Assembly (NCBI GenBank): GCA_033763895.1
Contig: JANRJQ010000007.1
Location: 186,001-250,000 of the forward strand
Reading direction: 5' to 3'
DNA: 64,000 nucleotides
From: Chloroherpetonaceae bacterium
GTDB lineage: Bacteria; Bacteroidota; Chlorobiia; Chlorobiales; Thermochlorobacteraceae
Shown here: one piece after another, positions 1 through 64,000 of the stretch
Numbering within the stretch: position 1 is the stretch's first letter
Layout of the letters: each line of letters starts with the position of its first letter
The notes under the pieces: model-generated
The model's input: only the letters and a program-made list of their open reading frames with translations
What the model was told of the DNA's origin: nothing
Database searches by the model: none
Program-made: the position numbers and the translations under genes

Positions 1-1086
1 CGGGTCAATTCCCGGGACACCTTGAAGCGATAAAGCGACTTCCATCGTTGCGCGTTGAGCGGGATTAAATGCTTCTGCTGAAACAATAAATTTCCAAGTT
101 GCTGTTGAACTTTTTAAACTTTCAATCAGCCAAGACATTTGATCATCACTAATAATCTTGTGCGTTGCTGGAGGATTAAACTGTAATCTTGTACCTGTTG
201 GATTTGAAACGGACAGTGGATTTGCGATCCATCCTGCCGCGTTTGGAAAACCATTAAGGTTCGGGTCTCGTGTTGAGCGCGTATCAAGAACAAAAAATTC
301 TGAATTTCCATAACGAAACTTCTGCCAAATGCCCCGCTGATCAACAAGAGTATAATGCGGAAACATCGCGCGATAACCCACTTGGGAAAAGCGATTCGGT
401 CCGTTGAAAGTACTATCCGTGTTGTTGTTGGCGTGATCATGATCGCTCCAAGTGTAAGCAACAGGCATTACCTTAAAGACAGAATCCATCTTATAGTTAC
501 GATCATAACGAGATAGGTACGAATTTCGCACATTGTTATAATCTAGATTAAAATAATTCGTTGGAAAGGCTTGTGTATCGGTTGTATCAGGGTAACCCCA
601 ATCCCCCATTTGCAACATGAATCGAATGGAATTATCAGCAGCAATTCTTGGAAAAACATTTCCAATTTTTGAAGTTCCACTCGGTGCACCGCCATCTTGT
701 TGACATGAACCAAAAGCAAAGGCAAATGGCGAAGTTGAGGTACTGTCTAGCGCCGTACGGAAACGACGGATTTCTGATGGTGTTGTTACTGGAATTTGAT
801 TAATAACAGGTCGATAAAAATACTCTGTATTTGGTTGAAGACTCGTCACCGATATGGTAGCAAAAAGACTGGTATCAACACTCCCAGATGAAACATTTCC
901 AACCGGATTTGAAAAATCGGTGGTCGTACTCAATTGAAAGGTAATGGTTCCTGCTTGATTCAGCCTTGCAGTGATGCGAGCTGATTTTGGTGATACTGCC
1001 CCAACAATAGGACCGTGGGTAATAACTTGCGCTTGAATATGCGCAACGGAAATGCAAATTAAGCCGATTAATAGAAACTTTTTCAT
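1..1086 (-). CDS. PhoD-like metallophosphatase, secreted (C-terminus cut by window edge)
   Basis: The frame is open from an ATG at 1086 to the left edge, giving 362 codons with no stop, so the C-terminus is missing. Residues 1-20 form a signal peptide (MKKFLLIGLI start, alanine then Q after the hydrophobic stretch). A fibronectin-like N-terminal domain follows, as in PhoD/alkaline phosphatase D proteins. The catalytic region shows FAFGSCQ, MGDWGYPD and a WSDHDHANNN segment, matching the GSC, GD and D-H metal-binding motifs of PhoD phosphoesterases. Likely role: hydrolysis of phosphate mono- or diesters outside the inner membrane. The missing end could carry a type IX sorting domain; this cannot be seen. 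The family call is firm, the substrate unknown. Confidence 0.85.
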   Translation of the reverse strand, partial: MKKFLLIGLICISVAHIQAQVITHGPIVGAVSPKSARITARLNQAGTITFQLSTTTDFSNPVGNVSSGSVDTSLFATISVTSLQPNTEYFYRPVINQIPVTTPSEIRRFRTALDSTSTSPFAFAFGSCQQDGGAPSGTSKIGNVFPRIAADNSIRFMLQMGDWGYPDTTDTQAFPTNYFNLDYNNVRNSYLSRYDRNYKMDSVFKVMPVAYTWSDHDHANNNTDSTFNGPNRFSQVGYRAMFPHYTLVDQRGIWQKFRYGNSEFFVLDTRSTRDPNLNGFPNAAGWIANPLSVSNPTGTRLQFNPPATHKIISDDQMSWLIESLKSSTATWKFIVSAEAFNPAQRATMEVALSLQGVPGIDP

Positions 1087-1213
1087 TTTTTTATTGATAA
1101 TGTTTACTAAAATTTCCTTTTTAGGAATTCTAAACAATCACCAATAAAATTAAAGAACGAGGTTTAGATTTGGGTTAAGAAGATGTTAACAAAAATTAAT
1201 AATAGGAGATATT

Positions 1214-1233
1214 TTATAATCTTTTGATTATAA
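1214..1233. repeat. AT-rich inverted repeat upstream of the PhoD-like gene
   Basis: A perfect 8-bp stem (TTATAATC / GATTATAA) with a 4-base TTTT loop, about 130 bases upstream of the phosphatase start. It could be an operator or a chance palindrome in AT-rich DNA. Nothing else is recognisable between 1087 and 1309. Confidence 0.35.
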
Positions 1234-1309
1234 TGAGTTAATATTTCACGTTTTAATATGACCAGACTTAACATAAAGTGGATTTTTTTGGGGGGTGTTA
1301 TCGATTAAT

Positions 1310-1621
1310 TCATTTTACAATTACAACTTTTCGAGTAAATGTATACTCTTCCGCAATAACTTTGCAAAAATACACCCCTCTGCTTGCAATATAAGGATTC
1401 AAATTAATTTGATGGTTACCAGCCTTATAAACGCCACTCCCAAGAGATAGAATTAAGTCGCCTTGAATATTATAAACTTGTATCTCGGCAGCTTGTTCTT
1501 TTGACAATTCAAACTCCAAAACACCATTATTTTGATTCGTGGATGAAACCTGATTTGTAACACAACCACAAAAGCAATAGAGAATTAGTGCTAAAGGGAT
1601 TAAAAATCTTTTATTTACCAT
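1310..1621 (-). CDS. Small lipoprotein consisting mainly of a T9SS-type C-terminal sorting domain
   Basis: A 103-residue protein. Residues 1-20 are a lipoprotein signal ending FCGC, with C20 as the likely lipidated cysteine. After a short polar linker, residues 34-103 match a type A Por-secretion C-terminal domain: the pattern runs IQVYNIQGDLI, AGNHQINL, SRGVYFCKV and ends with the basic KVVIVK. Such domains normally sit behind a large cargo protein and direct outer-membrane export and sortase cleavage. Here no cargo lies between the signal and the domain. It could be an eroded T9SS substrate or a genuine mini-protein. The domain call is good; function unknown. Confidence 0.7.
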   Translation of the reverse strand: MVNKRFLIPLALILYCFCGCVTNQVSSTNQNNGVLEFELSKEQAAEIQVYNIQGDLILSLGSGVYKAGNHQINLNPYIASRGVYFCKVIAEEYTFTRKVVIVK

Positions 1622-1937
1622 TTCTATTTATTTTTAGCTTTAGTCCTACTTCAGAAATATGTAAAAAAGGGCCTATGCAATTATTATCTTATTTAGGAAA
1701 ACTGCAAAAATTGAATAAAACCTATAAATTCAATTTATAAATCCGCATCTACACCAAAATTTTTCCCCTATGTGTTTAAAGTCCCGAATAACTATGCACA
1801 TTTTATAAACCATCGTTTATTGAATAGGTAGCAATTATAGTGTATATATTCAGAATATATTCCCAAGACTATCTTAGGAGAATTGAATTCAAAACTTATA
1901 TTTTAAAGAGAAGATCCATTTAGTTTATTTTTTTTCG
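1622..1937. other. Intergenic region with no recognisable gene
   Basis: About 316 AT-rich bases between two minus-strand lipoprotein genes. No plausible ORF or RNA was seen. Two perfect 8-1-8 palindromes occur here (1723-1739, TATAAATT-C-AATTTATA; 1844-1860, ATATATTC-A-GAATATAT). They may be operator-like sites for the lipoprotein starting at 1621, but base composition makes chance palindromes likely. Confidence 0.4.
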
Positions 1938-2564
1938 TTAGTAAGTATCTCCTTTTCGTTTTGTTTCTTGTTTATTCTTGTTCTGCTCCATATTCTCAAC
2001 GCTAAATACTATATTTTTAACGATATTATTTGAACCAAAAGTAAAAACAATGAGTTTTTCGCCTTTTGTAGAAATGTCTTCAAATACATAATAAAAATTA
2101 TAATCTCCTTCTTGAGTTTTATCTTCTTCAGTAACTGGATAGAGCGTTTTACCAGAAGGTTTTCCAAAACTTGCCAACACATCTTCTTGTGAAGATTTTC
2201 CCTTAACAATTTTTTCTACTTTTGTTTCATCAAAATCCGTTGACTCTTCTTTAAATGAACTATTAAAAATATATCCTATTAAAGTATCGTTTTTGAAAAA
2301 AGCAGTAAATGCTTTTGAACTATAAGTACTTGTTATTGCCCCTTGACCAATTGCATAATAATAATATAGAGATTCAACCATCTGTCCATTCCTTAAATCT
2401 TTACTTGACTTAATAGGCTTTTTCAACTTATTCAATAATATTTGTTTAGTTGTAATTCCAATAATTAAATCCTGTTCTTTAGGAGTAACGAAATTTACAC
2501 CAAATGTATTGCAAGAATTTAACACAATGCAAATAAATGTCGCAATTAAGACATAATATTTCAT
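1938..2564 (-). CDS. BamE/SmpA-like lipoprotein
   Basis: A 208-residue protein with a lipoprotein signal (lipobox around LNSC, C18). Two segments resemble the BamE/SmpA helix-turn motif: IGITTKQILLNKLKKP near residue 35 and IVKGKSSQEDVLASFGKP near residue 118 (compare the family pattern KGxTxxxVxxxLGxP). The C-terminal tail is charged and low in complexity. BamE-fold lipoproteins often sit in the periplasm or outer membrane, but this one is not next to Bam genes and could simply be a fold relative. Function is not assigned. Confidence 0.55.
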   Translation of the reverse strand: MKYYVLIATFICIVLNSCNTFGVNFVTPKEQDLIIGITTKQILLNKLKKPIKSSKDLRNGQMVESLYYYYAIGQGAITSTYSSKAFTAFFKNDTLIGYIFNSSFKEESTDFDETKVEKIVKGKSSQEDVLASFGKPSGKTLYPVTEEDKTQEGDYNFYYVFEDISTKGEKLIVFTFGSNNIVKNIVFSVENMEQNKNKQETKRKGDTY

Positions 2565-2705
2565 ATAGATTGAACTTTTTATATTTTGAATGTTATTACA
2601 GATTTGTCAAAATTAACTTGAACAAATGTGATTTCAAACTTTTTCAGTGTATTTTACTTATGTTTAACTTATGTAAGGCAAATCATCTCAAAACTTTCTT
2701 ATAAG

Positions 2706-3911
2706 ATGCTTTTAGATTATACTACTTTCCTCTCTAAGCGGGTTCAGAATGTCCACGAATCACAAACCCTTCAAATTACAACACGTGCAAATAAAATGAA
2801 GGCGGAAGGCCTTGATGTGGTCAGTCTTTCTGCCGGCGAGCCCGACTTCCCTACACCCGATAATGCTGCAAAAGCAGGAATCGCCGCGATTGAGCAAGGT
2901 TTCACCAAATATGGCGCAAACACTGGAATACTTGAACTTCGAAAAGCGATTTCCGAGAAGCTTCAACGCGATAATCAACTTTCATACACCACTGACGAAA
3001 TAATTGTTAGCAATGGTGGAAAGCAAGCCATTACCCTAGCCATATTAGCTCTTATCAACGAAGGCGATGAAGTCATTATTCCAGCGCCTTACTGGGTGAG
3101 TTTTCCTGAAATGGTAAAAATTGCCGGCGGGACCCCCGTAGTCATTTCTGCACCCGTGAGTCAAGATTTTAAAATTTCACCTGCACAATTAGAGGCTGCA
3201 ATTACCTCGCGAACGAAACTTCTCATTTTTAATTCACCCTCGAACCCAACTGGAAAAATCTACTCAGAAAAGGAAATACGGGAATTAATGGAAGTGATTC
3301 GGGAAAAAAATATTTTTGTCATCTCCGATGAAATGTATGAACAACTTATTTTTGGGGAAGATAAGCACTTTTCTCCCGCTTTGATTGAGGGTTTCAGAGA
3401 CCGCATTATCGTTTCTAATGCCGTCTCAAAAACCTATTCAATGACGGGCTGGCGAATCGGCTATTTGGCTGCGCCGAAGTGGCTCATTGATGCAACGGCA
3501 AAACTTCAATCTCAAATGACCACACATCCATCAAGCATTTCGCAAAAGGCTGCAACTGCAGCACTCTCCGGTGATCAGACTGTTGTTTTCAACATGCGAA
3601 AAGAATTTGAATGGCGCAGAGATTATATGTTCCTAGAGCTTTCGGCAATTGAGGCTTTAACGGTTTCAAAACCTGAAGGGGCATTTTATATTTTCCCATC
3701 GGTTGAAAAAGTGATTGGTCAATCGATTGAAGGGAAAATACTTGAAAACTCAGTTGATGTCGCTGAGTATTTACTTTCCAAGCATTTGGTTGCAACAGTT
3801 CCCGGCGATGCCTTCGGAGCTCCCGGTTACTTACGGCTTTCATTCGCTTCATCTCGGGAAGAATTGGCGAAAGCTGTTTCGCGACTTAAAACGGCTTTTG
3901 CATCGATTTAA
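2706..3911 (+). CDS. aspC: Aspartate aminotransferase (class I/II, PLP-dependent)
   Basis: Transfers the amino group between aspartate and 2-oxoglutarate in the cytoplasm. The protein shows the class I aminotransferase order: [12 protein letters not shown] near the N-terminus, the NSPSNPTG cofactor-contact motif, SDEMYEQL with the PLP-ring aspartate, the [13 protein letters not shown] segment with the Schiff-base lysine, and RLSFASS near the C-terminus with the substrate-carboxylate arginine. The open frame begins 78 bases earlier, but the extra 26 residues are not family-like, so the ATG leading into [12 protein letters not shown] is chosen (401 residues, normal length). No strong ribosome binding site is seen. 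The ABC ATPase starts 13 bases after the stop. Confidence 0.92.
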
Positions 3912-3924
3912 TCATAAAACGAAA

Positions 3925-4635
3925 ATGAGTTCACTTCCGCTAATTCAAGTTGATTCGGTCAGTAAAGTTTATAAAGCAGGAACGGCAGATCCTGTTTATG
4001 CAATTCGAGATATTTCTTTTTTGGTTGAGCGTGGGAGCTTTATTTCAATCGTCGGGAAATCAGGCAGCGGTAAATCCACGCTCATGAATCTTATTGGCGG
4101 ATTGGATACACCAACTTCAGGAACAATTATTGTCAATGGAAAAAAAATCTCGGAGATGAGTCGCGATGAACTTTCTCTTTATCGGCGAAGAGAAGTCGGA
4201 ATTGTATTTCAATTTTTTAATCTTGTCCCGAATTTAACTGCAAGCGAAAATGCCTCCCTTCCCCTATTTTTCGATGGTGTGTCAGAAAAGGAACGGATGA
4301 ACCGTGCCGATAATGTTTTAGAATTGGTAAAACTGGGTCACAGAAAAGGTCATCTTCCCACTGAACTCTCGGGCGGCGAGCAACAACGAACAGCAATTGC
4401 GCGATCTCTCATTCATAATCCGCAATTCATTTTAGCTGATGAGCCGACGGGAAATTTAGATTCAAAAACTGCTGAAGAAATTATTACGGTTCTCACCGAT
4501 TTAAACTCAAAAGGGATTACCATATTCATGATTACGCATGATCTATCGCTTGCGGAGTCCATTTCATCAAGAATTTTAACCTTAAAGGACGGAGAGATTC
4601 TTAGCGACAAAGAATTAGAAACTCTAAGAAATTAA
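3925..4635 (+). CDS. LolD/MacB-type ABC transporter ATP-binding protein
   Basis: ATPase subunit of 236 residues when started at the ATG 13 bases after aspC; the upstream extension in the open frame overlaps aspC and is rejected. Walker A is GKSGSGKST (44-52), the signature is LSGGEQQR (148-155) and Walker B is FILADEP (168-174). The short N-terminus, GLD after Walker A and FQFFNLVPNLTASEN place it with the LolD/MacB/FtsE-like group that works with FtsX-fold permeases in lipoprotein release or mechanotransmission. No permease gene is adjacent, so the partner must be elsewhere. Confidence 0.88.
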   Translation: MSSLPLIQVDSVSKVYKAGTADPVYAIRDISFLVERGSFISIVGKSGSGKSTLMNLIGGLDTPTSGTIIVNGKKISEMSRDELSLYRRREVGIVFQFFNLVPNLTASENASLPLFFDGVSEKERMNRADNVLELVKLGHRKGHLPTELSGGEQQRTAIARSLIHNPQFILADEPTGNLDSKTAEEIITVLTDLNSKGITIFMITHDLSLAESISSRILTLKDGEILSDKELETLRN

Positions 4636-4704
4636 ATAACCTTTTCTTATGATTCGCGTACTCTTATCATTAACTTTTGTTACCACTAAGTAACTTTTAC
4701 GATT

Positions 4705-5421
4705 ATGAAGCAGAATCATTTATGGATGGGAATCGCGCTGATTGCGCTCGGTGTGGTGTTCCTTGGCAAACAGTTTTTTGATGTTTCTTTTGGAACCGCA
4801 TTCAAATATGCTTGGCCAATTTTTTTGATTGGCATCGCAACTTTTCAAATGTCCACGAGATCAATTCCAATTTGGGGTGGCGCAATGCTCATTACCGTTG
4901 GGGTTCTATTTGAGATTAAATATTTAGGACTATTCCCTCCTAACTTTTTTTCAATTCTATGGCCGATAGGTCTTATCGCAGCGGGTACTTGGATTTTAAT
5001 TACCCGTGCAAGAAAGCCTGATATGCCAATGTACTCCGACGATCGCACCTCAGCCTTTGGAATTTTCAGTGGTGGAGTTTATAAAATTCAATCGCAGGCA
5101 TACGAAGGTGGTTCACTTTTTTCTGTTTTTGGAGGTGTCGATTTAGATCTTCGTTCAGCAATGCCCGTTGTCAGTGGCGCCATCATCGATACAGTCATCG
5201 TGTTCGCAGGCGGAAAAATCCGAGTTCCTGAAGGATGGAAAGTGATTGTTACCGGACTTCCTTTGTTCGGTGGAATTGAAAACAAAACCGATAAATATCC
5301 TGTACCTACAGATGCACCGGTACTTTATATCAAGGCTCTGGTGGTGTTTGGAGGATTAGAAATCAAACCTTATGTAACACCTTTCTCGAAATCTGCCGAA
5401 TTAAAAACAGAAACGGTTTAA
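4705..5421 (+). CDS. LiaF-like membrane protein (DUF5668 plus LiaF C-terminal domain)
   Basis: A 238-residue protein. Residues 1-100 hold about four short hydrophobic helices in the alternating pattern of DUF5668/LiaI-LiaF membrane domains (WMGIALIALGVVFLG; WPIFLIGIATF; ILWPIGLIAAGTWIL). The C-terminal 110 residues form a beta-rich domain with repeated FGG turns (SVFGGVDLDLR, FGGIENKT, FGGLEIKP) typical of LiaF-type C-terminal domains. Family members take part in cell-envelope stress sensing in Firmicutes; in this phylum the role is unknown. Composition matches its neighbours and no linked two-component genes are adjacent. Confidence 0.75.
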   Translation: MKQNHLWMGIALIALGVVFLGKQFFDVSFGTAFKYAWPIFLIGIATFQMSTRSIPIWGGAMLITVGVLFEIKYLGLFPPNFFSILWPIGLIAAGTWILITRARKPDMPMYSDDRTSAFGIFSGGVYKIQSQAYEGGSLFSVFGGVDLDLRSAMPVVSGAIIDTVIVFAGGKIRVPEGWKVIVTGLPLFGGIENKTDKYPVPTDAPVLYIKALVVFGGLEIKPYVTPFSKSAELKTETV

Positions 5422-5636
5422 TCCAACTTTTTACTTTTCCCCCTCTCTCCCTTCCCAAATTTGATTCCCACAAAACTCATTGAATTGATTCAACTTCTTA
5501 CAAATTTTTTTAAGTTTGAATTGTTTTTATTCATTCGTCAACTTATTTCTCCATTTTTTTGGTAAATAAAGCTTACATTTAAAAAGTTTTAACTGGCAAT
5601 TTTGCGAAGAACGAACGCTGAGTTGTCATAATCAGT

Positions 5637-5643
5637 AAGGAGT
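5637..5643 (+). promoter_or_regulatory. Strong Shine-Dalgarno site for bchP
   Basis: AAGGAGT lies 7 bases before the ATG at 5651. This is the clearest ribosome binding site in the window and fixes the bchP start. The 229 bases upstream (5422-5650) hold no gene and presumably the promoter, which I cannot locate with confidence. Confidence 0.7.
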
Positions 5644-5650
5644 AATAATT

Positions 5651-6802
5651 ATGAAGTGTGATGTGCTTATCATTGGCGGCGGCCCATCCGGCGCCACATC
5701 GGCTCAAGTTTTAGCAGAATCCGGTTTGGATGTTGTCTTGCTTGAACGAAACCTCAACAACGCAAAGCCCTGCGGCGGCGCGATTCCTCTTGGACTTATC
5801 GAAGAATTTCACATCCCTGATGAACTGGTGGAGCGAAAGGTCACTCAAATGGCCGTGCGTTCTCCAAAGGGGAAAGTGATTGAAATGCAAATGCCCAACG
5901 GCTATGTTGGGATGGTTCGAAGAGAACGATTTGATAGATTTCTTCGGACTCGTGCAGAGGAAAAAGGGGCAAGTGTTGTTCAAGGAAAAATGCGAAGCAT
6001 TAAGCATAAAGGCGAAGGTTTCACGGTTGAAGTTGAAACCAACACCCAAGGCTATGAACACATCGATTGCCGCTATGTCATTGGTGCAGACGGTGCCAAT
6101 TCAAAAACTGCGCTCGATTTAGGTTTCCCGGCAAATGAATTTAAGGCTGTTGCCATTCAACAGCGTTTCCATTATTGTGATGAGCTTTCACGATATAATA
6201 ACTTGGTTGAAATTTGGTTTGATGGCGAAGTCAGCCCCGATTTTTATGCGTGGGTTTTCCCAAAAGCAGATCATGTTGCGATTGGAACCGGAACTGAGGA
6301 CAATAACAAAAGCATTAAGCAACTTCAAAAGCGCTTTATTGAAAAACTTGATTTAAAGGTTGAGCCATATTACGAAGAAGCCGCAAAAATACCGATGCAT
6401 CCTAGAAAGAATTTCGTTCAAGGAAATGCGATGCTTGTAGGTGATGCGGCAGGATTAGTCACTCCATCAAACGGCGAAGGAATCTTTTTTGCAATGCGCT
6501 CCGGTAAATTAGCGGCAGAAGCACTTTCGGCTCATGTCAGACTCCCTTCGGTTTCGCTTGAATCCTACGAAACCACATTTCGCCGCTTGTATTCACCAAT
6601 CTTCACAGGACTTAGTGTGATGCAGTGGATCTATTATCGGAATGACCGGCTTCGTGAAAGTTTTGTGGCCATTTGTAAAGATGAACATGTGCAACAGATT
6701 ACCTTTGATTCTTATCTCTACAAGAAAATGATTCCTGCACCTTTTTGGGTTCAGATGAAAATCGCAGCAAAAAATGTTTATCACCTTGCAGTTGGTCATT
6801 AA
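5651..6802 (+). CDS. bchP: Geranylgeranyl diphosphate / geranylgeranyl-bacteriochlorophyll reductase
   Basis: Reduces the geranylgeranyl tail of (bacterio)chlorophyll to phytyl using NAD(P)H and FAD. The 383-residue protein begins with an FAD-binding GGGPSGAT (9-16), then CGGAIP (41-46), the hallmark of ChlP/BchP, followed by [15 protein letters not shown] and [12 protein letters not shown], all closely like the plant and cyanobacterial ChlP pattern. [22 protein letters not shown] and the second FAD motif [14 protein letters not shown] complete the family signature. Archaeal lipid geranylgeranyl reductases are related, but the CGGAIP and [11 protein letters not shown] stretches favour BchP. 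This is the main evidence that the organism is a phototroph. The next gene begins 3 bases after the stop. Confidence 0.88.
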
Positions 6803-6805
6803 TCA

Positions 6806-7630
6806 ATGCCTGAATCGCCCTTAATTTTTGATGGTGGCGGAACATCTCTGAAAGTGTTCCGCCTCTCAACAGGCCAAAGTGTCCCCGTTCTTGAAAGTAT
6901 CTCCGGCAATTTTAATTTTCAATCCGGTAAACGAGATTGGATTCTTTCTACCCTTCTTACTCTATTGAAAAAATATCAACCAGAGAGCTGCTATATCGGT
7001 CTTGCAGGTATTCAGTCTCAAAATGAAAAATTTCAAATTCAACAACATTGCGGGAGTTACAATCCTACGGTTTTGAGCGACTTAGAATTGGCTTTCCTTA
7101 TTCACTTTAGGGATGAGGATGGGTTGCTCTGCATTTTAGGAAGCGGAAGTATTTATGCAGCAAAGATTCACGGCCGACTTCATAAAGTGGGCGGTTATGG
7201 AAAGTTGATTGGTGACGATGGAAGTGCGATTTCGATTGGGCTTAAAGCATTAAAAGCCATCCTCCAATATTGGGACGGATATGACAGTGAAAGCCCAAGA
7301 GATGCTGAGCTTTTTGTACATGCTTTCAAAGAATATTTTTCTGATAAGAAAACACTTTTAGATTGGCTTTATCAAGCTGAAAACGGGTCACAAATTCTAG
7401 CCCCTATGGTGCTTAGGCTTTCTGAAAGTGGGAATAAATTTGCGCAAGCCATTATTCGAGATGAGGCGCAAGAGGCCGCGAAAAGCATTCAAACATTACT
7501 AAAAAAAGTGCGGGAATTAGGGATTCGAAGCGAATTCAAGGTTGCTTTTCACGGCGGACTCGCTGACCACTTTCCTTCTTATCTCAAGCTTATCGAAAAG
7601 TACTCAGAGTTAACCTTTAGAAATAATTGA
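6806..7630 (+). CDS. BadF/BadG-type ATPase, N-acetylglucosamine kinase-like
   Basis: A 274-residue ASKHA-fold protein. The phosphate-1 motif is FDGGGTSLK at the N-terminus, phosphate-2 is in LGSGSIYAAK, and GGYGKLIGDDGSAISIG matches the GWG..LGDEGSG segment of the GlcNAc-kinase/BadF family, though less canonically. AFHGGLADHF near the end is the adenosine-motif region. It starts 3 bases after bchP, so the two are probably co-transcribed. The likely activity is phosphorylation of an amino sugar in cell-wall recycling, but the substrate is inferred only from family resemblance. It ends 14 bases before the convergent kinase gene. Confidence 0.75.
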   Translation: MPESPLIFDGGGTSLKVFRLSTGQSVPVLESISGNFNFQSGKRDWILSTLLTLLKKYQPESCYIGLAGIQSQNEKFQIQQHCGSYNPTVLSDLELAFLIHFRDEDGLLCILGSGSIYAAKIHGRLHKVGGYGKLIGDDGSAISIGLKALKAILQYWDGYDSESPRDAELFVHAFKEYFSDKKTLLDWLYQAENGSQILAPMVLRLSESGNKFAQAIIRDEAQEAAKSIQTLLKKVRELGIRSEFKVAFHGGLADHFPSYLKLIEKYSELTFRNN

Positions 7631-7644
7631 ACGAGCCTTGCATC

Positions 7645-8736
7645 TCAATCCGTTGGAAACTCAAGTGTAAAGGTACTTCCCTCTCCAAACACGGATTCAA
7701 GTTTTATTGTACCCCCAAGAAGTTCAACCGCTTTTCGAATGATTGCAAATCCAATCCCCGTTTTCATTTCGTTGGTATCAGCAAAAAAATCGGTGTTTAA
7801 CAATTTCTCTTGAACCTCCGGAGAAATTCCCAGACCATTATCACTAATAATCAAACTGATCGACTTTTTTGTGCCTTTACAGCGAATCTTGATTACAGGA
7901 TCAACATTAGGTTTTCGATAAGTTATTGCATTATCAAATAGATTGCTTATCACGGAGTGAAGCAACACTTTATCGCTCTTAATTGTGGCACAAGTAATTT
8001 GAGCCTCAAGGACTGCATTTGTCTCTGCAATTCTTGCTCCGAATTCACGTTCAATTTCTCCAATAAACTCTGCGAGTGAAATTTCAACTTTGGTGAGTTC
8101 ATTTCCTCCCAATTTCGAATAAGTAATCACATCTTCAATTAAACGATTGGATCGATAAACGGATTCCCAAATTGCTTGAAGTACATCAATTGCTTCAGAA
8201 GGAAGTCCTTGCAAATCTCGAAGCATAATTGTGCCGGATTTGATAATCTTAATTGGAGTTCTCAAAGAGTATGCTGATGCCGCAGCAAACGCTCTTAATT
8301 CTTGATTTTTTTTGGCAAGGTCGATTCTTTGGCGTTCAAGTTCCTTCTCAGTTTTCACTTTTTCTATAGCAGCTTCAACAGCGTGAGAAAAGTAAGCCGG
8401 CGCAATGTTCTCTTTAATGAGATAGTCTTGAGCTCCCAGTTTAAGTGCTTGTACAGAAACCCATTCATCTCGTTCATTTGCAATCATGACCACCGCGTAG
8501 TCACTTTTACCGGAGCTATTGGTTAGCCGATCGAGAAACTCTAGTCCGGTCATTTCTTTCAATTCATAATCAATGACAATACAATCGGGTTTGAGTTCAG
8601 AAAGACTTGAAAGTGCATTTTCAGCTGAACTTTCTTCAATCAACTCATATTGAATAGTTTTAATGGAGCGAAGAAATTCGCTAAACCGAGAAAGTTCGCT
8701 TTGGTTATCTATCAGTAGAAGGATTCGCCGCATCAA
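7645..8736 (-). CDS. Response-regulator/histidine-kinase hybrid with tyrosine in place of the H-box histidine
   Basis: A 363-residue cytoplasmic protein with no membrane segment. Residues 1-125 are a receiver domain with phosphoacceptor D56 and K108 kept, but the acidic pair near D10 is D-N. A coiled linker (about 125-150) leads to a HisKA-like region where the usual S-H-E/D-L-R-x-P is A-Y-S-L-R-T-P, so Y156 replaces the phosphorylated histidine and a serine replaces the acidic residue. The C-terminal ATPase domain keeps the N box (NLFDNA), G1 (DNGLGI) and G2 (KTGIGFAI). It may bind ATP without standard autophosphorylation, acting as a scaffold or pseudokinase. No partner regulator is adjacent. 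Confidence 0.85.
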   Translation of the reverse strand: MMRRILLLIDNQSELSRFSEFLRSIKTIQYELIEESSAENALSSLSELKPDCIVIDYELKEMTGLEFLDRLTNSSGKSDYAVVMIANERDEWVSVQALKLGAQDYLIKENIAPAYFSHAVEAAIEKVKTEKELERQRIDLAKKNQELRAFAAASAYSLRTPIKIIKSGTIMLRDLQGLPSEAIDVLQAIWESVYRSNRLIEDVITYSKLGGNELTKVEISLAEFIGEIEREFGARIAETNAVLEAQITCATIKSDKVLLHSVISNLFDNAITYRKPNVDPVIKIRCKGTKKSISLIISDNGLGISPEVQEKLLNTDFFADTNEMKTGIGFAIIRKAVELLGGTIKLESVFGEGSTFTLEFPTD

Positions 8737-8835
8737 AAGTAATTTTTTTGCTTATGCAAAGAATTGATTTAAAGGTGAGTAAAATCTAAATGACCTCCAA
8801 GTATTTTATCAAACAAAGACTGACTTATGTTCGTT

Positions 8836-9960
8836 TTACGAGAATTTAAGAATCCGTTTATACAATGAAAATATGGCGTCAACGGTTTTTTCGGTAGTGA
8901 AATTTTCTTTCCAATGCTGAAAGGCGGCTTCACCAAATTTCATCCTTAAGTTATTGTTTGAGAGAATTGTATTGATTGCTGTGGTGAGCTCTTTTACATT
9001 GGAAGGCTCTACGGCTAACCCTGTCACCCCATCTTTGTTGGCAATTTCTACGCCTGTACCGAGTTTAGTTGAAATTAGAGGTTTACGAGCACGCATCGCC
9101 TCAAGAAGTACAACTCCAAATCCTTCACTTTGAGCAATTGAAGGGAGAACAAAGCATGTGCACAATTGAAAGAGCGGTTCTATATTCTCTAACTCACCGG
9201 CAAGATGGACTTTACTTTCAACATTGAGCCGGTGAATCGTAGCTTCTAGTTCACTTCTTAGAGGGCCTTCGCCAACAATGACCAAATGAGCATTGACTTC
9301 TTGCATCGCCTCAATCAATACATTAAAACCTTTATAATAAACCAACCGACCTACACTGAGTAAAAACGGTGCTTTGCCAATCCTATTCAAAATCATTTTC
9401 GTTTTTGGATCTACGATTACGCTCTCCGTTGCCTTTTCCGAAAGGCAAAGCGGAATTATATGAGTTTTATTTTCATACTTCGGCAAAAATAGGGATGCGC
9501 GAATATGTGCCTTGCTCGGTACTGCAATTGCGCTGCACTCGTTTAGAACTTTATGAATCATTGGGCTTAGAAGGGGAAATAGAAGTTTTTGACGAATAAT
9601 GTCCGAATGCCAATGCACAACAATCTTAGGCTTCAACTGAAGATGAGAAAACAATGCAATACAATCTGCCCAAGGATTTGGCACATGAGTATGAATAATA
9701 TCCGGCTTAAACTCTTTAATAATTCTGGCGGCGTCTAAGAGAATCTTTGGAGAAAGAGGAAGGGATAAGACTTTACCATAAGTGGCGGCTCTTGTCAGGG
9801 TAAAATTATCAATGTTTTCACTTAGGCTTGTGGTGTTAGATGAAGATACCAAAACCTGAAGATCAACTTTTTTTGAAAGTGGTGAAGAAATTTCTTTGAG
9901 GAAGGTTTCAATGCCGCCTTTATGGGGGTGAAAAAATTTTCCAATTTGAAGAACTTTCAT
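8836..9960 (-). CDS. GT4-family glycosyltransferase
   Basis: A 374-residue GT-B fold transferase. The N-terminus has the typical KFFHPHKGGIETFLKE acceptor-side motif. The C-terminal half shows SVGRLVYYKGFNVLIEA, then PSIAQSEGFGVVLLEAMRARKP with the E-x7-E donor-binding motif of GT4 enzymes. It transfers a sugar from an activated nucleotide sugar to a glycan or lipid acceptor at the cytoplasmic membrane face; donor unknown. It begins one base after the PorU-like gene stops, on the same strand, so the two are likely cotranscribed with the O-antigen ligase upstream. Confidence 0.88.
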   Translation of the reverse strand: MKVLQIGKFFHPHKGGIETFLKEISSPLSKKVDLQVLVSSSNTTSLSENIDNFTLTRAATYGKVLSLPLSPKILLDAARIIKEFKPDIIHTHVPNPWADCIALFSHLQLKPKIVVHWHSDIIRQKLLFPLLSPMIHKVLNECSAIAVPSKAHIRASLFLPKYENKTHIIPLCLSEKATESVIVDPKTKMILNRIGKAPFLLSVGRLVYYKGFNVLIEAMQEVNAHLVIVGEGPLRSELEATIHRLNVESKVHLAGELENIEPLFQLCTCFVLPSIAQSEGFGVVLLEAMRARKPLISTKLGTGVEIANKDGVTGLAVEPSNVKELTTAINTILSNNNLRMKFGEAAFQHWKENFTTEKTVDAIFSLYKRILKFS

Positions 9961-9961
9961 T

Positions 9962-12900
9962 TCAGCGAAGGATTGAAAGCTTTTCTGTTTTGGAAATTGA
10001 TTGACGGTTCGTTACAACTGACAATCGATAAATGTAGGTTCCATTCGAAAGCAAGTCTCCATCTTCATCTCTCCCGTCCCACGAAATCAGTGAAAATATC
10101 CCAATCGGTTGGATCGCATTCAATAAATTAAGTTCCTTCACCATTCTTCCGGAAACCGTGAAAATTCTCAATTTCATTTCTTCAATGATTTCGCTGCCAT
10201 CCCCAGTCAATCGAAAAGCAAATTGGGTTTGGTTTGCGAAAGGATTTGGATAATTATAAAATCCTTCGATTGAAAAATCATTTTGAACCGTAAATCGAAT
10301 CGAAGATGATGTGCTATCAGCCAAGTTTCCACTTGCGTCTCTTATCGTAGCTTGCAGGGTGTATGTACCGCTTTCCAAAAAAGGGGTAAATGTAACGGAA
10401 GAAGATTGGCTTTGAGATGAAGCAGCAGAAAACGTAACAGATGGATTATTAAAAAAAATTCGCCTTCCATTTAAACGGAGCTGATATAAAGACGTATCTG
10501 ATATTGGAATCGGTGAACGATCAGTAATTTGATATTGAATCGTAGGCTTTGCAGAAACGAGGTCGCCATCACGAATTTCGCGACCATCAATTGTTACTCT
10601 TACTTCCGGCGCAATGGTATCGCTTAAAACCGTATAACTCTTTTCTGCACTATTATTTAGTTTAGTGAGTTCATTTAGCGTTTCATTTTCGTCTATTGAA
10701 ACTGAAACTTGAATTCGTCCTCGTTTATTACGTGTGTTTAGTAACGCATTGAATTGACGACTTTCATTTGGCTTTAAATTTCGAACCATCATTCGAATCG
10801 CTGAGTCGCTTCGACTTCTCTCTAACTCCTGCTGCACAATGGTGATTGGAATTGAATCCACGACAACACTACCTAAATTTCGAAGCTCAAGAGTTAAGTT
10901 ATTAGGCTTACCCTCTTCAAGAGTGCTATCTGAAAATGACATCGCTTCACTTGAAACCGCAACATCAGGAGTACCCTTATATCTAACAGTAATTGTATTT
11001 AAGGTCGGAGAAGGATTTTGACTATCGCTGCCTCTTGTTAACGTTCCTCTTAATCGGATAAAAGCGTATCGTTTAGCATTCAGATTTGTGAGTTGCAAAA
11101 CATTTTTACTTTCATTGAGCGTAAATAAAGAATCTTCGGTTTGATTACTATTTACTCCGTAAACACTTGTATTTATTGAGCTTCCCCCGTTTGAGGATTG
11201 TTCTACGCGCAAATCAAGCCATTGTGAGGCTTTGCCAATGATGTCAGATTCAAAAGTTCCCTCACGATTCGGGAGACGAAGAATTCCCTCTGCTCGTGCA
11301 GAACGGAAAAGGGAATCACAACCGGAGTCGTTTGTAGATGAACAGCGACTTCCCCAGTCTTCTAAGTAGAAACTCTTATTCATCGATCCCGCAAAAACCC
11401 AAGATTCACCTACCTTTAATTGGGCATATCTTCTGCTTCCAAGGCTTTTAAATAATTCAATTAAACCTGAAATGGGTGGATAATCAACCGGCGGAATTGC
11501 ATCCATTAGAGCAACAAAAACAATTTGATGAGGTTTTAGATTTTCAAGCATTTCTGTCAATTTTAATAAAGCTATTGAGGCTTGAGGATCATTATTTTGA
11601 ATTTCCCATAGGTCATAATTTCGATTTACCAAGGGTGTTAGGCCAATTGCGGTGTCGATAACAACGACATTCAATCCTCTGCGATTTGCTCCATACGCTG
11701 CAAATGAACTGACCTCTCCAATCGTGATTTCATAACGAATATTAAACAATCCCCCTCGCGACCCTACAGAACGCAATCTTATCGGATAGCTTCCATTTGA
11801 AAGGCGAATTGAACCATTTTGAACTTCTGTATTACTTAATCGTAAACGCGAAAATAAACTTCCATTGAGTCGCCAAACTTGATTGTTTGTGGTTTGATTT
11901 CCAAAAGTAATCACGGAGGTTTTCCACTCTTGAACAGCATTATTGATGACCTTACCAACCCGCCAATAATAAGGCCGATTTACCAAAAGTGTTGATTGCG
12001 GTTTCCACTTTGTAATAAATGGATCCATCTCAATATCTGGGCTTACTTCCAAAACAGCGCTACTGAATGATGAAGAAGTATCTAATTCAAATCGAAGTTT
12101 TTGATGAGATACTTGATTCCCTTCTGTAACAACACTGAGTTCGGGATTCATCGGAGAAATAACTGAATAATCTTGAGGGGAAACCAATATTTGATTCTCT
12201 GCAACCACTGTAAACCTTAACAAGACCTCATTATTTCTTACATCGAATTCATCAACCTCTTGTAATTCATTGATAGTAGCAGTGAGTTGATGCTCGCCAG
12301 ATTGACCATTAAATTGAAATTGACTCCGGATGGTGTCGTTTACCTTTGGAGAAAGAATCAAGGTATCTTGAAGCAACACTTTCGTTGTAAATCCAATCTG
12401 ATCATAAATCTTTAGTCGAACGCGCTGATTGACAGGTGATAATCCATTATTTCCAACAACAATAATTAATCGTGCGGTATCTCTTTCTGAAAGCGTGCGA
12501 ATAGGAGAATTACCTCGAATAAATTGCACCGCGTTTGATGGAAAAAAGAAATCCGGTTTTGTCTTTAATGGAATTCTAAACGCTGGATCTCCCAGAATAT
12601 TATATTGATCAAGTGTTCCGACACGTAAAGGTTCCCAAAACGGCGTAAGGTTTAATAGCTCTTGATATGCACCGCTCCATACAGAACTCACGTCAAGCAA
12701 TGAATCTGCAACAGCGCGATACGCCCCACGCATCATTGCGTAATCTGTCGAAGGAAATCCCCAACCTGAAGTACCTAAGAAAATAAGGCTTCCTGAGTTT
12801 GGTTGTAATACAAATAGCTCTCCAAAGGTTCTATTATAGGGTTCAGCGAATCTCCCTGTATGGCAAGTCCAACTCATTACGATGGGATACTTTCCTTTAT

Positions 12901-15544
12901 TTCGAAGTGCTTTTGGATCGTTAAGAGCTAAGTCCCAAGTTTGCGAACCTGCATGACCAATAAAATTAACGACTGATGCACCTGAATTGAATGATTCCTC
13001 AAGCCTTTCAGAGAGTTGATAATTGATAAATGGATTTTGATCATCTCTGTAAATGGTATCAACAATTCCTCCAATCGGACGAATTCGAATAAAATTATCT
13101 GCCAGAAAATTAGAATTTTGCCTGAACAGAAGTTGCTCACTCCTTGTAAATCCACCATTGATAAAGAGAAATCGCTTATGCCACGATTCCGCTCCACCAT
13201 CCAATACCTTAAGATGCTCTTCAAGTTTATCAAGATAGGCCTTCGCTTCTAAACTTGATTGGGCTGGAATTCTTCCGATGGTGCACTGAGGAAGATTGAT
13301 AAATGGCCGAAGGGAATCATTTCTAAAGCTCACAAACCAAATATCACTAACAGGGTTTCCATATACCGGAATGAGTGGTTTCTTCAATGATGACTGAGGT
13401 ATTCGATGTTTTGAATCCCAATTACCCCCGCCGAAAAGAACAATAAAGCGTGGTTTAATTTGCCATCGATCAAATGCATCTTTTATAAAAGCCTTAACTG
13501 ATTCGGGAGAGTAAACACCAAAATTATATTCATCGAAAATCGATTCAACGGAAACCACTTTTGTCGAAAAATTTCCTCCCAATTTGCTTGAACGCAAAGA
13601 AGCAAGACGAAGTGCCTCGGTTTTTAATTCCTCAGCGGTAATAATTAAATACTCTGCACCGTTTGACTCTAAGAACAAATATTCAGGTATAACTTTCTTG
13701 AGGATCGGTTTAATGATTTCTTCACTTTCTGCAACGAGATACGTTTTTTTATTTTTTGCAAAAAGCCTCGCTTTGTTTTCAAAAAGTAAAACGCCATCAA
13801 GCCAAGTGGAATCCGTTAGGTTTAAAGCGGAAACCCCTGTTCCGGTTCGGTTGCTAAGAACCACATCTTTTCCTTCACCCTCAAAGGATTGATGCCTTGC
13901 CTCTAAATTAAAAGTTGGAAGTTTTTGAAATGAGTAATCGCTTTCATATTCAATTTCAATGGCATCCAAATTGACAATATTTGTTAAAGTTTGCACGGTT
14001 GAATTGCGTTTCAAAGTCAACCGAAACTGAGTTGATGGTATTGAAAGCAAGTTTGAGGGAAAGGTGAACTCAGCAATCGTATCTGCTCGATTATAGAATA
14101 CAAATTCCCCCAAAACAGTATTTCCAATGCTACATTCAACGCGATGCTCACCGCTTGAATTGACATCTTGACTAATGCCAATGAGACGGAAACGAATTTT
14201 TGCATTTCCGGTTTGCAAAGCCCCTTCAGTTGGAAGTTCAAACAAATCTGAATCATCACTAAGTGTATTCTGAACAATGAAGGCACGCCAATGCCAACCT
14301 TCAGTGAATGTTCGCTCGGTGATGTAAGGATTTACACCGGGGTGATAGAAACCATCATACTCGGCTCTGAGGATTCGATTTTGTTTTTCTGAAACAAGAC
14401 CATTCGAAGGCGTTACGGTTTCGATTGAGTATCGCTTCCCTTTTGCTCCGCCCCAAGTAAGCCAATAAACCGCGGTATCTGAATATTCATCATAATAAGG
14501 GGTAATCATATTTCGAATTTTGCCGGTGGTTTCATCGATGATTGGATACGGGAAAGGCTTATTCACTTCACCTAAAAACTGAATTTGATCCAGTTCGTTC
14601 ATGACACTATCCATCTCACCCGAAAGATGCAAAGGCAATTCAATTGATTTTCGATACAGTTTGAATGACATTGGGTTGATTAAGGTAATGTCAACCCCTG
14701 CTGCCATTAGGTCTCTACCTTCTAAAGACACAATTCCATTTTTAGTAATCAAGAGTTTTAGCCAAGGTTTCGAAAAATCAGGAAATGAATTTGATTTAAT
14801 CGATGATAAATTCCGTTTGAATGGTTTCGAGATCGAAACATTTTGTTCTTTTTCAACTATTCGATTCCATTTTTTAATGTGATGGAAATTCACCACGCTA
14901 CTTCTTAAAAAATTTAGATCACCTTCACTCGATGAATTTTCAGAATGGCTCTGAAAAGCATCTTTTAGACTCACTTGTGAATGAATCGTAATAGAAATAA
15001 TTGGATGAATGATAAGAGAATTTGATTCAACACTAAGATGGACAGGTGAAACCCTTATTACAGCAACTCTCTGCCCTGCGATAGATTGATAGCGAATAAC
15101 GCTAGCAAGATTCGGTGAACTTCCATTTTTACTTGCATTCTTTTCATTTCCCTTTGAAGGCCGCTGCTTCGACCCAAGCATCGATAACTGTTGTTCATAT
15201 CGCCCATAACTTTTTGAACGAACGTCAATTTTGCCGTTTTGTGGGACAGCGACAAAAAAATGCTTTACCGGTATGTCGTAAAAGGATGAACTGCTATCGT
15301 TGAATGGATGGGGATGATCAAAATCACTTCCAGAAAACGAAATCGTATAATCTCCCCGCTCCACTTCATAAACTTTGAGATCATTTGTGAAAACATCTAG
15401 AGTAAATGAGTGAATGGTTTCATCTCTTAATTTGAATGATTGGGAAAAGAGTGAATCAAAAAATAAAAAAAATAAACAAACGAAAATCATACTCACAATG
15501 AGCATTTTTTCCATTGTTTTATTATTCTTTTTTTTCAAATCCAT
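9962..15544 (-). CDS. porU: PorU-like type IX secretion sortase (peptidase C25), very large
   Basis: An 1860-residue secreted protein (hydrophobic signal at about 14-35 after a basic start). The gingipain-type C25 domain holds the catalytic pair: His864 in FIGHAG and Cys894 in SWTCHTGRF, about 30 residues apart as in this family. C-terminal to it are several beta-rich segments, including a CARDB-like region near 1500-1600 and a sorting/FlgD-like domain from about 1755 (NYPNPFANQTQFAF, then ISWDGRDEDGD and GTYIYRL). In Bacteroidota, PorU (about 1160 residues) cleaves the C-terminal sorting domain from exported proteins and links them to A-LPS. This one is much longer, so an alternative is a secreted C25 protease that is itself a T9SS cargo. 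The O-antigen ligase ends 26 bases upstream. Confidence 0.8.
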   Translation of the reverse strand: MDLKKKNNKTMEKMLIVSMIFVCLFFLFFDSLFSQSFKLRDETIHSFTLDVFTNDLKVYEVERGDYTISFSGSDFDHPHPFNDSSSSFYDIPVKHFFVAVPQNGKIDVRSKSYGRYEQQLSMLGSKQRPSKGNEKNASKNGSSPNLASVIRYQSIAGQRVAVIRVSPVHLSVESNSLIIHPIISITIHSQVSLKDAFQSHSENSSSEGDLNFLRSSVVNFHHIKKWNRIVEKEQNVSISKPFKRNLSSIKSNSFPDFSKPWLKLLITKNGIVSLEGRDLMAAGVDITLINPMSFKLYRKSIELPLHLSGEMDSVMNELDQIQFLGEVNKPFPYPIIDETTGKIRNMITPYYDEYSDTAVYWLTWGGAKGKRYSIETVTPSNGLVSEKQNRILRAEYDGFYHPGVNPYITERTFTEGWHWRAFIVQNTLSDDSDLFELPTEGALQTGNAKIRFRLIGISQDVNSSGEHRVECSIGNTVLGEFVFYNRADTIAEFTFPSNLLSIPSTQFRLTLKRNSTVQTLTNIVNLDAIEIEYESDYSFQKLPTFNLEARHQSFEGEGKDVVLSNRTGTGVSALNLTDSTWLDGVLLFENKARLFAKNKKTYLVAESEEIIKPILKKVIPEYLFLESNGAEYLIITAEELKTEALRLASLRSSKLGGNFSTKVVSVESIFDEYNFGVYSPESVKAFIKDAFDRWQIKPRFIVLFGGGNWDSKHRIPQSSLKKPLIPVYGNPVSDIWFVSFRNDSLRPFINLPQCTIGRIPAQSSLEAKAYLDKLEEHLKVLDGGAESWHKRFLFINGGFTRSEQLLFRQNSNFLADNFIRIRPIGGIVDTIYRDDQNPFINYQLSERLEESFNSGASVVNFIGHAGSQTWDLALNDPKALRNKGKYPIVMSWTCHTGRFAEPYNRTFGELFVLQPNSGSLIFLGTSGWGFPSTDYAMMRGAYRAVADSLLDVSSVWSGAYQELLNLTPFWEPLRVGTLDQYNILGDPAFRIPLKTKPDFFFPSNAVQFIRGNSPIRTLSERDTARLIIVVGNNGLSPVNQRVRLKIYDQIGFTTKVLLQDTLILSPKVNDTIRSQFQFNGQSGEHQLTATINELQEVDEFDVRNNEVLLRFTVVAENQILVSPQDYSVISPMNPELSVVTEGNQVSHQKLRFELDTSSSFSSAVLEVSPDIEMDPFITKWKPQSTLLVNRPYYWRVGKVINNAVQEWKTSVITFGNQTTNNQVWRLNGSLFSRLRLSNTEVQNGSIRLSNGSYPIRLRSVGSRGGLFNIRYEITIGEVSSFAAYGANRRGLNVVVIDTAIGLTPLVNRNYDLWEIQNNDPQASIALLKLTEMLENLKPHQIVFVALMDAIPPVDYPPISGLIELFKSLGSRRYAQLKVGESWVFAGSMNKSFYLEDWGSRCSSTNDSGCDSLFRSARAEGILRLPNREGTFESDIIGKASQWLDLRVEQSSNGGSSINTSVYGVNSNQTEDSLFTLNESKNVLQLTNLNAKRYAFIRLRGTLTRGSDSQNPSPTLNTITVRYKGTPDVAVSSEAMSFSDSTLEEGKPNNLTLELRNLGSVVVDSIPITIVQQELERSRSDSAIRMMVRNLKPNESRQFNALLNTRNKRGRIQVSVSIDENETLNELTKLNNSAEKSYTVLSDTIAPEVRVTIDGREIRDGDLVSAKPTIQYQITDRSPIPISDTSLYQLRLNGRRIFFNNPSVTFSAASSQSQSSSVTFTPFLESGTYTLQATIRDASGNLADSTSSSIRFTVQNDFSIEGFYNYPNPFANQTQFAFRLTGDGSEIIEEMKLRIFTVSGRMVKELNLLNAIQPIGIFSLISWDGRDEDGDLLSNGTYIYRLSVVTNRQSISKTEKLSILR

Positions 15545-15570
15545 TTTTTGAATAAATCAAGGGATTGGAA

Positions 15571-16896
15571 TCATACCAAGCTTTCTCGCTGGGGTTTCAT
15601 CATCTTTTCTAACGTCATTCCCCAACCCGTAATAAGCCCAAAAGCTGCCCAAAAATAAGGTGAGAGAGGTGAAGAGGCTGCAAAAAAAATTAAGAGAATT
15701 GAAATCAGCAATGATGAATAAAGAAGATTCATTTGGTGCCAGCTCTCATGCATAGTTCGATTTAAAAATAATAGCGGTTTTTGAAGCAAATAGATAAAAA
15801 TTGAAAAGCAGGCAAATCCTAACATTCCGGTTTGCGATAAGATATAGAGGTAAACATTGTTGATAGAGAGTTTAATTGATTCATTTACACCCAACTTAAC
15901 CGCACAGAATAGCCCATAATGTGATAAGCCTACGCCAAAAATAGGATGCGAAATAAACAACTCGTAGGCATATTCAATCTCCTTTAACCGTGTTTCTAAA
16001 GAACCGGTTGACCCTTGCATTTTTGCAAACGTGTTTTCAAGTTCAAGTTCAAGAATTAATTCGAAATCGCCGCTTTGAGCAATGAAAAGAAGAACAGAAA
16101 ATAGAATTACTCCAAACCCAATTAAGAAAGCCTTACTTTCCGCTCTAATTAAAAAATATAAAGTAACAATCGCGGTTGAAAAAAGTCCGATTGTTGACCT
16201 ACTTAAAAGCAGACCGAGGAATGAAAGAACGAGAGAAATCACAAGCACCATTTTTCTTCGATCCTCCTTTTTAAAAATTCCCAAAGCCCCTAACATTATT
16301 GGAATCACAACGGATAAATACGCCGCATAATGATTTGGCTCTTGAAAAGATGAAGAAAATCTTGGCACAATATCAAGAATGATATCTTCTCTTTCACTTG
16401 CTTTCTCTAATACAAATAGTGCCTCTCCCCGAAGCAAACCAACCAATTGATTTATGGTTAAGAGTGCAGGAACGATAGCACCGCAGGCAATCCAAAAAAT
16501 TAAATCTTTCATTGAATTTTCATCTTCGGCTGAGTGCTTCGCAATCAACGTAAAAAAAATAAAGTTCATCACGAGATAAACGATCTCAATGAGAAAGCTG
16601 CTCGGCGTCATTCTTGCACCACTTGCCCAATTTGGCCACCCTCCGATTTGAGAAAGTTCAAACCAACCCAAGACAGAACTCAAGATTGAAATCAGTAAAA
16701 AAGTAACACCCAACCAAATTAACCGGCTTGGAATATCTGGTTGCCTCTTGTTTCTATCAATCAATTCAACGCCGATAAGCAAAAGGAGAGAGATCTGATA
16801 AATCTTTATAGGAATACCGAGATTAATAAAAAAAACCTCTACAAGCGGCATTGTTGCAAGGGTAATGGAAAGAAGGGCTCTTTTGAGGTTTTTCAT
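15571..16896 (-). CDS. O-antigen ligase/polymerase-like membrane protein (Wzy/WaaL family)
   Basis: A 441-residue protein with about ten to twelve hydrophobic segments. The Wzy_C-type region contains SSSFQEPNHYAAYLS and, in the large periplasmic loop, RLKEIEYAYELFISHPIFGVGLSHYG, typical of O-antigen ligases (R and H-P-x-x-G-x-G pattern). These enzymes polymerise O-units or join O-antigen to lipid A-core at the periplasmic face. It lies just upstream of the PorU-like sortase and a GT4 gene on the same strand. Ligase and polymerase cannot be told apart from sequence. Confidence 0.85.
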   Translation of the reverse strand: MKNLKRALLSITLATMPLVEVFFINLGIPIKIYQISLLLLIGVELIDRNKRQPDIPSRLIWLGVTFLLISILSSVLGWFELSQIGGWPNWASGARMTPSSFLIEIVYLVMNFIFFTLIAKHSAEDENSMKDLIFWIACGAIVPALLTINQLVGLLRGEALFVLEKASEREDIILDIVPRFSSSFQEPNHYAAYLSVVIPIMLGALGIFKKEDRRKMVLVISLVLSFLGLLLSRSTIGLFSTAIVTLYFLIRAESKAFLIGFGVILFSVLLFIAQSGDFELILELELENTFAKMQGSTGSLETRLKEIEYAYELFISHPIFGVGLSHYGLFCAVKLGVNESIKLSINNVYLYILSQTGMLGFACFSIFIYLLQKPLLFLNRTMHESWHQMNLLYSSLLISILLIFFAASSPLSPYFWAAFGLITGWGMTLEKMMKPQRESLV

Positions 16897-16945
16897 TTTA
16901 CTTTAGTCACAAAATCTTAAAGTAAAATAAGGGGGGATTGGGAAG

Positions 16946-16971
16946 AAAAAAAGCGGGTGATACCCGCTTTT
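16946..16971 (-). terminator. Rho-independent terminator after the PspC-domain gene
   Basis: A 10-bp stem (AAAAGCGGGT / ACCCGCTTTT) with a 3-base loop, followed on the minus strand by a run of T. It lies 25 bases after the stop of the PspC gene and separates it from the O-antigen ligase start at 16896. Confidence 0.8.
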
Positions 16972-16995
16972 ATCAAAACAAAAGTTTTTAATAAA

Positions 16996-17547
16996 TCAAC
17001 CTTCACGCTTTACCTTCAATTCACTCTGCTTTTCAAAAACTCGATGAACTTCGTAGTCATAAGGTGTTGCGATGGCCGCGAAAAGATAGGCTACAATAAA
17101 AAATCCACTAGTTGCGAAAATCATGACGATAAAGGACATTCGCACTAGCGTTGGATCCCAATCAAAATACTCGGCAATTCCTCCTGCTACACCTAAGATC
17201 TTTTTATCTGCGCTCGATCGATAAAGTCTTCGATACTCCTTTTCCAATCCCGGATGACTTTGTTGCTTCTTGTTTTCTTTTTTTGTAAAAGATTGATAAA
17301 GCAACCATATCCCTGCAAAAATTACCACCAAAGGTAGTACGACATCAATGTGATCTGCTAAATAATCAATCACATCAATTGGCCCCCAAACCAATCCTTT
17401 CTGAAAAAGGAAAGACCATATTCCTAAACAGATAAGGATGGTTCCTGCAACAAATCGTGACTTAGACCTAACGCGAAATTTTTTTTCGTCTTGCTCGGGT
17501 GCTGAAACCTGACCTTCATTGAACGATTGATTCATTTCTTCGGGCAT
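16996..17547 (-). CDS. PspC-domain membrane protein
   Basis: A 183-residue protein. Residues 28-90 hold two membrane helices (FVAGTILICLGIWSFLF; VVLPLVVIFAGIWLLY). The C-terminal PspC domain begins near residue 107 with YRRLYRSSADKKILGVAGGIAEYF, then DPTLVRMSFIVMIFATSG. PspC proteins bind envelope-stress factors or act as toxin-like membrane proteins; here only general envelope-stress involvement can be suggested. It is monocistronic as far as can be seen: a terminator follows it and rluD is divergent 140 bases away. Confidence 0.85.
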   Translation of the reverse strand: MPEEMNQSFNEGQVSAPEQDEKKFRVRSKSRFVAGTILICLGIWSFLFQKGLVWGPIDVIDYLADHIDVVLPLVVIFAGIWLLYQSFTKKENKKQQSHPGLEKEYRRLYRSSADKKILGVAGGIAEYFDWDPTLVRMSFIVMIFATSGFFIVAYLFAAIATPYDYEVHRVFEKQSELKVKREG

Positions 17548-17687
17548 AATTGTTGTATAGATGATTAAAAAAGCTGCATGATTTCAACAAAGAATTACTC
17601 ATTTATTTAGTTACGCCCTCAATTATCTTAAGTTGCGATTGATTCTTTATTTTCATTTCAATTACACGATTTAACAACTATGTTTTT

Positions 17688-18728
17688 ATGAACAACGTGA
17701 AGTTGGAAACAGAAGAAAGTGAAGCCCCCAAAAGAATCACCATCAAGGTTTCTAAGGCACAGTCGCGAGAAAGGATTGATGTTTTTTTAACCCGACAAAT
17801 GGAAAATGCAACGCGAAACAAAGTTCAGGTGGCAATTGATGAGTTGCGGGTTCTTGTCAATGGAAAAGCTGTAAAATCGAATTACAAAGTGATGCCAGAA
17901 GATGAAATTGAAGTCATCTTTACTCGACCCCCCGCTCCAGAAATGAAGCCTGAAAACATCCCCATCAATATCGTTTTTGAAGATGACGACATCATCGTGA
18001 TTAATAAGCCTCCCGGAATGGTAGTGCATCCCGCTTTTGGAAATTGGACCGGGACCCTTGCCAATGCCTTGCTTCATTACACTATGGAAAAAAGCCCAAC
18101 CGGAGAAAGTGAACTCTCAGAGTCACAAGAAGATCCTTTCCGACCCGGAATAATCCATAGGCTTGATAAAGACACCTCCGGACTGATGGTTGTTGCAAAA
18201 AACAATGAGTCTCATTTTGGAATTGCAAAACAATTTGCTGCAAGAACCACAGAAAAGCATTATTCCGCAATCGCGTGGGGTTGCCCAAAAGATTCACAAG
18301 GATTTATTCAAACAAATATTGGTCGAAGCAAACGAGATCGAAAGAAAATGGCAGTTTATCCTATAAATGGTGAAGAAGGGAAAATTGCTCAAACAAAGTA
18401 TGAAGTCGCTGAAATGTACACCGGATTCTCTTTGCTTAGATTAAGATTATTGACCGGAAGAACCCATCAAATCCGTGTACATTTAGAGCACATAGGTCAT
18501 CCAATTTTGGGAGATGAAGTTTATGGAGGTAAGCCGCTAAGAACAATTCAAATCTCAAATAGCGACGCTTTTTTGAAAAACCTATTTAGTCTTATGCCAA
18601 GACAGGCCTTACATGCTGAATGGCTTTCATTTGATCATCCAAAAACGAAAAAGAGAGTTGTTTTTGAAGCGCCTTTCCCCGATGACTTTAATGCAACTAT
18701 TCAAAAGCTTAAATCTATTTCTCATTAA
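17688..18728 (+). CDS. rluD: RluA/RluD-family 23S rRNA pseudouridine synthase
   Basis: Isomerises specific uridines of 23S rRNA to pseudouridine. The 346-residue protein has an S4 RNA-binding domain at about 27-75 (RIDVFLTRQM, VLVNGKAVK) and the catalytic segment HRLDKDTSGLMVVAK with Asp160. INKPPGMVVHPAFGNW and LLTGRTHQIRVHL are further RluD signatures. An acidic stretch at about 136-150 (SPTGESELSESQEDP) is an insertion before the catalytic loop. The exact target positions, assigned by analogy with RluD, are not proven. It converges on the SPOR gene with a 6-base gap. Confidence 0.9.
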   Translation: MNNVKLETEESEAPKRITIKVSKAQSRERIDVFLTRQMENATRNKVQVAIDELRVLVNGKAVKSNYKVMPEDEIEVIFTRPPAPEMKPENIPINIVFEDDDIIVINKPPGMVVHPAFGNWTGTLANALLHYTMEKSPTGESELSESQEDPFRPGIIHRLDKDTSGLMVVAKNNESHFGIAKQFAARTTEKHYSAIAWGCPKDSQGFIQTNIGRSKRDRKKMAVYPINGEEGKIAQTKYEVAEMYTGFSLLRLRLLTGRTHQIRVHLEHIGHPILGDEVYGGKPLRTIQISNSDAFLKNLFSLMPRQALHAEWLSFDHPKTKKRVVFEAPFPDDFNATIQKLKSISH

Positions 18729-18734
18729 TATAGT

Positions 18735-19505
18735 CTAATCTTCATCGCTTACTACAAATGACTGATATGGAATTTTTTCAGCCTCTGCTTTCGCTTCCTC
18801 ACGGCTTTGGTAAGATTTTTGGGATTTTACTTTAAAGAGGATATTGTTTTTCGTGTCCTTTTCCTCAAATATTCTTACTTGATGAATTTTCATCAATTCT
18901 GCAAACCGCTCTGCACCCCTCTTTTCCTTAAAGCTTCCGAATTGCAATCGAAAGGATTGAGTTGATTTAGGAGGCGTGGTTTCCGTCTTCAATGAAGCTT
19001 TTGACGTTTCAATTGAAACGGGAGGCTTAGCGGGTGTTTCTGTAACTTTCGGCGAAGAAACGATAGGGTTTGGTACTTCGGGTTTTGAAATCGGCTCTTG
19101 CTTTTGTGGTTGACTTAGCGAAGGAGAACTCGCATTGGCGGTAGTATCCATTAAAGGCATTGAATTATCAGGCAAACGAACCGCAGGGGTATAAACAAAG
19201 TCGTTAATAAAGTTATATTCATTCATTCGTTGCTGAGCAAATTCGGCGTAAATCGACTCGGGATATGCTGAAAGCATCTCTTCATAAAAACCTGCTGCTG
19301 AATCGCCGTTTTGCGTAAAGTAAGCCTTAAGAATCAACTTATCCTCCGCCTCTAACTTTTGTTTTGAGAGGCGTTGAAGCTCAAGAATATTTTTTTCTTT
19401 TAATCCTTTCAGTAAAATTTCTTTTACAGTTTGAGCCTCTGTGTGATGGTGAAACAGAAGCATCATAAAAAGAATAAAAATGATATTGATAATTGGTTTT
19501 TTCAT
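18735..19505 (-). CDS. SPOR-domain periplasmic protein
   Basis: A 256-residue protein with an N-terminal signal peptide (cleavage near HTEAQ), a helical region (about 25-100), a proline- and serine-rich linker (about 115-185) and a C-terminal SPOR domain (about 185-256: FRLQFGSFKEKRGAERFAE, then FKVKSQKSYQSREEAKAEAE). SPOR domains bind denuded peptidoglycan glycans, often at the division septum. The open frame begins three residues earlier, but the ATG at 19505 overlaps the upstream stop as ATGA, so translational coupling to the enoyl-CoA hydratase gene is likely and this start is chosen. Confidence 0.85.
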   Translation of the reverse strand: MKKPIINIIFILFMMLLFHHHTEAQTVKEILLKGLKEKNILELQRLSKQKLEAEDKLILKAYFTQNGDSAAGFYEEMLSAYPESIYAEFAQQRMNEYNFINDFVYTPAVRLPDNSMPLMDTTANASSPSLSQPQKQEPISKPEVPNPIVSSPKVTETPAKPPVSIETSKASLKTETTPPKSTQSFRLQFGSFKEKRGAERFAELMKIHQVRIFEEKDTKNNILFKVKSQKSYQSREEAKAEAEKIPYQSFVVSDED

Positions 19506-20293
19506 AACGCCCAATTCAACTTTTCTTTATTGAGAAATGATTGTATTCCTTTCTTCAAGTCATCTGTCGTTCTCGAGAGCGAATTAATCATAATTGCATA
19601 CTGAATTGCTTCATCCAGATCTAAGGATTCTACAGAACGAATTAATTTTTTTGTCAATGAAATCGCTTCAGAACTCGTATTTACGAGTAACTCTGCGCAA
19701 AGTTGTTGAACAAATGAATGAATATGTTCATTTGAAACACTGTGGGCTATCAGTCCAAGTTTTTGCGCCTCCGAAGCACTGACCACATTGGCTCTTAAGA
19801 GCATCTCTCGAATTCCGGCATTTCGAGTTCGGCGAAGCAAGAATACAGCAACAAGCGCAGGTACAAACCCGATTTTGGTTTCGCTATAGCAAAACTTTGC
19901 ATCCTCTTCTGAAGCCACAGCGATATCACAAAGTGTTGCAAGCCCACATCCTCCGGCAAATGCAACCCCTTGAATCTTTGATACCGTTAATTTTGAATGT
20001 GTATATAACGCATTGAAAAGTCCTGCCAATTGCTCGGCATCTGCAATATTTTCTTTAGTACTTTTCGTTGAAATGACTTTAAGTTCTTCAAGGTCAAGCC
20101 CTGAGCAAAACGCAGAACCCATTCCTTCCAAAAGAACAAGCTTTACTTCAGGGTCTTTGTTACTTTGCTTAAAGGCGTCGGTGAGTTCTAAAATCATGCG
20201 GGTTGTGAGTGCATTCTTTTTTGAAGGTCGGTTCAAACAAATATGAGCGGTATGATTTGAGAGCGTGTAAGTAATCTCGTGATAATTTTCCAT
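19502..20293 (-). CDS. Enoyl-CoA hydratase/isomerase family protein
   Basis: A 263-residue crotonase-fold enzyme. It shows LNRPSKKNALTTRM near the N-terminus, the first oxyanion-hole region GSAFCSGLDLEEL and the second, FAGGCGLATLCDIAVASEDA-like, followed by ETKIGFVPA. The catalytic glutamate position of classic hydratases (normally E in the P-E-x-x-x-G region) reads in the KIGFVPALVAVFLLRR stretch, so a different reaction, such as isomerisation or a methylglutaconyl-CoA-type hydratase, is possible. The substrate cannot be given. It is translationally coupled to the SPOR gene, an unusual pairing with no obvious functional link. Confidence 0.85.
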   Translation of the reverse strand: MENYHEITYTLSNHTAHICLNRPSKKNALTTRMILELTDAFKQSNKDPEVKLVLLEGMGSAFCSGLDLEELKVISTKSTKENIADAEQLAGLFNALYTHSKLTVSKIQGVAFAGGCGLATLCDIAVASEEDAKFCYSETKIGFVPALVAVFLLRRTRNAGIREMLLRANVVSASEAQKLGLIAHSVSNEHIHSFVQQLCAELLVNTSSEAISLTKKLIRSVESLDLDEAIQYAIMINSLSRTTDDLKKGIQSFLNKEKLNWAL

Positions 20294-20313
20294 TTGTTGT
20301 AAACTTAGATTTC

Positions 20314-20348
20314 AAAAAAAAGCCCGCTATGCAAAGTACAAAGCGGGC
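20314..20348 (-). terminator. Terminator downstream of the penicillin-acylase operon
   Basis: GCCCGCT (20322-20328) pairs with AGCGGGC (20342-20348); on the minus strand a run of eight T follows. It lies 133 bases after the stop of the small membrane protein and only about 20 bases before the start of the enoyl-CoA hydratase gene, so that gene's promoter must overlap it or transcription must read through. Confidence 0.75.
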
Positions 20349-20480
20349 ACCTTCTCAAACAACAAACACAAAAGAACAGAGAAAACTAAATGTTCAAATT
20401 TAATTGCTCTTTGTTTGATTGGAAATAACACAAATGTGTCATTTTTACGATTGAGTTTCCTTATTAAAACGATTAAATTC

Positions 20481-20849
20481 TTACTTTTGAAACACCGCTG
20501 TTTTCACAGACTCCCCAAACATTGCCAATGGAATTCCAATCAAAATCCCGGAAAGGGAGATCGCCAAAGGAAGAAAAGTCCCAAATGAAATACCCACCAA
20601 CATCGATAGTTTAAGGGCATAAATTGGATTCCAAAATGTTAAGATAATCGAAGGGACCCCCCAAAATCCAAATCCAAATGAGCCACCCGCAAGTGCAGCA
20701 CCTTTAGAGCCTGTAACAAAAAAACCGGCATTAAAGCAAAAAAGGAAAATTAGCCACCAATAGACGGGTGCACCCATTTTTAATATGAGAGCAATGAGTG
20801 CTGCAAATCCGATACCTGCAACCAGTGAAAACAAACCTATTTTGATCAT
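20481..20849 (-). CDS. Small integral membrane protein of unknown function
   Basis: A 122-residue, very hydrophobic protein with three or four membrane helices and many glycines (GSKGAALAGGSFGFGFWGVP in the middle). I do not recognise a family. Its ATG overlaps the stop of the penicillin-acylase gene by four bases (ATGA), so both are probably translated together. It could assist the acylase, but that is inference from position only. Confidence 0.7.
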   Translation of the reverse strand: MIKIGLFSLVAGIGFAALIALILKMGAPVYWWLIFLFCFNAGFFVTGSKGAALAGGSFGFGFWGVPSIILTFWNPIYALKLSMLVGISFGTFLPLAISLSGILIGIPLAMFGESVKTAVFQK

Positions 20850-23317
20850 TCCCGTCCGTTCATTATCGAAAAATTTACTAAAGTTGAATCCGGAGATGTA
20901 AGGTACAAGACCTTAAAGTACTCCCCATTTGCCCAAGCCTGAACACCAGAGTCATAAAATTTTGAATGCGGTTTGCCTGATACACCACCCGGCATTGAGA
21001 CTTCTGCAATTGGAATTCCAGTTTTTGAATGTTCAACCACAATCCGCCAAGAAGGCCCGTGATTTCTATTGACTGCATTTACCGTATTGTACGATCCGCT
21101 AACCGCAAACGGTGCTGTACCAAATCCCGGTAGCCTTGCTTGATGCCGAATCTCGACCGGATTTCGCTTTCCCCAAGGTTGTATTTCCTCGGTCTTCGAA
21201 AGAGAATCAATAGCAAGTTGAAACGCAAAAAAGATTTTCTTTCCTAATTCTTTAATTTCTACTTCTTTCTCAACAGATTTGGAAAATAGGGTTTGAATTC
21301 TAGAGAGTGTCACATCTCGGCTTGGACGAAGCGATGACTTTGAAATTACCCAATCCCAATACTCTCTATAAAATAATGATGACCATAATTCGAAAACAGT
21401 TGGCTCAATTGTTTCAGATTGATAACGATAATTCCATTTTTCTAACTTCATCAATATTTCCTTTTGATGAGGCTTCACTTCAAACTTTGAAGAATGAATT
21501 GATTGAAGAAATAAAGGGAGAAGTTCTTTGGCATAAAGATTGAAATCATCAAGTTGAAGAGATTTCATATTCTCTCTTGTTCCCATTTTTTGAGAAGACA
21601 CTTTTTCAAGTTGTTGTTTGATTCTTGTCCCTCTTTCCATCGACGCATAATCCCAGCCAAGATAATAGGGATACGATGAATCGACCGGATTTTGATTGGC
21701 TGAAAAAACGAATCCTGAGGAATTCATGAAACGCGTTGGCAATTCTCGGTAAGTTATCGATGGTGATTCATGATACGAATTGAGAGACAATAAACGGCTT
21801 CCGTTTCGATTTTCCTTATTTCGTTTCAAGAACTTTCCGTTGTGCCGAATTGCAACCCTGCCGCTTGTATCGGAAATTGCAAAGTTTTGTGCGGGGACAG
21901 TATAACCTTCCAAGGCAGACAACGCCTCGTCAATATTTTTGGCACGGTTTAGATTAAAAATTCCTTTGAGTGAATTATTTGGGTGATAAAGCCCCCAATG
22001 CATGACCGCTTCTTCAACAAAATTCGGATTTAGCTTTGGTTCACCTTTTCTTGCAACAAGAGGTCCAATTTGAGATTCTAAAATTGTATCAATTTTTGTA
22101 ATCCCTGTTCCTCGAACTATGAAAGGTTCAATTCGTTCTGAAAACCGTTTGTATTGACCTTGCCACAGGTACTCCATTTGGTTTTCGGGATTTCTCTCCA
22201 CTTGATACCAATCTAAAATATCAGAACCCGCATTGGTTGCCCCCCAAGCAATATGCTTATTAAAGCCAAGGATGATGGAAGGAATACCTGCTGTGGTTAC
22301 GCCATAAGAATTAAAATTCAGTGAATCCGTTTTACTTTTTAAAACCAATTGCATTTCAATCCAAATTGAAGGCAAGGTTAGGGTAAGATGTGGATCGTTA
22401 CATAAAATCGGATTTCCAGTTTCTGTTGAACCGCCAGCAATCGCCCAATTATTACTTCCCTTTCTGGGTTGGTACGGGTTATCCCATTCCCAAAGTTCAT
22501 CAGATAAAGCAGAAACATTCATGAATAAGGGATCTATCATTTTCAAAACGCTGGATTGCTGATCTGGCTTTTCTGTTTGCTTGCTCTCTAGCATCGGTGC
22601 ATCGGCAAATGGCACATTGAGAGGTGAATACATTGGAAACAATTCATTGGCTAAAGAGTCTCCAAAAATTTCACAAAATTCCTCGTAAGCCCTGTCGTTA
22701 TTACGATAAGTCAGGTCATAAGTCAAGTTACTTTGCATTAAAAAGCAGTTTAAGGGCGTATAATTTTCAGGTCGATAGCCCAAAAGCTTAAATTCGACTG
22801 GATAATTTGGTTCATGAAGTGATGACAGATAGGCATTGTAACCTTTGGAATAACTTTCAAGCACGACCTTCATTAATGAATCCTTGATTGAAAGCTCATA
22901 CGATTTTTCTGCAGCTACTTTTAGTCCGATTCGTCTCATGAATCGGTCATAATCAAGGGTTTGTTCACCTAGGATTTCAGAGAGACGCCCAGAGGCAGCG
23001 CGTATTTGAATATCATGTTGCCAAAGTCGTTCACTTGCAACAGTATAACCTTGGGCAAAAAAGAGGTCTTCAATTGTTTCAGCAAAAATATGAGCGACGC
23101 CTCGTCGATCTCGTTGAATGGAAACTTTTGATTGAAGAAAATTTTCAGGTGGATGAAATGCATCATAATCCGGTAGGATCGCGTTCCATAAAGCACCTCC
23201 TAAGGGATTTAGATAGGCGGAAATCGAAATTGTGCCGGCTAATCTTTGATTAAACCCCCAAATTAACAAAACAGAAAAAAAGCCAATCAATAATGGCTTA
23301 AGATATTTTATACCCAT
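20846..23317 (-). CDS. Penicillin acylase family Ntn-hydrolase (peptidase S45)
   Basis: An 823-residue precursor. Residues 1-30 are a signal or membrane anchor. The alpha-chain region follows (VSIQRDRRGVAHIFAET, FAQGYTVASERLWQHD, ASGRLSEILG). Autocatalytic cleavage is expected just before Ser288 in KGSNNWAI, which becomes the nucleophile of the beta chain; TGNPILCNDPHL right after is the usual beta-chain motif. Such enzymes hydrolyse amide bonds of acyl compounds, including acyl-homoserine lactones in some members. It probably acts in the periplasm; natural substrate unknown. The small membrane protein gene overlaps its stop. Confidence 0.9.
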   Translation of the reverse strand: MGIKYLKPLLIGFFSVLLIWGFNQRLAGTISISAYLNPLGGALWNAILPDYDAFHPPENFLQSKVSIQRDRRGVAHIFAETIEDLFFAQGYTVASERLWQHDIQIRAASGRLSEILGEQTLDYDRFMRRIGLKVAAEKSYELSIKDSLMKVVLESYSKGYNAYLSSLHEPNYPVEFKLLGYRPENYTPLNCFLMQSNLTYDLTYRNNDRAYEEFCEIFGDSLANELFPMYSPLNVPFADAPMLESKQTEKPDQQSSVLKMIDPLFMNVSALSDELWEWDNPYQPRKGSNNWAIAGGSTETGNPILCNDPHLTLTLPSIWIEMQLVLKSKTDSLNFNSYGVTTAGIPSIILGFNKHIAWGATNAGSDILDWYQVERNPENQMEYLWQGQYKRFSERIEPFIVRGTGITKIDTILESQIGPLVARKGEPKLNPNFVEEAVMHWGLYHPNNSLKGIFNLNRAKNIDEALSALEGYTVPAQNFAISDTSGRVAIRHNGKFLKRNKENRNGSRLLSLNSYHESPSITYRELPTRFMNSSGFVFSANQNPVDSSYPYYLGWDYASMERGTRIKQQLEKVSSQKMGTRENMKSLQLDDFNLYAKELLPLFLQSIHSSKFEVKPHQKEILMKLEKWNYRYQSETIEPTVFELWSSLFYREYWDWVISKSSLRPSRDVTLSRIQTLFSKSVEKEVEIKELGKKIFFAFQLAIDSLSKTEEIQPWGKRNPVEIRHQARLPGFGTAPFAVSGSYNTVNAVNRNHGPSWRIVVEHSKTGIPIAEVSMPGGVSGKPHSKFYDSGVQAWANGEYFKVLYLTSPDSTLVNFSIMNGRE

Positions 23318-23332
23318 CTATGGATTTAATTG

Positions 23333-24721
23333 TTAATGCGATTTTGGCGCTTCCATTCCCTTTTCAAATGATATAACACAATTTCTGCCGCGTTCTTTAG
23401 CGACATAAAGTGCCACATCGGCGCATTCTGTAAGTATTTTTAATTCTTCACCATCATCGGGAAAGGTTGCAACGCCAAGACTCGCCGTCAAATTACCGGT
23501 TGGTTGCTTTTCTTGAAAAGGAAAATAAGTTGATTCTATTGCTGTGCGAATTCGCTCCGCTTGAATAAACGCTTGCTCTTTCGTTGTTCTTGGGAGAAGT
23601 ATTGCAAATTCCTCACCGCCAAATCGAGCAGCCAAATCGGTTTCGCGCACACAATTCTTGATAATATTTGCAACTCGAATCAAGCAATCATCCCCAGCCA
23701 AATGCCCATTTGTATCATTATAATGTTTGAATTTATCCACATCTAGCATCACCAACGACATTTTATCTCCAAAGCGACGCGCATACATTGATTCAACTTG
23801 AAATTCATCTTTAAAGTGCCGGTAGTTAAAAAGCTTCGTTTTTTCATCCGTTATCACCAAGTCACTGAGTTCTTTGGTTTTCTCTCTTACTTCGAGACCC
23901 AAAAACCGAAGGGTTCTTGCAAGGTTCGAGACTTCATCTTTCGGATTACGGTCTTTAATCAATGGCTCAAGCTTATCAATCATTGTGGTAAGCGTTTTTG
24001 GCTTATCTGCTTTCACTTCCTTCAAAGCTTGAACGATTTTATTCATTTCTGACAGTGCAGAAAAAATAATGAAAATCAGTGTGAGAAGGAGAGGGACAAA
24101 CAAGACAACAAATGCTAAACCCCAATTTCTTAACAAATCCAGTTTCTTATCAAGAATTGAAATGTTGAATTGAAGCTCATTTTGCCGGCGTTCAACCAAA
24201 ATTCGAACTTGGTTATAGATACCGACAAGGTTGTTATAATTGGCGGTAAGTTTTCTCATTTTTTCTGCTCTTTCTGTGGTGCTAAGAGCTTTAACCCGAG
24301 GATTTTTCTTTCCTGCTTCAGGGATTTTCACAACACTTTCAACATCATCAATGTAACCGGCGTGCATCGATTCAAGGGTTTTTAAGGTCGAGAGCATTTC
24401 GGGGTTATCACGGTAAATTGTATTGAGAATGTTAAGATTTAATTCTAATCGTTTTGTGGCTGTATCGACTTCACGTCGAATCAGTTTGATTCCCTCAAGG
24501 GATCGATCATTTCCAGAAAGGTATCTGAGAATTGCGTTGTCATATCGAACAAGTGCAGTATTAAACTCGCTTAAGGCCATAAATTCATTGATGCTGCGAG
24601 CCATACTTACGGAATAGCGTTCATCGAAATCGCGAAAGAGATAATATGAAACCGCAGGGAACAAAGTTGAACTTACGATAGCGATTGATACGATGAGTAT
24701 TGCTTTAAATCTAAAGGTCAT
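23333..24721 (-). CDS. Membrane-anchored GGDEF diguanylate cyclase
   Basis: Makes c-di-GMP from two GTP. A first membrane helix lies at about 5-25, a helical periplasmic sensor region (about 30-190) is rich in coiled-coil-like repeats, a second helix lies near 200-225, and a HAMP-like linker precedes the GGDEF domain. The active-site motif GGEEF begins at residue 368, with RETD (RxxD inhibitory site) five residues before it, so product inhibition is expected. The open frame starts 15 residues earlier inside queE; the ATG at 24721, 17 bases after the queE stop, gives a proper N-terminal helix and is preferred. No EAL domain. Confidence 0.88.
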   Translation of the reverse strand: MTFRFKAILIVSIAIVSSTLFPAVSYYLFRDFDERYSVSMARSINEFMALSEFNTALVRYDNAILRYLSGNDRSLEGIKLIRREVDTATKRLELNLNILNTIYRDNPEMLSTLKTLESMHAGYIDDVESVVKIPEAGKKNPRVKALSTTERAEKMRKLTANYNNLVGIYNQVRILVERRQNELQFNISILDKKLDLLRNWGLAFVVLFVPLLLTLIFIIFSALSEMNKIVQALKEVKADKPKTLTTMIDKLEPLIKDRNPKDEVSNLARTLRFLGLEVREKTKELSDLVITDEKTKLFNYRHFKDEFQVESMYARRFGDKMSLVMLDVDKFKHYNDTNGHLAGDDCLIRVANIIKNCVRETDLAARFGGEEFAILLPRTTKEQAFIQAERIRTAIESTYFPFQEKQPTGNLTASLGVATFPDDGEELKILTECADVALYVAKERGRNCVISFEKGMEAPKSH

Positions 24722-24738
24722 GTTGGGTTTTGAACGTG

Positions 24739-25377
24739 TTAAACACCTTTTGTCTCGGGAGACCAAATAAACTTATGCATTTGAAGCTGAAATCGAACTT
24801 TAAGTTTATCCTCTAAAATCCACTCCGCTAGGGTTTGAGGGGTTAATTCGCCAAATACGACCGACATTAATACCGTGAGACGGTCGGTTAATTGATAACT
24901 TTCGATCACCTTCTTAGCCCAATCGTAATCTAAACGAGAACCAATTACAAATTTCACTTCATCGTTAATTGAAGCGATTTCTAGGTTTTTGTAATCATTA
25001 TGCTTAAGCATTCCTGAACTTGGCGATTTCATATCTATAATTTTTTTTACTCTCGGATCAACGCGTTCCACGTTCATATTCCCTGAGGTTTCAAGCATGA
25101 CCTCAAAATTTTCATCACACAGTTGTTTCATAAGCTCATAAACTTCTTCCTGTAGCAAGGGTTCGCCGCCAGTCACTTCTACAAGACGACACGAATAAGA
25201 ACGAACTTCGTTAATGATGTCATCGATTTGCCGATCGACACCTTCATAAAAGGCATATTCAGTATCGCAGTAAGTGCATCTGAGATTGCACTCCGTTAAG
25301 CGAATAAAGACACAAGGCAATCCCATTTTTGAAGATTCTCCCTGAATCGAATAAAAAATTTCGTTTATTTTAAGCAT
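24739..25377 (-). CDS. queE: 7-carboxy-7-deazaguanine synthase (radical SAM)
   Basis: Converts 6-carboxy-tetrahydropterin to 7-carboxy-7-deazaguanine in the queuosine/preQ1 pathway. The 212-residue protein starts MLKINEIFYSIQGES, the family N-terminus, and carries the radical-SAM cysteines C30, C34 and C37 (CNLRCTYC). EVTGGEPLLQ and LETSGNM are standard downstream motifs, and QLQMHKFIW closes the family pattern. The open frame extends 21 residues upstream without family similarity, so the internal ATG is chosen. No other queuosine gene is in the window. Confidence 0.9.
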   Translation of the reverse strand: MLKINEIFYSIQGESSKMGLPCVFIRLTECNLRCTYCDTEYAFYEGVDRQIDDIINEVRSYSCRLVEVTGGEPLLQEEVYELMKQLCDENFEVMLETSGNMNVERVDPRVKKIIDMKSPSSGMLKHNDYKNLEIASINDEVKFVIGSRLDYDWAKKVIESYQLTDRLTVLMSVVFGELTPQTLAEWILEDKLKVRFQLQMHKFIWSPETKGV

Positions 25378-25502
25378 TCGAAAAAAAGGCAGTGAATAAT
25401 GATTTTGCCAAAATACGAATTTGCTTGCCTTCTTGGTCAATGTTAAAAAATAGTTTTGAGACTACTGGAGGTAAGATTAAGACATTTATCTATTGAAAGC
25501 TC

Positions 25503-25844
25503 GTGAAAAGAAAAATCAAAGAAACCATTACTAGGCAAGATCTCATTCAACTTGTCTCAACCCAATTAAAAGTAGGTCCAAAAGAGGTTGCGCCTTATGT
25601 CGAAGCAACCATAGAAATGATTTCGAAATTATTACGAAATGCTGAATATGAACGGCGAATTGAATTACGAGGGCTTGGGGTTTTTGAAGTAAAAAATCGA
25701 AAAAACGACTTTAGATTTAGAAATCCTAAAACAGGAGAAACAAAATTGGTTAAAAACAGCAAAAAAATTCACTTTAAAGCAAGTGAAATTATAAAACGAA
25801 CACTGAATTCTCCCCAAAAAAAACTTTCCTTACTTAAAGATTAA
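25503..25844 (+). CDS. HU/IHF-family DNA-binding protein
   Basis: A 113-residue nucleoid protein beginning with GTG. Residues 8-55 form the helical dimerisation body (ETITRQDLIQLVSTQLKV). The beta-arm region shows LRGLGVFEVKNR and FRFRNPKTGE, close to the GxFxxxxRxxRxxRNPxTGE signature with an altered tip (N-D-F in place of the usual A-R). HU proteins bend and compact DNA. Divergent from queE with a short shared upstream region of about 125 bases. Confidence 0.88.
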   Translation: MKRKIKETITRQDLIQLVSTQLKVGPKEVAPYVEATIEMISKLLRNAEYERRIELRGLGVFEVKNRKNDFRFRNPKTGETKLVKNSKKIHFKASEIIKRTLNSPQKKLSLLKD

Positions 25845-25940
25845 GAAAGACATCAGGGTTGCTAATATCATCGCAATTTCTAAAAAATCAGCTTGCGTAA
25901 TATTATGATTATTCGAGAAATTTTTGAATTTTGTCCACAT
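25830..25940 (-). CDS. Possible 36-residue membrane peptide
   Basis: A short frame from ATG at 25940 to TAA. It has a polar N-terminus (MWTKFKNFSNNHNITQ) and a hydrophobic C-terminal helix (FLEIAMILATLMSFLIF). AGGATTTAGG precedes the ATG at plausible spacing. Its 3' end overlaps the convergent HU gene by 15 bases. It is the only candidate in the 222-base gap before bshA, and may be chance. No family recognised. Confidence 0.3.
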   Translation of the reverse strand: MWTKFKNFSNNHNITQADFLEIAMILATLMSFLIFK

Positions 25941-26066
25941 ACCTAAATCCTGTTTTGGTTAGAGTTAAGACAATCAAAGGTAAAGCGAAAGCGTAAGGAA
26001 AAGATTAAGGGTGTGTTAAGAAATGGTTACTAAATTTCAGATTGTAAAGTTGAATCCTGTATCAAT

Positions 26067-27200
26067 TTAATTTGATATGATACGATCATAGTAATTTTCG
26101 TAGCGAGTCACGATTTCTGAGGTCTCGTATTCAACTGCGGTGTTTCTTGCCGATTGCCGCAGTGTGTCAAAACGGGTTTGATTTTGAAAGAGGCTTAAAG
26201 CATACTCGGCCATTTTTTCCGTATCACCCACTTGAACAAGATAACCATTTTCCTCGTGTTTAATAAATTCAGGTAATCCGCCAACATCAGCGGCTATTAC
26301 AGGTACTCCGCAAGACATCGCTTCAAGTGCTGCCAAACCAAATGATTCGGATTCACTTGGCATCAGCATTAAATCTGCAATCGAAAGCAAATCAATGACT
26401 GCCTCTTGTTTCCCCAAAAATTTAACTCGCTCGGCAAGTCCAAGTTCACGTGAAAGATGCTCGGCTTCTGTTCTTTCCGGTCCGTCACCGACAAGTAAAA
26501 GGCGCGAAGGAATCTTTTCATTGATAATATTAAACGCGTTCACTACATCTTTCAGGCGCTTTAATGGACGAAAATTTGAGATATGAATAATTACTTTTTC
26601 ATCGGGCTTTGCAATTGCAGGTCTAAACTGAGGATAATTTTTGCGCTTAAACTCGCTGGTGTTTATAAAATTAGGGATTACCTCAATCTCTCTCGTTGGC
26701 TTAAAATCGTCAATCGTTTTTTGTTTAAGGTATTCCGAAACAGCCGTAACTCCATCCGATTTATTAATCCCAAGCCTTACTGCACCTGAAAGACTTGGTT
26801 CTGTTCCAACAAGCGTTATATCGGTTCCGTGTAATGTTGTGATAATCTTAACCCGTTTCATTGGGTCGTTTTGATCGGAAAGAATGTCTTTTGCCAATAT
26901 CGCACTTGTTGCATGAGGAATTGCGTAATGTACATGCAACAAATCTAATTTCTCATAGCTAACCACCTGCGCCATTTTCGAAGCTAAGGTGATAGAATAA
27001 GGGGTGAATTCAAAGAGCGGGTAGTTTACCGTATCGACTTCGTGATAATAGATATTTTGAGAAAACTCTTTCAAACGAAATGGCAAGGCGTATGAGATAA
27101 AATGAATCGTGTGCCCTTTTTGAGCCAAAGCCTTTCCGAGTTCAGTTGCAACAACACCGCTTCCCCCATAAGTTGGATAACAAGTAATGCCTATTTTCAT
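26067..27200 (-). CDS. bshA: N-acetyl-alpha-D-glucosaminyl L-malate synthase
   Basis: First step of bacillithiol synthesis: joins GlcNAc from UDP-GlcNAc to L-malate. The 377-residue GT4 protein begins MKIGITCYPTYGGSGVVATELG, the diagnostic BshA start, and has HVHYAIPHATSA and TTLHGTDITLVG, both typical. The donor site is SESFGLAALEAMSCGVPV with the E-x7-E pattern. Green sulfur bacteria are known to make a methylated bacillithiol, which fits the proposed host. bshB and bshC are not in the window. It is the last gene of the long minus-strand run. Confidence 0.92.
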   Translation of the reverse strand: MKIGITCYPTYGGSGVVATELGKALAQKGHTIHFISYALPFRLKEFSQNIYYHEVDTVNYPLFEFTPYSITLASKMAQVVSYEKLDLLHVHYAIPHATSAILAKDILSDQNDPMKRVKIITTLHGTDITLVGTEPSLSGAVRLGINKSDGVTAVSEYLKQKTIDDFKPTREIEVIPNFINTSEFKRKNYPQFRPAIAKPDEKVIIHISNFRPLKRLKDVVNAFNIINEKIPSRLLLVGDGPERTEAEHLSRELGLAERVKFLGKQEAVIDLLSIADLMLMPSESESFGLAALEAMSCGVPVIAADVGGLPEFIKHEENGYLVQVGDTEKMAEYALSLFQNQTRFDTLRQSARNTAVEYETSEIVTRYENYYDRIISN

Positions 27201-27218
27201 TTTTCAGCCGTAAAAATT

Positions 27219-28610
27219 TTAATTGGGGTATGGCGAAAGTTTAGGATTCACTTCATAATAGTAGTCACTCTCTTCCGATAGCACCGCTTTTTGTTTCAAA
27301 AAGAAGTGAGGGTTTTTTAATGCAAACCCCGCAAGGAACCAAAGAGGAAAAGTGTAAGAAACCCATCTCGTAGGGTGAGCATAAAAGCCAATCATATAAA
27401 AGACATGAATCGCCAACCAAACATAATACTTTCCTCTCTGCTCTTCAGTGAACTTTCCCTTGTAAACAGTCAGTATATTCTTTATCCCTAAAAAAGCAGC
27501 CACATAAATCACAGCAAAGTAAAAGAAAACGCCAACATAACCCGTATTGTATAAATAGGTATAATAATCAGAGTGTGCCGCTCCAGCTAAACCCACAACC
27601 CTTTCATCGGCCCCAATCCCAAGGCCGATCATTTGAGTAAAAAGATCATTTTGATTGAAGTCATCCATAATCATATTCCAAACCGCCGTGCGACCCGTTA
27701 GCTTTGCATTTGCGAAACTGCCTGTTTCGATAACAACTGCCACATCACCAAAAAATTTATTGATGATGTCTGAATTGAACAATGCATAAAATCCACCAAA
27801 TACTGCTAAACCGAAAACCAAATAATTTCTTTTGAAAAAATACCAAGTAAAAATCCCTGCAATAACCGCAAGCGCGGTGGTTCTTACCCTTGCCAAAGAA
27901 AGCGTAATCACCAAAACTCCAAGAAAGGAGAGATATATCCATTTATTTTTCTCATCTTTCTTACTTAATAGATATAAACACAAGGGGCTTAATGTGATCA
28001 GATAAACAGACAAAGACCCGCCGTCAAAATAAATACCTGTATAACGAGAAGTATCTTCGAGCCCAAAACCCGATTCTCGCTGCTGTACAATGCCTAAACT
28101 GCTCGGATCAAAAATTCCGAAATATTGAAGGAGCAATGTGAAAAAAGACAATGCATATGTAATCACAAAGAGCCTTGCGAATTCATCAAATTTTTCTTCA
28201 TTATCAAAATATTGCCACCCGGCGATAAAAACAGCATAGGGGCCGATAATCCGAAACAAATCGGCAATTTGATCGGCGGTTGAATAGGTGGATTGAATGC
28301 GAAAGGCACAGAAGATAATCCAAACAACAAAAGCAACCATCCAACCGACCATTGGCATCGACTGTTGATAGAATTTTCTAAAGTACGCCATCCGAAAGGG
28401 TACCACAGCCAATAAGGAAAGAGGAATTAATACATACACAACGCGTTGAAGGCTTATTTTTGTGCCGATATTAATCCCCAAAAACCACGTCATATCGATG
28501 ATTTTTTGGAACGCAATCATATACATCGTGAGCCGAAGGGGGTCTTGGGCAAACTTGATAAAAAGGAAACCTAAGACGAAAATGATAAAAATTGGAGCAA
28601 TAATTTCCAC
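27219..28610 (-). CDS. O-antigen ligase-like polytopic membrane protein
   Basis: A 463-residue protein with roughly eleven membrane helices. A periplasmic region has SRYTGIYFDGGSLSVYLITL, then TGRTAVWNMIMDDF, MIGLGIGADE and AAHSDYYTYLYNTGYVGV, the R-x7-H-x-x-x-G-like layout of the Wzy_C/O-antigen ligase family. It probably polymerises or ligates the polysaccharide made by the genes upstream. It lies 18 bases upstream of bshA and 17 bases after the GT2 gene. Confidence 0.8.
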   Translation of the reverse strand: MEIIAPIFIIFVLGFLFIKFAQDPLRLTMYMIAFQKIIDMTWFLGINIGTKISLQRVVYVLIPLSLLAVVPFRMAYFRKFYQQSMPMVGWMVAFVVWIIFCAFRIQSTYSTADQIADLFRIIGPYAVFIAGWQYFDNEEKFDEFARLFVITYALSFFTLLLQYFGIFDPSSLGIVQQRESGFGLEDTSRYTGIYFDGGSLSVYLITLSPLCLYLLSKKDEKNKWIYLSFLGVLVITLSLARVRTTALAVIAGIFTWYFFKRNYLVFGLAVFGGFYALFNSDIINKFFGDVAVVIETGSFANAKLTGRTAVWNMIMDDFNQNDLFTQMIGLGIGADERVVGLAGAAHSDYYTYLYNTGYVGVFFYFAVIYVAAFLGIKNILTVYKGKFTEEQRGKYYVWLAIHVFYMIGFYAHPTRWVSYTFPLWFLAGFALKNPHFFLKQKAVLSEESDYYYEVNPKLSPYPN

Positions 28611-28627
28611 AATCTGAAGAATTTAAT

Positions 28628-29425
28628 TTACTTTTGAATGGGTTTACGTTTGTAATCACCACGCGACAGCATCTTTTCGAGCCAAATGTATAAAACAATG
28701 AAAAGATACCGGCTGCCCATTTCCTTAATCTTCAATTTCGACTCCCCGGCTTTTCGATTTGTCCAAGATATGGGAACAACGGCAAAATTATAGCCCCGAA
28801 CAATGGCCTTTAAAGGAAGCTCAACCGTCAGGTTAAAATGGTAGGCTATCAGCGGCTGCAACCCATTCAAAACCTCACGCCGATATGCCTTAAAGGCATT
28901 GGTCATATCATTGTGCTTGATATTGAATAGGGTTTTAATAAACCAATTTGCCAAGCGATTCAAACCCAATTTGAATGTCGGGTAATCATATACCTTCCCA
29001 CCTTTTATGAAGCGAGACCCGAAAACACATTCATATCCTTCTTTGATTTTCTTATAATACACCACGATATCATCCGGGTGGTCAGAGAGGTCTGCCATAA
29101 CGATGGCTACGGCTTCGCCTTCAAAATTTTCAAGCCCTTTTCGTACGGCAAAACCAAAGCCATTTGGCGGTGTATTGTTCAAATACCGAATTTGAGGGAT
29201 TTCGGCTGAAAGTGATTTAAGGATTTCTTCGGTTTTATCTCGGCTGTTATCATTAATCACCAAAATTTCATAATCGTCGATCAACTCTTTTTGAAACCTT
29301 GTGGCTATCGCCCGGAGTGTTTCTTCAATGCTTCCTTCCTCGTTATGCGCTGGAATAACAATAGAAAAAAACGGTTTATTTTTCTGCAACGACAAAAGCC
29401 TGCCCTCCCAAAAACTTCCACGCAA
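28628..29425 (-). CDS. GT2 glycosyltransferase, dolichol-phosphate mannose synthase-like
   Basis: A 265-residue GT-A enzyme. FSIVIPAHNEEGSIEETL is the N-terminal nucleotide-binding strand, VINDNSRDKT the next, and VMADLSDHPDD occupies the DxD position in the Dpm1/DPG-synthase style; GSRFIKGGKVYDYP fits the same subgroup. It would transfer a hexose from a nucleotide sugar to polyprenyl phosphate. It has no C-terminal membrane helices. The ATG given overlaps the upstream methyltransferase by 50 bases; two TTG codons at residues 11 and 13 are possible true starts. Confidence 0.85.
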   Translation of the reverse strand: MRGSFWEGRLLSLQKNKPFFSIVIPAHNEEGSIEETLRAIATRFQKELIDDYEILVINDNSRDKTEEILKSLSAEIPQIRYLNNTPPNGFGFAVRKGLENFEGEAVAIVMADLSDHPDDIVVYYKKIKEGYECVFGSRFIKGGKVYDYPTFKLGLNRLANWFIKTLFNIKHNDMTNAFKAYRREVLNGLQPLIAYHFNLTVELPLKAIVRGYNFAVVPISWTNRKAGESKLKIKEMGSRYLFIVLYIWLEKMLSRGDYKRKPIQK

Positions 29426-30047
29426 GCGGAATCATTAAATACAGTTTTACTAAAAAGACTGATTTGGGAAGTGAACTGTTGGTGGTGTAAGGTAAAAATC
29501 GTGGAATGTTAAGTTTTAATTTGTAACCCACCACTTCCAATACTTCAACTAACGCACGGTCGTCAATTGGGGTAATGTGATCGAAAAACATCCAATAATC
29601 ATGCCCAACGAAGCGGATATTGGGTTGAAGAATTAAGAGTTGGCCCTTTGGCTTCAGCACTCTCAAACATTCTTTTAAGGTTTGTGTGATTTCATCGCGC
29701 GTAATGTGTTCCAAAAAATTGGACATAAATATCCGATCGACCGAATCCGTCGCAACGGCTGAAAGATCGGAAGAAATGGAAAGAATCACTTCCACATTCT
29801 CATTCGCTCGCCGCGTGGTTTCTTCATTAATGTCCACGGCAATTTTGCGCTTGGCTTCAATATTATTGATAAATTCACAATACCCGGCTGCAACTTCAAG
29901 GACTGTCGCGTCCTTGGGGATGTACTTCTGAAAAAAATCTTTGCACAAGACTTTCCACATTTCGGCTCTGAACTCTGTTTGAGCGCGAAACCTTAATTCA
30001 TAAATTTGATCGACCGCGAGCTCTTGAATCGATGAATTACTTAACAT
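29376..30047 (-). CDS. Class I SAM-dependent methyltransferase
   Basis: A 223-residue protein with SAM motif I VLEVAAGYCEF near residue 49, an acidic end of strand two (AVDINEE), and MSNFLEHITRDE in the motif III/IV position, then LRVLKPKGQLLILQPN, the usual post-I pattern of methyltransferase type 11/12 proteins. The C-terminus is hydrophobic (VKLYLMIPLAWKFLGG). It probably modifies a sugar or lipid-linked intermediate alongside the overlapping GT2. Target unknown. Confidence 0.82.
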   Translation of the reverse strand: MLSNSSIQELAVDQIYELRFRAQTEFRAEMWKVLCKDFFQKYIPKDATVLEVAAGYCEFINNIEAKRKIAVDINEETTRRANENVEVILSISSDLSAVATDSVDRIFMSNFLEHITRDEITQTLKECLRVLKPKGQLLILQPNIRFVGHDYWMFFDHITPIDDRALVEVLEVVGYKLKLNIPRFLPYTTNSSLPKSVFLVKLYLMIPLAWKFLGGQAFVVAEK

Positions 30048-30175
30048 GCTTAAAAATTAAATGGACAAAACACAATATACAGAAAAAGCTTGGGAAGGGC
30101 TGTGACTCAAACAATTAATATGGAACACTGATTCAGCTTATTTTCACTGACTTTTATCTGGGTTCATCTGCTCTA

Positions 30176-32638
30176 TCATTGTTTTCTGCGTTCTATCAAA
30201 AAAGAGGTTGTGATTGCAAAAAATGTGATTACCCACGAAATCATCGATACCCACAATGACATTCGATGCCATCGCGGCTGGTAAATCAGTTGCAAAACAC
30301 TTTCTCCTTTCTTCACAAAAACCGCTTGCATCGCATAATTGACACGGTGTAAAGCAACTTCGTAATTGTTGATGTATGCCCGCCATCCATTGTAATCGGT
30401 ATTGGGTATTACCACCCATCCGCTGGAATTCGTTTGAAATTGAACCGTTAACTGATTCTTTCCACGCTCGAATTTTATTATTTCAAATGACTTAATGATT
30501 GAAATCTCAAAAGAATCGTGCAGAGGGTTTTTTGAAACCTTTGATTCAAGGGTTTCAACGAAGTTTGGATGGGATTCAAAATAAACGGTATCTCTTGAAA
30601 AGTTTCTTTCATTCGGTTTTTGAACAGCCGCCACGCCTGAAAAATAGGCTCCTCCAGCCCAAAGTTTATTCCTGTAAATCGAAATCGCACCTTCAAAACA
30701 TTTCACGAAATTTGTATCGCGAATTTCACGCTTCTTGTGAACCAACAGATACTTTACATTGAGAAGCGAAAGCCGCTCGGCCTCGATTTTCTTTTCTGCC
30801 AGCCATCCCACATTTCTTGGCCCCATATTCGAATTCCCATCAATCGTCGAAATCCCGTAAGCCGCTAAATAATTGGGGTAAAAAATCCATCGTTCGCCTT
30901 GGGTGTGGAGCGTCATAACACGAAAATCGGTTGAGTCTGATTTCAAAAATCGTGTTTCCACTGTTTCAGGATAAAGTGGTGTTTTCATAGGGTCTGAAAC
31001 CGGAAGCCAATTGAAATCATATTTCCACAAACTTAAAATAACCGCCAATGAAATTGCTAAATATGAAATTATCGGATTTACTTTTCGTTTAAGCCACAAT
31101 GCCCAAATTGTTAAAGTGAAAGCAGCTAAAATCAGCGGAAACCATAAATCGAATGATGTCAGCGAAAAGTGCTGCAATACTTTTTCGGAGCGCGCAAGAA
31201 ACCAACTTTCATTGCCTTGAGCCGCAATGTTCGATTTCATAGCAGCATTTAACAGACCCTCGACTTTTGCTTTAACTTCATCTCGTTTAATTACAATAGC
31301 AAGACCAGCGATAATTTGTAAGAAAAACACCACAATGATACCCCATAATCCGATTTTAATATGATTTTGTAGTTGCTTTTTATCCCAAAACCCTTCCAAA
31401 GTTTTGGTCATATAAATCGCAGAAGCAATTAAAGCACCAAATACAAACACCATCCAAAAGCGATGATACAGGAGTTTATAAAGCGGGGTGAGAATCGGGA
31501 GTCCCAATCCTAAAATCATTAAAAGAATAAATGGTCTTGCCTTAGCCATTTTCCAAAGGGTAAAAGCTGCCACAAGTGAAAAGTAAAAAGGTAAAAATCC
31601 AATGTAGGCGCTGAATTCGTCGAGGGTTGTTCCAAGCAATTTTGATGCGTCTAAGGCGCGTGGGCTTCCTAACAGATCGGGAAATGGAATCGTGATTAAA
31701 AACGGTAACGATAAAAGGCGTTGCAAAAGGGTATAATGCTTTGAATTTGTTGCAACCCTATTCGATTCATCCAAAAGAAAAAACTCCAAATAAGGCACCC
31801 AAGCAGCCAAAGAAAGAATGAGGGAAATGATGCCAATTGCGAGTGGAATGAGCAAGAGAGAACTTATTGAAGGGACGCGGGATTCAAGCGACCTAAAATA
31901 ATAGAACACCGTAAATATAACGACGACAAACACCGCGGTTTGCAAACTTGACCCCAAAAATGCGAGTGCCGTAAATAGGCAGACTAGCCCATAATGCCAA
32001 ATTTTCCGCTCTTCAATAGCCCAATCCAATGTAGCAATCATGAACGGCACCCAACAGAATGCGCTAACCATATACCGAAAATGAAGGTTCGTCATAAACT
32101 TCCCGTTCAGCATATAAACAGCTGCAAAGAGCAAGGCAATCCAATACGCAATGCCAAAACGCCGGAGCAATAGAAACATTCCGAAACCCGCAATCCAAAG
32201 CTCGGTAAGCAGCAAACGGTGATAAGCGCCGGGCATATCGCCAAGCGTAAGGATGATATTGAGCGGGGTAAATTGAACAAAACACGAATTTGCAAATTGT
32301 GGGAAACCCCCAAAGATATAAGGATTCCAAAGTGATAAGTCGCCTGAAAGCCACGCCTCGCGCGTTAGTTGAGCAACGGGGTAATAATGCGTAAGTGCAT
32401 CGTTGATAAAATGATTATGAACATCAGCTGTCTTTCCCTCGGCGTAGGGTAAATACATTGTATTCATAATATCCAAGGGGAGGAGGATTTTCCCCTGAAA
32501 AACAATTTGATAAAAAAACGCAAGCAATATGAATAAAAGTATAAGCGCGGCGAGGGGAATTTCTATGTTCCTTGATTTTCCGAGAAAGTCAATCCTTAAC
32601 GGGAGAAGTTGAAGTGTATTTGTGGAACTATTGGTCAC
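30176..32638 (-). CDS. YfhO-like large polytopic membrane protein
   Basis: An 820-residue protein with about a dozen membrane helices in the first 560 residues and a beta-rich soluble part at about 580-760, ending with a last helix. GKILLPLDIMNTMYLPYAEGK and FGGFPQFANSCFVQFTPLNI are typical of YfhO/GT-C membrane proteins, as are WVVIPNTDYNGWRAYIN and LQLIYQPRWHRMSLW at the end. Relatives glycosylate teichoic acids or outer-membrane polymers with polyprenyl-linked sugars. The 128 bases downstream of the next gene's start (30048-30175) show no gene. Confidence 0.82.
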   Translation of the reverse strand: MTNSSTNTLQLLPLRIDFLGKSRNIEIPLAALILLFILLAFFYQIVFQGKILLPLDIMNTMYLPYAEGKTADVHNHFINDALTHYYPVAQLTREAWLSGDLSLWNPYIFGGFPQFANSCFVQFTPLNIILTLGDMPGAYHRLLLTELWIAGFGMFLLLRRFGIAYWIALLFAAVYMLNGKFMTNLHFRYMVSAFCWVPFMIATLDWAIEERKIWHYGLVCLFTALAFLGSSLQTAVFVVVIFTVFYYFRSLESRVPSISSLLLIPLAIGIISLILSLAAWVPYLEFFLLDESNRVATNSKHYTLLQRLLSLPFLITIPFPDLLGSPRALDASKLLGTTLDEFSAYIGFLPFYFSLVAAFTLWKMAKARPFILLMILGLGLPILTPLYKLLYHRFWMVFVFGALIASAIYMTKTLEGFWDKKQLQNHIKIGLWGIIVVFFLQIIAGLAIVIKRDEVKAKVEGLLNAAMKSNIAAQGNESWFLARSEKVLQHFSLTSFDLWFPLILAAFTLTIWALWLKRKVNPIISYLAISLAVILSLWKYDFNWLPVSDPMKTPLYPETVETRFLKSDSTDFRVMTLHTQGERWIFYPNYLAAYGISTIDGNSNMGPRNVGWLAEKKIEAERLSLLNVKYLLVHKKREIRDTNFVKCFEGAISIYRNKLWAGGAYFSGVAAVQKPNERNFSRDTVYFESHPNFVETLESKVSKNPLHDSFEISIIKSFEIIKFERGKNQLTVQFQTNSSGWVVIPNTDYNGWRAYINNYEVALHRVNYAMQAVFVKKGESVLQLIYQPRWHRMSLWVSMISWVITFFAITTSFLIERRKQ

Positions 32639-32670
32639 ACATTCATTGATGAAATTGTGAAAAATTTTCT

Positions 32671-33729
32671 TTAGGAATTAAAGAGTTTAGAGAACCGCGA
32701 TTCATTCTCTTTAATCCAATTGAATGTGTCTTGAAGAATCTCTTTTGGTGTGCGTTTGGGTTTCCAACCGAACTCGGGCTCAGTTTGCCCGTTATCGGTC
32801 ACATACCAAATCACATCGGCAGGTCTATTTTCGGGACTTTGCATAACGGAGACTTTATTCCCCGTGATTTCTTCGCATAAGGCAGTGGTTTCTAACAGCG
32901 AAAGGCTTACCGGCCGTGAGCCGCCGGAATTAAATACTTCCCCGCGATACTTCGGCAACGCAGCCAGTTGTTTCTCAACCAATTCACACAAATCAAGGAC
33001 ATGTAAGAGGTCTCTCACCTGCTTCCCTTTTCCACCAAAACCAATATACTTGAGGTTCTTTTTGAAATAGTGCGCCGTGAGCCAAAATGTAAACACTCCT
33101 TGATCGACTTTGCCCAACTGCCACGGCCCGGCAATAACGCCACAGCGATTGATGATTGCAGGCATATTGTAACTGTGGGCATATTCTTCCAAGATCACCT
33201 CTGATGCAAGTTTTGTAGCCCCATAGAGGGAACGCGCGCCTTTTAAGTCAAACTTTGTGGATACCCCATTAATTGAAACGCCTTGCGAATTTTCTTTTAA
33301 TTCGAAACGCGTATCACGCTCCACAAATTGCAACTCATTGAGACGCGTGTAAGGATAAACTCGCGAGGTAGAGATGAAGATTACCCCTGCGCCGGTTTTA
33401 CGGGCATACTCAAAACAATTGAGCGACCCAGCCAAATTCACATTGAGCATATACCGTGCATCATCGCCCTCTGTGCCCACAAGCACTGAAGGCTCGGCAC
33501 TGCATTCAATCAGGGTGTCAAACGAGCCTTTGAGCTTCCCGAAATCTTCGGGATTACGGATATCGCCGTGAACAAAGTCGCAGCCGAGTTCTAAAATTCT
33601 GGATAAGAGAATTTCCGAACCACGACGCGAAAGGTTATCCAAGCAAGTGACTTGATGCCCTTTTTGAGAAAGATAAACAGCTAAGTTGGAACCGACGAAG
33701 CCGGAGCCGCCAGTGATGAGAATTTTCAT
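32671..33729 (-). CDS. NAD-dependent SDR epimerase, CDP-paratose 2-epimerase-like
   Basis: A 352-residue extended SDR. The NAD site is ITGGSGFVGSNL (5-16), LDNLSRRGSE follows as in CDP-paratose/tyvelose epimerases, and FVHGDIRN and GKGKQVRDLLHVLDLC are also characteristic of that group. Catalytic residues are S120-T-S near RVYPY, Y169 and K173 (YGATK). The substrate is likely a nucleotide hexose or 3,6-dideoxyhexose, but CDP-paratose itself is not supported because no CDP-sugar genes were seen. The upstream gene's stop overlaps its start by four bases. Confidence 0.82.
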   Translation of the reverse strand: MKILITGGSGFVGSNLAVYLSQKGHQVTCLDNLSRRGSEILLSRILELGCDFVHGDIRNPEDFGKLKGSFDTLIECSAEPSVLVGTEGDDARYMLNVNLAGSLNCFEYARKTGAGVIFISTSRVYPYTRLNELQFVERDTRFELKENSQGVSINGVSTKFDLKGARSLYGATKLASEVILEEYAHSYNMPAIINRCGVIAGPWQLGKVDQGVFTFWLTAHYFKKNLKYIGFGGKGKQVRDLLHVLDLCELVEKQLAALPKYRGEVFNSGGSRPVSLSLLETTALCEEITGNKVSVMQSPENRPADVIWYVTDNGQTEPEFGWKPKRTPKEILQDTFNWIKENESRFSKLFNS

Positions 33730-35309
33730 TTCTTGAAAATTAGTAAAGTATCAGTTTTATTAATAGGAATCTTATAAGCCTGCTTTAATTCATAAGATTG
33801 AGAATTATTACTCTTAACTATAAAATAGTGGTCTAAATGATTTAGTGAATCTGATTTACTAGGTTCACTAAAATAAATATAATTTTTATCAAAGACCGAA
33901 TAGAATAATAAATCAGATATGTTCGCTTTGTCAATTACAACAAAGTCCTTTTTTTCCGAAAAATACTTCCTTATTTCTGAAGTAGTTAACTGATTAGGGT
34001 AATTTAGACCAAAAGAGAAATAGTAAAAAAAAATAAATTTAATAAATATTAAAATATAAAGGATTAATTTAACTTCATATTTAACAAATTTAAAAGAAAG
34101 TTCTAAAATAGATAAAAATAAAATTAAAAAAAGAAAAGATAGAAAAAAAACATGATGTGTTCTCGGGTACATTATAATGTTTATAGAGAAATATAATAAA
34201 ATTGTTACTATAAATAATAATACAAGAATATTATTATCAAAATTATATCTAATTTTAGTTTTTTTTAAGTCTATTAGTAAAAAAGGAAATAACAATAATC
34301 CTATAAAAAAAATAAATTCTATTACTCTAAATTTTGAATTTTCCCATAAAAACAGTGAGGTGAATAAAGGAATAAAAAGATCACTTAAATTTTGAAGACA
34401 ATGTTTAATAAAAAATTTAGGATTTTCCGAAAAAGCACCTATTAATGAATCAGCTCCATTGAAAATTAAACAATTAATTTCACGAACCTTTTCATAATCA
34501 TACCATATATTTAAATTAATGGTCGGGTTCCATTTAATATAATTCCAACAAAATTGCATAATAAATGCGTCATAAAATCGACTGACCGGAGATTGATTTG
34601 ATATTAAATAAAAAAAAGAGGTAATCAATAATGATAAAGCAAAAATTATAATAACAAAAATATTAGAGAAATTAAAATTCCTAAAAAAATATATAAGACT
34701 AAAAATTAAAAAAATAATAAAAATTACCTTCAATTCGGGTCTTATAAATTGCAAAAAAGAAAAAACGAATAAATAGCTAAAAATAAAATATTGTAATTTT
34801 TTTTTATTGGAGCAAATTAGAAAATTGACAATAATAATTACCAAGGAAAGATGCGAAGATTTTGGCCCAGCATTCAACAAACCTTTAGATAAAAATATAA
34901 GTGAAATTATGACTAAAGCAATTATTGGAGGAAAATCTAGGGTTCTACAAACCAAATATATACTTATTAATATTATAATATAAAATAGATAGGTGTTAAA
35001 ATAGTAAATAATTGTTGGATTTTCAAATATAAACCAAAATAATGAATAATAAATCATGTATATAGGCTGATTATCTTTTAAACTAACATGATCCGAATAA
35101 TAAAATTTAAAGTTTTCTTTAAGATATTTACCTTCAAATATTTTCCAAGCGTCATCTCCAGCACCTAAGTCTGTTACATTTATATTACCCGTAAATATAA
35201 AGCCAGACCAAAAGTAGAGAAGAGAAAATATGAATATAATTATTATATTAAAAATATCTTCTCTTTTATTTTGATAAAAATCAGTATGATTGAAAATAAA
35301 ATTTTTCAT
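33726..35309 (-). CDS. Polytopic membrane protein, GT-C-like, strikingly AT-rich
   Basis: A 527-residue protein with ten or more membrane helices. An early periplasmic loop holds NVTDLGAGDDAWKIFEGKYLKENF, reminiscent of the first-loop acidic motif of GT-C transferases, and the C-terminal 90 residues are soluble. No exact family is recognised. The gene's DNA is exceptionally poor in G+C; two sampled 60-base lines have 7 and 9 G/C. That is far below the flanking sugar-nucleotide genes and suggests recent acquisition. The reading frame is intact. Confidence 0.7.
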   Translation of the reverse strand: MKNFIFNHTDFYQNKREDIFNIIIIFIFSLLYFWSGFIFTGNINVTDLGAGDDAWKIFEGKYLKENFKFYYSDHVSLKDNQPIYMIYYSLFWFIFENPTIIYYFNTYLFYIIILISIYLVCRTLDFPPIIALVIISLIFLSKGLLNAGPKSSHLSLVIIIVNFLICSNKKKLQYFIFSYLFVFSFLQFIRPELKVIFIIFLIFSLIYFFRNFNFSNIFVIIIFALSLLITSFFYLISNQSPVSRFYDAFIMQFCWNYIKWNPTINLNIWYDYEKVREINCLIFNGADSLIGAFSENPKFFIKHCLQNLSDLFIPLFTSLFLWENSKFRVIEFIFFIGLLLFPFLLIDLKKTKIRYNFDNNILVLLFIVTILLYFSINIIMYPRTHHVFFLSFLFLILFLSILELSFKFVKYEVKLILYILIFIKFIFFYYFSFGLNYPNQLTTSEIRKYFSEKKDFVVIDKANISDLLFYSVFDKNYIYFSEPSKSDSLNHLDHYFIVKSNNSQSYELKQAYKIPINKTDTLLIFKK

Positions 35310-35359
35310 AATTTAACATGAAAAGGGATGAAAAAAAGATAATTTTAACGATGAAATTA

Positions 35360-36568
35360 TTATATAAATAAATTATATTTAATTGTTTCAATTGCAATAT
35401 TTGCACAATATTTCCAACTAAATTTCTCCAATTGCTCATTTGTTTTATTTATTAATAACTTTCGATAAATACCATCAATTGTCAATTTCTCAATTGCATC
35501 CTTAACTTCTTTAGTTTCCTCAGGATTCACCACAATCCCCGCATCCCCAACTACTTCCGGCATAGAAGACGTATTGGATGTGATTACCGCAGTTCCTGAC
35601 GCCATTGCTTCCAAGAGTGTCATCCCAAAACCTTCATAAAGTGAAGGATGAAGATTGGCAACCGAACCGGTGTATAAAGCGGAAAGTTCATTATCAGTCA
35701 CAGGAGGAAGCAATTGAATGTACGACTCGGCTTCCTCCTCGCGAACAACTCGGTAAAATTCTTCAACTTCAGGCTTCCCATATTTTGCCATTACACCGGC
35801 AAAGTAAAGAAACATCGGAGTTTTTATCTCTCGCTTTGCTGCCGCGAAGGCACGAACGATTCGCTCTGTGTTTTTGGAAGCATAAATGCTGCCGACATGA
35901 ATAAAATAGGGGCTTTGAATCTTGTATTTGGCTTTTACTGTATCAATTTCATTTTGCGGGCGCGGGTAAAAAACCTTTCTATCGCAATCAAGATAAGTGA
36001 CGGTAATCTTTTCTGCTTTAGCACCAAAGTGCTCAATCAAATCATTTTTGGTTGCTTCTGAAATTGCAAAAATGTGATCGGCAAGTTCAACATTTTTTGA
36101 AGTACGCGTATTTAACCGCCGTCCAAATGCTTCCCCTTTTTTCGAAAGAAGTTCGTGGATAACATCATAAATGGTAATAACCACCTTCATCTCACTTGGT
36201 TTAGTGCCAATGTCGCGCTCACCTGAAAAATGAACCACATCAAGCCCTGCCGATTCAAGTGTCCGGTTGTGAATGAATCTCCGTTGGAGAGCGCGAATTT
36301 TTATACCCAAAGATGAATCCATAAATGGGAGATAAATTTCGCGCATTAATGGGAGAATCGATACATTCTTTTTCGGCTGAACAAGTTCTTCAATCGGCTT
36401 TGGTGATAAATGCGAATGAATCAATAAATAATAGTGATTTTCAGAATCAATGTCTAAAAGATTGAGCAGAAGATTTTTTTGATAGACTCCGATTCCGCCG
36501 ATATTTTTATTATCGCCTTTTCGTGCTAAGCCGTAGTGCAAAAAGCGAATATCAAGCCCAATCTTCAT
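35360..36568 (-). CDS. GT4-family glycosyltransferase (mannosyltransferase-like)
   Basis: A 402-residue GT-B enzyme with the N-terminal glycine loop GGIGVYQKNLLLNL, an IYDVIHE segment and AISEATKNDLIEHFG, all typical of WbdB/MtfB-like mannosyltransferases. The donor site is NLHPSLYEGFGMTLLEAMASGTAV with E-x7-E. A long basic insertion follows the N-terminal sheet. Its ATG overlaps the stop of the upstream SDR by four bases. The GDP-mannose pathway genes nearby make a GDP-sugar donor plausible. Confidence 0.87.
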   Translation of the reverse strand: MKIGLDIRFLHYGLARKGDNKNIGGIGVYQKNLLLNLLDIDSENHYYLLIHSHLSPKPIEELVQPKKNVSILPLMREIYLPFMDSSLGIKIRALQRRFIHNRTLESAGLDVVHFSGERDIGTKPSEMKVVITIYDVIHELLSKKGEAFGRRLNTRTSKNVELADHIFAISEATKNDLIEHFGAKAEKITVTYLDCDRKVFYPRPQNEIDTVKAKYKIQSPYFIHVGSIYASKNTERIVRAFAAAKREIKTPMFLYFAGVMAKYGKPEVEEFYRVVREEEAESYIQLLPPVTDNELSALYTGSVANLHPSLYEGFGMTLLEAMASGTAVITSNTSSMPEVVGDAGIVVNPEETKEVKDAIEKLTIDGIYRKLLINKTNEQLEKFSWKYCANIAIETIKYNLFI

Positions 36569-37818
36569 TTTCTTCTCAGATTTTCAACCATTTGGCGAGG
36601 ATCTAGCATTTCAGCGATAATCGCGCTCAAAGGTGTTTTGAAACTTACTCCAAGCTTTGAGACTTTAGCGGTATCGGCTATGAGTATCGGAATATCGGCT
36701 TGCCTGATTTTCGATTTATCGAACACCACACGAATGTCTTTTGATGCCGTTTCAACGATAAACCCGCAGGTTTTTGATTTATCGGGGTTTATCTTAAACT
36801 CATATTTGCCGGTGAGCAAAGCAATATCAAGTGCGGTTTGTGGGGCTTTTTTCTGAAAGAGTGTGATACTTTCTAACTTCAACGGATTTTGAAATTTGTT
36901 TTTCCCTTCAAGTCCGCGAATCGAAAGCACCTTTCCAAAAGTTGCTTCAAGTGCGAGCAGTAAAAAAGTCGCCACAGAATTTGCTTTGCCTGAGCCGCAA
37001 TTATAGATTTCACCGCTTTTCCCTTTTTCCGCAAGGGACATATACGCTTCAATCATATCCCATACATACGACCAATCCCGAAAGGTGGAAACATTCCCAA
37101 TACTCATTTCCTCGCGCTCGCCCCGTTGAAGTTCCTTAACCTGCTGAATGATTGAGCCAGTAACAAAATTAGCCCCTCGCCCAAATCCTTCATGATTGAA
37201 GGAGCGTGTGGCAACCGCATCCAGCCCATATAGATTCACATAATTATGAAGAATCATTTCATTATGCGCACGGCTTGATGCATACGGAGAAAGCGGACGC
37301 AAAGGGGCGGTTTCTTTCAATGGCAATTCACTCTTCACTTCATCCGTTTTACCAAAGAGATAATAAGGATGATTACTTTTGTACCATTTCATATCTTCTT
37401 TGCTATGAATGGCTCTCCCGTACACATCGGCAGAACCAATATGAACAAGCCGCGCCTTTGATTGCAATTTGCGAAGCGATTCCAATATGCCGGTTAACGC
37501 GAGTACATTGGTTTTGGTGGTTTCATAAGGCTCCGCGATGGATACCTGCACAGATGATTGCGCCGCCAAATGAAAAATGATATCGGGCTTGCGGGTTTCG
37601 ATGAGTTCAAAGAGCGATGGAAAATCGGCACAATTATTTCTTACAATTTCAACACCCGGCAAATCATCATTTTTATTCAGCTTCGAAAGCTTTGTTCCAA
37701 GCACTGATGCGCCGTGGTCTAAAAGTCGATAGACAAGCAAACTTCCTACAAAGCCCGTTGCACCGGTCACTAAGACTTGTTTTCCCTTCCAAAACTGCTT
37801 TCCTTTCATTGACGCCAA
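36565..37818 (-). CDS. RMD-like GDP-sugar SDR with YxxxR in place of YxxxK
   Basis: A 417-residue extended SDR. The NAD site is TGATGFVGSLL; HLAAQSSVQVS and RSFNHEGFGRGANFVT resemble GDP-4-keto-6-deoxymannose reductase and GDP-mannose dehydratase relatives. Catalytic S129 is present in HIGSADVYG and Y179 is followed by R183 (YASSR) where most SDRs have lysine. About 100 extra C-terminal residues (after about 310) are beyond the usual domain and not recognised. It probably acts on the product of the adjacent gmd gene, giving GDP-D-rhamnose or a related deoxysugar. The start codon may be the second Met. Confidence 0.75.
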   Translation of the reverse strand: MASMKGKQFWKGKQVLVTGATGFVGSLLVYRLLDHGASVLGTKLSKLNKNDDLPGVEIVRNNCADFPSLFELIETRKPDIIFHLAAQSSVQVSIAEPYETTKTNVLALTGILESLRKLQSKARLVHIGSADVYGRAIHSKEDMKWYKSNHPYYLFGKTDEVKSELPLKETAPLRPLSPYASSRAHNEMILHNYVNLYGLDAVATRSFNHEGFGRGANFVTGSIIQQVKELQRGEREEMSIGNVSTFRDWSYVWDMIEAYMSLAEKGKSGEIYNCGSGKANSVATFLLLALEATFGKVLSIRGLEGKNKFQNPLKLESITLFQKKAPQTALDIALLTGKYEFKINPDKSKTCGFIVETASKDIRVVFDKSKIRQADIPILIADTAKVSKLGVSFKTPLSAIIAEMLDPRQMVENLRRK

Positions 37819-37844
37819 GGGTTTTCCGCTAAGAATTGGAGGGG

Positions 37845-38843
37845 TTAGGCATGTGCAAGTTGAGCTTTATCAATAGCTTCGATTTCGGCTTCAACCATCA
37901 ATTTTACGAGACCTTTGAATGTGGTTTTCGGTTCCCAACCGAGTGCTTGTTTTGCTTTTGCATAGTCGCCAATGAGTAAATCAACTTCGGCCGGTCGTTC
38001 GTAATCAGGGCTGGTTTTAACAAAGTCTTTGTAATCGAGGCCAAGCATTCCGAAAGATTCTTCACAGAATTCACGCACAGTGTGTGTTTCGTTGGTGGCG
38101 ATAACATAGTCATCCGCCTTCGGCTGTTGGAGCATCAACCACATTGCCTCAACATATTCTTTGGCATAGCCCCAATCGCGTTTGGCATCGAGATTACCCA
38201 GCACCAATTGCTTTTGCAAGCCTTTTTTGATGCGCGCCGCACCAATGGCGATTTTTCTTGTTACAAATTGCTCCCCGCGGCGAGGGGATTCGTGATTAAA
38301 GAGAATCCCGGAACAGGCATACATCTCATAGCTTTCGCGGTAATTGACGGTAATCCAATGCGAATAGAGCTTAGCCACGCCATAAGGGCTGCGTGGATAA
38401 AAGGGCGTGGTTTCAATTTGTGGCACCGCTTGCACTTTGCCAAACATTTCGCTTGATGAGGCTTGATAAAACTTGCAATTAAGGCCCGAAAGACGAATGG
38501 CTTCTAAAAGCCTTGCTGTTCCTACAGCGGTGACATCGCCGGTGTATTCAGGGATTTCGAAACTCACCTTGACGTGGCTTTGCGCGGCGAGATTATAGAC
38601 TTCATCGGGCTTGACAATCGTAAGCATCCGAGTAAGCGAAGAGCTATCGGAAAGATCGCCGTAGTGAAGGAAAAATTGATCTCGAAAATTTTTATTCTCA
38701 CGAATATGATCGATTCGGGTACGTTGAACAACACTTGTTCTACGCACGATTCCGTGGACTTCATATCCCTTTTCAAGTAAAAGCTCTGCTAAATACGATC
38801 CATCTTGACCGGTAACGCCGGTAATCACTGCTTTTTTTGACAT
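37845..38843 (-). CDS. gmd: GDP-mannose 4,6-dehydratase
   Basis: Converts GDP-D-mannose to GDP-4-keto-6-deoxy-D-mannose, the precursor of GDP-fucose and GDP-rhamnose. The 332-residue SDR has [15 protein letters not shown], the family NAD motif, then [30 protein letters not shown], catalytic Y154 and K158 (YGVAK), and [17 protein letters not shown], which is diagnostic. Length is slightly short compared with about 340-370. It sits beside the RMD-like SDR, while the fucose synthase gene is about 6 kb upstream in the same transcript. Confidence 0.93.
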
Positions 38844-38933
38844 TGAACGCTTTATTATTTGATAAAAATTTTTGAGGATTGCAAAGATAATACACCAGAA
38901 GCCTTTCTTAAGCGGGATTCATCACATTTATTT

Positions 38934-40172
38934 CTATAGGTTTTCTCGTTTGATGATTTGCTGATATGCCTCTTGAACCCGCTCGTGGTAACGCTCCCAA
39001 GTAAAGGATTGAATGTATTGATATGCACTTTGCCCCATCTCTTTCGCTCGTAAGGGGTTTTGATAGAAGAACTCGATTTTTTCCATCAGCGATTCCACGC
39101 TGCGAATCGGTACTTGAAACCCATCTTGCCCATCACGCATCACCGAACCGGTATTGGGCGTAACAATCAACGGCAAGCCACTACCCATTGCTTCATAAGT
39201 GACCAACGCTGAACCTTCAATAAGGGAAGGCAAACAAAAAACGGTTGAATTCGCATAGTATTCAGATAGTTTTTCATTCGGAATGGAATGAATATGCCGA
39301 AAATGCCCCTCATACTTGGCAAGAACCGGCTTGAACTCTTCATCAATAGGGCTAACGAGCAAGAGTTCAGCATTGGGCAAGTTTAGTTTCTTGAATGCTT
39401 CAAGCAAATACAACATCCCTTTTCGAAAGCCAATGATGCCCACGCAAATCACACGAAAAGTATTGTCGGTATTGGGTTGTTGTTGAAATCGTTTTGGGTT
39501 GAAGCCATAGGGAATCACAAAAATTTTTGAGGCATCGAAACCACGACGTGCGAAATCGGCTTTGATAAACTCTGTGGGTACAAAAAGATAGTCGGCAAGC
39601 GAAATTTCTCGGCGTTTACGGCGAATATTCCAATCATCTTTTCGGGCATAAATGGGTGGCTGCAAACCATAAGCGGCGTATTCTTCGGTTAAGATTTCAC
39701 GGATGGTCATGTGGTGGAAAATGGGTTGATCGAGAACGGTGATAGCGCCAAGCGATTTTGCACGCTTCATTGTGTGTTCCACGCAGGATTCAAAGCCGTG
39801 AAAAACACTACATTCTTGCAATTGAAAAGCGACCCTCCGATCAAAAAGGTCGCTCACAAGGTTCATAATTTGATATCTCCCGAATAACTTGACGAAAGGA
39901 GGAATACGATAGATTAATTCAGGAAAAAAATAACTCACCACATGCGCTTCATTCAATGAAGGATGCTTACGATTTGATATTTTCTTTAATAAGGAAGTTG
40001 GAATGAATCGCTTGATGAGCTTCTGAAATTGCCCGAGTTGGGCTTTGTCGTAAAATGAAGTGTAAATTTTTCTTAAGAGACCAGCTTTCTCTAAGGCATG
40101 AGCAGTTTCATAGGCGTGATGCTTACCAACATTAGAGACAATGACTTTTACTTCTTTAAAATCTCCCATCAC
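38934..40172 (-). CDS. GT4-family glycosyltransferase
   Basis: A 412-residue GT-B transferase. The N-terminus is unusual (VKVIVSNVGKHHAYETAHALEKAGLL), with a long helical region before the linker. The C-terminal domain has VICVGIIGFRKGMLYLLEAFKKL and PSLIEGSALVTYEAMGSGLPLIV, the donor-binding E-x7-E pattern. The start overlaps the upstream membrane protein gene by 17 bases; a second ATG follows immediately. Donor and acceptor cannot be read from sequence. Confidence 0.85.
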   Translation of the reverse strand: MMGDFKEVKVIVSNVGKHHAYETAHALEKAGLLRKIYTSFYDKAQLGQFQKLIKRFIPTSLLKKISNRKHPSLNEAHVVSYFFPELIYRIPPFVKLFGRYQIMNLVSDLFDRRVAFQLQECSVFHGFESCVEHTMKRAKSLGAITVLDQPIFHHMTIREILTEEYAAYGLQPPIYARKDDWNIRRKRREISLADYLFVPTEFIKADFARRGFDASKIFVIPYGFNPKRFQQQPNTDNTFRVICVGIIGFRKGMLYLLEAFKKLNLPNAELLLVSPIDEEFKPVLAKYEGHFRHIHSIPNEKLSEYYANSTVFCLPSLIEGSALVTYEAMGSGLPLIVTPNTGSVMRDGQDGFQVPIRSVESLMEKIEFFYQNPLRAKEMGQSAYQYIQSFTWERYHERVQEAYQQIIKRENL

Positions 40173-41829
40173 TTGGCGAAAATCGTTTATGAAATACTAA
40201 AAAAGAACCATTGACGCTTAATGAATTAACTTGAGAAAATTTCTCATTTAATTGAATAATCATATTATTAGAACTTGACCTTACTAAAACAAAAACTTCA
40301 ACTTCACGATCAATTTTAATCTTATTGAACGGTCTTGATCCGTTTCTTATATTATGATTGATATTATCAAAGCAAAACCAAGGGTATTCCACAACATAAA
40401 TTAATGCCTGAGGGTTATTTATTGATAACTCTTGAATAAATTGACGCTCCTTTTCAACGGTTGTAATATTAAATCCCGGCATAAATTGTGCACTCCGGTA
40501 ACCAAATACATCAAAAAACCATTTCTCTTTCAATTGCTGATTTCCTAAAATCGGAAATGAAATACGGAAAATAAAATAAAGTAAAAAAGGAACAATAAAA
40601 AGGAGAGATAAGTTAAATCTTAATGAAGAAAAAAATGATAATTTTTTTGCAAAATACAATAGGAAAACAACAAGGAAGATACCACTAAATCCTGAAGGAA
40701 GATAATAACGCAAAACTGCAATATAAATAAATGGCTTTCCTGAGTCATCTATTGTGTACCCCCAATCCTGAAAAACTGAATAAACAAAAAGAAAAAGTGT
40801 ATTTGCTAAAGTAACAAAAAAGAGAATTAAAGGTAGATTATTCTTATTTCCTCCTTTTCTCAAATAAAAAATTGAAATAAACAAGCCGGCATAAATAAGT
40901 ATCGATAACGCAGAATATATTAAACTTGGTGGTTGATTAATTAAGCCTATTGATTCTCGTATAGATTCAGGTACAAAAAATAAATAGGGTGTAAGCGCGT
41001 ATTTAAGTAATTGAACGGTAGGGAGAAAGTTTTCCAAAAATGACGTAAAAGAGATTTTAAGGGGTTGAAATGGTAATGAATTACTTTTAATCAGATATTG
41101 ACCCGCCAAAAATAAAAGCAGCACCGGTAAAGAAAAAAGCGCAATATCCTTAATCTTTTTACTAATTCGTTCGTTGCAAACGAATAAAACAAAAAAACCA
41201 AAAACAAAAAGTAAGTAGAGTGATGAATATCTAAATAAATATGAAATTAAAAAAATTAAGTAACACTGAATAATCGTTTGTATTGTAACCCCTTCAAGAG
41301 AAGCTTTGTAAAGTTGCAAAACAAAAATTGGAGTAGCTGCCCAGACAACAATATCTGTTCCCCACCACGGAGGCGTAAAGAATAAGACTAATAAAAAAAT
41401 AAATATTACAAAAAGATAAAAAAATATTTTATTTTCTGCTCTTAAATTATTGAAAAGGATTGACATGATCCCCCCCCAATAATACCAGCCTACCAAAGTA
41501 CATATCGTCAGAAATCCCTTTAAACCTACTATTACAGGGATTTTTAGGAGCAAAAATAAAAATACAAGAAATGAATAGCCGGGTGGAAAAATGGCGAGCG
41601 CGGATGAATCCGGCTTTTGAGAAATACGTCGATTTTCTTCGAACTTTGTCCAAACTGTTGAAGTGTAACCATCCCCATTATAAAGGCGATAGGCCGCTTC
41701 AATTTGAACCCCAATATCCCCACTTACTTGAAATGCACTAAAAAATCTAAAAACAGAGAGAAGTAAAGCAAAGGTTAAAGAAATAAATTTAAAGTCACTT
41801 AGAATTTTATTTTTTATTTCAGAAAACAT
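40156..41829 (-). CDS. Polytopic membrane glycosyltransferase-like protein (GT-C)
   Basis: A 557-residue protein with about ten to twelve membrane helices. The first periplasmic loop shows VSGDIGVQIEAAYRLYNGDGYTSTVW, the acidic D-x-E-style loop of GT-C enzymes, followed by FPPGYSFLVFLFL. The last 130 residues are soluble. GT-C proteins use polyprenyl-phosphate sugars at the periplasmic face. It is AT-rich but less so than the 33.7-35.3 kb gene. Specificity unknown. Confidence 0.72.
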   Translation of the reverse strand: MFSEIKNKILSDFKFISLTFALLLSVFRFFSAFQVSGDIGVQIEAAYRLYNGDGYTSTVWTKFEENRRISQKPDSSALAIFPPGYSFLVFLFLLLKIPVIVGLKGFLTICTLVGWYYWGGIMSILFNNLRAENKIFFYLFVIFIFLLVLFFTPPWWGTDIVVWAATPIFVLQLYKASLEGVTIQTIIQCYLIFLISYLFRYSSLYLLFVFGFFVLFVCNERISKKIKDIALFSLPVLLLFLAGQYLIKSNSLPFQPLKISFTSFLENFLPTVQLLKYALTPYLFFVPESIRESIGLINQPPSLIYSALSILIYAGLFISIFYLRKGGNKNNLPLILFFVTLANTLFLFVYSVFQDWGYTIDDSGKPFIYIAVLRYYLPSGFSGIFLVVFLLYFAKKLSFFSSLRFNLSLLFIVPFLLYFIFRISFPILGNQQLKEKWFFDVFGYRSAQFMPGFNITTVEKERQFIQELSINNPQALIYVVEYPWFCFDNINHNIRNGSRPFNKIKIDREVEVFVLVRSSSNNMIIQLNEKFSQVNSLSVNGSFLVFHKRFSPSDGRF

Positions 41830-41857
41830 GATTTGAATTATTTTTAACCCGCATTCT

Positions 41858-43051
41858 TTAAGCCGAAATTTCTAAAAAATATTTTAGAGATTTTACTTCA
41901 CTATATTTCATTTCAATAATTGATTTTCCGGATTCTGCATATTTTTTTCTCAAATGATCATCTTCTAATAGATTTCGAAGTTTTTTATAAAATAAATTTG
42001 GATTATCGGCCAATTCAAAATCCTTCCCGGGAACAATCTCAATTCCCTCGGCACCTTTAGGGGTTGTGACAACGGGAAGACCTAAAGACATTGCCCACAA
42101 AATTTTAATTTTGATTCCGCTCCCCGAAAAAATTGGCGCAATAAAAGCATCGCAATTCACAGCAAGCTCTTCCAACTTAACTTCGCTTAAGAATCCCGTA
42201 AATTCCACACCGTGATACCCCTTGGCCCAACTCTTTAGGCTCTCAGGCGCATTTCCAGTGACATACAAAGTTAACTGTGGAAATTTAGCTTTTAATTCTT
42301 CCCAAACCTGTGCCAAAAACCACATCAAGCTATCACGATTCACATTTCTTGAAAGATCGCTTGAATAAAGAAGCGCGTTTTTAAATGAAAAATCTGTTTT
42401 TCTTAAAGTAGCGGGTTTCATTGGCGGGTAAAACACATCTGAGCTTTGATCGACTCCAATAAACACCTTTTGATCTTCTTTGGAGATATACAGCACACGC
42501 TTTGCCTCTTGATGAGCTTTCCTTTCATATTGCTTTAATCGCTCTGCTTGATTGCGATAAAAAACTCTCATTATTGGACTTAACTGCAGTTTATTGGCCA
42601 AGTCGATTTCAATTTGTGATTGATGGTTATACTCCATCAATAAGGTTTTTATTGTGCTAGGAACAGCGCTGATAAGAGGAAAATTGTAAACAAAATTGCA
42701 AAACACAGTATCATAATTTTCGGCTTTGCATACCAAGTTTAGTGCTTTTTTGTATCGCTCAAGGCTTGCAGTCTCCACTAAAAAGTGTTCGTCTCCAAAA
42801 AGTCGATTCCCCCATTTGAGAAGAAATGCTGGGACTTTGCCATAATCCATTTGTAAACTGTGGTAAAATATTTTCCCTCCAAATTTTTCCCACTCTTTGG
42901 CTTTTTGGGGTTCATTAAACACCCGGTCAAGAATGAACAAATCAACCGTATGCCCCATTTCGGAAAGTCCTTCAATGAAAGACGCCATCAGTTGCTTATG
43001 TCCGGAGTTGACCGGCCACAAAGCCGATTGCTCGATAAACAAAAACCTCAT
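41858..43051 (-). CDS. GT4-like glycosyltransferase
   Basis: A 397-residue GT-B protein. The N-terminus reads LFIEQSALWPVNSGHKQLMASFIEGL, typical of the glycosyltransferase 4-like acceptor domain. The C-terminal half has LLYSSDLSRNVNRDSLMWFL, FTGFLSEVKLEELAVNCDAFIAPIFSGSGIKIKILWAMSLGLPVV, with I-K-x-x-x-x-M-x-x-G-L-P-V as the donor end; the E-x7-E motif is replaced by the GSGIKIK form found in one GT4 subgroup. Its ATG overlaps the stop of the GT9 gene (ATGA), implying coupled translation. Confidence 0.83.
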   Translation of the reverse strand: MRFLFIEQSALWPVNSGHKQLMASFIEGLSEMGHTVDLFILDRVFNEPQKAKEWEKFGGKIFYHSLQMDYGKVPAFLLKWGNRLFGDEHFLVETASLERYKKALNLVCKAENYDTVFCNFVYNFPLISAVPSTIKTLLMEYNHQSQIEIDLANKLQLSPIMRVFYRNQAERLKQYERKAHQEAKRVLYISKEDQKVFIGVDQSSDVFYPPMKPATLRKTDFSFKNALLYSSDLSRNVNRDSLMWFLAQVWEELKAKFPQLTLYVTGNAPESLKSWAKGYHGVEFTGFLSEVKLEELAVNCDAFIAPIFSGSGIKIKILWAMSLGLPVVTTPKGAEGIEIVPGKDFELADNPNLFYKKLRNLLEDDHLRKKYAESGKSIIEMKYSEVKSLKYFLEISA

Positions 43052-44136
43052 CGACTTTCACTCGAAAGCGTTCTCTTCACCGCGGAAAGAACCATTTCAG
43101 GTGTAATATCTTTCATACAATGAATACCACCGTTAGATTCTCTTGTGCAGGATGGCGCATAAAAGCAATCGCAGCCCGTTGGTGGTTCAATAATTTCTCC
43201 TCGGCCATAGAGTTCGAACTCATGACGATTGAAAATATTGTTCATCAAAATGAGTTTACATTTCATCCCTATTGCAAGGTGCATCGCCATTGTTACTTGC
43301 GTAATCACCACATCGCACTGCGCGATTTCATCGATAAAGATTTTCATTGGGAAATGCCCGAAATATTTTGCACTCGAACCGGCCGCGATTCTTTTATTCA
43401 CGGCATCTTCTTGCTCACCTCCCAGAAGCACCACTTCAAATCCTTGAGCGATAAGTGCTATTGCCAATTCAGTCCAATTTTTTTCTTCCCACAATCTGGT
43501 AACCCAGCGACCGCCGCAGCCGGTATTGAGCCCAATTACTTTTTTAGTTTTGTCTAACTCCCAGTTCTTTTTTCCGGCAAAAGGGTTTTCAAGAACATAG
43601 TCGTCTTTTTCATACTTAAGGTCGCAAATTTCAAAGATTTCTTCGACATAGCTCTTGGTATTGGCTTTGCTCACATCGTCTAAGACGCCGGTTTCAAATT
43701 TGTGTTTGCCCGAAGCGGAAATTGGCTCACACTTACCTGCTTTTAGGGAAAAGCCCTTTTTCTCGGTTGCTTTTACCCGATTGAGCAATGCGCAGGCTTC
43801 ACGGTCTTTATCCAAATTAATGGCAAGGTCAAAGTCTGTTTCTTCAAGTTGAAGCAATGCGGGTAAGTTCAGCGTGAGTTTTATATCAACTGCATCGGGT
43901 AGAACATCCGGCGAATAGGTGACCCAATAAATCAACGCTTTGGGATATTGCGCTTTTAGCTTTGAAAGGATGGGCGTGGTTCGAATAACATCGCCGATTG
44001 CACCTAACTTGATGATTAATACTTTTTGTGGAGCAGGATCATAAAAGGTACATCCTTCGCAATGCACCCCGTGCAACTTATGCGGAGTGCAAGGAATATC
44101 ACCACGGAAATGCCGACAGTCGTTATGAATGAGCAT
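43048..44136 (-). CDS. GT9 (heptosyltransferase-like) glycosyltransferase with a cysteine-rich N-terminus
   Basis: A 362-residue protein. Residues 1-32 carry a cluster of cysteines, C7, C16, C26 and C29 (the last two as CxxC), which looks like a small metal-binding knuckle ahead of the GT9 fold. The fold itself starts VLIIKLGAIGDVIRTTPIL, the GT9 signature, and continues with GLNTGCGGRWVTRLW, then VVLLGGEQEDAVN and DVVITQVTMAMHLAIGMK in the ADP-sugar region. The C-terminus again holds several cysteines (GCDCFYAPSC). GT9 enzymes transfer heptose or similar residues to LPS core. It overlaps both neighbours. Confidence 0.85.
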   Translation of the reverse strand: MLIHNDCRHFRGDIPCTPHKLHGVHCEGCTFYDPAPQKVLIIKLGAIGDVIRTTPILSKLKAQYPKALIYWVTYSPDVLPDAVDIKLTLNLPALLQLEETDFDLAINLDKDREACALLNRVKATEKKGFSLKAGKCEPISASGKHKFETGVLDDVSKANTKSYVEEIFEICDLKYEKDDYVLENPFAGKKNWELDKTKKVIGLNTGCGGRWVTRLWEEKNWTELAIALIAQGFEVVLLGGEQEDAVNKRIAAGSSAKYFGHFPMKIFIDEIAQCDVVITQVTMAMHLAIGMKCKLILMNNIFNRHEFELYGRGEIIEPPTGCDCFYAPSCTRESNGGIHCMKDITPEMVLSAVKRTLSSESR

Positions 44137-44953
44137 CTTTGATAAACCGTGCTTTAATTTTTGGAAGTATTTCGGCAGGGTGCTCCATAAAATATTCTGT
44201 GGAATTGAGCATCTTATGTTTCATTTTCACCCAAGAGCGCTGAGGTTCGGGAAGCGAATTTCGCCAACGATTAAAAAACTTTTGATGCCGTTCAATATGC
44301 TCACCAGCCTTTAAGGATTCGTAAGTCTTCGCACCGTCAACCATTCTTAAATTCCCTAAAACCTTTTCCACACTTTTTACATTGGCCACACGAACGGCTT
44401 TCAGTATGAAATCATAATCCATATGGTAATGCTCATTGATGTCAAAATTCCCAATGATTGAATGAAGTGATTTATGATAAAAGTAAGCGGAGGGATTTAG
44501 CGGAAAGGCTGTTTTGTAATGCTCGGAAACCAAGTCGATGAAATTCAACCGTGCGGGTTTATTGATTTTAATGAGCTCGCTGCTATTGCCTATGATGTTG
44601 CACCACCCCACCAAAAGCGAAGGTTCGGGCAAGGTTTCGAATTCATCCAATACAAAATTGAGCACGTTGGGTTCGTAGAAATCATCCACATTCAAAAAAC
44701 TAATCACCTCGCCCGATGCCATTTGCAAGGTTTTATTCATTGCATCGCTTTGGCCTTTATCTTTTTCTGAGATCCATTTGATATGCGGATACTTTTCAGA
44801 AAAGCTCTTGATAATTTCAACCGTGCGATCTTTTGAGCCGCCATCGGCGATGATATGCTCGATATTTCGGCAGCTTTGGGCAATCACATTTTCAAGGCAC
44901 CCTTGAATGTATTTTTCAGCGTTATAAGTAACGGTTAGTACAGATATTTTCAT
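44123..44953 (-). CDS. GT2-family glycosyltransferase
   Basis: A 276-residue GT-A enzyme. ISVLTVTYNAEKYIQGCLENV is the N-terminal motif, HIIADGGSKDRTVEI the next, and ISFLNVDDFYEPN holds the DD (DxD-equivalent) metal site. KDKGQSDAMNKTLQMASGEV completes the family pattern shared with WcaA-like transferases. It starts 3 bases after the fcl stop and its end overlaps the GT9 gene by 14 bases. Confidence 0.88.
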   Translation of the reverse strand: MKISVLTVTYNAEKYIQGCLENVIAQSCRNIEHIIADGGSKDRTVEIIKSFSEKYPHIKWISEKDKGQSDAMNKTLQMASGEVISFLNVDDFYEPNVLNFVLDEFETLPEPSLLVGWCNIIGNSSELIKINKPARLNFIDLVSEHYKTAFPLNPSAYFYHKSLHSIIGNFDINEHYHMDYDFILKAVRVANVKSVEKVLGNLRMVDGAKTYESLKAGEHIERHQKFFNRWRNSLPEPQRSWVKMKHKMLNSTEYFMEHPAEILPKIKARFIKDAHS

Positions 44954-44956
44954 CGC

Positions 44957-45895
44957 TCAAGCTTTTTTCAAAACGGTTTCTTCATACCACTTCACCGTTC
45001 GCGATATTCCGTCACGCAAACTAACTTTCGGGCTCCATCCCAAACTTTTCAATTTCCCAACATCCAAAAGTTTACGCGGCGTACCATCGGGTTTGGTGGT
45101 ATCAAATACCAATTCGCCTTGATAACCGGTGATTTCTTTAATAAGCTCCGCCACTTCTTTAATCGAAATATCTTCACCTGTACCAATGTTGATGAATTGA
45201 TTGCCTGAATAACCTTTCATTAAAAAGACACACGCCTCGGCCATATCATCGACATACAAAAACTCCCGCCGAGGCGAACCCGTGCCCCACACGGTTACAT
45301 TGGGTTTCTTTTCTTCGCGGGCTTCAATGAATTTTCGAATGAGCGCCGGTAGCACATGCGCATTTTGCAAATCGAAATTGTCATTGACGCCATAAAGATT
45401 TGTGGGCATCACCGAGATAAAATCCGTTCCGAATTGGCGATTATACGACTGCGCCATAATGATGCCCGAAATTTTGGCAATTGCATACGGCTCATTCGTT
45501 GGCTCCAATTTTCCATCAAGCAAGTATTCTTCTTTGATAGGCTGTGGGGCAAACTTGGGGTAAATACACGAACTCCCAAGGAAACAGAGTTTCTTCACCT
45601 TTGAAAGGTAGCTTTGGTGAATCACATTATTTTGAATCACCAAGTTGGAGTAAACAAAATCAGCGGGGTAAGTATTATTGGCGTAAATACCACCTACTTT
45701 GGCCGCCGCCAAAAAAACATATTCCGGCTTTTCACTCTCAAAAAACGCCGCGACTTCCGCCTGCTTTTCGAGATCAAGCTCCTTACGGCTTTTCATCAAG
45801 ATGTTCTTAAATCCTTGCGCTTGAAGCACACGGACAATCGCCGACCCCACAAGGCCACGATGCCCTGCAACAAATATTCGTGAATCTAAATTCAT
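44957..45895 (-). CDS. fcl: GDP-L-fucose synthase
   Basis: Performs the 3,5-epimerisation and 4-reduction of GDP-4-keto-6-deoxymannose to GDP-L-fucose. The 312-residue SDR has [15 protein letters not shown] (glycines 11, 14, 17), [26 protein letters not shown], and catalytic Y137 and K141 (YAIAK). [25 protein letters not shown] and [15 protein letters not shown] are diagnostic. It follows FkbM by only 2 bases in the same direction and works with gmd downstream in the transcript. Confidence 0.94.
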
Positions 45896-45897
45896 AT

Positions 45898-46764
45898 TTA
45901 TTTCTTTAGTACAAATAACATATTATCTGTTACACTTTTTGAAAATCTTTTTCCTGAGTTTATCTCATTTAGGACATCTATAGGGCTTATCAAGGAATAT
46001 CCAAAATCACTAAATCTTTTAATTCTATAATTTATTGCAGCCTCATCCATTCCAGAAAATTCAATAAACACACATTTAATTCTATTTGCCTTTAAAGATT
46101 TCTCTGCCCCAATCAACAAAAGGTCTTCTGCACCTTCAATATCTACTTTTAGAAAATCAACGTTCAACAAATTATTTTCTTCCAAAAATTCATCTAAAGT
46201 TGTTGTTGGTACTTTTATAGAATTGTATCTTGAATCATATCCAATATGTCCCCAACCGCTGTGATCATGCTCATCGCTTAAAGAAAAAATTACTTCGCCT
46301 TTTTTATCAGATATAGCAATATCGTAAAAGTAAATATTATTTTCGAAGTTATTCAAATAAATGTTTTTCTTTAGAACCTGAAACGTATTAGGACTCGCTT
46401 CAAAAGAAAATACTTTACCTTTATCACCTATTATTTTAGCAAAATTTAAACTATAGAATCCTACATTTGCACCAACATCAATACAAATATCTCCTTTTTT
46501 AATATAATTTTTTACCAATTTCCAACTACGTCGTTCATACACATTAAAATAAATATATTTCTGAATTTCATCTTTTAGGTTAAATTCATACTTTAATCCA
46601 TTTACACTATCAATAAACTTTTCTGATTTTAGATATTTTTTATTGATTTTAGAAACGAGTATTACTTTACCCTTAAAGTGAATAGACTTTAATAAATTTT
46701 GTAATAAAGGAACTCTTTCTATAATAAAAGAGAAAATCGAAAAAAATAAATGAATTATTTTCAT
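45898..46764 (-). CDS. FkbM-family methyltransferase
   Basis: A 288-residue protein. The SAM site [18 protein letters not shown] lies near residue 93, then [17 protein letters not shown] and [18 protein letters not shown], the classic FkbM set. FkbM enzymes usually O-methylate sugars or polyketides; here methylation of a glycan hydroxyl is likely. The gene is visibly more AT-rich than the SDR genes on both sides, suggesting separate acquisition. It sits one base after the upstream SDR stop. Confidence 0.9.
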
Positions 46765-46765
46765 A

Positions 46766-47824
46766 TTATTTGCTTAACCTATTATTCCAGCTTTCAACAA
46801 TTTCAAAAATGGTTTGCTCAACCGACTTGGTAATATCCCAATTGGGATAATGCGCTTTCATCTTGCGCAAATCGCTGAAATAGCAAATGTGATCGCCGAT
46901 GCGGTTTTGATCGATGTATGAATACACTTGAGCTTTTCCGGTATATTTTTCCGCAATCTTAAAGGCTTCAAGAATCGAAACACTATTCTCTTTTCCGCCT
47001 CCAAGATTATAGACTTCCCCAACACGCGGTGCCTTGATAAATTCGTTCATAAAGAGCGCGACATCGAGTGAGTGAATGTTATCACGCACTTGCTTGCCTT
47101 TGTAACCAAAAATTTTATACTCACGGCCTTCAAGGTTACATTTCACGAGGTAAGAAAGGAATCCGTGCAATTCTACTCCGGTGTGATTTGGGCCGGTTAA
47201 GCAACCGCCGCGAAGCGCACAGGTAGGCATATTGAAGTACCGCCCGTATTCTTGCACCATAACATCGGCGGCAACTTTTGAAGCACCAAAGAGCGAGTGC
47301 TTGGATTGATCGATGGTAAAGGTTTCGGCAATGCCGTGGTCGTAGGTGGCGTCATCGTAATCCCAACGCGTTTCTAATTCTTTGAGCTTAATCAGATTTG
47401 GGGCATCGCCATAAACTTTATTGGTGGACATGTGAACAAACGGCGCTTCGGGTGCAAACTGGCGAGCGGCTTCAAGGAAATTGAGCGTACCCACGGCATT
47501 GGTATCAAAATCATCGAATGGAATGGCTGCGGCTCTATCATGTGAAGGCTGTGCGGCTGTGTGGACAATAACATCGGGTCGGACATTTTTCACGAGATTC
47601 AAAACGCCGGCTCGATCGCGAACATCAATTTCGTGATGATGAAAATTTTGTAGCATCTGCTGCAAACGGCCTTGATTCCACCGCGTGTCGCCTTGCGGCC
47701 CAAAAAATACCGCGCGTTGATTGTTATCAACTCCGTGAATTTCGTAGCCTTCTTTATCAAAAAACACACACACTTCTGAACCAATCAGACCGGATGAACC
47801 GGTAACTAAGATTTTTTTTGGCAT
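46766..47824 (-). CDS. CDP-paratose-epimerase-like SDR with Phe at the catalytic Tyr position
   Basis: A 352-residue extended SDR. The NAD site is [40 protein letters not shown] and [15 protein letters not shown] follow, and [17 protein letters not shown] resembles the CDP-paratose 2-epimerase group. The catalytic YxxxK position reads F179-G-A-S-K183, so the usual tyrosine is a phenylalanine while lysine is kept. The enzyme may use another base or belong to a subfamily with different chemistry. The substrate is unknown; it is not closely alike to the SDR at 32.7-33.7 kb outside shared motifs. Confidence 0.78.
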
Positions 47825-47848
47825 TACTTAAACAGATGTTTTACAAAA

Positions 47849-48949
47849 TTATAATGAACGATAAACTTGTACTGTTTCTTTGGCAGCACGCTCCCAACTA
47901 AACTCTAAAACTCTTTTTTCACCCTTTTCTCTTAATTCTTTTCGAACGTTTTCATCTTGAACTTTAAGCATTGCCTCAATCAATTCATCTTTTGACTTTG
48001 GATCAAAGAGAAGCGCCGCGTTTTCAGCCACTTCCGGTATCGACGAGGCATTCGCCGCAATGATGGGTGCACCGCATGCCATTGCCTCAAGAAGCGGAAT
48101 TCCAAACCCCTCATAGAGCGAGGGATAAACAAACGCCAACGCATTGGCATACAACGCGGCTAAAACAGAATCGCTTGGATGAACAATCACCTTAATTTGT
48201 GCAGCACACGGTAACGCTAGAATTCTTGCTGACTCTGCTTTTGAAAGTGGTGACCCTACAATACAAAAATTCAAAGAACGCTCTTTCTTCCAAACATCAT
48301 GAAACGCATCAAGCGCTAAATCAAAATTTTTATAGCTGTATCGCGCACCGATGTACAAATAGTACGGCTGATTTCCCATCGGATTTTCACCCGCATCGCC
48401 CTTTGATAAACTTGAAGCGTGATAGATGACACTGATTTTAGAAGAGTCGCAAAGATACGACTTTACCAAGTCATTTTTCGTATTCTGCGACACACAAATT
48501 ATCCGATCGGCTCTGTCAATCGCGCGTTGTTTAAGCGCAATTTTTTCTTTGGCCTCATTCGGGTAAAAGTATTCGTGAATCAGGTCGTGAACGGTTATCA
48601 CGACAGGGCATTTGTAATGGCGTATATCGGATTCGGTGATGAGCTCGTAATAAGTGGGGTGGGCTATCGTGGGCTTCAAGAGCGCTTCGCGGAGGCGAAG
48701 AAAAGATGACTCCGGAAATCGAAAGGCTTTATACCGCTCCAAGCGATGACTCAGCCGACGAGGATAAGCGGGCGGCGCGGCAATCACTTTTAGGTTTGGA
48801 TGACTCAACCTTTCGCGGCCGTTGATTTTCCGCCCCAAAACGATTGGTGTCTCGGTGTTTGGTAATCGTGAAATAATATTTTCAAAATACCGATTCACGC
48901 CGCCCGCTTTCTGATGATGAAAGATGTATCCGTCGTATAAAATTTTCAC
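47849..48949 (-). CDS. GT4-family glycosyltransferase (mannosyltransferase-like)
   Basis: A 366-residue GT-B protein. The N-terminus has the GGVNRYFENIISRL loop and VITVHDLIHEYF; CVSQNTKNDLVKSY is the typical linker. The donor site is FVYPSLYEGFGIPLLEAMACGAPI with E-x7-E. It is similar in plan to the GT4 at 35.4-36.6 kb and probably uses GDP-mannose or a derivative. It lies 11 bases after the stop of the GT8-like gene. Confidence 0.88.
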   Translation of the reverse strand: MKILYDGYIFHHQKAGGVNRYFENIISRLPNTETPIVLGRKINGRERLSHPNLKVIAAPPAYPRRLSHRLERYKAFRFPESSFLRLREALLKPTIAHPTYYELITESDIRHYKCPVVITVHDLIHEYFYPNEAKEKIALKQRAIDRADRIICVSQNTKNDLVKSYLCDSSKISVIYHASSLSKGDAGENPMGNQPYYLYIGARYSYKNFDLALDAFHDVWKKERSLNFCIVGSPLSKAESARILALPCAAQIKVIVHPSDSVLAALYANALAFVYPSLYEGFGIPLLEAMACGAPIIAANASSIPEVAENAALLFDPKSKDELIEAMLKVQDENVRKELREKGEKRVLEFSWERAAKETVQVYRSL

Positions 48950-48960
48950 TTGCTTACGAA

Positions 48961-49863
48961 TTAATTTTTGTATCGAGCTGGGTCGAAATATTTTTCAGGG
49001 ATATGGTACCCGCCGGCGAAGTGAAGAATATTCACCTCATTGAGGAGCCTATCAATGGTATCAATATAAAGCGGATCGTGTTTGTAGGCTTCGCGTGAAA
49101 ATCGTTCACCGTAGGCTGTGTTTCTAAAGAGATGATGGAAAAGCTTTCGCGTGAATGTTCGCTTAAGCCCTGCAATGTGGTGATAAAGGTCTGTGCCAAA
49201 AAGCGTATAAACAATTTGCGTATTAAACGATTCCGAAAGCGGTTGAAAAAGCCCACGCGTCTGCGATTCATAGGCAATAATGGCCTCGTCGTATTCCGCA
49301 ACGGCAATTCCCTGTTCTATCAAGGCTTTGCGGCGCTCGATTAATCGATTGTACTTTTCGGAATAATATGATTCTTCAAAAATGACAGCGATTGCTTTAG
49401 GTCTAAAAACCCACACTCCGGCATTGATTGAACCTTGAAGTTCAGGGTGGTACTCCAAATTGAGTTTTGAAAAATATTCTGAAAAAGCTTCAAGCTTTTC
49501 ATCAGGCTTCTTTTTCCATAAACGAATTGATGTTAAGCGATATTTTTCACTTTCGCGTGAGTCTAAAACACCCGAAACCCCACTTAAATCTTGATTCTTA
49601 AGGAAAATATCATCTGCTTGTGCCGAAATGATAATATCTAGATCCATTGCACATACCAATTCATAGTCTTTTAATTTCGATGGCAACAATACTTTCTGAA
49701 TTAAAATATTATGCTTGAAATCACGGTCAAGTGGATTGTCAAAAACAATAAAATCGGCATTGCATCGCTTGGCGTACCACTCAAACATGTGGCGATTTTT
49801 GGTAAGCAACTGTTGATATTTTTCACCAATTGCCATTACGGCCAACGCACGACTCCGACTCAT
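48961..49863 (-). CDS. GT8-like glycosyltransferase, tandem paralogue A
   Basis: A 300-residue protein resembling the GT-A fold of GT8-type enzymes. ALAVMAIGEKYQQLL is the N-terminal strand, DLDIII (in CAMDLDIIIS) is the DxD metal site, SINAGVWVFRPKA matches the N-x-G-V-x-x-x-x region, and ILHFAGGYHIPEKY near the end corresponds to the H-F-x-G motif. It is a clear paralogue of the adjacent 294-residue gene: both share MAIG-x-KYQ, MF-x-WYAKRC, KHN and LHFAGGY-x-IP. The two overlap by four bases (ATGA). Precise family not certain. Confidence 0.72.
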   Translation of the reverse strand: MSRSRALAVMAIGEKYQQLLTKNRHMFEWYAKRCNADFIVFDNPLDRDFKHNILIQKVLLPSKLKDYELVCAMDLDIIISAQADDIFLKNQDLSGVSGVLDSRESEKYRLTSIRLWKKKPDEKLEAFSEYFSKLNLEYHPELQGSINAGVWVFRPKAIAVIFEESYYSEKYNRLIERRKALIEQGIAVAEYDEAIIAYESQTRGLFQPLSESFNTQIVYTLFGTDLYHHIAGLKRTFTRKLFHHLFRNTAYGERFSREAYKHDPLYIDTIDRLLNEVNILHFAGGYHIPEKYFDPARYKN

Positions 49864-50744
49864 TCGGGCAAATTGGGATACAGTGATGGCTGCAAAAATT
49901 GATCGGGAATGACATAGCCACCGGCAAAATGAAGAATGGATTCACTTTCTAATCTTGAACTGATATACTGAAGATATTTCGGATGAAATTGATAGGATCT
50001 AGGAATAAAATTCTTTTTCAATTCTGAAAAAACCACGACACGGCGCATAATTTTCCGATAAAGCGTATCAATTAATCCCGGAATTTCGTGAAACAACGGT
50101 GTTCCAAATAGGTCGAAAATAATTTGATAATTAAATGTTTGGGGAAGCGACTGGAAGATTTTTGAAGATTGGGAATAAAATGCCATCATACATTCTTCAT
50201 GCCGAAGCGCCAATGGGGTGAGCGAATATTTTTCTGTACAGGTATGATAAAGATTTTGAAGCGACTCACCCACTAATTTTGGCTTCAAAAGATAGGCTCC
50301 ACCATTTAAGGCAAAGAAATCTTGGGGGTTTATTAAATCTTTTAGACCTGCATTTTCAAAATATTGTGGATGTGTGATATCTTGAATATTTTCTTTTTTC
50401 CAAAGTCGTTGCGCTGTTTTCTTAAATCGGTCAGTTCCATAAGGGTCAATACAAGCATAGAGATGGGCATCGTGATGAATAATTTCAAATATATTTTTGG
50501 CTTTTGGAGAAATCAGCATATCTAAATCCAAAAGAACGGCCTCGTCGGCATTTGAAACAAAACTTGCAAAAAGCATCTTTTGCATTAAAAGATTATGCTT
50601 CATTTTAGGGTCAAGCGGTTTATCAATCACAACAAATTCAGCCTGACACCGCTTGGCATACCATTGAAACATAAATTCAGATTTCTTTAAATGGCTTTGG
50701 TATTTTTTCCCAATCGCCATTACTGCAAGTACACGTTTACTCAT
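49860..50744 (-). CDS. GT8-like glycosyltransferase, tandem paralogue B
   Basis: A 294-residue protein with the same layout as its neighbour: VLAVMAIGKKYQSHL, the metal site LLDLDMLIS, ALNGGAYLLKPKL, and LHFAGGYVIPDQF at the end. Several segments have drifted (the middle third is quite different), so the pair is an old tandem duplication, not a recent copy. The likely result is two related sugar additions in the same glycan. It starts one base after the GT2-type gene stop. Confidence 0.72.
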   Translation of the reverse strand: MSKRVLAVMAIGKKYQSHLKKSEFMFQWYAKRCQAEFVVIDKPLDPKMKHNLLMQKMLFASFVSNADEAVLLDLDMLISPKAKNIFEIIHHDAHLYACIDPYGTDRFKKTAQRLWKKENIQDITHPQYFENAGLKDLINPQDFFALNGGAYLLKPKLVGESLQNLYHTCTEKYSLTPLALRHEECMMAFYSQSSKIFQSLPQTFNYQIIFDLFGTPLFHEIPGLIDTLYRKIMRRVVVFSELKKNFIPRSYQFHPKYLQYISSRLESESILHFAGGYVIPDQFLQPSLYPNLPE

Positions 50745-50745
50745 C

Positions 50746-51684
50746 CTAACTCATTTTTTTCTTTATATTTTTAATGAAAGGAGGTAATGACCGAGAAATG
50801 TTAAATTTAATTTGATTTAATATACTTGGGTAGTACCCGTAATTAATATTTGAAGTAAACCGGTCTGCTTCTAAATTCACATTTAGAGATATGGGGTGGA
50901 TAATTTTTTCAATTTCAGCTGCCTTATAATTGACATAGGGATTTTCAATATTTTTAGTATGTGTAGCATCACTACCAAATCCAATATTTTCAATTAAATT
51001 GACATTGGGAGTAATTGAGCAACCGCCAGCATTCCAAATTGACCAAGTCCATTGATAATCCCAAGTATCAGTCATATTCAAATAAAATTTATCCAAAAAG
51101 TTGCTCCACCAAACTTGCTCAAAAGTGGTTGGCCATATTGAATTAATTTTTTCTTCGTGTTTAAATTTTGGATAATCCCTCATATCCACTTGGTAATGCT
51201 TCCACGCTCGCCGCCACGAAGCCCACCCCCACACATGTGAATAATTTGACGCGTAATAAGTACCATCCCCGCGCCAATGTCCAAATTGTGGCGAACTCCC
51301 ACTAATGTGCATCACTTGTTCCGACTCGCGGTATTTTTCAAGCAACGTCTCAGCATAATGAAAAAACGATGCCGAAGGAAGGGTATCATCTTCTAAAATA
51401 ATTCCTTCTTCAACCTCGCTAAAAAACCAATCAATAGCACTTGAAACGCCCTTACGGCACCCTAGATTTTCATCTAAAAACCGTGTTTTTACCTCACAAG
51501 GCCAATCTACCTTTGAAACAATATTTCGGACTTCTTGAATTTTTTCAATTTCTTTTTCTTTGCCATTTCTTGGCCCATCGGCATTGATAAACAGCCTTTC
51601 AGGACAGGCTTGTTGAATGGCCCGAAAGACCTTCGCCGTGGTTTCAGGTCGATTATAAACGAGGAGTAAAACAGGACTTTTCAA
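50746..51684 (-). CDS. GT2-like nucleotide-diphosphosugar transferase
   Basis: A 312-residue protein. SPVLLLVYNRPETTAKVFRAIQ begins the GT-A fold, LFINADGPRNGKE follows, and GIILEDDTLPSASFFHYAETLL gives the E-D-D metal-binding site. SHVWGWASWRRAWKHYQ is the characteristic W-rich segment of a sugar-transferase group often annotated as nucleotide-diphosphosugar transferase or HlpA-like. Function in the locus: sugar addition; specificity unknown. About 85 bases of AT-rich DNA separate it from kdsA downstream. Confidence 0.8.
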   Translation of the reverse strand: MKSPVLLLVYNRPETTAKVFRAIQQACPERLFINADGPRNGKEKEIEKIQEVRNIVSKVDWPCEVKTRFLDENLGCRKGVSSAIDWFFSEVEEGIILEDDTLPSASFFHYAETLLEKYRESEQVMHISGSSPQFGHWRGDGTYYASNYSHVWGWASWRRAWKHYQVDMRDYPKFKHEEKINSIWPTTFEQVWWSNFLDKFYLNMTDTWDYQWTWSIWNAGGCSITPNVNLIENIGFGSDATHTKNIENPYVNYKAAEIEKIIHPISLNVNLEADRFTSNINYGYYPSILNQIKFNISRSLPPFIKNIKKKMS

Positions 51685-51769
51685 AAGTGTAGGAATTTAT
51701 TTCAGAAAATTCAAACAATGACTCACTTGATAATTGGAAAAAACATTAATCATATCTTATTATCATGAA

Positions 51770-52591
51770 TTAATTTTTTGAAATTAGAAAAATTGTTTTC
51801 AAGGAGATTAAAATATCTTTAAAGTATCTTAATTCAATCATATTCGGACCATCGCTCGGCGCAGCATCGGGATTATCATGCACTTCCATAAAGAGCGCAT
51901 CTGCACCTACAGCGAGCGCTGCTTTTGCTAAAAGCGGCGCATATTTTCGTTCCCCACCCGTACGTTCACCCAAACCGCCCGGCATTTGGACACTATGCGT
52001 GGCATCAAAGACAACCGGATAACCGAATTTTTGCATCTCCGGAATTGAACGAAAATCCACCACCAAGTTATTGTACCCAAAGCTGGTTCCGCGTTCTGTC
52101 AGTAAAATATTCTCATTTCCCGTCGATTCCAATTTTGTGACGATATTTTTCATATCCCACGGTGCAAGAAACTGCCCTTTTTTCACATTCACAACCTTTC
52201 CCGTTTTTCCTGCGGCAATGAGCAAATCTGTTTGCCGGCAAAGAAAAGCCGGAATTTGCAGGACATCCACGACTTCCGCCGCGGGCTCTGCTTGATAGGA
52301 TTCATGAATATCCGTGAGAACCGGAATATGAAATGTTTCCTTTACTTTGCGTAAAATCGCAAGACCTTCTTCCATTCCCCCGCCGCGAAATCCTTTGATC
52401 GAAGTCCGGTTTGCCTTATCGAAAGAAGATTTATAAATCAGTTGAACGCCCAAGGGTTTCGTAATCGCAAGCAGCGACTCCGCCATTTTCATTGCATGTT
52501 CTTCCGATTCAATCACGCACGGCCCGGCAATAATCACCAATGGCCCGCCGGTTTCGATAGCGCAATCGTTTGTGATTTGGATTTTTTTCAT
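51770..52591 (-). CDS. kdsA: 3-deoxy-8-phosphooctulonate (Kdo-8-P) synthase
   Basis: Condenses arabinose-5-phosphate with phosphoenolpyruvate to Kdo-8-P for LPS inner core. The 273-residue protein starts at the ATG reading [22 protein letters not shown] (23-29), [18 protein letters not shown] and [12 protein letters not shown] are the family motifs. The open frame continues 123 codons further upstream through the hairpin repeats, but that part is repeat translation and not KdsA. A start three codons earlier (MKP) is also possible. Its partner kdsD lies on the other side of the repeat array; kdsB and kdsC were not seen. Confidence 0.93.
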
Positions 52592-52613
52592 TGGTTTTAT
52601 TACATGTTTTATT

Positions 52614-52980
52614 GTCATTTCGAGCGCAGCGAGAAATCTCTGATTCTCTGCACACCGGAGATTTCTCACTCCGCTTCGCTCCGTTCGAAATGACTTCCTC
52701 TCTTTTGTTTTGTGCCTTTTATGTTCTGTCATTTCGAGCAAAGCGAGAAATCTCAGACCTACCGCACACCAGAGATTTCTCACTCCGCTTTGCTCCGTTC
52801 GAAATGACTTCCTCTCTTTTGTTTTGTGCCTTTTATGTTCTGTCATTTCGAGCAAAGCGAGAAATTTCAGACCTACCGCACACCAGAGATTTCTCACTTC
52901 GCTTCGCTCAGTTTGAAATGACTTCCTCTCTTTTGTTTTGTGCCTTTGTTGTTCTGTCATTTCGAGCGCATCGAGAACTT
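52614..52980. repeat. Hairpin repeat array, left block (units 1-3 plus half of unit 4)
   Basis: Three 81-bp units at 52614-52694, 52728-52808 and 52842-52922, plus the left arm of a fourth at 52956-52980. Starts are exactly 114 bases apart. Each unit begins GTCATTTCGA and ends TCGAAATGAC (unit 3 ends with TTGAAATGAC). The inner arms GAGAAATCTC and GAGATTTCTC are also complementary. The right arm is longer (37 against 27 bases), leaving small bulges, around a 17-base loop. A conserved 33-base linker (TTCCTCTCTTTTGTTTTGTG start) separates units. Because 114 is 38 codons, frames stay open across the block and create false ORFs. Confidence 0.93.
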
Positions 52981-53382
52981 ATATTCTTTCAACTTATTGA
53001 TATGCCAAAATCCCAATTGCTACTTAAATCCTTCCAAGTAGGATTAAAAGCCTTAATTAATTCCAGCTTCTTTTTTCTTGACCAACTTTTGATTTGTTTT
53101 TCACGTTTAATTGCTTCTATCGCATCACTATGCATTTCGTAGTAAACCAAATTCACAACATTGTATCGATACTTAAAGCCTTCATTTAACTTATTCTTAT
53201 GTTCGAACAATCTACGGTTTAAGTTGTTAGTCATTCCAACATAAAGAACCTTGGTTTTACTTGAGAGAATGTAAACAACGAAAGAATTCATATTCTATGT
53301 TCAATGAAAGGGGTTCATTTTACATTAGTTGCCTCATTAAAATCTGAGATTTCTCACTTCGCTTCGCTCCGTTCGAAATGAC
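52956..53382. mobile_element. Candidate GIY-YIG-bearing hairpin element (split repeat unit 4)
   Basis: The left arm of a hairpin unit (GTCATTTCGAGCGC... at 52956-52980) and the right arm (GAGATTTCTC...TCGAAATGAC, 53346-53382) flank one nuclease gene. The outer 10 bases are perfect inverted repeats and identical to those of the gene-less units. The gene's stop is only 8 bases inside the left arm. The 427-base structure therefore looks like a unit whose loop carries a gene. Mobility is inferred, not shown; no target-site duplication could be defined because the flanks are repeat linker. Confidence 0.5.
52989..53291 (-). CDS. Single-domain GIY-YIG nuclease
   Basis: A 100-residue protein made only of the GIY-YIG fold. 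VYIL (6-9) is the GIY-strand equivalent, LYVGMT (16-21) the YIG strand, NLNRRLFEHK contains the conserved arginine, and REKQIKSW holds E65 as the candidate metal-binding glutamate. This is the UPF0213/UvrC-N-like small group. Relatives include repair nucleases and homing endonucleases. It sits inside a hairpin repeat unit between kdsA and kdsD, an unusual position for a housekeeping gene. Upstream there is a small AATGAA/TTCATT inverted repeat (53303-53319) but no clear ribosome binding site. Confidence 0.9.
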   Translation of the reverse strand: MNSFVVYILSSKTKVLYVGMTNNLNRRLFEHKNKLNEGFKYRYNVVNLVYYEMHSDAIEAIKREKQIKSWSRKKKLELIKAFNPTWKDLSSNWDFGISIS

Positions 53383-53725
53383 GGCTTTTGTTTTGATTCT
53401 TAATACTTAACGCTTCGTCATTTCGAGCGCAGCGAGAAATCTCAGACCTACCGCACACCAGAGATTTCTCACTTCGCTTCGCTCTGTTCGAAATGACTTC
53501 CTCTCTTTTAGTTTGTGCCTTTTATGTTCTGTCATTTCGAGCGTAGCAAGAAATCTTTGACTCTCTGCACACCGGAGATTTCTCACTTCGCTTTGCTCCG
53601 TTCGTAATGACTTCCTCTCTTTTGTTTTGTGCCTTTTATGTTCTGTCATTTCGAGCAAAGCGAGAAATCTCAGACCTACCGCACACCAGAGATTTCTCAC
53701 TCCGCTTTGCTCCGTTCGAAATGAC
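53346..53725. repeat. Hairpin repeat array, right block (half of unit 4, units 5-7)
   Basis: The right arm of the split unit (53346-53382) is followed by three full 81-bp units at 53417-53497, 53531-53611 and 53645-53725, again 114 bases apart. Unit 7 is identical over all 81 bases to unit 2 on the other side of the nuclease gene. Unit 6 shares the alternative loop (CTCTGCACACCGG) with unit 1; the others have the CCTACCGCACACCAG loop. The linker before unit 5 differs from the rest. The last unit ends 19 bases before the kdsD stop. Confidence 0.93.
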
Positions 53726-53744
53726 CTGTTTACTTACTCATCCC

Positions 53745-54719
53745 TCAAAGATAACCTCTCACCACATCATGCAAGCGAAGCAGACCAACCGTTTTGCCTG
53801 TGGAATCAACAACCGGCAGTACCGAAATCTGTGACGGCCGATTTTCCATCATTTCGAGCGCATCAAACGCAAGAACTTCCGGCGAAGTTGAAATGGGATT
53901 TATGGTCATAAAGTCGCTAGCCAAACGAGAGGGAATCGCTTCGGCAAATTTCTCTAATGCTCGTCGAAGATCGCCATCAGTAATAATTCCAAGCATTTTT
54001 TGTTCCGAATCCACGACGATGACAGCCCCCAGCGACGGTGAGGTAAGGGCTTGAATCACCGATAAAAATGAAGCGTCCGGGAAGACCATTGGTAAATTTG
54101 GGGCTTGATGCATGAGGTCGCGAACTTTAAGTGTGAGTTTTTTTCCCAAAAATCCTGCCGGATGATTTTTCGCAAAGTCTTCTTTTTTGACTTCCGCAAA
54201 TTTGACAACGGAGAGAACAATTGCATCGCAAAGCGCAAGGGCCAGCGTTGTGCTGCTTGAGGGCAAAAGGCTCAAAGGACATGCCTCTTCATCAATGGCA
54301 CTGCTTAATACCCATTTCGCCATTTTCGCCAAATAGCCATCTTGATTACCTGTTATGGCAATCACGGCTACACCGCGCTCGTTCAAAATCGGAAGGATTG
54401 ATTTTAATTCTTCAGCACCACCGCTATGACTAATGGCAATAAAAATATCAGAACCTGAAACGGCACCAAGATCGCCGTGAAGCATTTCAGGAAATGATAA
54501 AAAATGCGACTTCCGCCCAACACTCCGAAGTGACGACGCCGCCTTTCGCGCAATAAAAGCCGACTTACCCACTCCTGCGAAATACACCACTCCTTTTGTG
54601 CGAATAACCGCTTCAATAATTTCCTTTATCGTTTCGGAATTAAGTCGAGCGGCAGCCTTTTGAATCGCTTGCGACTCCGCTATTAAAACAGATTCAAAAA
54701 ATGAAATCTCTTTGTTCAT
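53745..54719 (-). CDS. kdsD: Arabinose-5-phosphate isomerase (KpsF/GutQ type)
   Basis: Interconverts ribulose-5-phosphate and arabinose-5-phosphate, the first Kdo-specific step. The 324-residue protein has an N-terminal SIS domain (about 35-170) with AGVGKSAFIARKAASSLRSVG, HGDLG (81-85) and ISHSGGAEELK, then two CBS domains (about 205-324) with GIITDGDLRRAL and VLPVVDSTGKTVGLLRLHD. All are family motifs and length is normal. It is followed directly by the hairpin array and kdsA. A 16-base stretch in the second CBS domain matches the arm of the split repeat (see findings). Confidence 0.93.
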   Translation of the reverse strand: MNKEISFFESVLIAESQAIQKAAARLNSETIKEIIEAVIRTKGVVYFAGVGKSAFIARKAASSLRSVGRKSHFLSFPEMLHGDLGAVSGSDIFIAISHSGGAEELKSILPILNERGVAVIAITGNQDGYLAKMAKWVLSSAIDEEACPLSLLPSSSTTLALALCDAIVLSVVKFAEVKKEDFAKNHPAGFLGKKLTLKVRDLMHQAPNLPMVFPDASFLSVIQALTSPSLGAVIVVDSEQKMLGIITDGDLRRALEKFAEAIPSRLASDFMTINPISTSPEVLAFDALEMMENRPSQISVLPVVDSTGKTVGLLRLHDVVRGYL

Positions 54720-54724
54720 TCTGC

Positions 54725-55717
54725 TTATTCAAAATTAAGAAACCGCGCAAGGCGAATCCAGATGTTATTATCGATACCCGCCAAGCGATAACGGCCGTTG
54801 ATGATGCCTAATTCAAACGCAAAATCAACAAACAAACGGCGGAATTGAAGTTCAATGGTGTGATTGAACCCTAATTTCAAAAAGGTTTTTAGAATTCGGA
54901 AAAAACGGGGAGGATTTCTTTTCAAATCTGGAAGTTTATCAGGGTAAACTTCCGCATTGGTTTTGGCAATCGCAACACTGATTCCATAGTTCAAGCGCGC
55001 AAGATAACTTAATGTGGTTCGACGTGAAGGAATTAAATGCCTTAATTTTAAGTCAGGAGAAGACCCTGCGGCAAAACCTTTTGCCGTCATATACCAAATC
55101 ATTTGGGTGTCTTCATTGGTAACAAGGCTTTTACCATCGCGTCCTTTAATCGTTAGTTTCCCGGAAAATACATCTTCCGCATACGGGCGAAGCATTTCAG
55201 GGCGAAAAATCATTCCCATACCAACGGGGTAGGCATTATTCCAAGTATGATTGCAACCGTACTCAAGATATTGAAAATTACGCTCAGTAAATAAGTAATT
55301 AAATTGGTGTACCCACTTATCAACAAGGTCTAAAAACTCAACTTGAATTTTACCCGCTCCCCAAATTGCGACATTAGGAAATTTTTCAAATAAGGGAACT
55401 GACTGAACCAAATAATCAGGTGAAAGTTCGACATCATCATCTACAAATAAAAAAAATTCGCCTTTAGCTTCTTGTATTGCTCGGCATCGTGCAAAAGCCG
55501 TTCCACGCTTTTGTTCAACAATTATTCGAGAATGAGGAAAAGACTTAAGAATTTCCTGTACATAAAAGCGTTCTGAAATTGGCGGAGAACTAAAATTATC
55601 AACAATTAATAATTCAAAATTTAATTTATTTAATGTTAATTGGCTTAATGATAACAAACAGCGTTTAAAGTAACGCTCTTCGGGGTTATAAGTGCAAATC
55701 GCAATTGTTAAATTCAT
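54725..55717 (-). CDS. GT2-family glycosyltransferase
   Basis: A 330-residue GT-A enzyme. LTIAICTYNPEERYFKRCLLSL begins the fold, LLIVDNFSSPP follows, and FFLFVDDDVELSPDYL gives the DDD metal site. EQKRGTAFARCRAIQEAKGE is the common GT2 middle motif. ADGR-like TIKGRDGKSLVTNEDTQMIWYM matches the E-D catalytic region. The C-terminal 80 residues are basic and helical, perhaps membrane associated. It stops 5 bases before kdsD starts and follows the GT4 gene by 4 bases. Confidence 0.86.
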   Translation of the reverse strand: MNLTIAICTYNPEERYFKRCLLSLSQLTLNKLNFELLIVDNFSSPPISERFYVQEILKSFPHSRIIVEQKRGTAFARCRAIQEAKGEFFLFVDDDVELSPDYLVQSVPLFEKFPNVAIWGAGKIQVEFLDLVDKWVHQFNYLFTERNFQYLEYGCNHTWNNAYPVGMGMIFRPEMLRPYAEDVFSGKLTIKGRDGKSLVTNEDTQMIWYMTAKGFAAGSSPDLKLRHLIPSRRTTLSYLARLNYGISVAIAKTNAEVYPDKLPDLKRNPPRFFRILKTFLKLGFNHTIELQFRRLFVDFAFELGIINGRYRLAGIDNNIWIRLARFLNFE

Positions 55718-55721
55718 ATTA

Positions 55722-56846
55722 TCAATTTAATATTGCAATCTCTTTGTTTAATTCCTTGATTCTTTTCTTCGAGAAGTTATAAGCATTTTCCCCTAAAATT
55801 TTTAATTGATCACGATTCATCCACATTTTGTCTAAAGCCTCATCAAATAATTTGGGAGTAGGTGCATCAGCAAGAAAACCCGTAAAACCTTCTGATACCC
55901 ATTCTGCATTACCACCAACATCAGTTACAACAGCCGGACGACCAACTGAAAATGCTTCAATCAGTGAAAGCGGAGTGCCTTCTGCTCTTGAAGGCATTAA
56001 TAATATATGATTCTTTCTCCAAGTATCCTTTATATCGGATACATTCCCATTAAAAAAAATACGATCAGAAATATTATAGAAAACAGCTAATTCTTTTAAA
56101 TACTCCTCATCCTTTCCACTGCCGTATAAATTTAATATCCATTTCCTTTTTAACCATTTTTCTTTAGAAAGAACACGAAACAAAATATCATGCCCCTTAT
56201 CTAAAATATCTAACCTTGAAACCATTGAAAAACAAATTAAGTCAAAAGAGGGAAATTGCAACATTTCATTGGATTCAAACGAAGGAAGGTTATATAAAAC
56301 TTTTGCTCTGGATAAAGAATATGCCAATTGGTGCTCTGCAAGTTTTAAATTATTCTTTGAAACAAAAAACCAAGCCTTACATTTATCATATAAAGAGCGT
56401 ATCAAACGAATCTCTTTCATATCTAAAATGGTCAATTCAGTATTATACTGAGAAATTAAATAAATAGAAGAATTTGAATTCATTAGAGCATAAAATAGTT
56501 CTTTGTGAGAAACAGCCGAAAAGACATGCCCCTGTGACACAATAATTGCATCAGGTGAGTATTTATTAATTAATTCTAAATATTCATTTTTAGCAACAAA
56601 TAAGTAAGGGAAAAACTTCTTTAATCTCCATAAAATAAAGTTAAATCGATGAGGTTTTAGAACATAACTGATCTTAATCCCTCGGGATTTCAACTCTTGA
56701 TGCTTTTTTGGAACTGTATCCCAATATGGAGCAATTACTGAAACATTATAGTTATTATTCTTATAAAATAATGCAATTTTGTACCATAACTCTTCACTTC
56801 CACCCCAAGGGCGGCCATACATCGCCGAAATAATTAGAAGATTCAC
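55722..56846 (-). CDS. GT4-family glycosyltransferase, paralogous to the gene at 59.9-61.0 kb
   Basis: A 374-residue GT-B enzyme. The N-terminus (ISAMYGRPWGGSEELWYKIALFY) shares the GSEELWY motif with the 379-residue transferase about 3 kb upstream, and both share VSQG, FVSKKN/SKNNLKLAEHQL and the donor end. The donor site is LLMPSRAEGTPLSLIEAFSVGRPAVVTDVGGNAEW, with E-x7-E. Low G+C compared with kdsD. Probably adds a sugar to the same glycan as its paralogue. Confidence 0.86.
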   Translation of the reverse strand: MNLLIISAMYGRPWGGSEELWYKIALFYKNNNYNVSVIAPYWDTVPKKHQELKSRGIKISYVLKPHRFNFILWRLKKFFPYLFVAKNEYLELINKYSPDAIIVSQGHVFSAVSHKELFYALMNSNSSIYLISQYNTELTILDMKEIRLIRSLYDKCKAWFFVSKNNLKLAEHQLAYSLSRAKVLYNLPSFESNEMLQFPSFDLICFSMVSRLDILDKGHDILFRVLSKEKWLKRKWILNLYGSGKDEEYLKELAVFYNISDRIFFNGNVSDIKDTWRKNHILLMPSRAEGTPLSLIEAFSVGRPAVVTDVGGNAEWVSEGFTGFLADAPTPKLFDEALDKMWMNRDQLKILGENAYNFSKKRIKELNKEIAILN

Positions 56847-56849
56847 AGT

Positions 56850-57812
56850 TTAAATTTTAGTTAATTTAAGTTCACAATAAATTGACTGACCCCTCAAGGA
56901 GTAATATTTATTACTTAATAGAAAACCGGCAATTTTAATAAGTTTGCTAAAAATAAAATCACTTTTTTTATAGATATTTAAAAATGGAATATACCTATTT
57001 AGGTATAATGAAATAAGAGTATCAGTCAAATCAACATTGTAAGGCTGGTACTCAAAGTAATTTAAGGTAAAACCATAAAATTCAGCTATTTTTTTTATAT
57101 TATTTATATTAAAGTAATTGAAATGATGCGGGGGAAGATTTAACGATGTTGCGATTCTATAAAGTTTGTAAGAATCTGGGTTTAGAAAATCTGATATTTT
57201 AAGGTATTCATCAACAAAATAAATAGGATTTGAAGAATTTGGTACTGAAAAACAAAACATTCCACCAAGCTTAAGTATTTTCTTTAAATTAAGAAAGAAC
57301 TCATTAATATTTTTAATATGCTCTAATACTTCAAATGCAAAAATAAAATCATATTTTTGATTCATCTCAAACAATTCTGAAGTTGATTTGGTAGAAGCAT
57401 TCAAACCCATCGACAAACAATGATTCACCGCCTCATTATTAAAATCTATACCCAAATGGTTAAAATTATGCTTTTTTAATAAATTTAAAAAGCTTCCTTT
57501 ACCGCATCCAATTTCAAGAATTTTTGAATTAGCATTTAGTTTCTGTAAGACAAAATCATAAAACCATCTTGTATCTACATAATACCAATCATTCTTTGAC
57601 AGTTCATTATAAAACTGTCCATCACCTTCCTTAAGCTGAGAATCAGCAAAAAGTAACCCAGTTTGATTACACTTATATATTTCTACAAATTCTTTGATCT
57701 TATAAAATTCATGCAATTTTACATTTGCAAAATTGTAACCATCAGATATAAATTTATATGAAATCTTATTAACCAGTTTTACGTCATTAGTTAAGTTAAT
57801 CGGACTAAGCAT
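56850..57812 (-). CDS. SAM-dependent methyltransferase with N-terminal extension
   Basis: A 320-residue protein. After about 100 residues of mixed sequence, the SAM domain starts ILEIGCGKGSFLNLLKKHN (motif I), then GIDFNNEAVNHC and FAFEVLEHIKNINEFFLNLKKILKLGGMFCFSVPN. This is the class I type 11/12 pattern found in many glycan methyltransferases. The N-terminal part (KCNQTGLLFADSQ) looks like the start of a C-methyltransferase-type domain but lacks its full zinc motif. Very AT-rich gene. Substrate unknown. Confidence 0.84.
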   Translation of the reverse strand: MLSPINLTNDVKLVNKISYKFISDGYNFANVKLHEFYKIKEFVEIYKCNQTGLLFADSQLKEGDGQFYNELSKNDWYYVDTRWFYDFVLQKLNANSKILEIGCGKGSFLNLLKKHNFNHLGIDFNNEAVNHCLSMGLNASTKSTSELFEMNQKYDFIFAFEVLEHIKNINEFFLNLKKILKLGGMFCFSVPNSSNPIYFVDEYLKISDFLNPDSYKLYRIATSLNLPPHHFNYFNINNIKKIAEFYGFTLNYFEYQPYNVDLTDTLISLYLNRYIPFLNIYKKSDFIFSKLIKIAGFLLSNKYYSLRGQSIYCELKLTKI

Positions 57813-57818
57813 AATTAA

Positions 57819-59039
57819 TTACTTTAAACTATATTCAGTTGAAATCCAAAAATTTGATAACCTTGGAGGTAAATATCCCGAACCCCAAATATCTTTTGGA
57901 ATGATATTCAAATATAAAACATTTTGTAGTATATCGTAATCTTGTACATTATCCCCAAACCAAAACGAAAGGCTGTACTTTCCTTCTATTAGATTAATTG
58001 CATTCAGCTTCAACACAATCACACCTTTATTTACTGGAAATTGGTAATCTTCAGATGGAATAAATCTATTATTAGAACAGCAGATTGGGTCTCCACTTTC
58101 ATTATAAATTACATAACCAATTTTTGGACTTTTAATTCCAAGTCTTGAAATAAACTCAATTTTTAATTCTATGTCATCACCATAATATATATTGTTGGTT
58201 TCAATATTATTTGAGAAGATTTTTATACTTCTAATAGATAAAGGTAATTCGCCATTTTCTTTAAATTCAATGTAACTTCTGTTATCAATTGTATCATAAA
58301 GTGATAGATATTTATGAACAATCTCTGTTGAACTACCAAATGACTCAACTGTTCCCTTGTCCATTAAAATACTTTTCTTACATAATTTTGTTATTGAACT
58401 TAAATTATGGCTCACAAAAAGCACGGTTCTCCCTTCCTTTTCGGTCACTTCACCCATTTTACCAAGGCATTTTTTTTGGAATTCGGCATCACCTACCGCA
58501 AGCACTTCATCCACAATTAATATTTCCGGCTCAAGGTGGGCGGCCACGGCAAAAGCAAGGCGGACATACATTCCGGAGGAATAGCGTTTGACCGGGGTAT
58601 CAATGAATTTTTCAATTCCGGAGAAATCTACAATTTCCTCAAATTTCTTTTTTATCTCTGCCTTTTTCATTCCCAAAATGGTACCATTGAGAAAGATATT
58701 TTCTCTGCCGGTAAGTTCTGAGTGAAACCCTGTTCCTACTTCTAAAAGGCTTGCAACGCGTCCATTGATAACAATCTCGCCACTTGTTGGCTCAGTAATT
58801 CGAGAGAGGATTTTAAGGAGCGTGCTTTTTCCCGCACCATTCTTTCCAATGATTCCAACTGAGTCCCCTTTATTAATATCAAAAGAAACATCTTTAAGAG
58901 CCCAAAATTCAGTTTCCGGTTTCTTTGCCTTTTCCTTTGAAAAAACCGAATCATACCAACCCCGAATCGAGGTTGAGTGAGTAGCTCCCAATTGATATTT
59001 TTTTGAAAGCGAAGAAACTGAAATTGCGGTGTTTTTCAC
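57819..59039 (-). CDS. wzt: Polysaccharide ABC exporter ATP-binding protein (Wzt type)
   Basis: ATPase of 406 residues that drives export of undecaprenyl-linked polysaccharide. Residues 1-250 form the nucleotide-binding domain: FWALKDVSFDINKGDSVGIIGKNGAGKST (Walker A at 65-73), SLLEVGTGFHSELTGRENIFLNG, the signature YSSGMYVRLAFAVA, and ILIVDEVLAVGD (Walker B). Residues about 260-406 are a C-terminal beta-sandwich like the Wzt carbohydrate-binding domain, which recognises the chain end. Normally a Wzm permease gene precedes it; none lies next to it here. Confidence 0.9.
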   Translation of the reverse strand: MKNTAISVSSLSKKYQLGATHSTSIRGWYDSVFSKEKAKKPETEFWALKDVSFDINKGDSVGIIGKNGAGKSTLLKILSRITEPTSGEIVINGRVASLLEVGTGFHSELTGRENIFLNGTILGMKKAEIKKKFEEIVDFSGIEKFIDTPVKRYSSGMYVRLAFAVAAHLEPEILIVDEVLAVGDAEFQKKCLGKMGEVTEKEGRTVLFVSHNLSSITKLCKKSILMDKGTVESFGSSTEIVHKYLSLYDTIDNRSYIEFKENGELPLSIRSIKIFSNNIETNNIYYGDDIELKIEFISRLGIKSPKIGYVIYNESGDPICCSNNRFIPSEDYQFPVNKGVIVLKLNAINLIEGKYSLSFWFGDNVQDYDILQNVLYLNIIPKDIWGSGYLPPRLSNFWISTEYSLK

Positions 59040-59043
59040 GAGT

Positions 59044-59835
59044 TTAGTGCGATTGATGAATCCTTAAAAGAGCTTCTTGATAATCCATTTTTTCAAATAT
59101 ATTGAGATTACCATTTATCGTACAATCGTAAATTTTACGATCATCACGCTCATAAAAAAACTTTGCCAAGCGATAAGCCATTTCAATATAGTCTTTATCG
59201 GGCTTCCACCATACTTGACCAGTTTCAAAATAGTTTGGATCAAAATGATTCTTCGGATGTGAATCAGTAATTATTTCTTTAGAAGGTGTATTAGAAACAA
59301 AGTGATGATTATGATCAATTCCGAAAAGATAAACTGTTTTGAAACCCATAATATATGCAAATTGTAGAACAACATAAGTTACTGATTGACCATCTGAAAC
59401 CGTCATAGAGGGAAGAAATTTATTAAATCCCAATACATTTTGGGACCGGTAATAGTAGAAACTAGGTTCCCTTTTATATAAATCTCCTACATTATCAAAA
59501 TTCAAAAAAAAAGACGAGTCATTTTTATACTTTTGGATTGCATCATAGGATTGTCTGATAACATAAGGATCCAAAAAAAAATGATACGTTGGTCTCCATA
59601 GTGTTTTAGGGTAAAGTAAAAAAATCTTATTAACTCCAAAAGTAGTGACAGACTTAAATATATTCATATCAACTTTACTTAGAGAAGGACCGTTACCAAT
59701 AATTATACATTGCTGATTTTTGTGAAGATTATGAAATTTCATAATTCGAGAGATTTCATAATCCAATATTTTAGTACTTCTACTTTTGGAAAAATCGTGA
59801 ATAGTTTGTCTAATTTTCGAAAGTAATAGAGTCAT
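59044..59835 (-). CDS. DUF115/MptE-like glycosyltransferase-type protein
   Basis: A 263-residue protein. HKNQQCIIIGNGPSLSKVDMNIFK matches the I-G-x-G-P-S-L start of the DUF115 (6-hydroxymethylpterin diphosphokinase MptE-like) group. GVNKIFLLYP, SDGQSVTYVVLQFAYIMGFKTVYLFGIDHNHHF is also typical (G-x-D). In polysaccharide loci such proteins often act as sialyl- or other glycosyltransferases; a pterin role is unlikely here. It lies 4 bases upstream of wzt. AT-rich like its neighbours. Confidence 0.72.
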   Translation of the reverse strand: MTLLLSKIRQTIHDFSKSRSTKILDYEISRIMKFHNLHKNQQCIIIGNGPSLSKVDMNIFKSVTTFGVNKIFLLYPKTLWRPTYHFFLDPYVIRQSYDAIQKYKNDSSFFLNFDNVGDLYKREPSFYYYRSQNVLGFNKFLPSMTVSDGQSVTYVVLQFAYIMGFKTVYLFGIDHNHHFVSNTPSKEIITDSHPKNHFDPNYFETGQVWWKPDKDYIEMAYRLAKFFYERDDRKIYDCTINGNLNIFEKMDYQEALLRIHQSH

Positions 59836-59853
59836 TATAAAATCAAAAAATAT

Positions 59854-60993
59854 TTAAATATTAGTAATAACTTCGTCATAAAATGACTTAGAATCTTTGT
59901 ACAAACCACGTATTGAAATAGAAGCATTTTCTCCCAATTCTCGCCATTGATTAAAAGTAATCCAAGCATTTTCCAGAGCTAAATCAAGATGTTCCTCAGT
60001 AGGATATGAAGCAACAAAGCCATTATAACCATTTTTAACAATTTCTGCATTACCACCGGTGTCAGTTACAAGAGCAGGCCTTCCACAGGCCATTGCTTCC
60101 AAAAGTGCAAGAGAAGAACCTTCTACTCGAGAAGGTAAGAGCAACAATTGATGAGAGGCCCACACTTTATTGAGATCAGAAGCAAAACCCATTAAATGAA
60201 CCTTTTCAGATAAGTTAAGATGAGAAATAAGCATTTCTAAGGTCTTAGAATTAATTCCATCACCAAATATAGACAATTTCCATTCTCTCTCCAACCACTT
60301 CTTTTTTGAAAGTACTTTTAATAAAATATCAAGCCCTTTTTCATAAATATTCAGTCGAGAAAGAGTTGCAAATTTTGGTATCTCAAAATATGGAAATGGT
60401 ATAGATATATTAGAAAGGGTTTTTGCAGGATTTAATAAAACTTTATAATTAAAATTATCTAATACTAATTGAGATTTTGCAAGTTCAAGATTTTTCTTTG
60501 AGACAAAATAGAAGCACTTTGCCTTACTTACCAAATATCTAACATTCTCAAAATTTTGATCACTTAAATAATAACGTTCATCATTTTGCTGAGAAATAAG
60601 AACATAAGGAATATGAGTGTTAATAAGAAAATCCATTAAATCAGGATTTAAAATAGAATCAAACGTTTTACCTTGAGAAACGCAAATCAAATCAACCTTA
60701 AGTTTTTCACACACTAAAAAAGGATTAGCTTCTTTGTATAATTTAAGAACTTGAAATAGTCTTTTGACTTTTCTTTGAAAATAATTAAGATTATCCGATA
60801 GTTTTGAGTGAAAGAATAATTTTGCACCTCGCTTTTCAAGAAGATAAAATTGTTCAGCGATTATCTGACGCTGCTTTAAAAAAATAAAAACTTCATGCTT
60901 ATCTTCAAGAGCTTTATTTGCAGCTTCATACCAAAGTTCCTCACTACCATCCCAAGAGTTACCTGAATATTTGCAGATAAAAGCTATTTTCAT
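59854..60993 (-). CDS. GT4-family glycosyltransferase, paralogous to the gene at 55.7-56.8 kb
   Basis: A 379-residue GT-B enzyme. CKYSGNSWDGSEELWYEAANKAL shares the GSEELWY start with the 55.7 kb gene. VSQGKTFDSIL and FVSKKNLELAKSQL recur in both. The donor site is LLLPSRVEGSSLALLEAMACGRPALVTDTGGNAE with E-x7-E. Both copies sit in the same AT-rich part of the locus and flank wzt and two other genes, suggesting duplication before or together with the block's arrival. Confidence 0.86.
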   Translation of the reverse strand: MKIAFICKYSGNSWDGSEELWYEAANKALEDKHEVFIFLKQRQIIAEQFYLLEKRGAKLFFHSKLSDNLNYFQRKVKRLFQVLKLYKEANPFLVCEKLKVDLICVSQGKTFDSILNPDLMDFLINTHIPYVLISQQNDERYYLSDQNFENVRYLVSKAKCFYFVSKKNLELAKSQLVLDNFNYKVLLNPAKTLSNISIPFPYFEIPKFATLSRLNIYEKGLDILLKVLSKKKWLEREWKLSIFGDGINSKTLEMLISHLNLSEKVHLMGFASDLNKVWASHQLLLLPSRVEGSSLALLEAMACGRPALVTDTGGNAEIVKNGYNGFVASYPTEEHLDLALENAWITFNQWRELGENASISIRGLYKDSKSFYDEVITNI

Positions 60994-61054
60994 TTAAATT
61001 ATCAAAATATAAAATTAAAACAAAACACTTAAATCAAGTTATTTCTAAATGTTA

Positions 61055-62353
61055 TTAAATAAATTCATCATAAAGCAACCGATATAGATGAACCATTCTT
61101 TCACGCGAAAACTCATTAATGGAAATTTCTTTATTAAAATGAGAAATTGATTGCATAAGATTAAAATTAGACACTACATCTACAATGAGATTTGAAAGCA
61201 ATTCCGACTCACCAGTTTTTACAAGTAGGGATTGATTTTTTACAATCTCTCTTAACGCACCTGTGTTGTACCCTACCACAGGAATGCCCAATTTCATTGC
61301 AAATGGAACTACAGAACCAAAACTTTCACGAAAGATTGGAGCAACAAACAGGCAAAATTGCTTAAAGTAACTTGGTAAATCATTGTACGAAACATATCCA
61401 AAAAAATGAAACTGGTTTGACACACCAGCTTCAATAACTTTATTCATAAAAATATGCTTTAGCTTTCCATCACCAATAATATGAAAAGTATAATCAGGAA
61501 GCTTCTTTGCCGCTAAAATTAAAGGATCAATTGATGCATCATTTAATTTATCAAAATCTAGACGATAAACTAATCCAATAACTTTGCTTGATAAATTTGA
61601 TTCACCAGTAAAAAGGTTAAAATCGGAACCCGGATAAATGACTTGTGAGATACTTCTTGTAGAAAAACCAAAATTGTTCTCAACATACTTACTAACATAT
61701 ATATACCTGTTAACCTTATTTGAGAGATATGGCTGAATTGGTACATTAACATTTTGAATAATAGGGATATTTAAACTACTAATTGAAAGGAAAAAAGAAT
61801 GATACCAATCCCAATCAACATGTTTTGTCACAACATCTGAAAAAAAGTGAACATGAATTAAATCAACTTTTCTTTTGCGAAAAACACTACTAAAATTAAT
61901 AGTAGAATTATTATTCGGGAATTCAAAAACTTCTACATTTTGATACATTGGAGGTACGGGTTGGTAGCGAGTAATAACAAAATGATTGTACACATCTGAC
62001 GTTAACTCAATAATATCGGAGACAAGCTGAGAAGATCCACCGATCCTAAAGTTTGCAATAACATGACAAATTTCAATTTTTTTTATATTTACATTTTTTT
62101 TTAACTTTAAAGAGTAAGGTTTTAATTCAGATGTTTTATAAAAATCATCATATTTATGTATTCTTTTTCGATCAAGATCAAAAAAAGCCTTTAATTTATT
62201 ATTAAAATATGTTAAAATAGGCTTAATAGACTTTTTTAATGAGTTTTCATTAGAAAATTTTTCCTCAGCATTATGTTGAACTTTCTTTTGCAGCTTTGCC
62301 AATTCAGCTTCTAAAAATTGCATGTATTCAACAGACATATAAAAAGAAATCAC
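61055..62353 (-). CDS. GT4-family glycosyltransferase with N-terminal coiled region
   Basis: A 432-residue protein. The first 60 residues are helical and charged (FLEAELAKLQKKVQHNAEEKF), like a coiled coil that may hold it in a complex. The GT-B fold follows: CHVIANFRIGGSSQLVSDI (glycine loop), HVHFFSDVV, VIYPGSDFNLF, and FVAPIFRESFGSVVPFAMKLGIPVVGYNTG as the donor end with E-x7-(A/E). The longest frame starts with GTG at 62353, overlapping the upstream stop as GTGA; an ATG five codons later is an alternative. Confidence 0.82.
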   Translation of the reverse strand: MISFYMSVEYMQFLEAELAKLQKKVQHNAEEKFSNENSLKKSIKPILTYFNNKLKAFFDLDRKRIHKYDDFYKTSELKPYSLKLKKNVNIKKIEICHVIANFRIGGSSQLVSDIIELTSDVYNHFVITRYQPVPPMYQNVEVFEFPNNNSTINFSSVFRKRKVDLIHVHFFSDVVTKHVDWDWYHSFFLSISSLNIPIIQNVNVPIQPYLSNKVNRYIYVSKYVENNFGFSTRSISQVIYPGSDFNLFTGESNLSSKVIGLVYRLDFDKLNDASIDPLILAAKKLPDYTFHIIGDGKLKHIFMNKVIEAGVSNQFHFFGYVSYNDLPSYFKQFCLFVAPIFRESFGSVVPFAMKLGIPVVGYNTGALREIVKNQSLLVKTGESELLSNLIVDVVSNFNLMQSISHFNKEISINEFSRERMVHLYRLLYDEFI

Positions 62354-63525
62354 TTAAAGAAATTACAAAAATTCTGAACACTCATTTTTTCTGGTAGAAA
62401 CATATACTTATTTAATAGATAGCCTGTATAAAGGTAAAGAGAGTTTATATGAATATTTGAAGAGAAATTTAGGTTACTAATTAATTCATCAACATCATTT
62501 GACTGAATAGCACAATCCTTATTCCAAAAAACACCACTATGAAGAAGAAATAATTTTTTACCCTTCAATAATACATTCAATTCCAGTTTTGAACCAACAG
62601 TAATAACCAAATCTGCCCAATCAATAAGTATATTTGGATCAACATTAAGAATGAAATGGTTAGTTGATATTTGTTCTTCTTGATATTTATTTCTTGTAGG
62701 ATGTGGCTTAAAAATTAATAAATCATCATTATTTAATCTTTTTGAAATTTCTAATGAAATCTCTAAGCAACTATTAAACCTGTTTAAGTAAGTTTTTTTT
62801 GATTTTAAGTAAAAAGGAATACATCCTTGGTCATATTCATTAATCCCTAAAAAAAGAATCTTATTGCCATTTATTTTCTTTCTATAAATTTGATCCAATA
62901 ACGGAGATTGAAATTTTTGATTATAGATATTGATATCAATGTTGTTTATACTAAATATGCATTCTTTTCCTATATTAGTCAGAATTTGATAATTGTCTTG
63001 AATAAGAATATTTAAAGAAGAAGATGCAATGCTTGACTCTCCAGCGTATCCACTTTTATCTAAGATGAAAGAGTCTGGAATGTAGCCCCACTCAATGATA
63101 GAAGTTTTAATTTTAAGGATTGAACAAAAATCATAGTAAATACCAAAGTAATAATGATGGTTATTCCAACAGCAAAAATGATTTATTTTTTTTATAGTAT
63201 AAATTTTATAAAAATTAAGAGTGTGATTGAATATAAAATTTAAGTAATTTGTTTTTAATATTTTTTGAGATTTTATATTAATATACCAATTAAAACCATA
63301 AAGAAGTAAAAAGAAAATAAAATAGAATATAAATTTTAATTTATCAAATGCAGTGAGCTTATATCTCTTAACATCTACCTCCCATTGAGATAAAGCTGGA
63401 TACTTAAATTTATATAAGTGTAAATATGCCTCACCTGAATGATTTAAATTATTAAAAACATCGATTAAAAAGGACAGATGCTTTTCAGTTAATCTTCCAC
63501 CAATTGAGATAAGTATTTTATTCAT
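62350..63525 (-). CDS. Polysaccharide synthesis protein, GT-B-like, unrecognised family
   Basis: A 391-residue protein. KILISIGGRLTEKHLSFLIDVFNNL opens with a nucleotide-binding-like strand; one hydrophobic helix lies at about 60-85 (FKLFIFYFIFFLLLYGF-like region). The C-terminal half has ILFLGINEYDQG, LIFKPHPTRNKYQEE and LIDWADLVITVGSKLELNVLLKGKKLFLL, the H-P-x-x and V-x-S layout of capsule (KpsC/KpsS) and CDP-glycerol glycerophosphotransferase-like proteins. I do not recognise the exact family. It overlaps the cytidylyltransferase gene by 8 bases. Confidence 0.65.
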   Translation of the reverse strand: MNKILISIGGRLTEKHLSFLIDVFNNLNHSGEAYLHLYKFKYPALSQWEVDVKRYKLTAFDKLKFIFYFIFFLLLYGFNWYINIKSQKILKTNYLNFIFNHTLNFYKIYTIKKINHFCCWNNHHYYFGIYYDFCSILKIKTSIIEWGYIPDSFILDKSGYAGESSIASSSLNILIQDNYQILTNIGKECIFSINNIDINIYNQKFQSPLLDQIYRKKINGNKILFLGINEYDQGCIPFYLKSKKTYLNRFNSCLEISLEISKRLNNDDLLIFKPHPTRNKYQEEQISTNHFILNVDPNILIDWADLVITVGSKLELNVLLKGKKLFLLHSGVFWNKDCAIQSNDVDELISNLNFSSNIHINSLYLYTGYLLNKYMFLPEKMSVQNFCNFFK

Positions 63526-64000
63526 TAATTATAAACTGACTCTTATTTTGATACAGTAATTGCGCTAGCTTAAAATCAAATTCCGTATCGATGTCAATTC
63601 CCTCGAATGCGGAGGATTCAAATAAATAGGGTTTTGTTGAAATGACATATCTATTTTTAATCATTTCTTTTTTTGTAGATATAAATAGCGAGCCTGTAAT
63701 TCGATACAATGTTTCTAGGTTTTGGGAATAATCATGCCAAACTCCCCAATTATAATTAAATGGACGTGATTTTTCATTTACCAAAAATTCCTTAAAGGCA
63801 GACACTGAAATAAGACCATTGTAACCTTTCGAAAGTTTATCAAAATAAACAGTAACAGCCTTAGAATATGAGTCAAATAACGGTGAAGTTGTATGGCACC
63901 AAGCAACATGATCGTTATCACAAATATTTAGCGAATCTACGACATGATGAATAACTTCACTCCAAGGGGTGGTATTATTACAAAACTCTTGGGGTCTTTT
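63518..64000 (-). CDS. CMP-sugar synthetase (NeuA-like cytidylyltransferase), N-terminus cut by window edge
   Basis: The frame is open from the right edge to the stop; only the C-terminal 160 residues are visible. TPWSEVIHHVVDSL, HTTSPLFDSYSKAV, and FEGIDIDTEFDFKLAQLL near the end match the acylneuraminate/Kdo cytidylyltransferase family (T-S-P and D-I-D-T-E-x-D-F motifs). The enzyme would activate a sialic-acid-like or Kdo-like acid with CTP. The D-I-D-T-E end and its place in an AT-rich block far from kdsA/kdsD favour a NeuA-type nonulosonate over KdsB. An internal GTG at 63805 is not the real start. Confidence 0.82.
   Translation of the reverse strand, partial: KRPQEFCNNTTPWSEVIHHVVDSLNICDNDHVAWCHTTSPLFDSYSKAVTVYFDKLSKGYNGLISVSAFKEFLVNEKSRPFNYNWGVWHDYSQNLETLYRITGSLFISTKKEMIKNRYVISTKPYLFESSAFEGIDIDTEFDFKLAQLLYQNKSQFIINE

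Follow-up and report, generated by a model that had tools for sequence, protein, structure and literature searches.

A 100-residue GIY-YIG nuclease gene of a Chloroherpetonaceae bacterium lies, with its reading frame intact, between the two arms of a GTCATTTCGA repeat unit, and the association of such genes with REPs is almost certainly real. Judged by tag and stem base, the repeats in the window (the whole 64,000-nucleotide stretch of DNA that was analysed) are members of the CGTC/TGTC-tagged REP superfamily. The data suggest that gene and repeats probably form a REPtron-like system, in which a GIY-YIG nuclease of COG2827/UPF0213-like type is the cognate enzyme of these REPs.

The GIY-YIG Unit and Its Repeat Array

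Sequence, ORF list and pattern search agree on arms at 52956-52980 and 53346-53382 around the 100-aa GIY-YIG ORF, as in the original prediction; the six gene-less units that it placed around the GIY-YIG unit were all located, each 81 bp long, and the stop codon of the gene is seen in the sequence 8 bp inside the left arm. The claim that the outer 10-mers are perfect in these units is correct for four of the six, the other two having a right-arm mismatch, at 52913 and 53602. The features of the locus are:

52613-53725: tandem array with a period of 114 bp, seven units, one holding the GIY-YIG gene
52614-52694: gene-less REP dimer of 81 bp, folding into a single hairpin (z -5.7)
52728-52808: gene-less REP dimer, 81 bp
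52842-52922: gene-less REP dimer, 81 bp, right tag with one mismatch
52956-52980, plus strand: left REP arm (GTCATTTCGAGCGCATCGAGAAC) of the unit with the GIY-YIG gene; its tag points outward and the inner GAAATC is decayed
52989-53291, minus strand: GIY-YIG nuclease gene, 100 aa (ORF list, PF01541 profile, conserved residues)
53348-53382, minus strand: right REP arm, 5' of the gene, GTCATTTCGAACGGAGCGAAGCGAAGTGAGAAATC as read on the minus strand, tag outward
53417-53497: gene-less REP dimer, 81 bp
53531-53611: gene-less REP dimer, 81 bp, right tag with one mismatch
53645-53725: gene-less REP dimer, 81 bp

By window sequence and pattern search, the GIY-YIG-bearing unit measures 427 bp and takes one place in the 114-bp array; its left arm is without the inner GAAATC. 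Allowing at most one mismatch, GTCATTTCGA is found 22 times in the window, where 6.7 occurrences would be expected. The window units are tagged TGTC-AT and have a 5-bp stem with a CGA hinge and the tail CTC. The whole dimer folds strongly and the single arms, as ssDNA, weakly (z near 0), so the hinge class may need a dimer or a cruciform. To the left of the GIY-YIG unit the linker is the array's standard one of 33 bp; the linker to its right (53383-53416) is unlike it. The mechanical kdsA ORF (51770-52960) extends upstream across three REP units and so gains some 120 codons, and an automatic gene call at these positions could give KdsA REP-encoded residues.

The whole host genome (3.55 Mb) holds three GIY-YIG genes, the other two being long and UvrC-like with open frames of 599 and 711 aa. 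It contains 18 exact gene-less dimers, and a broader pattern finds 52 REPs (reversed-pattern control, 0). In G002, a genome of the same family with 241 REPs, a GIY-YIG gene also lies among REPs; this gene (L099) sits inside a long array that alternates TTCTGA and TTCCGA REPs, and its end is overlapped by the 3' REP. Two genomes of the family lack both REPs and a small GIY-YIG gene, and G006 and G004 have 106 and 35 REPs with no small GIY-YIG gene detected in either. The presence of REPs in relatives with no detectable gene suggests that REPs can outlive the gene, or that some assemblies miss it. Around the kdsD homologues of the family, gene order is not conserved; neither a clear tagged REP array in kdsA-kdsD synteny nor an empty site was identified there.

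Small GIY-YIG Genes between Outward REPs in Many Phyla

Relatives were collected at 80 loci from many phyla (about 43-66% identity, tblastn-confirmed scan). The flanks of most form inverted repeats far above other positions in the same loci, and the arms vary by species within a common frame of [C/T]GTC, a stem opening AT and closing AT, and then C. An earlier detector with a 7-bp stem misses the hinge class; the 5-bp-stem version used here reads GTC-ATNNN, a loop of 3-40, the complement and C, and was applied on both sides, tag outward, within 150 bp. Such both-sided REPs flank 27 of 76 GIY-YIG genes; among control ORFs from these loci the figure is 3 of 278 (p=3e-17). The count was 7/24 for additional copies in these genomes (controls 1/40), 9/27 for Flavobacteriaceae (controls 0/36), and 41/123 for all sets pooled, against 4/359 matched control ORFs. 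Eight altered tags used as detector found none of the 76 GIY-YIG loci, reversed tag order was likewise negative, and no UvrC-type GIY-YIG gene out of 14 has both-sided REPs. Units with REPs on both sides are present in at least 13 named phyla.

Taken by itself, the window was compatible with coincidence, i.e. a small gene that landed between two REPs of a kind common between genes. Against this stand the pooled counts for GIY-YIG genes and matched control ORFs, and chance placement, which we regard as scarcely credible, is refuted by the 27/76 versus 3/278 comparison. Across many phyla the arms flank related GIY-YIG genes and not control genes, and the pairing thereby passes the refuting test set with the original prediction.

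Strict two-sided arms were not found in about two thirds of the GIY-YIG loci, so that many copies are decayed or not REP-bounded. Among more distant small GIY-YIG genes of the same genomes (set B), 1 of 17 has both-sided REPs. One locus (L279, G034:C1:379020-380314) carries four distant GIY-YIG-like copies in tandem at a period of about 370 bp, several with stops, and REPs were not detected with these weak copies.

Co-occurrence was scored in 199 genomes of Flavobacteriaceae alone, for one perfect-hairpin REP type. The gene family is present in 128 of the 199, and at least two perfect-hairpin REPs occur in 37 of these 128 genomes and in none of the 71 without it (p=1.4e-8, kinship ignored). 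The REPs might instead be moved by a Y1/HUH transposase (RAYT), with the GIY-YIG gene as a passenger, and the host genome does have a single Y1/IS200-type transposase gene (L282, G000:C4:784216). However, no GTCATTTCGA repeat lies within about 1.4 kb of L282, G002 has its REPs with no Y1 transposase gene, and in Flavobacteriaceae the Y1 transposase shows no association with REPs (p=0.13), 9 of the 18 genomes with five or more REPs being without it. In addition, a Y1 gene flanked by CGTC REPs was not found by Di Nocera et al. (PMC3733652). The Y1 transposase was rejected as REP driver on the first three of these observations, and the passenger reading is very improbable.

The Protein Motif Covaries with REP Shape

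The window protein matches PF01541 (62.4 bits, E 5e-17), with UPF0213/COG2827 small GIY-YIG as its best profile matches; an NCBIfam search with the 100-aa protein gave no match. The catalytic Tyr/Tyr/Arg/Glu/Asn of PF01541 are all conserved (Y7, Y17, R27, E64 and N83), as is G19. The AF2 model (pLDDT 85.6) resembles UPF0213 proteins and the structure-selective Slx1 (Z about 7), and the I-TevI catalytic domain is similar at Z 5.6.

The REPs take two shapes, one with a perfect stem of at least 7 bp and a short loop, the other with a stem of 5 bp and, after it, a [C/T]GA hinge. The protein carries the motif KxWxRx[W/K]K in its C-terminal half, after the catalytic Glu helix, and a single residue of this motif, Trp or Lys, switches with the shape of the REP. 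In the Trp class (WxRxWK), 33 of 36 genes have a perfect hairpin of at least 7 bp, the other three having a 5-6 bp hairpin and no hinge; in the Lys class (W/YxRxKK), all 47 of 47 have a hinge REP. The rule fits 80 of the 83 genes with both traits, with no clear contradiction. The window motif W70-S-R72-K-K74-K75 (KSWSRKKK) is of the Lys class and its GTCATTTCGA arms are of the hinge class. The pairing is also seen within single genomes, namely G016 (L150 versus L031/L032/L043) and G031 (L129 versus L056).

In a permutation test within phyla, none of 5000 permutations reached the observed agreement of motif and arm type. When the motif columns were left out, the best tree required 11 and 10 changes for the two traits separately and only 12 for the combined state; on the first tree, arm class against phylum gave change counts of 26 versus 25, not clearly better. 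Well-supported branches provide four independent Trp/Lys contrasts, in which REP shape follows in about 2.6 and never opposes; four such contrasts are too few for formal significance once phylogeny is strictly corrected for. Cognate recognition of the REPs by the GIY-YIG nuclease is highly likely.

Exact Unit Boundaries and Occupied and Empty Sites

In multi-copy genomes, DNA homology begins and ends exactly at the tags. Four paralogous units in Staskawiczbacteria are homologous exactly from TGTCATTGCGAG to CTCGCAATGACA, with unrelated DNA beyond. The number of GIY-YIG copies per genome ranges from 0 to 20, and some copies contain stops. At three loci of Peregrinibacteria (L055, L061 and L098), homology does not stop at the REPs but continues for about 100 bp, up to an outer inverted repeat, GGATCAAGCGGAAA, which gives the unit the look of being nested in a larger element or of having captured one.

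Several gene junctions are occupied in some genomes and empty in others. In Flavobacteriaceae, several species have the unit at the trpB-trpA junction, which in other species is empty or holds REPs alone. Azospirillum lipoferum 4B carries the gene at the sufB-sufC junction, flanked by one REP dimer to the left and one to the right; in A. ramasamyi, A. oryzae and Azospirillum sp. B510 this junction, with matched flanks 95.6-96.7% identical, holds neither the gene nor REP dimers. The sufB-sufC junction of Shinella sp. PSBB067 carries a distinct REP-gene-REP unit; the Azospirillum (L235) and Shinella (L246) units differ in their REPs, which suggests that this junction is a recurrent insertion site. 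On Sphingobium plasmids, the fnrL-fixJ junction is occupied by REP-gene-REP in several strains. In TomTYG64 it contains one palindrome that joins the left arm's left half to the right arm's right half, in TomTYG74 a similar palindrome with mismatches, and in TomTYG72, TomTYG65 and S. herbicidovorans no palindrome. Sinorhizobium meliloti Ak57 and K101 give a similar presence/absence picture at gltA-lpxB.

Beside the intact gene of Ak57 (L234, upstream of 2989), a truncated second GIY-YIG copy, its C-terminal part, lies between REPs. On Planktothrix agardhii plasmid p1 (L238), the GIY-YIG gene and its REPs have an MmeI-type restriction enzyme on one side and DISARM drmA on the other. The PLSDB "plasmids" that are the records of L234, L236 and L239 are chromosome-sized (CP090106.1, 3.7 Mb; NZ_CP119140.1, 2.2 Mb; NZ_AP026896.1, 4.9 Mb) and are probably mislabelled chromosomes.

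The empty sites fit loss of the unit by collapse between its arms as well as gain. The original proposal of the 427-base unit as a MITE-like parent of the gene-less units therefore survives as one possible direction only, loss fitting equally; in addition, a search of 139 short and 75 long units for target-site duplications found none, 1-8 bp direct repeats being at shuffle level. The units lack the duplication that marks an IS or MITE with a DDE transposase.

GIY-YIG domains are found in homing nucleases, and some of these observations are also consistent with a homing-like parasite, i.e. the REPs spread otherwise, and a selfish GIY-YIG nuclease targets their palindromes and is copied into the cut REPs by repair. 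The several copies per genome together with pseudogenes would fit, as would trpB-trpA junctions with REP dimers and no gene, and the single palindrome of TomTYG64 and TomTYG74 where Sphingobium relatives have REP-gene-REP. We consider this unlikely, as in the Flavobacteriaceae genomes multiple REPs of the tested type were never found without the gene family, which is unexpected if REPs spread independently, and there is no intron, no intein and, unlike in I-TevI, no second DNA-binding domain. As regards the features of a homing element, the window locus is intergenic with no intron seen, and occupied and empty sites exist elsewhere.

The enzyme might alternatively serve host maintenance, trimming or resolving REP cruciforms in replication with no mobilisation, the gene having come to lie among REPs via autoregulation or relaxed selection. 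The nearest folds to the AF2 model, which include the structure-selective Slx1 and At-HIGLE, are in line with such a role, and Caulobacter has three COG2827 genes, one reported to be under LexA (PMC1839093). However, the patchy distribution of the family in Flavobacteriaceae, the up to 20 copies and the stops in some of them argue against it, and the exact unit boundaries with presence/absence in close relatives have the look of a mobile unit rather than of housekeeping. We regard a maintenance role as distinctly unlikely.

Discussion

The CGTC superfamily was described as REPs with a CGTC or TGTC tag and AT at the stem base, which are intergenic and mostly inverted dimers; it includes CGTC-1, which is dRS3 in Neisseria, and RPE-6 and RPE-4 in Rickettsia (PMC3733652). 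Di Nocera et al. in 2013 found these REPs unassociated with transposase genes and apparently without a dedicated transposase (PMC3733652). In our loci, 123 of the 139 short dimers have T or C at position -1, and inverted dimers predominate (the 18 exact dimers of the host genome and the 139 short dimers). A stem of 8-9 bp, a loop of 4-5 nt and a CCA tail are found in many Trp-class REPs; the window REPs have 5-bp stem/CGA/CTC. A small GIY-YIG gene adjoins such repeats in S. meliloti, A. lipoferum, Neisseria gonorrhoeae and Novosphingobium aromaticivorans; the arms of the Novosphingobium gene are of the GTCGCCCC type. The superfamily paper lists species in which we find the small gene beside the repeats, but it contains neither the hinge class nor a link to GIY-YIG nor the covariation of protein and REP (PMC3733652). 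In the open literature, a scope that leaves outside bioRxiv and most subscription papers, we found no work that pairs GIY-YIG with REPs and nothing on COG2827 or UPF0213 with repeats. The repeats of the locus are no isolated case: they are described CGTC/TGTC-tagged REPs (PMC3733652), a revision of the original reading.

The likeness to REP/RAYT systems, which the original prediction had raised, is partial. Common to both are one gene flanked by inverted REPs with dispersed REP dimers (PMC2817692, PMC8266576, PMC6006769), and REPs that are enzyme-type-specific and fall into bulged and perfect classes (PMC8266576, PMC6006769). The analogy is upheld by a pairing that recurs across phyla and in which repeat and enzyme covary; it breaks down at the enzyme, which is HUH/Y1 in REP/RAYT and GIY-YIG here, and at the tag, which is GTAG (GTAG/GTGG) there and [CT]GTC followed by AT here. 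Of the features that define a REPtron, a gene flanked by inverted REPs that are also dispersed as dimers is found, and neither HUH/Y1 as the flanked gene nor a GTAG/GTGG tag. According to published descriptions, REPtrons do not transpose as a unit, whereas here the gene is often multi-copy and moves as a unit.

Other GIY-YIG proteins have the fold in common with the window protein. The UPF0213/COG2827 structures 1zg2 and 1ywl in the PDB, both of unknown function, are of the same fold and size, but the subfamily described here has the WxRx[W/K]K motif and sits in REPs. Slx1-Slx4, whose substrates are branched DNA, has the same catalytic fold; the 100-aa protein differs in having no zinc finger and no Slx4 partner. 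With the homing endonuclease I-TevI it shares the catalytic domain, but here there is no intron and no long DNA-recognition arm.

In the REPtron-like system that we favour, the gene would travel inside a REP dimer as REP-gene-inverted REP, and the gene-less dimers would be its non-autonomous kin. The nuclease may recognise the folded REP, by tag and stem or by stem and hinge, when this is extruded as a single-strand hairpin or a cruciform, and would nick or cut the folded REP or REP dimer hydrolytically. Because GIY-YIG catalysis forms no covalent intermediate that could serve strand transfer, it would be host repair that then copies the REP-bounded segment to a new site or, alternatively, deletes it, leaving a collapsed palindrome as footprint. 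Nuclease-driven spread of REPs through repair is a tentative proposal, to which we give somewhat less than an even chance. The same caution applies to the wider idea of a pan-bacterial REP class in which the GIY-YIG nuclease might read shape by a Trp/Lys switch and cut the hairpin, repair copying both the dimers and the gene-bearing unit.

The CGTC REPs, dRS3 and the Rickettsia palindromic elements among them, have been held since 2013 to lack a dedicated enzyme, and the small GIY-YIG nuclease is a candidate for it; a single small protein and short oligonucleotides are enough to put the question to the test. The pairing of Trp with the perfect hairpin and of Lys with the hinge also makes a protein-DNA shape code available for study. 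If the proposal is true, it would assign a function to a family of genes that is very common and unannotated, reveal a second, non-homologous route to REP dissemination beside that of the RAYTs, and explain the origin and spread of the CGTC REPs, including dRS3, RPE-4/RPE-6 and others.
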